In this document: positions 1 through 24,731 of the stretch, one piece after another
How the letters are laid out: each line of letters begins with the position of its first letter
Numbering within the stretch: the first letter of the stretch is position 1
Virus record (IMG/VR): IMGVR_UViG_3300020401_000083
Coordinates: 1 to 24,731 of that record
Length of the DNA: 24,731 nt
Strand: one strand, 5' to 3'
Origin: a virus
The notes under the pieces: model-generated
What the model was told of the DNA's origin: nothing
The model's database searches: none
The model's input: only the letters and a program-made list of their open reading frames with translations
Program-made: the position numbers and the translations under genes

Positions 1-2
1 GT

Positions 3-203
3 ATGCAAAGTACAAAACAAGCAATGGACTGGCATATTCAAGAAGTTCTAACCTGTGAAGTTCTAAGGTTAGATCCTGATAATAAAATGCTCAAAAAGTT
101 TTTTGAGATGCAAAATCATCATGGAGCAACCATGAGAAACATCAGAAAGCAATATGAGAAACACGGAACATGGAAGGAACCTCTACCTGGGAGTTTATTA
201 TGA
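3..203 (+). CDS. hypothetical phage protein, possibly 5'-truncated
   Basis: This 66-codon frame opens two bases after the window edge, so the true start may lie upstream. The product is charged and mostly helical by composition, with no membrane segment and no motif I recognise. Its stop (TGA 201-203) overlaps the ATG of the next gene at 200 in an ATGA arrangement, a sign of translational coupling that supports this being a real gene. Function unknown. Confidence 0.55.
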   Translation: MQSTKQAMDWHIQEVLTCEVLRLDPDNKMLKKFFEMQNHHGATMRNIRKQYEKHGTWKEPLPGSLL

Positions 204-370
204 GACTTTTTTCTTTTGAACTAGTATTATTTGGTTGGTTGGCATACAACATATTTGTTGAACTGCACGACTGGGTGGCAGAATCATTTGAAGAGAATGA
301 ACAAACTGTTGAAGCACCTAAGCCAGTAAGCAAACCTCTGCACATACAGGAGGCCAATGATGTTAACTAA
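200..370 (+). CDS. small single-pass membrane protein
   Basis: A 56-aa product. I chose the ATG at 200 over an in-frame ATG at 170 because a GGGAG ribosome site (189-193) lies correctly before 200 and the start overlaps the previous stop. The N-terminal half is hydrophobic (LFSFELVLFGWLAYNIFVEL), followed by an acidic tail (ESFEENEQTVE). This fits a short inner-membrane protein with a charged soluble tail. It overlaps the next gene by 14 nt. I do not recognise the family; a role in host membrane modification would be speculation. Confidence 0.6.
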   Translation: MRLFSFELVLFGWLAYNIFVELHDWVAESFEENEQTVEAPKPVSKPLHIQEANDVN

Positions 371-548
371 ATTTATGGTAATAGTTTGGTTAGGATATAA
401 CTACGAACAACCTGTGCTAATAGGCCAAGTTGAAAACTGCGATATAGGAAAACAACAGGCAGAACGTTTACAACCTAATCATAAAACATTTGGTTGTTTT
501 ACGAAAGAACATTGGGATAAAAATAAGTTTTTTATTCTTCGTTGGTAG
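357..548 (+). CDS. small secreted or membrane-tethered protein with two cysteines
   Basis: About 62-63 aa. Two ATGs occur in tandem (357 and 360) behind a perfect AGGAGG (348-353); the spacing favours the second. The N-terminus is hydrophobic (MLTKFMVIVWLGYNY) like a signal or anchor segment, followed by a polar region with Cys at about residues 28 and 47. The Cys-pair layout recurs in other small products of this window (532-801, 19285-19497, 19494-19706). Its 3' end overlaps the convergent minus-strand gene by 17 nt. Function unknown. Confidence 0.6.
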   Translation: MMLTKFMVIVWLGYNYEQPVLIGQVENCDIGKQQAERLQPNHKTFGCFTKEHWDKNKFFILRW

Positions 549-801
549 ATATATTAAACAGAGGCCTTTGAACGGAACGTTTCCAAAAGACTTTTGGATC
601 TTGTGGCTGACAATGTACCTTTACTTGTTCAGCAAGATTTTTATCTATATTTTTAAGGAAGTTATTTTGTGCAAACGTTCTACGTTCTTCACACTCTGCT
701 AATGAGTCATATTGAATGCTGGTCCAACCGTCTGGTTGGGCGAAGTCTCCGGGTGTCCAAACACCGTTAATCAAGAAATAGAAGACCAGCCAGAATTTCA
801 C
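532..801 (-). CDS. small putative exported protein, Cys pair, GTG start
   Basis: An 89-aa product read from a GTG (799-801), 8 nt downstream of the DUF1353-type gene, so probably its operon partner. It starts with a hydrophobic stretch (KFWLVFYFLINGVW), then a segment with Cys37 (SLAECEERR) and Cys64 (VKVHC). This matches a pattern I recall from small cyanophage proteins in which an N-terminal hydrophobic segment is followed by an AECE-like turn and a second Cys. I see no good ribosome site, so coupling to the upstream gene may drive translation. Function unknown. Confidence 0.6.
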   Translation of the reverse strand: MKFWLVFYFLINGVWTPGDFAQPDGWTSIQYDSLAECEERRTFAQNNFLKNIDKNLAEQVKVHCQPQDPKVFWKRSVQRPLFNISTNEE

Positions 802-809
802 GATGAATT

Positions 810-1295
810 TTATATATTATCTTTTGTAGGTACAATTGAACTATTACCAAATAGATCAACTGCTTTCCAAGATGAATATATTTTCCAACCTGCAATTTTA
901 GGCTCTGCATCTTTCATAGCCAACAAAAACACTTTATCAGATGCAACTTTGGCCTGTTTGATCAACTCTTTATCTTCTTTGTCCTTCATCTTCCAACGAT
1001 ACTGTCTTATGCTCTTGTATAGTAAGTCGTGGATTATTGCCGCTCTTGCCACATCAAATGGTGCTATTGCCCACCACATTGCTCTTGGAACAGATGCTAA
1101 ATCTGTTACAAACCCTGTTGGCACTGTGATAGTTTCTGTTTTGTTAGTATCTCTTTTTACTTTGACACCAACACCTTTTAATGCTTTGATTTCTTCTACT
1201 GTGAGGTCTTTTGTTGTGTATGATAAGTCTCTACCCAAAATCCACTTACGTGGAGGATTAAATTCTGCCATTATTTTGGCGTTAAACTGTCCCAT
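810..1295 (-). CDS. DUF1353 family protein
   Basis: A 161-aa soluble protein. Residues around 57-72 read VPTGFVTDLASVPRAMWW and are followed by AAIIHDLLYKS. This 'GFxTDxASVPR ... xxIHDxLY' signature is typical of the DUF1353 family found in many phages, often near tail or lysis genes. Its biochemical role is not established; the conserved Asp and His residues suggest a metal or catalytic site. An AAAGG ribosome site precedes the ATG, and a CATAAATA late-type promoter lies about 30 nt upstream on the same strand. The long plus-strand frame opposite this gene is a shadow. Confidence 0.8.
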   Translation of the reverse strand: MGQFNAKIMAEFNPPRKWILGRDLSYTTKDLTVEEIKALKGVGVKVKRDTNKTETITVPTGFVTDLASVPRAMWWAIAPFDVARAAIIHDLLYKSIRQYRWKMKDKEDKELIKQAKVASDKVFLLAMKDAEPKIAGWKIYSSWKAVDLFGNSSIVPTKDNI

Positions 1296-1325
1296 ATTAA
1301 ACCTTTCGCTTTCTCATTATGATAA

Positions 1326-1333
1326 TATTTATG
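1326..1333 (-). promoter_or_regulatory. late-type promoter CATAAATA for the minus-strand unit
   Basis: On the minus strand this reads CATAAATA, one mismatch from the T4 late promoter core TATAAATA (known from T4, sigma gp55). It lies about 30 nt before the ATG at 1295, in the divergent gap between 1295 and 1369. Confidence 0.5.
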
Positions 1334-1342
1334 TTCAAAAGC

Positions 1343-1350
1343 AATAAATA
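1343..1350 (+). promoter_or_regulatory. late-type promoter AATAAATA for the 1369-5245 operon
   Basis: AATAAATA 19 nt before the ATG at 1369, followed by an AAGGA ribosome site. It sits 10 nt from the oppositely oriented CATAAATA, giving a back-to-back late promoter pair. Confidence 0.5.
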
Positions 1351-1368
1351 CATTTAAGGAACTGCAAA

Positions 1369-1629
1369 ATGAAAAAACGAACTAGGTCAATATTAGAAGA
1401 ATTAAACAATCTGCATCAGAAACGTGATTCAGATAGTTTTATTGCTACCACAGGTAATAATATCATTGAAAGTGCTATTAATTTACTGCAACGTATTAAT
1501 TCAGAATACGACGAAGAAACTGCATTAGATCTAGAACGTAGATTTATCAATAGTATTAAATCATCAGATCCACGTAAATTTAAACGTGGTGTTCAGAAAG
1601 TTGTAGAGTCCAAGAAAAAGGAACTATAA
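1369..1629 (+). CDS. conserved T4-like phage hypothetical protein
   Basis: An 86-aa helical, strongly charged protein. The segment YDEETALDLERRFINSIK and its basic C-terminus (RKFKRGVQKVVESKKKEL) resemble a small conserved protein I recall from T4-like cyanophages, where no function is known. First gene of a late operon, with a one-base stop/start overlap (TAATG) to the next gene. No membrane segment or catalytic motif is visible. Confidence 0.7.
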   Translation: MKKRTRSILEELNNLHQKRDSDSFIATTGNNIIESAINLLQRINSEYDEETALDLERRFINSIKSSDPRKFKRGVQKVVESKKKEL

Positions 1630-2384
1630 TGCTACTCACCGAAGGCGGAAATATCTTTAAAGATGAAACTGGTAAACCAGTCACTGGACGTATCAATCAA
1701 GCCGATGTTGATCCTACTCTACAATACGTAGAAAAGATTACAGGATTACCGCTTGTTGATAACAAACTTGGTTCAACAGGCATCCGTAGTACAAGTGGTG
1801 ATTTAGATGTAGCAGTTGACAAAGATAAAGTTAACAAGGATAGTTTAGTTGCAAAGTTAAAAGCATGGAAAGACAAGAACGCACCCAATGATGATGACAG
1901 AGCCTGGATTGCAAAGTCAGGAATCACAGTACACTTTAAGACTCCTATCAAAGGAGATGCAAAGAATGGATATGTACAAACTGACTTAATGTTTGGCGAA
2001 CCAGAGTTAATGAAGTTCGCAATGAAAGGTTCAGGAGACGATACGCCTTACAAAGGTAGACACAGAGCAATTTTAATAAGCAGTATTGCAAAAGCACAAG
2101 GATATAAATTTAATGCAGGACAAGGACTAGTAGACAGAATTACAAATAAATCTATATCTAAAAATGCAGATGAAATAGCAAAAACTATACTTGGTCAAGG
2201 TGCTTCAGGCAAAGACTTAGATAGTGTTGAATCTATAATTGCAAAGATAAAAGGTGATCCCAACTATCAGAATTTAATTGCTGACGCCGTTGACAAGTTT
2301 AAAGAAGAAGGTTTAGAATTACCTGAACAAGCAAATTTAGATCAAACAGGAACGATGCGTGAAATTTTAGATAGGTTGGTATAA
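1629..2384 (+). CDS. predicted polymerase-beta-fold nucleotidyltransferase-like protein
   Basis: A 251-aa protein. Residues 48-62 contain GSTGIRSTSGDLDVAV: the GS motif followed by DxD (Asp58, Asp60), the hallmark of the polymerase-beta nucleotidyltransferase fold. A third candidate metal ligand, Asp119 (VQTDLMF), lies in a suitable beta-strand. The family transfers NMP to nucleic acids, proteins or small molecules; the substrate here cannot be told. The N-terminus MLLTEG weakly resembles the targeting-like motif of its neighbours. It is coupled by TAATG overlaps on both sides (1627-1629 and 2382-2384), so it is probably made together with the ligase-like protein downstream. Confidence 0.65.
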   Translation: MLLTEGGNIFKDETGKPVTGRINQADVDPTLQYVEKITGLPLVDNKLGSTGIRSTSGDLDVAVDKDKVNKDSLVAKLKAWKDKNAPNDDDRAWIAKSGITVHFKTPIKGDAKNGYVQTDLMFGEPELMKFAMKGSGDDTPYKGRHRAILISSIAKAQGYKFNAGQGLVDRITNKSISKNADEIAKTILGQGASGKDLDSVESIIAKIKGDPNYQNLIADAVDKFKEEGLELPEQANLDQTGTMREILDRLV

Positions 2385-3925
2385 TGAAGATTAAAGAAAT
2401 AGTATTTGAAGCAAAACGCATTCCACGTAAAAAAGGTCAAAAAGCAAATTCAAAAAAACATTCTGATCTATACACAGATGAAAATCCTAAAGGAACAATA
2501 CACGGCCTAGGCTTTAAAGATGAAGCAACCGCAAGATCAAGTGTTGCAAAAATACGTAAGTCTGGAAGAAGTCATGCACATAAAATACAGGCCGCAGTAG
2601 CAATGGAGCAAAGAGCAAAGGCGGCAGGCAAGGCAGGCCCGGCATCTATATATAGAAAATATATTAATTCAATGAAGAAGAAAACAAAAGCAAAGAATGA
2701 AGCCGCGGGTGTAGGAATAGTTACAAAACAAAATGCTACCAAAGATGTTCCAGTAGGCGGCGAGTATATGAATGTTAAGAAACTAGGTTTAGGCAAAGGT
2801 AAACCTAAAAAAATAAAAGAATCAGTTATTAGAGAGGCAGAGGCACGTATTCAACACGCCGAGGACCTTGTATTTTTTGATGGCTCACGTGGAGCCAAAC
2901 GTGCTTTAGGTGAACTAAAGCAGTTAGCATCAGGAGGCGAAAATGTCACAATCAAATGGGACGGATCTCCCGCAGTCATTTTTGGAAGGAATGATAATGG
3001 AGAGTTTATCTTTACCGACAAATCAGGATTTAGTGCAAAAGGATACGATGGTAAAGCGAAATCAGGAGACGATGTTGAAAAGATGTTTATGGCTAGACCA
3101 GGAGCACAGAAAAATCCTGAAGGGTACAAAGCCTTAGCAGGCAAAATGAAAAGTGCATATAGCACATTTGAAAGTGCAGTACCAACAAGTTTTAAGGGTT
3201 ACTTCAAAGGTGACCTTTTGTATTTCAACACACCAGTTGAAAAAAATGGGCAGTTTATTTTTAAACCTAATATTGTTCAATATGCAGTTCCAACCGACAG
3301 CAATTTAGGTAAGAAGATTGCCCGTAGTGATGTGGGCGTTGTAATTCATCGTTTAATGGATGAAGAAGGACGAGAAAGTACACTAAAGGATTTCGATATC
3401 TTCCAAGGTTCGAAACTACTTGTGATTCCTCCCATCACGATTGAACAAGCACCTCGAGTTGACGACACTAGTGTAAGAAGACTTGAGGCGCTTGTCTCTA
3501 AAAATGCTGGTGCGATAGATGATTTTCTTAACGATCAAAAGTTAAGGGAAATGAAACTTACAGACTTACCTAAGATCCTGTATGCATACTTGAATAGTAA
3601 AGTTGATTCAGGATTAGATAATCTGGGTAAAGGTTTCATGGGTTGGTTGCAGTCAAGTAACGTGTCTGCACCCAAACAGGCAAAAATAGCAGAGTACGTA
3701 AAGACAAACATAAGAACGTTTGGTGCTATATGGCAAACTGTTGAAGGTATTATGAATGTAAAAAATAATATAATCGATCAGTTGGATAACCAAAAAGGCA
3801 CTGTATCTGCAACAATAAATGGCAAGCCAGGAGGCGAAGGTTATGTACTTCAACACCCGGCAGGCGATATTAAATTAGTAAATAGAAGTGGATTTTCTGC
3901 GGCCAATAGAGCAGTAGAAAGATAG
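2384..3925 (+). CDS. conserved phage protein with RNA-ligase-like nucleotidyltransferase motifs (DUF6267-like)
   Basis: 513 aa in two parts. Residues 1 to about 140 are basic, with a conserved KKHSDLYTDENPKGTIHGLG block (25-43) seen in other viral proteins of unknown role. Residues 144-513 contain KWDGSPAVIFGR (K191-x-D193-G194), like motif I of covalent nucleotidyltransferases (ligase/capping superfamily); FKGYFKGDLLYF (270-281), like motif III; EGYVL (485-489), like motif IV; and DIKLVNR (495-501), like motif V. Lys191 would be the adenylylated residue. The long gap between motifs III and IV is unusual, so activity is uncertain. The C-terminal part resembles what I recall as DUF6267 in cyanophages. 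The N-terminus (MKIKEIVFEAKR) resembles a capsid-targeting peptide, and KIKESVIREAEAR at 143-155 repeats it, suggesting a fusion of two proteins. Confidence 0.7.
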   Translation: MKIKEIVFEAKRIPRKKGQKANSKKHSDLYTDENPKGTIHGLGFKDEATARSSVAKIRKSGRSHAHKIQAAVAMEQRAKAAGKAGPASIYRKYINSMKKKTKAKNEAAGVGIVTKQNATKDVPVGGEYMNVKKLGLGKGKPKKIKESVIREAEARIQHAEDLVFFDGSRGAKRALGELKQLASGGENVTIKWDGSPAVIFGRNDNGEFIFTDKSGFSAKGYDGKAKSGDDVEKMFMARPGAQKNPEGYKALAGKMKSAYSTFESAVPTSFKGYFKGDLLYFNTPVEKNGQFIFKPNIVQYAVPTDSNLGKKIARSDVGVVIHRLMDEEGRESTLKDFDIFQGSKLLVIPPITIEQAPRVDDTSVRRLEALVSKNAGAIDDFLNDQKLREMKLTDLPKILYAYLNSKVDSGLDNLGKGFMGWLQSSNVSAPKQAKIAEYVKTNIRTFGAIWQTVEGIMNVKNNIIDQLDNQKGTVSATINGKPGGEGYVLQHPAGDIKLVNRSGFSAANRAVER

Positions 3926-3935
3926 GAGCAAACAA

Positions 3936-4361
3936 ATGAAAATAAAAGAAATGATAGACGACATCAAGGTAAAAGAAATTGATGACGATATGAGAGACTT
4001 AGGTCTTGATGGACCTGATTCAGCAGATGATGACAATGCTGGAATGGATCCTGAATTTAAACAAACACCAATGATTATACAAGTGGGCAAAGTAATTGAC
4101 TCAAGAGGTAATCCTAATCCTGTAAAGGCTGTAAAAACAGACGATGGTAAGGAACACCCAATTACTCCAGACCAAGCAAGTGCAATCAAAATGTTTTTGA
4201 CTGCAAACTATGACATTCAAAAGAAACGTCAGTTTACAAAAGATGTACAAAACAGTGAAACATTAGGTGCGTTGTTAAAAGGCAAATCCCCTACAGAGAT
4301 GAAAGACATTTTCCTTAAAATGTATGCACCAAAAGGTAGAGAACAAAGCGCCTACGCATAA
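3936..4361 (+). CDS. conserved phage hypothetical protein, MKIKE N-terminus
   Basis: A 141-aa protein with a very acidic first third (DDDMRDLGLDGPDSADDDN) and a conserved-looking core (KVIDSRGNPNPVKAVKTDDG, ITPDQASAIKMFL) that I recall from T4-like cyanophages without function. AGGAG (3924-3928) precedes the ATG at good spacing and overlaps the previous stop. The N-terminus MKIKEMIDD matches the one at 2384, an identical first five residues in two adjacent unrelated genes. A role inside the head is an inference from that motif. Confidence 0.65.
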   Translation: MKIKEMIDDIKVKEIDDDMRDLGLDGPDSADDDNAGMDPEFKQTPMIIQVGKVIDSRGNPNPVKAVKTDDGKEHPITPDQASAIKMFLTANYDIQKKRQFTKDVQNSETLGALLKGKSPTEMKDIFLKMYAPKGREQSAYA

Positions 4362-4372
4362 GGATTAAGATA

Positions 4373-5245
4373 ATGGAGTTTATCCAGGAGATATACGAAG
4401 CGAGGATGACTCGCAATAGTAGTAATCAAAAGGTACTAACGTACACAGATTGTTGTGAACGTGCATACCTTACAATGCTCGTGTTGGAATTGCTTAGACG
4501 CTTTCCGCAGACTGCTCCTACGGCTCATGGATATGCAAAATCAACTAGTGGATATGACTCCTACAAACATTTTAGAATGAATGGCACTGACCTATACAAC
4601 TTCGTATATTTTATTACAGGTGATAATGAAGTGCTTAAAAAACTAAAAGATCCAAAAGGGGCATTGGGTATGAGAAATCAAACAACAATGCCTTTGATGA
4701 ACTTCAATAGATACATCACAAGATTGTCACAAGGACTTGCACCTAACATGGAAGATCAAAACGTGTTTATGCGAGTTGAAACTGCTCTAAGGATAAACAA
4801 CACTGACTACAAGGCAGTACGTAGAAACATTTTTAACTTTAATAGATTGTCTACACCTGAGAAACAAAAGACTGTTACTAGATTGTTGTTGGCATCAAGA
4901 GCCAAGTTACGTTCAAGTGATATAATAGAACACCTTGAAAAACTTGCGGCAATAAAAGATTATGAAACAAGAACTGTCAAGGACACAGAACCAACTGTGT
5001 CTATGCCTGACTTGCCAATTGATCAAAACCAGTTAGCATTTTATAGATACCTTGTTGGTGCACCTAATCTAATGTTAACTAAAAAGTTTTTAGAATTAGC
5101 AGTGCAAGGTAAAAGTATTCCGCCACAGTTTGTAAAAGCATACTTTCCTGCAATTAAAACTATAGATAATATAGTAAAAGGCGGTCCTGCCTTTATTTCC
5201 ATGCTAAGAGCACTAGAAAAACGTGCAAAACAGTCCAAAAGATAG
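4373..5245 (+). CDS. conserved phage hypothetical protein, capsid-targeting-like N-terminus
   Basis: 290 aa, basic and largely helical, with no recognised catalytic motif or membrane segment. It begins MEFIQEIYEARM, very like the start of T4 Alt (MELITELFDE), and would offer an I-x-E/A cleavage site of the T4 gp21 type after Glu9. AAGGA (4360-4364) serves as ribosome site. Last gene of the 1369-5245 operon; an 83-nt gap with a new late promoter follows. The protein could be an ejected or internal head protein, but nothing in the body of the sequence proves this. Confidence 0.6.
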   Translation: MEFIQEIYEARMTRNSSNQKVLTYTDCCERAYLTMLVLELLRRFPQTAPTAHGYAKSTSGYDSYKHFRMNGTDLYNFVYFITGDNEVLKKLKDPKGALGMRNQTTMPLMNFNRYITRLSQGLAPNMEDQNVFMRVETALRINNTDYKAVRRNIFNFNRLSTPEKQKTVTRLLLASRAKLRSSDIIEHLEKLAAIKDYETRTVKDTEPTVSMPDLPIDQNQLAFYRYLVGAPNLMLTKKFLELAVQGKSIPPQFVKAYFPAIKTIDNIVKGGPAFISMLRALEKRAKQSKR

Positions 5246-5262
5246 TATCTTTACCAAAATAG

Positions 5263-5270
5263 ACTAAATA
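5263..5270 (+). promoter_or_regulatory. late-type promoter ACTAAATA
   Basis: CTAAATA is a form of late promoter core that I recall in T4-like marine phages. It lies 58 nt before the ATG at 5329 and just upstream of a perfect hairpin, so the transcript would begin at about 5276. Confidence 0.5.
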
Positions 5271-5282
5271 TTATTGTAAACG

Positions 5283-5300
5283 CATCGCAGAGTAGCGATG
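5283..5300 (+). promoter_or_regulatory. 5'UTR hairpin
   Basis: CATCGC (5283-5288) and GCGATG (5295-5300) form a perfect 6-bp stem with a 6-nt loop, close to the expected mRNA 5' end. Such 5' hairpins stabilise highly expressed messages; that role is inferred. Confidence 0.5.
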
Positions 5301-5328
5301 AGTCATTTAGAGAAAATAGGAGAGAAAA

Positions 5329-5670
5329 ATGGCAGGTATAACAAGAGTAAACGGTTTTGGACAGTACGCACAAGGTAGTGTTTATTCCGTAGCACAATTA
5401 AAAGCATTCCTTATCGACGCTGGTGGATCATTAGCGGCAGAAGACGATGGGGCAAAAGAAGCAATGGAACTTTTAATTCAAGAAGTTCAACCATTAATGT
5501 ACTACTCAACTGGAACAGACGGTTCTGTAACAGTAGTATGTGACGGTCATGGTGTTGACGCGGCATCTATGCAGGCAAGAATCAGAGCATTAGGTTCAAC
5601 TGCAGGTCCAAACAACTACGACTTCACAGGTGCAACTGTAACAGCGGCATCGGCTTTAGTAGCAAGTTAA
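5329..5670 (+). CDS. probable abundant small structural (virion) protein
   Basis: A 113-aa protein rich in Ala, Gly, Ser and Thr, with few charges and a composition like capsid decoration or tail proteins (N-terminal MAGITRVNGFGQYAQGSVY; C-terminal GATVTAASALVAS). It stands alone between a late promoter with 5'UTR hairpin and a strong terminator, with a near-perfect ribosome site AGGAGA (5318-5323). That design is expected for a product needed in large amounts. I recall similar short proteins in marine T4-like phages but no firm function. A decoration or head-tail protein is a guess. Confidence 0.65.
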   Translation: MAGITRVNGFGQYAQGSVYSVAQLKAFLIDAGGSLAAEDDGAKEAMELLIQEVQPLMYYSTGTDGSVTVVCDGHGVDAASMQARIRALGSTAGPNNYDFTGATVTAASALVAS

Positions 5671-5709
5671 TAGACACTGAAGCAAGAGTAGTTACACTAC
5701 TAAACTTAA

Positions 5710-5740
5710 AAGGGCTCGGATTTATTCGGGCCCTTTTTTT
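5710..5740 (+). terminator. rho-independent terminator
   Basis: AAGGGCTCG (5710-5718) pairs with CGGGCCCTT (5727-5735), including one G-T pair, extended by two further pairs, and is followed by a T run to 5740. It closes the single-gene unit of the 113-aa protein. Confidence 0.85.
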
Positions 5741-5745
5741 ATGAC

Positions 5746-5753
5746 TATAAGTA
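5746..5753 (+). promoter_or_regulatory. late-type promoter TATAAGTA
   Basis: TATAAGTA, one mismatch from TATAAATA, directly after the terminator. With T4 late spacing (core at -13 to -6) the transcript would start at 5759, the A of an in-frame ATG. Confidence 0.4.
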
Positions 5754-5758
5754 TTGCT

Positions 5759-6175
5759 ATGAACGTAGAAGTCAAGACACTAGTAGACATTACAGAAACA
5801 AAAAAGAATAAACATAATTGTCCTGATAAACTTTTGGTTTTACAACAGGCTAATTTTAACACATTCTTTCAAACACTTTCATTAAGGTTTAATCCTTACT
5901 ATGATGCTAGTCCTGTTTTGGCTCGCAAAGAACTTACAGAAGAAGATGGGTTTGGTAGCGAATATAAAGGTATGCACAACGTATGGACCTTTATGTTTAG
6001 ACTTGAAACTGCGGTTGCAGGATTGGATATAGAAGCCATAAAAGATGACTTTGATTTAGTTCCTATAATTAAGAATTTGAACGAAAGCATTGTGATAAAT
6101 ACTAGTGCATTCAGAACTAAAGATAAACAAAGTACAAATATTGTGTTTAACCGAGTAGATAATACTACTGAGTAA
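5759..6175 (+). CDS. conserved phage hypothetical protein, possibly leaderless
   Basis: 138 aa from the ATG at 5759; an in-frame ATG at 5741 would add six residues but lies in the T-tail of the terminator and upstream of the predicted transcription start. Neither has a ribosome site. The product (VDITETKKNKHN..., ...MHNVWTFMFRLETAV..., ...DFDLVPIIKNLNESI...) is a mixed alpha/beta soluble protein with no known motif. I faintly recall such proteins in T4-like cyanophages. Function unknown. Confidence 0.6.
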   Translation: MNVEVKTLVDITETKKNKHNCPDKLLVLQQANFNTFFQTLSLRFNPYYDASPVLARKELTEEDGFGSEYKGMHNVWTFMFRLETAVAGLDIEAIKDDFDLVPIIKNLNESIVINTSAFRTKDKQSTNIVFNRVDNTTE

Positions 6176-6190
6176 CACGGTAAATAATAT

Positions 6191-6210
6191 TGTTATAGAG
6201 AATAACATTT
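6191..6210 (+). terminator. weak hairpin, possible terminator or RNA structure
   Basis: TGTTAT (6191-6196) and ATAACA (6202-6207) form a 6-bp AT-rich stem with a 5-nt loop, followed by only three T. It lies between the stop at 6175 and the gene at 6286. The rest of the 110-nt gap shows nothing I can name. Confidence 0.3.
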
Positions 6211-6285
6211 AGGCAAACTATACATCTAAAGCAGGCAAAGTAAAAAGGCCCCTACCCAGAGAACAAATGGTATGGAGAGATAGAG

Positions 6286-6522
6286 ATGGCAAGAGCCACT
6301 AGTTTAGAAAGAGAAAACTTAGAAGCACACGTTGATTTGTGCGAACAGAGATATGAGAACTTAAACACTCGATTAACAAAGATCGAGGAGAAAGTGGAAC
6401 ATATCCATAACGACATTACCCATGGTAATAAGTCGATGATTAAAGTTATCATAGGTGCAACAGGTACTATTGTTGCTGGCCTACTCTCTACCATTGTAGT
6501 AATCCTACTTAATCTTAACTAA
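6286..6522 (+). CDS. small coiled-coil plus membrane protein (XhlA/holin-like)
   Basis: 78 aa. Residues 5-45 form a likely coiled coil (LERENLEAHVDLCEQRYENL, then TRLTKIEEKVEHIHNDI) and residues 52-76 a membrane helix (IKVIIGATGTIVAGLLSTIVVILL). This architecture matches the hemolysin XhlA-type and related small phage membrane proteins, sometimes tied to lysis. GGAGAGA (6274-6280) sets the start. I recall near-identical proteins in T4-like cyanophages annotated only as hypothetical, so a holin or antiholin role is possible but unproven. Confidence 0.65.
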   Translation: MARATSLERENLEAHVDLCEQRYENLNTRLTKIEEKVEHIHNDITHGNKSMIKVIIGATGTIVAGLLSTIVVILLNLN

Positions 6523-6532
6523 AGTCCAATCG

Positions 6533-6540
6533 CATAAATA
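6533..6540 (+). promoter_or_regulatory. late-type promoter CATAAATA
   Basis: CATAAATA ends 8 nt before the ATG at 6549. With T4 late spacing the start of transcription would be about 6546, giving a 3-nt leader. Confidence 0.5.
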
Positions 6541-6548
6541 CTAGTGTT

Positions 6549-6860
6549 ATGCTAGTGAATGAAATCGTATCAGCAATATTAGAGAAAAGAATATGGGCAA
6601 AGTCTGGAAACAAGGTTGTCCGTAAGTACAGATGTACGTCTGGCATAAGAAAGAATAGAATCGTATCCAATATAGGACAATGCTTTGCGGCGCCAAATGT
6701 AAAGGCTAGAATTAGACTTAAAAGAACTAGAGCAAGACTTGGTTCAAGAATGGCACGTAAGGCACGTAGAACAAAACGTACAAATCCAGCATCACGTAGA
6801 GTAGCCGCTTTGAATAAAGCAGGTAGCAGAAGGGCACCTAGAAGTGCAAGAAGAAGATGA
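6549..6860 (+). CDS. arginine-rich protamine-like DNA-binding protein, copy 1
   Basis: 103 aa. After an N-terminal MLVNEIVSAILEKRIW the protein is extremely basic: a conserved KVVRKYRCTSG block at 22-32, then Arg/Lys runs to the end (SRMARKARRTKRTNPASRR, SARRR). Such composition means nucleic-acid binding or condensation. Paralogue of the next gene, sharing VRKYRCTSG-x-RK-x-RIVS and a second Cys. The N-terminus resembles the T4 capsid-targeting peptide, with a possible cleavage site I-L-E/K. I infer an internal head protein that neutralises packaged DNA or travels with it. No ribosome site is visible; the late promoter leaves almost no leader. An RNA-binding role cannot be excluded. Confidence 0.7.
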   Translation: MLVNEIVSAILEKRIWAKSGNKVVRKYRCTSGIRKNRIVSNIGQCFAAPNVKARIRLKRTRARLGSRMARKARRTKRTNPASRRVAALNKAGSRRAPRSARRR

Positions 6861-7180
6861 TTATCAGCGAGATCATAGAAGGTGCAGTTGGTATATGGTC
6901 TAAGGGTAAATCAGGACTAGTACGTAAATATAGATGTACGTCAGGCTCTAGAAAAGGACGTATTGTTTCAAGTCCAACAACTTGTAATCAACCAAAAAGA
7001 GTTTCAAGTTCTATTAACATTAGAAAAGCAAAATACAAGTATGGACGTAACATGAACATCAAGTCGCAAAGAACTAAACGTGCTGGTGCATTTAGTAAAA
7101 GACTTGCAAAAATTAACAAACGTAATTCTTTAACAATAAATAGGTACAAGCCTAAGAAAAGAAAAGCGAGAAGAAGATAA
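6857..7180 (+). CDS. lysine/arginine-rich DNA-binding protein, copy 2
   Basis: 107 aa, overlapping the first copy by ATGA. It opens MIISEIIEGAVGIW, again like a capsid-targeting peptide with a possible I-I-E/G cleavage site, and repeats the block LVRKYRCTSGSRKGRIVSS with two Cys (CTSG, TTCNQ). The C-terminal half is basic (YKPKKRKARRR). It differs from copy 1 by more Lys, Ser and Asn and fewer Arg. The tandem arrangement points to gene duplication followed by divergence. Role inferred as DNA binding inside the head. Confidence 0.7.
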   Translation: MIISEIIEGAVGIWSKGKSGLVRKYRCTSGSRKGRIVSSPTTCNQPKRVSSSINIRKAKYKYGRNMNIKSQRTKRAGAFSKRLAKINKRNSLTINRYKPKKRKARRR

Positions 7181-7707
7181 TGAGATTTAATGAGTTCCAA
7201 CTTACTGAAGATGATATACGTTTAAAGATCAAAGAACAGTATCCACATCTTACTGATGAACAGATAGATGAGGCCTTACCTGCAATAGTAGGAGCAGTAG
7301 GTGGTGCAGTGGCACGTGGAGCAATGGCGGCAGGTAGAGTAGGAGCAAAGATGGGTACTCAGGCCGCAAAAGCAATAGGTAAAGGAATGGCCAAAGGTGC
7401 TAAGGCTGTTGGAAGAGCGGCTGGTAATATGGCTAAACAAACTGCTGGAAATGTAAAGAACAAAGTACTAAACAAGATACAACAGAAAGCGGCAGGCCAG
7501 GCAATGAATAAACTATTAAAGCCTGGAACAACTATACCTATGCCAACCAAAGACGGTGAAGAAGACTTTGAAATACAAAAAGCACAAGGCAAAGAGATAA
7601 CACTTAAACCAAAAAAGAATCCAAAGCCAGGCGATCCTATAGCAACCGTACACGATAAAAAAGACTTAGAGCCTATCCTAAAACAAATAGCAACAGGGCA
7701 GATGTAG
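7180..7707 (+). CDS. Ala/Gly/Lys-rich protein with long small-residue helix, candidate internal head protein
   Basis: 175 aa. Residues 1-12 (MRFNEFQLTEDD) resemble the targeting-like motif, with L-T-E/D as possible cleavage site. Residues about 33-85 consist of repeated small residues with regularly spaced Lys/Arg (AVGGAVARGAMAAGRVGAK, GKGMAKGAKAVGRAAG), either an amphipathic DNA-binding helix like histone H1 tails or a glycine-zipper that could insert into membranes. The C-terminal third is acidic to neutral with proline turns. Starts in a TAATG overlap with the preceding basic protein. Function not established. Confidence 0.6.
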   Translation: MRFNEFQLTEDDIRLKIKEQYPHLTDEQIDEALPAIVGAVGGAVARGAMAAGRVGAKMGTQAAKAIGKGMAKGAKAVGRAAGNMAKQTAGNVKNKVLNKIQQKAAGQAMNKLLKPGTTIPMPTKDGEEDFEIQKAQGKEITLKPKKNPKPGDPIATVHDKKDLEPILKQIATGQM

Positions 7708-7708
7708 T

Positions 7709-7915
7709 ATGAAAATAAACGAACTTTTAAAGCATTTCGATATTCATACTAACAATGAAGAAAAAGAACTTCTAAAAAGAATGTCAGAACCAAAACCATT
7801 TTTGTCATATACTGATAGAGAGCAATTCGTAATTGAAGCATTAATACGCAAAGCATTAGTAAGTAAAAGAGTAGACAATGATACAGTTTTGGTAATGGCT
7901 AATGACCCCTTATAG
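7709..7915 (+). CDS. small phage hypothetical protein, MKINE N-terminus
   Basis: 68 aa, helical and charged, beginning MKINELLKHFD like its operon neighbours. It starts two bases after the previous stop and overlaps the next gene by 14 nt. The middle (FLSYTDREQFVIEALIRKAL) suggests a small helix bundle. No family recognised. Confidence 0.6.
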   Translation: MKINELLKHFDIHTNNEEKELLKRMSEPKPFLSYTDREQFVIEALIRKALVSKRVDNDTVLVMANDPL

Positions 7916-8330
7916 TAAAGAACTAATACAAGCATTAAAGGAACTTGTCGACTCACAGATCGACATACCTATTCCCTATGCTAAAGGAAACAGTATTAGA
8001 CTTAAACACATAATCATACGCAAACACAAAAACGGTTACCGAATCTTTGATCTAAACACTAATAAGATAATTGCAACAACTTTCAGCAAAACTGGTGCGG
8101 TTGCAATAGCAAAGTGCATAGTGGAGAAGCAAGACAAAAATATAGGTGAAATACAAAGTTTAGACCAAGATCTTGCAAAATATTACAATGATGCCGTGTT
8201 TTATAAGCATACAATAGAGCATACAAGCGATGAATTACGCAGAGATGCCGCTTTTACACGGTTTGAGATAGCAAATGACAAGGCAATGCAAGTCAAGTAC
8301 TCCATTGAATCTTTCATTTATGATAAATAA
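7902..8330 (+). CDS. conserved T4-like phage hypothetical protein
   Basis: 142 aa. The segment NSIRLKHIIIRKHKNGYRIF followed by TTFSKTGAVAIAKCIVE looks like a conserved phage family I recall from T4-like cyanophages, without assigned role. The second half is helical and charged. It does not carry the MKI-x-E start seen in its neighbours. The late promoter of the next unit lies inside its last codons (8322-8329). Confidence 0.65.
   Translation: MTPYSKELIQALKELVDSQIDIPIPYAKGNSIRLKHIIIRKHKNGYRIFDLNTNKIIATTFSKTGAVAIAKCIVEKQDKNIGEIQSLDQDLAKYYNDAVFYKHTIEHTSDELRRDAAFTRFEIANDKAMQVKYSIESFIYDK
8322..8329 (+). promoter_or_regulatory. late-type promoter GATAAATA
   Basis: GATAAATA overlapping the end of the preceding gene, 26 nt before the ATG at 8356, which has AGGA (8346-8349) as ribosome site. 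Confidence 0.5.
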
Positions 8331-8355
8331 ATATAGTTACAAGTTAGGATGAACA

Positions 8356-9135
8356 ATGAAAATTAGTCAAATATCACAACCTATTACTGCTAAGACGTTG
8401 AACGAGAGTCTGACAAAAAAGTTCGGCGAACGTATTAACCTTGAGGCATTTACATTAGAAAAATTACAAGATACAAGCAATAAGTTAAGAACTAAACTCA
8501 GCGACATTGAAACTAACGAAAGTTTTGATTCAGTTCATACTGACGAGTATCAAAAGAACAAATTATTTTTAGATATTATTAATGCTGAAATTAAAGAAAG
8601 ATCTGAAGCAGGCGAAAATATAGCAACGGCTGAGGCTGAAACTGTAAAAGAAGGCGCTGAAGAAGAAGCAACACTTGTTATGGCCGCAAAGGACATGGTA
8701 GACAGAGTTACAGGTTGGATGGAAGACACAGCAGAAATGCAAACTGAAGCGATGTTAGAAATAGGCGACAAGATTAGAGATGAAATGGGTTCTGAACAAT
8801 CAGAGCAGTTCATCGGTTCAGTGAAACCAGCATTGGAAACTTTATTCACAACATTAGAGCAAACTAGAGACGCACTTACAGGTGGCGTAGCCATTGTAAC
8901 AGGCGAAGGTGCTCCCGCACAAATGGGAGACGAGGCTCCGGCAGAAGAACCAGAAATGGAGCCAACAGTAGATGCTGAAGCAGGCGCAGAGGCAGAGGCT
9001 GGCGCTGAAGATGAATTTGCAACAAGCGAACCTGCAGTCGGTGGGGAAGAAGAAGCAGGCCGAGGTAAACGTGAAAGTATTGAAAGATCACGAAGACTTG
9101 GAAATATTCTGGCCGACTCAAAAAAAAAGTCTTAG
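8356..9135 (+). CDS. conserved acidic T4-like phage protein, 0-frame product of a candidate frameshift pair
   Basis: 259 aa in the 0 frame. N-terminal half: helical, charged (LEKLQDTSNKLRTKLSDIET). Middle: a conserved core (MVDRVTGWMEDTAEMQTEAM, QFIGSVKPALETLFTTLEQT). Then an Ala/Glu-rich low-complexity linker (about 195-240) and a basic end (RESIERSRRLGNILADSKKKS). I recall homologues across T4-like cyanophages, probably virion-associated, function unknown. The reading frame closes immediately after a run of nine A (9120-9128), and an adjacent -1 frame continues with clearly protein-like sequence; see the frameshift feature. The N-terminus MKISQISQPI is only a weak match to the targeting-like motif. 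Confidence 0.75.
   Translation: MKISQISQPITAKTLNESLTKKFGERINLEAFTLEKLQDTSNKLRTKLSDIETNESFDSVHTDEYQKNKLFLDIINAEIKERSEAGENIATAEAETVKEGAEEEATLVMAAKDMVDRVTGWMEDTAEMQTEAMLEIGDKIRDEMGSEQSEQFIGSVKPALETLFTTLEQTRDALTGGVAIVTGEGAPAQMGDEAPAEEPEMEPTVDAEAGAEAEAGAEDEFATSEPAVGGEEEAGRGKRESIERSRRLGNILADSKKKS
9120..9129 (+). other. candidate -1 programmed ribosomal frameshift site (A_AAA_AAG)
   Basis: In the 0 frame the codons are TCA AAA AAA AAG TCT TAG. This contains A_AAA_AAA (9120-9126) and A_AAA_AAG (9123-9129), the latter being the slippery heptamer of E. coli dnaX. The 0-frame stop (9133-9135) follows one codon later. Slipping back one base joins residue 258 to a 98-residue open frame ending at 9425. 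I see no convincing downstream stem or upstream Shine-Dalgarno stimulator. A homopolymer length error (true run of 7 or 10 A) would give the same picture. Confidence 0.6.
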
Positions 9136-9425
9136 AATCATCAACACCTAATCTTATCAGAATTCTCCGTATGCATTCACAAGCAGGCGAAGATAAAATC
9201 TCATGGGACGAATTAAATCAAGAAATGGCAAACTTAGGCTCAGAACAATTTGATGCTGAGACATTCAAACAAGTTTACGATACTGTTCCAGCAATCAAAA
9301 ATTTTGTAGATAGTTTTGACCCTGACGGGGTTACGTTCAAGGGTGGTGCTGATAAAGAAGTACCACCTGAGGACACAGGTACTATCGACCAAATGGCTCA
9401 AAGAGCAACTCAAGCCAATCTATAA
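9129..9425 (+). CDS. -1 frame extension of the 8356 protein
   Basis: Read in the -1 frame from GTC at 9129, this gives VLESSTPNLIRILRMHSQAG followed by a further 78 residues (EDKISWDELNQEMAN..., FVDSFDPDGVTFKGG..., ending RATQANL). The first ATG in the frame is at 9171, but it has no ribosome site, and the protein-like sequence extends upstream of it straight into the A-run, so I treat this as the C-terminal part of a 356-aa fusion rather than a separate gene. The domain is acidic and soluble; no family recognised. Confidence 0.6.
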   Translation, partial: VLESSTPNLIRILRMHSQAGEDKISWDELNQEMANLGSEQFDAETFKQVYDTVPAIKNFVDSFDPDGVTFKGGADKEVPPEDTGTIDQMAQRATQANL

Positions 9426-9426
9426 C

Positions 9427-9455
9427 TTGACATTTTACTATTTTTGTTATATACT
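9427..9455 (+). promoter_or_regulatory. sigma70-type promoter TTGACA-N17-TATACT
   Basis: Perfect -35 (9427-9432), 17-bp spacer and near-perfect -10 (9450-9455). The expected +1 is at 9462, exactly the A of the start codon of the following gene, so the message may be leaderless. Confidence 0.75.
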
Positions 9456-9461
9456 AGTAGA

Positions 9462-10043
9462 ATGGGAAAATTAAACTACACTCACGAAGACGATAACATT
9501 CAAAGCGTCAATAACCAATGGATCATTACATCAAACTATCCTGATTACAAAAAGTTTGAAAAACTATTTGAACAAGATGGTAATGATATTAGTGAGAATA
9601 CAACGACTGCCAATGGTGAACAGATTGATTTGGAAAGCGAAAAGACGCCTAGTAAGTGGGATGATTTAAAAAATGATTATTTGGATTGGGTGTTAAGCAA
9701 AGTCCAATCATTTACTTTACCAATAAACAAATTAAAAGTGATTAGAGCATGGACCATTACATATAATAAGAATGGTTACCAAGGTATTCACGTACACACA
9801 GGTGATATGAATTATAAAACCTTTAGTGTTGTACTACACATGGACGATGTGATAACCACAAAAGAAAACAAATATGACGGAGTTTTGTTTACACTTATGC
9901 CTGAGCCTAATGGTTATCAACATCCAGGACATTATCTAAGTCAAGCAGGTGGTGTCGTTATGTTAGATGGCAGAGTGTGGCATGGAGTATATCCTACTTC
10001 AACACAAAGACGTTCCTTCATAGTAGACTTTGAATACGAATAG
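9462..10043 (+). CDS. 2OG-Fe(II) oxygenase family protein
   Basis: 193 aa from the ATG at 9462; an in-frame ATG at 9444 falls inside the promoter and is rejected. Residues 95-127 (RAWTITYNKNGYQGIHVHTG, then ...SVVLHM) fit the 'W-x(5)-GG-x-Q-x-x-H-x-H' pattern of phage 2OG-Fe(II) oxygenases: His110/His112 with Asp115 near, distal His174 (GRVWHGVYP) and Arg183/184, which would bind 2-oxoglutarate. These enzymes hydroxylate or demethylate proteins, nucleic acids or small molecules; the substrate is unknown. The gene is followed at once by the exonuclease gene, probably in the same early operon. Confidence 0.75.
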   Translation: MGKLNYTHEDDNIQSVNNQWIITSNYPDYKKFEKLFEQDGNDISENTTTANGEQIDLESEKTPSKWDDLKNDYLDWVLSKVQSFTLPINKLKVIRAWTITYNKNGYQGIHVHTGDMNYKTFSVVLHMDDVITTKENKYDGVLFTLMPEPNGYQHPGHYLSQAGGVVMLDGRVWHGVYPTSTQRRSFIVDFEYE

Positions 10044-10052
10044 GAGAATACA

Positions 10053-10733
10053 TTGTCTTTAATCACAAACAAGTACGATTACAAAGAACTTAAACGTCAG
10101 CACATAGATGGTAAAAGATTATATGCTTGTCCAGATGGAAATGCTGTCGCAAGTGTAACAACAATATTAGATGCTACAAAAGATAAAAGTCATTTAATTG
10201 CTTGGCGTAAACGTGTAGGCACAGAAAAAGCAAAAGAAATTACTACAGAAGCGGCAGGCATTGGTACAAGAATGCACAAATATTTAGAGGACTATATTGA
10301 TCTTGGAGAGTTTCCTACTGCTGGATCAAACCCTTATGCCCAACAGGCTCATAAGATGGCTGAAACTGTCCGTGAAAATGCTATTAAAGATATAGATGAA
10401 ATGTGGGGTAGTGAAGTACATTTGTTTCACCCTAAAATATATGCAGGAACCACTGACCTTGTAGGTGTGTACAAAGGCAAGCCTGCAATAATGGACTTTA
10501 AGCAAACAAATAAACCTAAGAAGAAAGAATGGGTTGAGGACTATTACCTACAATTAACGGCCTACGCCCTAGCACACAACGAATTATATGACACTAATAT
10601 ACGTTCTGGACATATTTTTATGTGTAGTAGAGACTTTCAATACCAACAATTCGACCTTTTAGAAGAAGATTTTGCCCAATGGGAATCTAAATGGTGGGAT
10701 AGGGTATATCTGTATTACGACAAGTTCGCATAA
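10053..10733 (+). CDS. PD-(D/E)XK exonuclease (RecB/Cas4-like nuclease fold)
   Basis: 226 aa from a TTG start with AGGAG (10042-10046) overlapping the previous stop; no ATG is suitably placed. Motifs in order: GIGTRMHKYLE (His75), SEVHLFH (Glu121), AGTTDLVG (Asp135), IMDFKQT (Asp148-x-Lys150) and YYLQLTAYAL (Gln167). This is the catalytic set of the RecB-type PD-(D/E)XK nucleases. There is no Cys cluster for an Fe-S centre, so it is not a typical Cas4. Likely roles are host DNA degradation or phage DNA recombination. Conserved in T4-like marine phages. Confidence 0.85.
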   Translation: MSLITNKYDYKELKRQHIDGKRLYACPDGNAVASVTTILDATKDKSHLIAWRKRVGTEKAKEITTEAAGIGTRMHKYLEDYIDLGEFPTAGSNPYAQQAHKMAETVRENAIKDIDEMWGSEVHLFHPKIYAGTTDLVGVYKGKPAIMDFKQTNKPKKKEWVEDYYLQLTAYALAHNELYDTNIRSGHIFMCSRDFQYQQFDLLEEDFAQWESKWWDRVYLYYDKFA

Positions 10734-10736
10734 ATA
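10729..10736 (+). promoter_or_regulatory. late-type promoter CATAAATA for the tail fibre gene
   Basis: CATAAATA overlaps the end of the exonuclease gene, 20 nt before the ATG at 10757; AGGAG (10745-10749) is the ribosome site. It gives the fibre gene late expression apart from the early genes before it. Confidence 0.6.
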
Positions 10737-10756
10737 TATGTATCAGGAGTTATTAA

Positions 10757-12373
10757 ATGGCAGTAGTACAGATATCACGTATTCAAATTAGAAGAGGACA
10801 AAAGAACGTTGGCTCTGGTATCCCTCAACTTGCTGGTGGTGAATTAGGTTGGGCAGTTGATTCCCAAGAACTTTACATTGGTAATGGAGCAGTTTCAGAA
10901 GGAGCACCAGCAGTAGGTAATTCAAAGATCATTACTGAACACGACAACTTATTTGAATTAGCAAGTACATATACATACAAGCAAGGCAGTTCTGTACAAA
11001 CAGGTGCAAGTGCAACCAGTCCTATTACTAGAACATTACAAAAAAGATTAGACGAAACTGTCACTGTACAATCATTTGGTGCTTTAGGAGATGGTACAGA
11101 TCAAACTGCACAATTACAAAGAGCAGTTGATCAACTATATCTAAATACATCTACCAAAGGCACAGTTCCAAGCAGAGTAGTTTTAGAATTACAACCTGGA
11201 ACATACACAATTACAAATACTATTCACATTCCACCTCATGCAACTTTAATAGGTGCAGGAAGTGATAAAACAATTATTCATCAGACTGCTGAATTTCCAA
11301 TATTTAAAACTGTTAACAGTTTAAGTACTCCAGGTAATCCAGCACCAGACTCAGGAAGTTCGTTAGTAAATCAAGCAAGAAAGATTACTTTAAGAGGATT
11401 GACTCTTAAAATAAACACACTAGAAAAAACAGGATTAGATCTTACAACTTGTCGCGAAAGTTTATTTGAAGATATAAACATTGAAGGTCCTTGGATAGCA
11501 ACTAGTGCCACAGTAGCAGATGCAATAGGAATTAAGATGTCCTCTTTATCAAGTATTGTTGGAACTATGCAAAACACATTTAGAAATGTTAAAGTAACAG
11601 GATTTAGTTATGCAGTAAAAAGTGATGATGACTGTAACGACAACCTATTTGATAAGTGTACATTTGAAACAAATGATTATGGTATAGTGTTTGGTAAAGA
11701 TACTGTATTAGGATCGCAAGGACAAGCAACAGGTCCATCAAGAAACAATATTACAAACAGTTTGTTTAGATTTATTAACCAACACGGCTTATGGTATGAG
11801 AACGGACAATTCAACCATAGCACAGGTAACAAGTTTATTGATGTAGGTAACGAAGGTGGTGGCGACACTACTCCTTTCTTTACAATCATTAATACGAGAC
11901 AAGAAGGTAATTCAAGTCTTGACGACTTCTTTGAAAGAAAAAGAAGATTAATGTATGACGCAGGTTATACAAGTATCGCATACAAGAGCGAAACAGAAGG
12001 TGAGATAGACTTAATTGATAATACTACTCATAATCTTAACATTATCCAAACAGGAAGTTATACGACTTTGTTTAGATTGCCAGGTGATGCTTCAAGATCA
12101 TTTGCAATCGAATACACATACAAAAGTTCTGTAGTTGATGCACAACGTACGGGTGTAATCAATCTTGTAATTGATAGTGTAAACAATCTTGTATCCCTTG
12201 ATGATGAGTTTACATATAGCGGAAGTGCTAGTAACCAAACCAATTTGCAGTTTAGAGCAAACTATTTAGACGTAAATGGTGACACAACGGTTGACACAGT
12301 GGCTATTCAGGTGTTAAACTCTACTACAAATGATCAAGGATATCTACATTTTAAAGTCAAATCTAAAACATAG
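10757..12373 (+). CDS. tail fibre/tailspike with pectate-lyase-like beta-helix
   Basis: 538 aa. Residues 8-43 (RIQIRRGQKNVGSGIPQLAG, then GELGWAVDSQELYIGNG) form the short N-terminal repeat domain common in marine T4-like tail fibres. Residues about 104-125 (VQSFGALGDGTDQTAQLQRA) are the classic entry to a Pectate_lyase_3 beta-helix, followed by repeating beta-strand coils to about residue 390 and a C-terminal beta-rich domain. The protein probably recognises or degrades host surface polysaccharide. Such genes vary quickly between related phages, so this is a likely host-range determinant. Catalytic residues cannot be assigned by eye. Confidence 0.8.
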   Translation: MAVVQISRIQIRRGQKNVGSGIPQLAGGELGWAVDSQELYIGNGAVSEGAPAVGNSKIITEHDNLFELASTYTYKQGSSVQTGASATSPITRTLQKRLDETVTVQSFGALGDGTDQTAQLQRAVDQLYLNTSTKGTVPSRVVLELQPGTYTITNTIHIPPHATLIGAGSDKTIIHQTAEFPIFKTVNSLSTPGNPAPDSGSSLVNQARKITLRGLTLKINTLEKTGLDLTTCRESLFEDINIEGPWIATSATVADAIGIKMSSLSSIVGTMQNTFRNVKVTGFSYAVKSDDDCNDNLFDKCTFETNDYGIVFGKDTVLGSQGQATGPSRNNITNSLFRFINQHGLWYENGQFNHSTGNKFIDVGNEGGGDTTPFFTIINTRQEGNSSLDDFFERKRRLMYDAGYTSIAYKSETEGEIDLIDNTTHNLNIIQTGSYTTLFRLPGDASRSFAIEYTYKSSVVDAQRTGVINLVIDSVNNLVSLDDEFTYSGSASNQTNLQFRANYLDVNGDTTVDTVAIQVLNSTTNDQGYLHFKVKSKT

Positions 12374-12381
12374 AAAGTTCA

Positions 12382-12804
12382 ATGTTTGAAAACGACTACG
12401 AGTCTCGGCTACGAGAGTGGCATGAGTTCAGATCAACGTTAGAAAAGTCACAAGATCCGTTAATGGATTGTGTGATGTTGTATAAGAAAGCACCTCGTGT
12501 ATTTAAAAGCGATGTAGATCCCTGGGATCAAAAAACTTGGTTAGACCCATGGCAGTTGGTAGAAAAAAATTTGTACTCTGAGATGTGCATTACTTTAGGA
12601 ATATGTTACAGTCTCCAATTAACTGAACGTTTTTCTGGTAGCAGTTTTGAGATACATAACACAGTAGACACAAAAAGCAAACAAACCTTTTATCTGCTGG
12701 CTGTGGATAACAACATAATAAACCCAATAATTGAGGAAGTATATATAGGACTACCAAAGCATTTTGTTTCACAACGTATTTTCAAGATGCCAGAGGTAAA
12801 CTAA
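12382..12804 (+). CDS. conserved T4-like phage hypothetical protein
   Basis: 140 aa, with YESRLREWHEFRSTLEKSQD at 6-25 and a conserved block of aromatic residues (DPWDQKTWLDPWQLVEKNLY, ILGICYSLQL-like). I recall this family from T4-like cyanophages as a short protein of unknown function. Eight nt separate it from the tail fibre stop and there is no good ribosome site, so it is probably translated by coupling. A late-type promoter for nrdA overlaps its 3' end. Confidence 0.65.
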   Translation: MFENDYESRLREWHEFRSTLEKSQDPLMDCVMLYKKAPRVFKSDVDPWDQKTWLDPWQLVEKNLYSEMCITLGICYSLQLTERFSGSSFEIHNTVDTKSKQTFYLLAVDNNIINPIIEEVYIGLPKHFVSQRIFKMPEVN

Positions 12805-12807
12805 ATA
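12800..12807 (+). promoter_or_regulatory. late-like promoter ACTAAATA upstream of nrdA
   Basis: ACTAAATA 44 nt before the nrdA start, the same core as at 5263-5270. An early promoter for nrdA is not obvious, which is odd for a nucleotide-metabolism gene; the early promoter may lie further upstream (9427). Confidence 0.35.
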
Positions 12808-12850
12808 CTTTTTTGAGGTATTGTAAAAGTATAAAGTAAGGAAGTAATAG

Positions 12851-15181
12851 ATGTCAAACGGTTCAGGAATTCATATTGTAAAGCGAGATGGTCAAAGTTA
12901 TCCATTAGATATTAACAAAATTCATAAAGTAGTTCAATTCGCCTGTGAAGGTTTATCAGGCGTAAGTATTTCACAAGTTGAAATGAATGCTAACATTCAG
13001 TTTTACGATGGAATGTCTACAAAAGAAATTCAAGACATATTAATTAGGTCAGCAAATGATCTTATTTCTTTAGAGTCACCTAACTATCAATACGTTGCGG
13101 CAAGACTATTATTGTACGGAGTGTATAAAGATGTGTTCGGTGAATACAAACACAAATCATTTATCGACATGATAAAACTAAACATCGAACGTGGTGTTTA
13201 TGATCCTCAAATTTTAGATCTTTATACTGAAGAAGAATTAGATTCTCTTGACAAATACATAAAACTTAATAGAGATGAAAACTTTACCTATGCAGGACTA
13301 AGACAAATTGTTGACAAGTATCTAGTGCAGGATAGATCTTCAGGACAGATCTTTGAACCACCGCAATATATGTATATGATGATTGCGGCAACATTATTTG
13401 CAAACTATCCTAAAGAAGATAGATTGTATTACGTAAGGAGATACTATGACGCGACCTCACTTTTTAAAATCAATATCCCAACGCCTGTCATGGCAGGAGT
13501 CAGGACCCCTGTTCGTCAGTTTGCATCTTGTGTACTTGTTGATAGTGATGACACCCTTAATAGTATTTTTAGCAGTGATATGGCTATTGGACGTTATACG
13601 GCTCAACGTGCAGGGATTGGTATCAATGCTGGTAGGATTCGTGCAATCAATTCGAAGATAAGAGGTGGCGAAGTTGCACATACAGGTCTTGTTCCATTTC
13701 TAAAGAAATTTGAATCAACTGTTAGATGTTGTACTCAAAACGGAGTACGTGGAGGAAGTGCAACTACCCATTTCCCTTTATGGCATTATGAGATTCAAGA
13801 CTTATTAGTTTTAAAAAATAACAAAGGTACAGAGGATAACAGAGTACGTAAGTTAGATTATTCTATTCAACTTAATAAATTAATGTACGAAAGATTCTTA
13901 GGTGGTAAAGATATAACACTTTTCTCGCCACACGATGTACCAGATTTGTATGAAGCATTTTTTAGTGATCAATCAAAGTTTGAAAAACTTTACACAAAGT
14001 ATGAAAAGGATACAAGCATAAGAAAGAAAACTGTTCCTGCCATGGAACTATTCAGTGATATGCTTCGTGAACGTGCAGAAACAGGACGTATCTATTTAAT
14101 GAACGTTGATCATGCTAACACACACAGTTCATTCAAAGATACAGTTTACATGAGTAACTTATGTCAAGAGATTACTTTACCTACAAAACCTTTACAACAC
14201 ATTGATGATCCAGAAGGTGAAATAGCATTATGTATTTTAAGTGCAATCAATGTAGGTGTATTGAAAGAACTTGATGATTTAGAAGAACTATGCGAACTTG
14301 CAGTAAGAGCCTTAGAAGAAATTATTGATTATCAAAAATATCCTGTAGAAGCGGCAGAGAAGTCCACAAAAGCAAGACGTTCTTTAGGTATTGGTTACAT
14401 TGGACTTGCACATTACCTAGCAAGACATGGTGTTAAGTACAATGACAAGAAAGCATTAACTAGAGTACACGAACTAACAGAAGCATTTCAATATTATCTT
14501 TTGAAAGCAAGTAATAAACTTGCAGAAGAAAGAGGTGCCTGTGACTATTTCAACCGCACTAAATACAGTGATGGCATACTACCAATTGACACATACAAAA
14601 AAGACTTGGATGAAGTCTGTAACATTAAGTTAAAATATGACTGGGATGGTCTTCGCAAGAGCATTGGAGTTCATGGCCTCCGTCACAGTACGTTGTCCGC
14701 ACAGATGCCATCGGAGAGCAGTTCTATTGTGTCAAATGCCACAAACGGAGTTGAGCCACCTAGAGGATACTTGTCCATTAAGAAATCGAAAAAAGGGCCT
14801 CTTAAGCAGATTGTTCCGCAATATCAAAGTTTAAAAAATTATTATACCTTGCTTTGGGAAATGCCAGGCAATGAAGGTTATATTAATGTAATGGCAGTAA
14901 TTCAAAAATTCTTTGATCAAGCCATATCAGGAAACTGGAGTTACAATCCAACGCAGTATGCAGACAACGAAGTACCTATGAGTGTTATGTTCAAGGACTT
15001 ATTAACTACGTATAAATTGGGTTGGAAAACTTCTTACTATCAAAATACATACGATTTTAAAGGTGAAGACGTAGAAGAATTGAGAGAAGAGATAAGTACT
15101 CCGCTGGAGCAAGAAGCCCCACATCCTGAACCAAGTTCTAAAAAGGAATTGGACGAAGAATGTGAAGCCTGTGCAATTTAA
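12851..15181 (+). CDS. nrdA: ribonucleoside-diphosphate reductase alpha subunit (class Ia)
   Basis: 776 aa, full length. It reduces ribonucleotides to deoxyribonucleotides with NrdB. Seen: N-terminal ATP-cone (residues 1 to about 90), Cys227 (QFASCVLV) and Cys461 (ALCILSA) as the redox pair, Asn436-Cys438-Glu440 (SNLCQE) as catalytic triad, Tyr729-Tyr730 (TSYYQN) of the radical path, the substrate loop (MPSESSSIVSNATNGVEPPR), and a C-terminal Cys771-x-x-Cys774 for re-reduction. The order and spacing match E. coli NrdA closely. AAGGAAG (12838-12844) sets the start. With nrdB and glutaredoxin downstream it forms a self-contained dNTP supply module typical of T4-like phages. Confidence 0.97.
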   Translation: MSNGSGIHIVKRDGQSYPLDINKIHKVVQFACEGLSGVSISQVEMNANIQFYDGMSTKEIQDILIRSANDLISLESPNYQYVAARLLLYGVYKDVFGEYKHKSFIDMIKLNIERGVYDPQILDLYTEEELDSLDKYIKLNRDENFTYAGLRQIVDKYLVQDRSSGQIFEPPQYMYMMIAATLFANYPKEDRLYYVRRYYDATSLFKINIPTPVMAGVRTPVRQFASCVLVDSDDTLNSIFSSDMAIGRYTAQRAGIGINAGRIRAINSKIRGGEVAHTGLVPFLKKFESTVRCCTQNGVRGGSATTHFPLWHYEIQDLLVLKNNKGTEDNRVRKLDYSIQLNKLMYERFLGGKDITLFSPHDVPDLYEAFFSDQSKFEKLYTKYEKDTSIRKKTVPAMELFSDMLRERAETGRIYLMNVDHANTHSSFKDTVYMSNLCQEITLPTKPLQHIDDPEGEIALCILSAINVGVLKELDDLEELCELAVRALEEIIDYQKYPVEAAEKSTKARRSLGIGYIGLAHYLARHGVKYNDKKALTRVHELTEAFQYYLLKASNKLAEERGACDYFNRTKYSDGILPIDTYKKDLDEVCNIKLKYDWDGLRKSIGVHGLRHSTLSAQMPSESSSIVSNATNGVEPPRGYLSIKKSKKGPLKQIVPQYQSLKNYYTLLWEMPGNEGYINVMAVIQKFFDQAISGNWSYNPTQYADNEVPMSVMFKDLLTTYKLGWKTSYYQNTYDFKGEDVEELREEISTPLEQEAPHPEPSSKKELDEECEACAI

Positions 15182-15184
15182 GTA

Positions 15185-15213
15185 TTGACAAGTTTCATAA
15201 AGTAATTTATAAT
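15185..15213 (+). promoter_or_regulatory. consensus sigma70 promoter TTGACA-N17-TATAAT before nrdB
   Basis: Both hexamers are perfect with a 17-bp spacer, and the -35 begins 3 nt after the nrdA stop. Expected +1 at about 15220, 28 nt before the nrdB ATG. It gives nrdB and the genes after it strong early transcription independent of nrdA. Confidence 0.85.
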
Positions 15214-15247
15214 AGTATAGGAAAGTAGAGAATAGAAAGAGTAAAAA

Positions 15248-16351
15248 ATGGCTAAAACTGTCTTTAATAGAAACAAAGTAGACTTTACAAAGCAACCTAT
15301 GTTCTTTGGTGAAGATCAGAATACACAAAGATATGATACATTTAAGTTTCCTGAGTTTGATAAGTTAAATCAAACTATGCTAGGTTACTTTTGGAGACCT
15401 GAAGAAGTAAGTCTTCAGAAAGATAGAGCGGACTATCAACAGTTCAGACCTGAACAGAAACATATTTTTACAAGTAACTTAAAATATCAAACACTATTAG
15501 ATAGTGTTCAGGGTAGAGGTCCAAGTCTAGCATTTCTTCCTTGGGTATCTTTACCTGAACTTGAAGGTTGTATTGTTACTTGGGATTTCTTTGAAACAAT
15601 CCACTCACGTTCTTATACACACATTATGAAAAACGTTTATCCAGATCCAAGTGAAGTATTGGATCACATCTTAGAAGATGACGAAATTATTAAACGTGCT
15701 ATTTCAGTTACAAAGAATTATGACTCTTATACAGATGCAGTAGAAAACTTTATGTACAAAGGCAAAGGCACAATGACAGATGTCAAAAAGAAATTGTTCC
15801 TTGCAATGATGAATGTAAACATTTTAGAAGGATTAAGATTTTATGTTTCATTTGCTTGTACGTTTGCTTTTGCAGAAAGTAAGATGATGGAAGGGTCAGC
15901 AAAAATTATTTCATTAATTGCTCGAGACGAGGCAACACACTTAAACTTATCCACTCACGTATTAAAGAATTGGTTACGTGGTAATGACGATCCTGAAATG
16001 CAAAAGTTAGGACAGGAAAGCGAACAAGAAGTTTATGATATGTGGAAGACCTGCGTTGAAGAAGAGAAGGCTTGGGCAAAGTATTTGTTCAAAGATGGTT
16101 CCATCATTGGATTGAACGAAGAAATCTTAGGCCAGTATGTAGAATTCATTGCAAATAGAAGATTGAAAGCCTTAGGATACAAACCTATCTTTGATCAACC
16201 AGTGAATACTAATCCTTTACCTTGGACACAACATTGGTTGAGTTCAGCAGGATTACAAGTGGCTCCACAAGAAACAGAAGTAGAGTCATATATTATTGGG
16301 GGCGTAAAACAAGACGTAGAAAAAGATACATTCAAAGGATTTAAATTATAA
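15248..16351 (+). CDS. nrdB: ribonucleoside-diphosphate reductase beta subunit (class Ia)
   Basis: 367 aa. It supplies the tyrosyl radical to NrdA. Iron ligands are visible: Asp85 (TLLDSVQ), Glu116 and His119 (FFETIHSRSYTHI), and the later pair in RDEATHLNL; the radical tyrosine is Tyr123, at the E. coli spacing (Glu115-His118-Tyr122). This is therefore the Tyr-radical class Ia form, not the Mn/Fe or DOPA variant that lacks the Tyr. The C-terminus (EKDTFKGFKL) is the flexible tail that binds NrdA. Follows its own consensus sigma70 promoter and is followed after 1 nt by glutaredoxin. Confidence 0.97.
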   Translation: MAKTVFNRNKVDFTKQPMFFGEDQNTQRYDTFKFPEFDKLNQTMLGYFWRPEEVSLQKDRADYQQFRPEQKHIFTSNLKYQTLLDSVQGRGPSLAFLPWVSLPELEGCIVTWDFFETIHSRSYTHIMKNVYPDPSEVLDHILEDDEIIKRAISVTKNYDSYTDAVENFMYKGKGTMTDVKKKLFLAMMNVNILEGLRFYVSFACTFAFAESKMMEGSAKIISLIARDEATHLNLSTHVLKNWLRGNDDPEMQKLGQESEQEVYDMWKTCVEEEKAWAKYLFKDGSIIGLNEEILGQYVEFIANRRLKALGYKPIFDQPVNTNPLPWTQHWLSSAGLQVAPQETEVESYIIGGVKQDVEKDTFKGFKL

Positions 16352-16352
16352 T

Positions 16353-16616
16353 ATGACAAATGTAGTATATTCAAAACCAATGTGTACCTACTGTGATAAG
16401 GCAAAGCATTTACTTAAACAGTCAGGAATAGAATACAAAGAAATGCTTATTGGCAGAGACCTTGACAGAGAAACTTTATTAGAAGAGTTTGAAGCGAATG
16501 GTATGCCACAGCCAAGATCTGTACCGCAAATCATACTTAACGGTAAGTATGTTGGGGGATACAATGAACTTGTTAAGTACATTGAAGACCACGGTATGGA
16601 AGGACTGAAACAATAA
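16353..16616 (+). CDS. grxC: glutaredoxin
   Basis: 87 aa, a complete class I glutaredoxin. Active-site CTYC at residues 11-14 (PMCTYCDKAK), cis-Pro in RSVPQIIL, and the GGYNEL motif that binds glutathione. It starts one nt after the nrdB stop, so it is the likely electron donor for the phage ribonucleotide reductase. The gene name follows family usage; T4 calls its counterpart nrdC. Confidence 0.92.
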   Translation: MTNVVYSKPMCTYCDKAKHLLKQSGIEYKEMLIGRDLDRETLLEEFEANGMPQPRSVPQIILNGKYVGGYNELVKYIEDHGMEGLKQ

Positions 16617-16619
16617 AGT

Positions 16620-16907
16620 ATGTTAATTGAAACACCGCACAAAAAAGGCGACACAGTATCATTCAAGTTACAATCCGGAGAAGAGATAGTAGCAAGGATT
16701 GATGACGTAACCGAAACAGGTTACCGCTTACACAAACCTTTAACATTAATGAACACAGGCCAAGGAATTGGTCTAGGTCAATTTATGATGACTGCGGATC
16801 CGTTATCAGATATTCATATGCCTAAGTCCAGTGTTGTTTGTACTTCAAAGACCCATACCGAAATGGCGAAGAAATATATTGAAGCAACGACTGGATTAAA
16901 AACATGA
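16620..16907 (+). CDS. conserved phage protein with SH3/LSm-like N-terminus
   Basis: 95 aa. Residues 9-42 (GDTVSFKLQSGEEIVARIDD, then VTETGYRLHKPLTL) have the 'L-x-SG-x-x-V-x-x-x-I-x-x' strand pattern of LSm/Hfq-type small barrels. The C-terminal half (SSVVCTSKTHTEMAKKYIEA) is helical. I recall homologues in T4-like cyanophages in the same nrd neighbourhood, function unknown. The LSm reading is only a pattern match; RNA binding is not shown. Overlaps the next gene by ATGA. Confidence 0.6.
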   Translation: MLIETPHKKGDTVSFKLQSGEEIVARIDDVTETGYRLHKPLTLMNTGQGIGLGQFMMTADPLSDIHMPKSSVVCTSKTHTEMAKKYIEATTGLKT

Positions 16908-17521
16908 GCAAAAATTTACTAGTAGATGTAGACGGAGTTCTACTTGATTGGGATACTGCCTTTCAGCGATGGATGGCGTTAGAGGGTTTCATCGTCAAGG
17001 AAGGCGGTGATATAGAGTATAAAACACATCTTAGATTTGTTACAAATGTCCATAAAGAGGCTATTCCAGAAGATAAAGCAGAATGGTTAGTAAAGATCTT
17101 TAATCGATCTGCATGGATTGGGTTCTTAGAACCTTACAAAGATAGTGTTGAAATAGTGAAAGCACTAAAGGAAAAAGGATATACCTTTACTGCTATAACT
17201 TCTTTAACTTTAGATGAGCCTGCTCAAGCATTACGTAAAATGAACTTGGCAGAAGTTTTTGGAGAAGGCACTTTTCAGGATATCCATTTCTTAGAAACTG
17301 GTTCAGGTAAGAACGAAGTTTTAAGTAAAATGGGTCAAGGGCATTGGTGGATTGAGGATAAGCCAGAAAATGCAGTAGTAGGACTAGAGCATGGACTTAA
17401 ACCAATCCTATTGGAACATAGTTACAACAAGACCTTTTTAAACACTCAAATCGAAAAGGTACCTACTTGGCGTAACATATATAAAATAGTAACAGGAGAA
17501 AAATATGTCATCAATTCATGA
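16904..17521 (+). CDS. HAD-superfamily hydrolase (phosphatase/nucleotidase-like)
   Basis: 205 aa. Motif I DVDGVLLDWD with Asp8 and Asp10 (nucleophile and acid/base), motif II around TAITS (residues 96-100), Lys136 as possible motif III, and motif IV IEDKPENA (Asp152). Small helical cap between motifs I and II. Related phage enzymes dephosphorylate nucleotides or polynucleotide ends; next to nrd genes a role in nucleotide salvage is plausible. Coupled to the previous gene by ATGA overlap and to the next by a 17-nt overlap. Confidence 0.8.
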   Translation: MSKNLLVDVDGVLLDWDTAFQRWMALEGFIVKEGGDIEYKTHLRFVTNVHKEAIPEDKAEWLVKIFNRSAWIGFLEPYKDSVEIVKALKEKGYTFTAITSLTLDEPAQALRKMNLAEVFGEGTFQDIHFLETGSGKNEVLSKMGQGHWWIEDKPENAVVGLEHGLKPILLEHSYNKTFLNTQIEKVPTWRNIYKIVTGEKYVINS

Positions 17522-17684
17522 GCAAATTACGGCGGCATACGAGAACTACTTGAAAGAGTCTGAATCTTTCGATACAAAAGGTGTAAAAGCCTCGGCCGCA
17601 AGAGCCAGAAAAGCATTAGGCGAAATGGGTAAACTTGCAAAATCAAGAAGAGCAGAGATTCAAGAAAAAAAGAACTCTATGTAA
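17505..17684 (+). CDS. histone H1-like (Hc1-like) small DNA-binding protein
   Basis: 59 aa, starting at an ATG behind AGGAG (17494-17498), inside the end of the HAD gene. The C-terminal two thirds (SAARARKALGEMGKLAKSRR, then AEIQEKKNSM) fits the Hc1-type pattern 'A-x-RARKAL-x-x-L-x-x-LAK-x-x-R-x-x-IQE-x-K'. Proteins of this kind bind DNA and shape the nucleoid. Last gene of the nrd block and directly followed by a terminator. The family call is from a recalled motif, not a search. Confidence 0.65.
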   Translation: MSSIHEQITAAYENYLKESESFDTKGVKASAARARKALGEMGKLAKSRRAEIQEKKNSM

Positions 17685-17697
17685 TTTAAACAAGATC

Positions 17698-17736
17698 GGC
17701 GTTGCATTATTCAACTCTTGCAACGCCTTTCTTTTA
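17698..17736 (+). terminator. rho-independent terminator closing the nrd block
   Basis: GGCGTTGCA (17698-17706) pairs perfectly with TGCAACGCC (17719-17727), with a 12-nt loop and a following T-rich stretch (TTTCTTTT). Confidence 0.85.
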
Positions 17737-17767
17737 TTATGATATCCGTAACAATTACCAAAAAAAT

Positions 17768-17775
17768 TATAAATA
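17768..17775 (+). promoter_or_regulatory. late promoter, perfect TATAAATA
   Basis: Exact T4 late core, 45 nt before the cold-shock gene at 17820, right after the terminator at 17736. Expected +1 at about 17781. Confidence 0.65.
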
Positions 17776-17819
17776 TGAATAGTATTATTACTAAACAAAA
17801 ACTAGGGCGTATATAACAC

Positions 17820-18023
17820 ATGGAAAAAGGAAAACTAAAGTGGTATAATCCAGTAAAAGGTTTTGGATTTATCACTCCAGAAAAAGGTGGCAAAGATATC
17901 TTTGTACACGTTTCCCAATTTAAAAAAGCAGGTATAACGGATATACTAGAAGGTATTCAATTAGAATATCAATTAGAAGAATTCCGTGGCAGAACCATTG
18001 CCGCAAACATCAAACAAATCTAA
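17820..18023 (+). CDS. cspA: cold-shock domain protein
   Basis: 67 aa, a single cold-shock domain. RNP1 is KGFGFI (residues 13-18) and RNP2 is DIFVHVSQF (26-34), with the N-terminal KGKLKWYNP strand. Such proteins bind single-stranded RNA and DNA and melt structure. Preceded by a perfect late promoter and no clear ribosome site. In a phage it may act as RNA chaperone for late messages. It converges on iscU with a 15-nt gap and no terminator between. Confidence 0.92.
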   Translation: MEKGKLKWYNPVKGFGFITPEKGGKDIFVHVSQFKKAGITDILEGIQLEYQLEEFRGRTIAANIKQI

Positions 18024-18038
18024 GATACATTAAGAAGA

Positions 18039-18422
18039 TTACTTTACTTGTTTCTTCTGGTAATCTGCTATCGCGGCCTTTATGGCATCCTCAGCCAGCA
18101 CTGAACAATGTATCTTTACTGGTGGAAGAGCCAACTCTGTGGCGATTTCTGTATTCTTAATTTCCCTTGCTTCGCCCAGTGTTTTGCCTTTAACCCACTC
18201 AGTAACAAGAGAACTACTAGCAATAGCAGAGCCACAGCCGAACGTCTTGAACTTGGCGTCATCTATTGTTCCTTGGTCGCTTACTTTAATTTGAAGTTTC
18301 ATGACATCGCCACAAGCAGGTGCACCCACTAGTCCTGTGCCTACGTCAGTATCTTCTTTGTCCATAGAACCTACGTTCCTTGGATTCTCATAATGGTCAA
18401 GTAGTTGTTTACTATATGCCAT
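18039..18422 (-). CDS. iscU: iron-sulfur cluster assembly scaffold IscU
   Basis: 127 aa from the ATG at 18422, chosen because GGAG (18429-18432) lies 6 nt upstream; an in-frame ATG at 18476 would run into the previous gene. Cluster ligands sit at the same residue numbers as E. coli IscU: Cys37 and Asp39 (APACGD), Cys63 (FGCGSA), His105 and Cys106 (IHCSVLAED). The LPPVK motif (99-103) recognised by the HscA chaperone is intact. IscU assembles Fe-S clusters on sulfur from IscS and hands them to client proteins. No iscS, hscA or fdx is present here, so host partners would be needed. Last gene of the minus-strand operon. Confidence 0.95.
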   Translation of the reverse strand: MAYSKQLLDHYENPRNVGSMDKEDTDVGTGLVGAPACGDVMKLQIKVSDQGTIDDAKFKTFGCGSAIASSSLVTEWVKGKTLGEAREIKNTEIATELALPPVKIHCSVLAEDAIKAAIADYQKKQVK

Positions 18423-18436
18423 ATCTATCTCCGTTG

Positions 18437-18766
18437 TTAATAATCTTTTTGCATTTTCTTTAGTGTTTCTTTCCAATCATAATCAGGATTAGGAGCATAC
18501 GGTACCATCATTGCTCCTGGACATCTATCATCTTTTCCTGTTACGATTGTTTCACTGCTTTTACCTGCACCTAAATATATGCACACTAGGTTGTCACCTA
18601 TGTGTCCCATATAAACTCTACGGGCGACAGTCATCTTTACCTGTTCTCTTTCGCCCCGTCTTATTTGTTGTTCGTAAGTATAAGGTTTAGTTGCTCCGTA
18701 TGTTTTCGCTCCGGCAAATGCATCAGTCCAAGATAGTAAAGCAATAACCATAGGGACATATATCAT
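18437..18766 (-). CDS. small exported phage protein
   Basis: 109 aa. The first 18 residues (MIYVPMVIALLSWTDAFAGA) look like a cleavable signal peptide with AFA before the cut. The mature part is basic and has two Cys (LVCIYLG, DDRCPGAM) that could form a disulfide in the periplasm. It starts in an ATGA overlap with the upstream gene and ends 14 nt before iscU. Function unknown; resembles small proteins I recall from T4-like cyanophages. Confidence 0.65.
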   Translation of the reverse strand: MIYVPMVIALLSWTDAFAGAKTYGATKPYTYEQQIRRGEREQVKMTVARRVYMGHIGDNLVCIYLGAGKSSETIVTGKDDRCPGAMMVPYAPNPDYDWKETLKKMQKDY

Positions 18767-19245
18767 ATAATCCCTCTGTAATCTAATGCAAAATATAATA
18801 AACCTATTACAAATGCTAGTATAAACAATACTGCAAATCCTATCTGCAATGCTTCAATGAAATCTTTTTTACGTTCTGCTTGTTTATAAACTTCCTGTTC
18901 TCTCTTAAGTCTTATCTTCCGACGCATCTCTTTTAGTTCGTCCCATGTGCCATAACCATAACGAAAGTTTAATAATGTTTGTAATTCTTTTTCTTGTTCT
19001 ATGATTTTCTTTTCGTGGATTAAGAGTTGTAGTGCTTCTTCTTCTACTGAACCTGCATTGAAAAGTTTTTTGAACAACGGAGGCTTCTTTTGCATCTGTT
19101 GTCCTTTACGGAAATCGGATATGGCGGTGTACCATTTCCCCATTTGACCGACAGTGTTTTCAAAATCTTGGCCGGCCTGGACAAATTTCTTAACGGTATT
19201 GAATGCCGCAGTTGCGGCGGCTATTGCACTAAAAGGATCTACTAT
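18763..19245 (-). CDS. conserved phage membrane protein, probable ATA start
   Basis: 160 aa if read from ATA at 19243-19245. The first ATG (19143) has no ribosome site, whereas AGGAGAGGG (19248-19256) lies just before the ATA, and the 34 extra residues (IVDPFSAIAAATAAFNTVKK...) look like the N-terminus of a family I recall from T4-like cyanophages that opens M-[VF]-DP. The body contains PPLFKKLFNAGSVEEEALQL (family-like) and a coiled region, with a C-terminal membrane helix (ALQIGFAVLFILAFVIGLLY). A GATAAATA late-type promoter lies 30 nt upstream. Function unknown; probably tail- or membrane-associated. Confidence 0.7.
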   Translation of the reverse strand: MVDPFSAIAAATAAFNTVKKFVQAGQDFENTVGQMGKWYTAISDFRKGQQMQKKPPLFKKLFNAGSVEEEALQLLIHEKKIIEQEKELQTLLNFRYGYGTWDELKEMRRKIRLKREQEVYKQAERKKDFIEALQIGFAVLFILAFVIGLLYFALDYRGII

Positions 19246-19274
19246 TTCCCTCTCCTAAACAATTCCCTCAATAA

Positions 19275-19282
19275 TATTTATC
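19275..19282 (-). promoter_or_regulatory. late-type promoter GATAAATA (minus strand)
   Basis: Reads GATAAATA on the minus strand, just past the stop of the gene ending at 19285 and 30 nt before the ATA start at 19245. It would give an internal late start for the membrane protein, the exported protein and iscU. Confidence 0.5.
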
Positions 19283-19284
19283 TA

Positions 19285-19497
19285 TTATTCTAGAATAAGC
19301 GATTTGATAGTAATTGATCCGTCTATGTTTTTTTCTAACTCTGCTTTAGATTTGATACACTGATACTTGACGCCTTCTGAATATTCTCGTTCAGCAGTAC
19401 GTTTACCTCTAAGGCAAGTACCCATACTCTCTTGTATTCTGTGTTCCTTGATCTCATTGTTGATTAACATTAATAGTGCTACCACTGTCTCGATCAT
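19285..19497 (-). CDS. small putative exported protein with Cys pair
   Basis: 70 aa. N-terminal hydrophobic segment (MIETVVALLMLI), then Cys28 (MGTCLRGKRTAER) and Cys47 (KYQCIKSKAE), and a beta-like tail. The start overlaps the upstream stop as ATGA. Layout resembles its upstream neighbour and the small genes at 357-548 and 532-801. Function unknown. Confidence 0.6.
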   Translation of the reverse strand: MIETVVALLMLINNEIKEHRIQESMGTCLRGKRTAEREYSEGVKYQCIKSKAELEKNIDGSITIKSLILE

Positions 19498-19706
19498 ATG
19501 CTCTCTTTCCTTTCACAACCTACTTCGAGATGTACTACTGTCAAGTATCCATCTTCGTCAGTAAGCATTGCCCTTGTGTTTTTTTCTTTTTCTACTGCCG
19601 CTTCTAGACACAATGATTTCGTTTCAAAAGTTCTTGTAGGATTTTCATACATGGTCCTACAATCCATCATTGTGGTAACACACATTACTGCAAACATTTC
19701 CCACAT
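19494..19706 (-). CDS. small putative exported protein with Cys pair
   Basis: 70 aa. Hydrophobic Met/Val-rich start (MWEMFAVMCVTTMMDC), then Cys33 (KSLCLEAAVEKEK) and Cys64 (HLEVGCERK). The start overlaps the upstream stop as TAATG. It is probably related in design to the next gene downstream; sequence identity is too low to claim homology by eye. Confidence 0.6.
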   Translation of the reverse strand: MWEMFAVMCVTTMMDCRTMYENPTRTFETKSLCLEAAVEKEKNTRAMLTDEDGYLTVVHLEVGCERKESI

Positions 19707-20122
19707 TAGTGGCCGTTTCCGTTTGTGTATTTGATATCTCTATCTGCGTCTTTTAATTTTTCAATGTCTATTGCAATCTTCTCTACTTGCTTCTGTAAGA
19801 ATTCAATGTTTACTTTGTTTTCCATATTCTTTTCTAATACGGCTTCCATTTTTTCAACACTTTTATACAAGTCCTCAATTAGCATAAATTGTTCTAGGTC
19901 ATTTTGTGATTGACCTAATTCACCTCTTGGGTACTTTATTCTGAATTCTGAATTGGATTCTAGATCTTTTTGCATTAGAGTGATTGTGTTGCTATGTTGG
20001 TTAAGTTGTTCTACAACACCAAAGTATGCCCACACACCTACTGCTACCGCACCTATGATAGCCAACATATTTCTGATTGGCATTGATATACTAGTATTGT
20101 CCGATACGTTGAATTTGCTCAT
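19706..20122 (-). CDS. conserved phage protein, membrane anchor plus coiled coil
   Basis: 138 aa. MSKFNVSDNTSISMPIRNML opens the protein, followed by a membrane helix (about 17-37, AIIGAVAVGVWAYFGVVEQL), a conserved FRIKYPRGELG block at about 61-71 and a C-terminal coiled coil (EFLQKQVEKIAIDIEKL). I recall this family throughout T4-like cyanophages as hypothetical. Topology predicts a soluble coiled-coil domain on one side of the membrane. First gene of the minus-strand operon, with AAGGA before its ATG and a GATAAATA promoter 17 nt upstream. Confidence 0.75.
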   Translation of the reverse strand: MSKFNVSDNTSISMPIRNMLAIIGAVAVGVWAYFGVVEQLNQHSNTITLMQKDLESNSEFRIKYPRGELGQSQNDLEQFMLIEDLYKSVEKMEAVLEKNMENKVNIEFLQKQVEKIAIDIEKLKDADRDIKYTNGNGH

Positions 20123-20138
20123 AAATCCTTTTAATTTC

Positions 20139-20146
20139 TATTTATC
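20139..20146 (-). promoter_or_regulatory. late-type promoter GATAAATA for the iscU operon
   Basis: Minus-strand GATAAATA, 17 nt before the ATG at 20122. It lies 12 nt from the divergent sigma70 promoter of the tmRNA (20159), so the region drives transcription in both directions. Confidence 0.5.
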
Positions 20147-20158
20147 AATCAAAAGAGG

Positions 20159-20189
20159 TTGACATACCCTACGATTAGTGCTATAAATA
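20159..20189 (+). promoter_or_regulatory. dual promoter: sigma70 TTGACA-N17-TATAAA overlapping late TATAAATA
   Basis: Perfect -35 (20159-20164), 17-bp spacer, -10 TATAAA (20182-20187); the same bases are the first six of a perfect late core TATAAATA (20182-20189). Expected +1 at about 20194-20195, just before the tmRNA. One site could serve both host and phage sigma factors. Confidence 0.75.
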
Positions 20190-20194
20190 AAGAG

Positions 20195-20450
20195 TAATTG
20201 ATGACGTCATTGTATGTCACAAGAGCAGGACCCGGGTGCAATTCCCGGCCACTCCACCAATTCAATATACCCCCTACGGGGTGGAATTAGGATCGACTGG
20301 CTTGTTAAGAATGAAAGAGATTACCGGGTGGGAACTCCGTTAACGTAACAAAACTATAAATGCAAACGATAACTTTGCATCTGAGGAGTATGCACTAGCG
20401 GCATAATCTGACGGGGTTGGCAACTTACCTGGCAACAGAAAAGTTGCGTA
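20195..20450 (+). ncRNA. ssrA: permuted two-piece tmRNA
   Basis: The 3' half comes first: T-arm CCGGG (20232-20236), loop TGCAATT, CCCGG (20244-20248), acceptor strand CCACTCC (20249-20255) and encoded ACCA (20256-20259). An 18-nt intervening segment follows (20260-20277), then the 5' half: GGGGTGG (20278-20284), which pairs with CCACTCC over 7 bp including the G3-U70 wobble recognised by alanyl-tRNA synthetase, the D-arm-like GGATCGACTGG, a CTTGT/ACAAG contact to 20219-20223 (helix P2), the tag frame (20362-20406), and a pseudoknot-forming GCAACTT/AAGTTGC (20420-20426 with 20441-20447). The circularly permuted layout is known in alphaproteobacteria and some cyanobacteria. It rescues stalled ribosomes by tagging the nascent peptide. 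The outer ends are approximate. Confidence 0.9.
20362..20406 (+). other. tmRNA proteolysis tag reading frame
   Basis: The resume codon GCA is at 20362; the frame encodes ANDNFASEEYALAA and ends with TAA (20404-20406). The ANDN start and ALAA end are typical of alphaproteobacterial tags and form a degron for ClpXP-type proteases. A marine cyanobacterial tag would look different, as I recall it. Confidence 0.9.
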
Positions 20451-20479
20451 CATTTTGACTGGATAGAAGGAACAATAAA

Positions 20480-20584
20480 ATGGCTACATATATCACAATT
20501 CTAGGAGCCGCATTGGTCATAAATGCAATCCATGTAGCAATCACAGGACATCAAGTTATGCTCTGTGTTTCTGGCTGTAATTAA
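20480..20584 (+). CDS. 34-aa membrane microprotein
   Basis: ATG at 20480 with AAGGA (20467-20471) at good spacing. The product MATYITILGAALVINAIHVA continues to a Cys-containing end (VMLCVSGCN). Residues 4-21 make a membrane helix. It sits between tmRNA and tRNA-Trp, 6 nt before the tRNA, so it shares their transcript. No family recognised; translation is inferred from the ribosome site and hydrophobic pattern. Confidence 0.5.
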   Translation: MATYITILGAALVINAIHVAITGHQVMLCVSGCN

Positions 20585-20590
20585 TCAATT

Positions 20591-20665
20591 AGGGGTAAAG
20601 TGTTAATGGTTGCACGTCAGACTCCAAATCTGAAAGACAGGGTTCGATTCCTTGTGCCTCTGCCA
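20591..20665 (+). tRNA. tRNA-Trp (anticodon CCA)
   Basis: All arms fold: acceptor AGGGGTA/TGCCTCT (20591-20597, 20655-20661; two G-T pairs), D-arm GTGT/GCAC with GG in the loop, anticodon stem TCAGA/TCTGA with loop CTCCAAA (anticodon CCA at 20624-20626), 4-nt variable loop, T-stem CAGGG/CCTTG with loop TTCGATT, discriminator G and encoded CCA (20663-20665). It reads UGG. The only tRNA I find in the window. Confidence 0.93.
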
Positions 20666-20686
20666 ATTATTTGATAATATCACTTG

Positions 20687-20715
20687 TTGACAAATACAAG
20701 TAAAGAGTGTATAAG
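20687..20715 (+). promoter_or_regulatory. sigma70-type promoter TTGACA-N17-TATAAG
   Basis: Perfect -35 (20687-20692), 17-bp spacer, -10 TATAAG (20710-20715), which also begins a late-like TATAAGTA. It lies 27 nt before the 22-aa microprotein gene and repeats the dual design seen at the tmRNA. Confidence 0.65.
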
Positions 20716-20741
20716 TATTTTGCATTCAGGAGGTGAATATT

Positions 20742-20810
20742 ATGACTGGAGCAGAAATAGGAATAACAATATTAGTTACACTTTGGTTAGTTGGAGTATT
20801 GACTAACTAA
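20742..20810 (+). CDS. 22-aa membrane microprotein
   Basis: A perfect AGGAGG (20728-20733) lies 8 nt before the ATG. The product is MTGAEIGITILVTLWLVGVL plus TN: a single hydrophobic helix with one acidic residue near the N-terminus. Own near-consensus promoter and ideal ribosome site argue for real translation. The length fits membrane-acting microproteins (holin-like, regulatory); no family recognised. Confidence 0.6.
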   Translation: MTGAEIGITILVTLWLVGVLTN

Positions 20811-20827
20811 AAATAATATTGTATTAT
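20799..20827 (+). promoter_or_regulatory. sigma70-type promoter TTGACT-N17-TATTAT
   Basis: -35 TTGACT (20799-20804) overlaps the last codons of the 22-aa gene; spacer 17; -10 TATTAT (20822-20827). It precedes the oxygenase gene at 20866. Confidence 0.55.
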
Positions 20828-20865
20828 TAGACTTATGACTATGAATTGGAGTATGGGAGAATTTT

Positions 20866-21426
20866 ATGCGAATAGTAACTAACCAAGTACCTTTCCCCCA
20901 TACTATTATATATGATTATTATGCTCCACGAGAGTATAGCCTTATGTTTGCCGAACTTCATAAGTTAAAACCTCTTATGACGGATAAGACCGACGATGGA
21001 GATCCTAGATCAAATGGAATGATTGGTTTATCCCTCGACAAACATTACAGGCAAGACAGAACCAAAAGCGATATACTTACATACAATAGACAAATTTTTG
21101 ATATCACGGATAAATTGATTCCTGATAATCCAATTCTGACTTATTTGGATATGTGTAATGATGACCTTACCCAAATTAACTTTTATCCAGATGGCAGTGA
21201 CTACCAAAGTCATGCCGACCATGCCACAATAAGTGCAGTAACTTTGTTCTGTCACGAACCAAGAACTTTCAAAGGCGGACATTTGAAGTTTGCCAGACAA
21301 GAATATATACCTAATTTGGAAAACAATTCAATTATATTGTTTCCAAGTTATGAAGCACACGAAGTAACCAAAATACAAGGAACGGGTAGGTTTTCCATAA
21401 ATCAATTCTATTTTGTTAACCGATAA
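20866..21426 (+). CDS. 2OG-Fe(II) oxygenase, prolyl-4-hydroxylase-like
   Basis: 186 aa. The iron site His116-x-Asp118 (QSHADHATIS), the distal His165 (YEAHEV) and the 2-oxoglutarate-binding Arg175 (GTGRFSI) are all present with typical spacing, as is the GGHLKF strand. Complete Fe(II)/2-oxoglutarate dioxygenase core; target unknown (protein proline, lysine or nucleic acid). GGGAGA (20855-20860) is the ribosome site. Such genes are common in marine T4-like phages. Not closely similar to the oxygenase at 9462. Confidence 0.85.
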   Translation: MRIVTNQVPFPHTIIYDYYAPREYSLMFAELHKLKPLMTDKTDDGDPRSNGMIGLSLDKHYRQDRTKSDILTYNRQIFDITDKLIPDNPILTYLDMCNDDLTQINFYPDGSDYQSHADHATISAVTLFCHEPRTFKGGHLKFARQEYIPNLENNSIILFPSYEAHEVTKIQGTGRFSINQFYFVNR

Positions 21427-21429
21427 AGG

Positions 21430-21457
21430 TTGACTTTTCCAAAAAAACTGTTATATT
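21430..21457 (+). promoter_or_regulatory. sigma70-type promoter TTGACT-N16-TATATT
   Basis: -35 at 21430-21435, 16-bp spacer, -10 at 21452-21457, four nt after the oxygenase stop. Serves the gene at 21490. Confidence 0.6.
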
Positions 21458-21489
21458 AATAGTATAAATTATTTTCAAGAGGTAATATT

Positions 21490-21957
21490 ATGACAATGCA
21501 TCTTGCTAGAGGCTTAACTATGTTAAACACAAAGAAACCTAAAAGGCAAATCACTAAGGCTAAACTAAAGAGATGGGCAGAAGACCTAAGGCGTTACAAT
21601 AAAGACATGAAACGTTTAGGTATGCATGACCATAAGATGACCATGGAACAATATGTAGAATATGTACACGGTAACTTTGTTCCAGGTAAGAAGAGAACTA
21701 CAACTGTGATGTCAACACCATGGCACCAATCAGGCGTAGCATATGAACGTAAAACTGATCATATTCCAAGCGGAAAGTCAGAGGCCAGTTTTGCCCCCGC
21801 AACTAAAAAAGAACCTATGCAATACACAGGTAAACGTAGACTAATTGGTATTGCTACAATGCACAAATCTAACATGGTTCCAATCTTTGCAGATGATGAA
21901 GATGATAAAAGTGGTCGTAAGGCGGCAACTGAAATAGCAACTATGAGAAGGAACTAA
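21490..21957 (+). CDS. conserved T4-like phage hypothetical protein
   Basis: 155 aa, basic. N-terminal MHLARGLTMLNTKKPKRQIT, a helical KAKLKRWAEDLRRYNKDMKR region, and a C-terminal block (YTGKRRLIGIATMHKSNMVP) that I recall as highly conserved in T4-like cyanophages with no assigned function. AGAGG (21478-21482) fits the first of two in-frame ATGs (21490, 21496). The early-type promoter suggests a host-takeover or regulatory role, which is inference only. Confidence 0.75.
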   Translation: MTMHLARGLTMLNTKKPKRQITKAKLKRWAEDLRRYNKDMKRLGMHDHKMTMEQYVEYVHGNFVPGKKRTTTVMSTPWHQSGVAYERKTDHIPSGKSEASFAPATKKEPMQYTGKRRLIGIATMHKSNMVPIFADDEDDKSGRKAATEIATMRRN

Positions 21958-22644
21958 ATGGATAAGAGATTGAAACAAAAGATATTAAGATGGACTTACA
22001 TTATACTAGGAAGTATATTTGTAATCATATCAAGTTATGGAGCAGGAACATTTTTTCCAAATCCATTTGTAAAAGATAAAATTATTAAAACAAAAGAAAT
22101 ATCGTTATTACAAGAATGGAAGTCATATGGATTCTTTCAACCAAGTATCGAATATAGTAATAACACAGAATTTATACTTGCAGTTGGCAAGTGTATTGCT
22201 TTTCACAACTTACAACTTGATATAGAATCAAGAGTACACAGGGACATCATTGTTGCAATGGCTGTCTTAGAAACAGGTTATGGTACAAGTAGATTTGCCA
22301 ATGAGGCTAATAATTTATTTGGGATTAGGACTTGGCGTAAAGATGAGCCATCATTAAAAGCAAAAGGCAATCCAGATGCTCCATGGGGTGTAAAGAAATA
22401 TAAAACCAAATGTGATAGTGTTTTGGATATGATCCAAACTATTAATAGGCATTCGGCATACGAAGCCTTTCGAGCAGAGAGAAAAGAACAACTGAATTCA
22501 GGTAAGATTGATTTGGATAAGCAAATTGATTTACTTGCAAGATGGAGCACCAATCCAGACTATGTCAAATTGGTAAAGGCAAAATCCAAAAAAGTGGAAA
22601 AAATATTGCTTAAACACTATAATGGTAATAAATTGGAAAATTAA
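21958..22644 (+). CDS. membrane-anchored glucosaminidase (peptidoglycan hydrolase, Bax/FlgJ-like)
   Basis: 228 aa. Residues 10-32 form an N-terminal membrane helix (ILRWTYIILGSIFVIISSYG). Residues about 95-215 are a glucosaminidase-type domain: AMAVLETGYGTSRFANEANN with catalytic Glu105, then LFGIRTW and a C-terminal helical part ending in SKKVEKILLKHY. This family cleaves the glycan strand of peptidoglycan. The signal-anchor plus muralytic domain is the layout of SAR-type or membrane-bound endolysins, so it is a candidate lysis enzyme. Its ATG follows the previous stop directly. Confidence 0.85.
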   Translation: MDKRLKQKILRWTYIILGSIFVIISSYGAGTFFPNPFVKDKIIKTKEISLLQEWKSYGFFQPSIEYSNNTEFILAVGKCIAFHNLQLDIESRVHRDIIVAMAVLETGYGTSRFANEANNLFGIRTWRKDEPSLKAKGNPDAPWGVKKYKTKCDSVLDMIQTINRHSAYEAFRAERKEQLNSGKIDLDKQIDLLARWSTNPDYVKLVKAKSKKVEKILLKHYNGNKLEN

Positions 22645-22647
22645 TGG

Positions 22648-22676
22648 TTGATTTATTTTACAATATAGTTTATAGT
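22648..22676 (+). promoter_or_regulatory. sigma70-type promoter TTGATT-N17-TATAGT
   Basis: -35 (22648-22653), 17-bp spacer, -10 (22671-22676), placed between the glucosaminidase stop and the lipoprotein cluster. Confidence 0.55.
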
Positions 22677-22711
22677 GTATTAGTAATGAATAGGCTAAAA
22701 AGGAGGCTTAA

Positions 22712-23200
22712 ATGAATAAACTAACGAAAGCACTAGTACTAGGTTCTTTAATACTAGGTCTTGGTGCTTGTTCAAGTATGACTACGGTAAGTGAACGTGA
22801 AACGTATGCTATGCCTAGTTGGTACAAAAAGTGTGAACAGTCTGGAACAGAAGGATGGTTGTTCTGGAAAGAAGAATATGTTTACTCTTGTGGTTCTGGT
22901 GTGAGTATTTTCCATCAGGGTGCAGAAGAAGAAATGTATGCATTTGCAATCAACAACTTTGCTAAAAGAATTAATGGTACAGTCGACTCAAGTACTGTGG
23001 TTAAGATTGATGGCAATAACAAAAAGACAACAACTGTCATAAAGCATAAAGTTTCTGATACTAGAATTGCACAATATCTAGAGAAAGAAATGGAATGGTA
23101 CACACTTGGTGGGAAGCATTACAAGTTCGTAAAGTTTAAAATGCCAAAAGCAATCTTTGAAGAGTTGATTGCTGACGCAAAAGCACAGAGAGTTCAATAA
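22712..23200 (+). CDS. lipoprotein, LPP20-like
   Basis: 162 aa. A lipoprotein signal peptide ends in LGLGAC with the lipidated Cys20. The mature part has SWYKKCEQSGTEGWLFWKEE and AFAINNFAKRINGTVDSS, which resembles LPP20-type bacterial lipoproteins. A perfect AGGAGG (22701-22706) gives strong translation. Stop and next start share the A at 23200. The residue after Cys is Ser, compatible with outer-membrane sorting. In a phage it could alter the host surface; not shown. Confidence 0.75.
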   Translation: MNKLTKALVLGSLILGLGACSSMTTVSERETYAMPSWYKKCEQSGTEGWLFWKEEYVYSCGSGVSIFHQGAEEEMYAFAINNFAKRINGTVDSSTVVKIDGNNKKTTTVIKHKVSDTRIAQYLEKEMEWYTLGGKHYKFVKFKMPKAIFEELIADAKAQRVQ

Positions 23201-23541
23201 TGTATAGAATTGCACTTTTAATATTAGGTGCAGTTCTTGTTCAAGGGTGTGCAAGTAAACAACTTACTGCCGATCGCCCTGAATATTGTCATACTACAAA
23301 AGACATTCTAGTAAAGAATGGTACTAATGTTGAGTCTATGACAAAAGTTGAATGTACCGATAAAATAGCAGATCAAAACTTCCTAGCAAGATCTGGCATT
23401 TCCACAGACTGCCGAGAATACTACTATCGTGTGGTTATTGGTGGAGAGCAGAAATACAAAAGAGGTTTTGTTTGTAAGAAACTGAATAAGAATGGAGAGC
23501 ATGGTGGTTGGGAAATCGTCAATCCTAGCATTAATTATTAG
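23200..23541 (+). CDS. small lipoprotein
   Basis: 113 aa. Signal peptide with LVQGC, lipidated Cys17 followed by Ala-Ser. The mature part carries several Cys (EYCHTT, KVECTD, TDCREYYY, GFVCKK) that may form disulfides in the periplasm. No family recognised. Overlaps the next gene by about 40 nt. Confidence 0.7.
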   Translation: MYRIALLILGAVLVQGCASKQLTADRPEYCHTTKDILVKNGTNVESMTKVECTDKIADQNFLARSGISTDCREYYYRVVIGGEQKYKRGFVCKKLNKNGEHGGWEIVNPSINY

Positions 23542-23941
23542 TGTTAGCATTCTTTCTGGTTGTGCTAACACTCAAGAAACTTACATTAATTCAAGTAGTG
23601 TAAGTTCGAGTGCTAACACAACTTATTTAGAAACATCTACTTCTGTTGCTACCGTTGTAAATTTGTTTAGGTGGAGTTCAGCGAAACTTCCTAAAGAAGA
23701 TCAACTGAAACAAGAACAAGCAGTATTTTATGCATTGGATAATTTAGAAGAAGGTCAAGTTACCAAATGGTATAATGCAAAGAATGGATCGCAAGGCGCC
23801 GTTAAGGTTGTAATGACGTATCCTTCCGGCAGTGGGTTTTGTAGGGTTTTATTATCACAGATAACATACAAGAATAAGACAAGAGATTTTAAAGAAACTG
23901 CCTGTATTAATCATCTAAGAACTTGGAAATTTATACGATAA
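23501..23941 (+). CDS. lipoprotein, surface-antigen-like C-terminus
   Basis: 146 aa from the ATG at 23501; ATG 23492 and GTG 23504 are alternatives and GGAG (23494-23497) does not decide between them clearly. Lipobox ILSGC with Cys21. The C-terminal part (GAVKVVMTYPSGSGFCRVLL then ACINHLRTWKF) resembles the 'G-x-CR ... C ... W' end of rickettsial 17-kDa surface-antigen-type lipoproteins common in alphaproteobacteria, which suggests acquisition from a host of that class. Third lipoprotein in a row. Confidence 0.7.
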   Translation: MVVGKSSILALIISVSILSGCANTQETYINSSSVSSSANTTYLETSTSVATVVNLFRWSSAKLPKEDQLKQEQAVFYALDNLEEGQVTKWYNAKNGSQGAVKVVMTYPSGSGFCRVLLSQITYKNKTRDFKETACINHLRTWKFIR

Positions 23942-23975
23942 TTTTAGGTAAATATATATGTATCAAAGGAACAGT

Positions 23976-24731
23976 ATGTGGTTAGGATTTATAACATTTC
24001 TATCTGCACTTACAATTAGTGCGGTAGCGATTTACTATTCAGTAGCAGGTCTGGCGGCTATATTTGCCGCGGCTGTAATACCTATTATAATAATGGGAGT
24101 ATCGTTAGAAGTTGGTAAACTTGTAACGGCAGTTTGGCTTCATAGGAACTGGACACGTGCCGTATGGTGGTTAAAAACTTATCTAGCCATAGCAGTCTTT
24201 GTATTAATGTTTATTACGTCTATGGGTATCTTTGGATATCTTTCTAAAGCACACATAGAACAAACATCAATGAGTCAAGAACAGGTTGCACTCATAACTT
24301 CATTAGATGATAAATTAGCAAGATCAGAAGCAAAGATAACAAGATGGCAAACTGAAATGGATCGCCTATTAGGTGGCGAAGACATTCGTGTTGACAACCT
24401 TATTGATCGTGAACAAGTAGAACTAGATAAGATTAATGCTCTTATTAAAGCAGAGAAAGACGACATTAGAAAAGACTTTGATAAGCAAATAGAATTACAG
24501 AACAAACGTATTGAACAAGCAAGAGAACGTAAAGAAGCAGATATACAAGCGGCCAAGGATAGATTTGAAGGATCCTTTGGTGGTGGTGCTAAATTTGATA
24601 AAGCGGTAGAAGAAGCAAAAGCAAATGAACTAGCAGTGGCAAGTTCGGCACAAAGAGAAATACGTAATATTAATTCACAACTAAATGATGCTCTGGCTAA
24701 AGTAGATGCCAAGTATGCAGATGACATTAAA
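23976..24731 (+). CDS. polytopic membrane protein with long coiled coil, 3'-truncated by window end
   Basis: 252 codons are visible and the frame is open at the window edge. The ATG at 23976 follows AAAGGA (23964-23969); an in-frame ATG at 23958 lacks a ribosome site. Residues 1-90 hold about three membrane helices (FITFLSALTISAVAIYYSV, AAIFAAAVIPIIIMGVSLEV, YLAIAVFVLMFITSMGIFGY), then GYLSKAHIEQ and a highly charged coiled coil. I recall this family in T4-like cyanophages as a large hypothetical protein. The minus-strand frame opposite is a shadow. Confidence 0.75.
   Translation, partial: MWLGFITFLSALTISAVAIYYSVAGLAAIFAAAVIPIIIMGVSLEVGKLVTAVWLHRNWTRAVWWLKTYLAIAVFVLMFITSMGIFGYLSKAHIEQTSMSQEQVALITSLDDKLARSEAKITRWQTEMDRLLGGEDIRVDNLIDREQVELDKINALIKAEKDDIRKDFDKQIELQNKRIEQARERKEADIQAAKDRFEGSFGGGAKFDKAVEEAKANELAVASSAQREIRNINSQLNDALAKVDAKYADDIK

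Follow-up and report, generated by a model that had tools for sequence, protein, structure and literature searches.

A nine-adenine slip site conserved in marine jumbo phages: a candidate transcriptional frameshift in a gene related to a virion structural protein

The DNA analyzed here, hereafter the window, was a stretch of 24,731 nucleotides from a virus (positions 1 to 24,731 of IMG/VR record IMGVR_UViG_3300020401_000083). The gene under study, named gene X, lies on its plus strand, and its features are collected in Table 1. Gene X ends in TCA AAA AAA AAG TCT TAG, and its reading frame terminates one codon past the heptamer A_AAA_AAG, just as the original prediction had described. The -1 frame, which had been claimed to be open from before the A-run, was indeed open from 9084 to 9425, and joining X to the extension encoded there, named domain Y, gives a protein of 356 aa. 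Protein X is predicted to be largely helical, with an acidic linker and a basic end of the form KRES..RRLG..SKKK, and its predicted model consisted of long helices and a disordered acidic linker with a mean pLDDT of 68.

Table 1. Features of gene X and of its 3' region in the window
Feature	Position	Strand	Remarks
Gene X, zero-frame ORF	8356..9135	+	259 aa; relative of a jumbo-phage virion structural protein
Weak hairpin abutting the A9 run	9095..9119	+	-1.6 kcal/mol in the subclade of the window, not significant
Slip site TC-AAAAAAAAA-G	9118..9129	+	A9 at 9120-9128
Domain Y, -1 extension	9129..9425	+	98 aa after SKKK; stop included in coordinates
Zero-frame stop TAG	9133..9135	+	one codon past the run; spacing differs between relatives
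First ATG of the -1 frame	9171..9173	+	inside the domain; not conserved; no visible ribosome site

Protein X matched phrog_14154 / Atu_ph07 gp044 (E 7.7e-10), and the X profile matched Phosso 458 (E 8e-19), Atu_ph07 gp044 (E 2e-12 in a small set) and gene 025 of Vibrio phage 2.275.O (E 4e-9). Atu_ph07 gp044 is annotated as a virion structural protein and is positioned inside the CDS 31-76 cluster, from which 29 proteins were detected by virion proteomics (PMC6102473). Judging from these sequence relationships, X is probably a virion protein as well. Dual products of this type had been linked to fixed ratios in tail and other complexes, and a tail-chaperone-like function is unlikely because the Atu_ph07 relative is annotated as virion structural. 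The DNA polymerase of a 117-kb relative contig placed these phages near the jumbo phages Phosso, Atu_ph07 and RaK2. Phage records gave no match in a DNA-level search or by tblastn of X and of the extension, and a search with a distant X member returned Atu_ph07 only, at E 0.5. For X and Y no Pfam match was found above the cut-off, and in ten contigs the Gp23 capsid family gave no match, with the controls giving no match either. Two contigs of 357,559 bp (L196) and 335,231 bp (L175) may be near-complete genomes of the X phage group.

The scan of viral contigs yielded 512 relatives, and the best 80 of the 512 were kept. The gene was directly readable in 79 of these 80, and all 79 carried the A9 junction together with an open -1 frame. 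Further scans gave 257 loci with a readable gene, which represent 122 distinct junctions spanning about 79 clusters at pS<0.25. The run at the junction was A9 in 116 of the 122 distinct junctions, A10 in three and A8 in three, and was never shorter. Throughout the 257 loci the homologues of the 259-aa frame terminated at or near the Lys run, and the -1 frame was open except where contig ends truncated it. The comparison of homologues that had been proposed, a continuous frame against a conserved slip site, was therefore answered by A8-A10 in all 257 loci and a continuous frame in none of them. The same A-run junction was also found in two genome-assembly contigs labelled Neomarinimicrobiota and Rickettsiales (L175 and L176), which are presumably phage contigs because the phage gene is present on them.

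The extension evolves as a protein, with the new frame under protein-level constraint, as the median pN/pS was 0.50 in the -1 frame versus 0.93 and 1.23 in the other frames. The open length of the -1 frame in relatives was about 86-130 codons, and the tail of Y ends in a conserved VD-MA-RAT motif that follows the predicted winged-helix-like fold. In the AlphaFold2 model Y was arranged as helix-strand-helix-helix-strand-strand with a core pLDDT of about 86, which is a predicted winged-helix-like topology. The fold search of the PDB returned weak matches only, many of them winged-helix domains, and that of BFVD returned a 128-aa protein of Atu_ph07, as long as gp043, at a weak E of 0.76. A diverse alignment of Y was without a stretch conserved enough for a search. 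The first ATG of the -1 frame, which had been noted to lack a ribosome site, indeed shows none and is not a plausible start for Y. Among the relatives no start of Y was conserved, as the first ATG, GTG or TTG ranged from +8 to +95 or was absent and often fell inside domain Y, and in many relatives the -1 frame opens merely about 12 nt 5' of the zero-frame stop. The predicted 356-aa form beside the 259-aa form is thus supported by the conserved run and the constrained, open -1 frame. We are nearly certain that gene X contains a programmed frameshift, whatever its mechanism.

A different arrangement was found in Vibrio phage 2.275.O, a cultured jumbo phage, in which gene 025 (X) is followed by a separate gene 026 of 118 aa with its own ATG and an AAGGAG ribosome site. 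Outside the family, the Y profile scored gene 026 highest among about 1240 ORFs (E 3e-4, against 0.29 for the next, unrelated one). Phosso and Atu_ph07 also have a separate gene of 128-132 aa at the position of Y, and for Phosso 459 and Atu_ph07 gp043 homology to Y was not established by profile. Atu_ph07 gp044, Phosso 458 and 025/026 of Vibrio phage 2.275.O thus share with the marine clade a homologue of X, and 026 resembles Y; unlike the marine clade, they have continuous ORFs, no slip site and a self-started downstream gene. Since the match of Y is a separate gene in Vibrio phage 2.275.O, Y was probably a separate gene ancestrally, and the marine clade later joined X and Y by the frameshift.

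Within gene X the length of the run was kept with little freedom. The codon 5' of the Lys run was TCA in 104 distinct junctions and AGY in none, although the Ser codons across gene X were 40% TCA and 44% AGY, and the use of TCA, never AGY, before the Lys run therefore indicates that the run is held at nine beyond the need of the heptamer. At A9 sites where the last Lys codon is AAA and then G follows, the preceding codon ends in G, T or C, giving nine again. TCA is itself frequent, so that the weight of the run-length argument falls mainly on AGY being absent and on the second gene described below. The X sites were in phases 2 and 0, and 112 of the 122 were in the phase that also yields A_AAA_AAG; the three A10 sites carry A_AAA_AAA instead, and the three A8 sites retain the heptamer. 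In L064, L247 and their relatives, a tandem pair of A9 runs was observed in gene X. A shift at the first of the two hits a -1 stop within a few codons, and therefore only the second run can give X-Y.

Elsewhere long runs were depleted. A count over 647 kb surrounding the 122 distinct loci, with the called slip sites set aside, gave 204 A/T runs of 7, 13 of 8, one of 10 and no run of 9, whereas a first-order Markov model predicts 304, 111 and about 41 runs for lengths 7, 8 and 9. The one 10-nt run (L256) was the slip site itself, a partial X duplicate having been called instead, and once it is counted as such no A/T run of at least nine occurred outside slip sites in the 647 kb. This depletion by itself does not discriminate between mechanisms. 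The partial X copy with its slip site at L256:2591-3741 is fused into an exonuclease ORF and is probably an assembly chimera. A few more A9 runs were present when three contigs were scanned over longer stretches. Contig G002 has additional A8-A9 runs, at L168:11562-11586 and L171:497, which appear intergenic.

The second gene was found through A9 runs in three long contigs. It encodes a membrane protein and carries a conserved A9/A10 run near its end; in the window it starts at 23958 (+) and is cut at the window end, 24731, with its slip site outside. In relatives its slip sites were located at L166:10500, L168:5230, L172:5499 and in L287-L374. Relatives gave 24 distinct junctions that combined an A8-A9 run with a -1 tail of 40 aa or longer; 23 of these had A9, and the phases of the 23 were phase 1 in 13 (offering only A_AAA_AAA), phase 2 in eight and phase 0 in two. 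A_AAA_AAG was missing from most of the junctions of this gene. Its main tail type, TEVIEPY.QN.EQ...LF.K, was conserved, and in L371 and L374 continuous ORFs carry it in their zero frame. Some members bear a different -1 tail, and the extensions may therefore not all belong to one family.

The hairpin that is weak in the window was far stronger, covarying and significant in one large group of relatives (LG.LL.DSKKK). Its mean in that group was -4.45 kcal/mol over 50 distinct upstream sequences, compared to -0.96 kcal/mol with synonymous codon randomisation and -0.88 elsewhere in the gene. Among 18 distinct sequences the covariation was 0.368 (0 of 500 shuffles), whereas slid structures did not exceed 0.099, and 93% of the cells paired. 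The hairpin was not consistent in the KRESVERSKKK clade. Downstream of the slip site no RNA structure was conserved (mean z -0.26), and upstream no general Shine-Dalgarno was conserved, with 17 of 81 sites being Shine-Dalgarno-like and one clade carrying GGAGG (8 of 81 sites). Downstream structure, an upstream Shine-Dalgarno and an internal start were thus rejected as explanations, none of them being conserved. The abutting hairpin could act on RNA polymerase and hardly on the ribosome, because it lies within a few bases 5' of the slip codons, where a ribosome would unfold it.

Transcriptional slippage is likely to be the main mechanism. RNA polymerase would slip on A9, a run that would just fill the RNA-DNA hybrid of 9-10 bp, and would add one A (or drop two) in a fraction of the transcripts. 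The altered transcripts, normally translated, would yield X-Y (356 aa in the window) and the remaining ones X (259 aa), and in one large group the nascent-RNA hairpin directly behind the run may enhance the slippage. A minority of X copies would then carry the winged-helix-like Y in a set ratio, and this module perhaps contacts DNA or another virion part. It has been reported that bacterial RNA polymerase, with its 9-10 bp hybrid, slips efficiently on nine A or T, and that a nascent hairpin adjoining the hybrid can stimulate slippage (PMC5009743). Slippage is favoured here because the A9 length is kept in whatever phase, in X and in the second gene, because the covarying hairpin abuts the run in one group, and because no downstream structure or Shine-Dalgarno is conserved. 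Against it, only some lineages have the hairpin, which is weak in that of the window, and its aid to +1 or -2 slippage is an assumption, as a loss of one base of the Roseiflexus type would give the wrong frame. In addition, nearly all X sites also carry the slippery heptamer, and ribosomal shifting may contribute or dominate.

A_AAA_AAG is a strong ribosomal slippery heptamer, and in programmed -1 ribosomal frameshifting on it (or on A_AAA_AAA) a slip back by one base would produce the same X-Y protein. We consider this rather unlikely. It agrees with the heptamer standing in the right frame both in the window and in most relatives, with its retention in the A8 variants and with the GGAGG of one clade, and the junction peptide SKKKV would be identical to that of the A10 RNA product, so that peptides alone cannot discriminate. 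However, six A and a G would suffice for the ribosome where nine A are held, phases 0 and 1 are in use, chiefly in the second gene, no downstream structure or Shine-Dalgarno is conserved, and the covarying hairpin sits where the ribosome would unfold it. Of the programmed -1 shift originally placed at A_AAA_AAG, the change into the -1 frame was therefore upheld, and the heptamer as conserved signal was not, A9 being conserved in any phase; of its ribosomal mechanism, the in-frame heptamer stands, while the stimulators are not conserved and slippage is better supported. That polymerase and ribosome both slip on the same run, summing to the needed ratio, is improbable: a phase-2 A9 contains A_AAA_AAG and makes both possible in most relatives, but the phase varies between the two genes, so that all sites can share no more than the polymerase part.

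The two readings without a frameshift are both exceedingly improbable. A homopolymer sequencing or assembly error, or a recent pseudogene, would mean that the true frame is continuous, and homopolymers are error-prone in principle; but the same run recurs in 257 loci from many independent metagenomes and in the two genome-assembly contigs, no homologue has a continuous frame, and the -1 frame is under protein-like constraint. Chance and assembly error are excluded as the source of the frameshift. Alternatively, Y would be a separate gene started inside the overlap, as gene 026 of Vibrio phage 2.275.O with its own ATG and AAGGAG might suggest. In the marine clade, however, the variable or missing starts, often inside the domain, and the opening of the -1 frame so close to the zero-frame stop speak against it. 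A separate, well-initiated downstream gene had been named as the case that would overturn the shift; it exists in the distant Vibrio phage and not in the marine clade, and the Vibrio arrangement, probably the ancestral state, does not refute the shift in the marine clade because no Y start is conserved there.

Frameshifts of tailed phages are usually interpreted as ribosomal. Gene X resembles lambda G/GT and other tail assembly chaperones in that a frameshift close to the 3' terminus of a phage gene produces a minority form with a C-terminal extension. The shift of the G/GT type is ribosomal and serves a chaperone absent from virions, whereas the relative of X carries a virion structural annotation, and neither a tape-measure nor a tail-tube gene was recognised next to X. 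As in the capsid or tail proteins of T3, A2, A118 and PSA (PMC5009743), a minority of a virion protein would carry an extra C-terminal domain; in those phages the shift is ribosomal and the domain often Ig-like, whereas that of X is predicted to be winged-helix-like and probably arises by polymerase slippage. Bacterial transcriptional slippage is known from Thermus thermophilus dnaX, Shigella mxiE/spa13 and Citrobacter tssM1, in which, as proposed for X, slippage on A or T runs of at least nine leads to two protein forms (PMC5009743, PMC4256274). By slippage spa13 gains a C-terminal extension of 112 aa and tssM1 (A11) is also extended (PMC5009743, PMC4256274), tssM1 being a characterised parallel (PMC4256274). 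These are bacterial genes, whereas X belongs to phages and is related to a virion protein; across its large and diverse family the run length is fixed, and in one clade a covarying hairpin adjoins the run. The Roseiflexus IS transposase is like the hairpin group of X in having an RNA hairpin directly 5' of the slip motif, beside the hybrid; there the motif is T5C5, one C is lost and the hairpin is required (PMC5009743), whereas X has a nine-A run needing +1 or -2 and a hairpin in some lineages only. Literature searches yielded no previous account of slippage in a virion gene of a phage, the nearest item being a slippage proposal for a Campylobacter phage methyltransferase. The recoding of X is thus of a known kind in a novel form.

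On balance we lean slightly towards a broader interpretation, in which marine jumbo phages of a large and largely uncultured clade would routinely use A9 slippage in at least two genes, one for a virion protein and one for a membrane protein, tuned by hairpins in some lineages and with runs purged nearby, and would have made slippage-dependent extensions out of what had been separate genes or zero-frame tails. If slippage is the true mechanism, this group controls by transcription in what proportion the two forms of a probable virion protein are made. Natural variation in run length, phase and hairpin, at a site that is itself simple, opens the contributions of run length and nascent hairpin to testing. 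Domain Y and the tail of the second gene are overlooked by ordinary gene calling in all these genomes.

Other features of the window were seen by eye. Several small genes, in the stretch 6549-7180 (+) and among the many genes starting with M(K/R)(I/L)-E(L/I), have a common short N-terminal leader, which resembles the head-targeting leaders of T4-like phages. Additionally, two adjoining basic proteins of 103 and 107 aa with RKYRCTSG look paralogous.

Follow-up and report, generated by a model that had tools for sequence, protein, structure and literature searches.

A phage two-piece tmRNA gene of the alphaproteobacterial type, with candidate protein genes between the tmRNA halves of related phages

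Two-piece tmRNAs have been reported in the phages Melnitz and Mosig; the count for phage genomes stands at 53, of which 50 are marine or aquatic, and one is present in 17 of 47 Melnitz-like contigs (PMC9004378). The gene analysed here adds a case to this published set (PMC9004378). It lies in a linear fragment of 24,731 nt from a metagenomic virus (IMG/VR record IMGVR_UViG_3300020401_000083, positions 1-24,731; hereafter the window), and it shares with the tmRNAs of Melnitz (OM43 host) and of the Pelagibacter phage Mosig the permuted organization, the alphaproteobacterial type and the location in a marine T4-like phage. The tag of Mosig, whose tmRNA we recovered at 111505-111808 (MT647606.1; L206/L273), differs from that of the window. 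The tmRNA of phage HTVC008M also matches RF01849 (145103-145414, 83.8 bits), and this phage has a related NrdB (64%), but its tag is ANFNEYALAA, its spacer is 49 nt long and it falls outside the closest sequence relatives of the window gene. Alphaproteobacterial ssrA (Caulobacter and Ca. Pelagibacter ubique; RF01849) has the same gene order, acceptor stem, tag region and AACAGAA hairpin, whereas in the window gene the part that follows the tag is shorter and the tag itself differs. The Melnitz tmRNA has been tied to a glutamine riboswitch (PMC9004378). We rejected such a linkage here: Rfam gave no match to this riboswitch in the window, and that of Mosig (92197-92250) is about 19 kb away from its tmRNA and is not part of it. 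HTVC008M contains no glutamine riboswitch detectable by this model.

Rfam covariance searches of the window matched alpha_tmRNA (RF01849) at 20155-20450 with 126.2 bits (E = 2e-34) and tmRNA_permuted (RF04321) at 20194-20406 with 122.2 bits (E = 9e-24), far above the curated gathering cut-offs of 50 and 47 bits, respectively, and ARAGORN predicted a permuted tmRNA with the tag ANDNFASEEYALAA. The search with the alpha model, which the sequence-only reading had proposed as a check, thus gave a strong match, and these results bear out its call of a permuted two-piece tmRNA at 20195-20450 and of the alphaproteobacterial type. The call stands above chance because of the covariance-model E-values and the conservation in relatives described below. 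The minimum-energy fold of the single-strand precursor is of ordinary stability (z = 0.12), with no support beyond chance, and folding energy is therefore no evidence for the call. The gene belongs to a phage genome and has phage genes as neighbours, as indicated by the IMG/VR record, by PHROGs annotation and by a colinear viral relative (L397). We consider it highly probable, on comparative sequence grounds, that the gene is the phage's own and represents a complete two-piece ssrA of alphaproteobacterial type, which would work via trans-translation with host SmpB.

Reading the sequence by hand confirmed that the T-arm/CCA half precedes the tag half (Table 1). The T-stem CCGGG/CCCGG, with the loop TGCAATT, occupies 20232-20248 with five of five pairs, and is followed by the 3′ acceptor strand CCACTCC (20249-20255), A73 and the encoded CCA (20257-20259). 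All seven acceptor pairs form with the 5′ strand GGGGTGG (20278-20284), the third being G-U (G3-U70); the full pairing read earlier from the letters is thus upheld, as is the length of the intervening segment. The tag frame opens with the alanine resume codon GCA at 20362, runs over 14 codons (20362-20403) to a hydrophobic ALAA end and closes with TAA (20404-20406). Downstream of the tag the RNA falls well short of the alpha model, as deletions in the RF01849 alignment show, and with so short a segment some pseudoknots may have been lost; in all other respects the predicted anatomy does not depart from that of a working two-piece tmRNA. By analogy with two-piece tmRNAs in general, the spacer would be cut out. 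It ends with CCCCCUAC before GGGG and is almost identical in L391, L394 and L396. At 20260-20284 it can also pair locally with the start of the coding half, giving a hairpin that would compete with the acceptor stem. The sequence TATAAATA at the promoter is also similar to a late promoter of the T4 type.

Table 1. Features of the window tmRNA locus and of protein genes in the tmRNA spacers of viral relatives
Feature	Position	Strand	Basis
Putative sigma-70-like promoter TTGACA-17-TATAAA	20159..20187	+	Sequence; conserved in viral tmRNA genes and aligned relatives
Acceptor half: T-arm, 3′ acceptor strand CCACTCC, A73, encoded CCA	20194..20259 (5′ end approximate)	+	RF04321/RF01849 alignments; stems checked by script
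18-nt spacer	20260..20277	+	Sequence; removal by processing expected
Coding half: 5′ acceptor strand GGGGTGG, tag region, 3′ hairpin	20278..20450	+	RF01849 alignment
Tag frame ANDNFASEEYALAA + TAA	20362..20406	+	ARAGORN; ANDNFASE[E/D]YALAA in L391, L393, L394, L395, L396
3′ hairpin GCAACTT-ACCTGGCAACAGAA-AAGTTGC	20420..20447	+	Conservation of the AACAGAA stem in viral tmRNAs
tRNA-Trp(CCA), syntenic neighbour	20591..20665	+	ARAGORN; Rfam tRNA, 49 bits; near the tmRNA in 22/22 relatives
MKNPLV...WSICAD... gene between tmRNA halves	L059, L065, L083, L094, L304, L331, L338, L341, L386, most of L431-L508		
DUF2061-like ORF in tmRNA spacer	L397:6627-7139 (colinear with the window); also L418-L422		
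Other small spacer ORFs	L014 (73 aa), L069 (37 aa), L316 (59 aa), L322 (37 aa)		

A DNA similarity search with the window tmRNA against 50,697 phage records returned no match, and relatives were found via the covariance model or IMG/VR, where many contigs carry similar genes. Surveying the locus in 22 viral contigs that encode the neighbouring oxygenase, we found a permuted tmRNA upstream of the oxygenase gene in all of them, 20 by Rfam and two (L393 and L395) by ARAGORN; L395 and L391 derive from one contig, and L391 gives an Rfam match. A tRNA-Trp was likewise present at every one of these loci. With the settings used here, ARAGORN alone recovered seven of the 22 tmRNA genes and the covariance models gave the rest, so that counts of phage tmRNAs based on ARAGORN may be underestimates. 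The sequence-only reading had taken a permuted tmRNA in a T4-like phage to be unusual; this no longer holds, given the published Melnitz and Mosig genes, that of HTVC008M, the complete set of oxygenase contigs and the many IMG/VR examples. The distribution suggests that this T4-like marine lineage carries the tmRNA as a stable trait rather than as an occasional capture.

Conservation extends to structure, promoter and tag. Seven of seven acceptor pairs and five of five T-stem pairs form in the window and in each of the 107 distinct viral tmRNAs listed, counts that are somewhat favoured by the script, which chooses the best-pairing site. Among close relatives the acceptor stem shows a compensatory change (GGGGTGG/CCACTCC versus GGGGTAG/CTACTCC). 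The AACAGAA hairpin, with a stem of at least six pairs, is found in 99 of 103 viral tmRNAs with 59 different arm pairs (about seven expected). Some 100 nt ahead of the point where the acceptor half ends, 70 of 105 distinct viral tmRNA genes have a sigma-70-like promoter, compared with 0.8 expected from shuffles, and 60 of the 105 have TTGAC...TATAAAT in the promoter region (about zero in shuffles); promoter-like sequence is also present in the aligned relatives of the window. The close group at the locus encodes the tag ANDNFASE[E/D]YALAA and a second group ANENFALAA at the same place. Our first viral sample was picked by an 18-mer inside the tag, and the ANDNFA start in that sample is therefore a selection effect; a tag-independent pattern was used as well.

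The genes around the tmRNA encode, according to PHROGs, NrdA, NrdB, a thioredoxin/glutaredoxin-domain protein, a phage exonuclease, a NifU/IscU-like protein, 2OG-Fe(II) oxygenases and an endolysin. Among the matches listed, the top named ones for NrdB are the Pelagibacter phages HTVC008M and Mosig, both of which are listed as Kyanoviridae. This gene content and the NrdB matches agree with the earlier assignment to a T4-like phage. NrdB stands at 64% to both phages, about as near as to cyanophages, and the phage is therefore T4-like and pelagimyophage-related, without being close to HTVC008M or Mosig. The NifU/IscU-like protein (18039-18476, minus strand) is 81-83% identical to IscU of four low-GC alphaproteobacterial genomes of 1.4 Mb; it probably stems from the host and offers a hint to the host's identity. 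In these four genomes the tmRNA sits near a gene with a ThyX motif, an arrangement also described for Ca. Pelagibacter ubique (PMC2704228). The IscU match and the thyX-linked tmRNA in the same genomes make a SAR11-like host likely, although not proven. Two tiny ORFs beside the tmRNA and tRNA-Trp, at 20480-20584 (34 aa) and 20741-20809 (22 aa), contain hydrophobic stretches; a Pfam search of the 34-aa ORF gave no match.

The origin of the gene was approached by comparison with a sample, rather than a census, of tmRNAs, 124 of them viral and 45 bacterial. Every close relative of the window RNA in this sample is viral: scores reach 371-373 bits for the closest viral relatives and 182-188 bits for the next viral tmRNAs, and at most 87 bits for bacteria. 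The best bacterial tmRNAs are ANDNEMALAA genes from the genomes with the 81-83% IscU. This coincidence of the best tmRNA and IscU matches in the same 1.4-Mb genomes might mean that the phage took up the ssrA of its present host recently, in which case the tag would report the host; we regard this as very improbable, and as the least probable of the three alternatives weighed here, as these genomes encode a different tag and fall at or below 87 bits against at least 370 for the viral relatives, and the occurrence in so many viral contigs points to a gene long established in phages. The proposal of the sequence-only reading that the tag is a host-class marker finds no support: low-GC, thyX-linked alphaproteobacterial (SAR11-like) tmRNAs carry ANDNEMALAA, ANESYALAA and similar tags, and phage relatives carry ANENFALAA at the same locus. 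Its suggested check of the tag against SAR11 and other alphaproteobacteria likewise showed that the likely-host genomes encode ANDNEMALAA, unlike the phage. As judged from these genomes, the window tag differs from that of the likely host, and mass spectrometry could therefore tell whose tmRNA tags during infection.

It is also conceivable that the gene is a relic, a host copy that has lost its function, as its short post-tag segment relative to bacterial alpha tmRNAs might indicate. Yet the promoter-like sequence, the tag frame, the acceptor stem with its compensatory change and the 3′ hairpin are all kept across relatives, as is the position in every oxygenase contig, and we find a relic very improbable, though less so than recent capture. 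Another possibility, raised by analogy, is that the phage RNA competes with the host tmRNA: the tag-less tmRNA-like RNA of phage DS6A inhibits the endogenous tmRNA in E. coli (PMC11915505). The window RNA, unlike that of DS6A, has a full tag and stop that are conserved in relatives, and interference of this kind is very unlikely, even if the least improbable of the three. The window tmRNA looks like an old phage gene, and our preferred reading remains a complete, phage-owned tmRNA.

If so, host enzymes that process tRNAs would cleave the single transcript, leaving two pieces joined by the acceptor stem; the RNA would be charged with alanine via G3-U70 by host alanyl-tRNA synthetase and bound by host SmpB. 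It would then free ribosomes that have stalled on broken mRNAs and add (A)ANDNFASEEYALAA, whose ALAA end would be recognised by host proteases. We infer the use of host SmpB because no SmpB gene was found in the 13 phage records searched (the window, the complete Mosig and HTVC008M records and ten viral fragments), where the window, a 24.7-kb fragment, speaks for itself and not for the whole phage genome; the control search was positive in ten of 14 bacteria. The likely benefit would be to keep ribosomes free in lytic growth while host mRNA is destroyed and the demand for rescue is high, and rescue during the destruction of host messages would be the simplest one. Supplementing host rescue and tagging nascent peptides, in line with the ideas of the sequence-only reading, would both be plausible functions, close to those proposed for the Melnitz tmRNA, namely to maintain the machinery of the host or to turn over its proteins selectively (PMC9004378).

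The spacer between the tmRNA halves has a median length of 71 nt in viral genes compared with 18 nt in bacterial genes, where the maximum is 68 nt once two apparent 226-nt spacers, with the true CCACCA inside, are set aside. The ends of the viral spacers pair in 97 of 123 cases (15% in shuffles). ORFs of at least 35 aa occur in the spacers of 15 of the 124 viral and none of the 45 bacterial genes, the two samples having been drawn differently; the window spacer contains no protein gene. One small family of 38-44 aa, MKNPLV..(V/I)S..MF..YI.WSICAD.., is a predicted membrane protein. Searching IMG/VR for this family yielded 182 encoding stretches, of which 80 were kept and 79 examined, one being cut by a contig end. 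It lies between the acceptor and coding halves at 67 of the 78 scorable loci (66 by script, L461 by eye), a proportion favoured by a seed taken from spacers and including several near-identical loci, albeit from a search that was itself tmRNA-independent. Five loci (L482, L487, L489, L507 and L508) have it beside the coding half only, and six beside neither half. Its median dN/dS of 0.16 and the greatest variability at third codon positions make a genuine protein gene under purifying selection very probable. Small ORFs of unrelated sequence, one of them DUF2061-like, fill the spacer of other viral tmRNA genes, among them that of L397.

From these arrangements it seems likely that the spacer of permuted tmRNAs in marine phages is a niche for protein genes, in which one transcript would be both tmRNA precursor and messenger. 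Phage two-piece tmRNAs are themselves already known, and full-text searches of incomplete coverage found no paper, and hence no prior description, of genes inside the tmRNA spacer. Neither the nested 38-aa protein nor the DUF2061-like protein has a match in named phages. The DUF2061-like spacer ORF has a Pfam E-value of 2e-4, just under the curated cut-off. The same ORF is also present away from tmRNA spacers (L416, L417, L423-L427 and L429), and in L416 and L417 it has similar AACACATT...TGTGTTTATGA edges.
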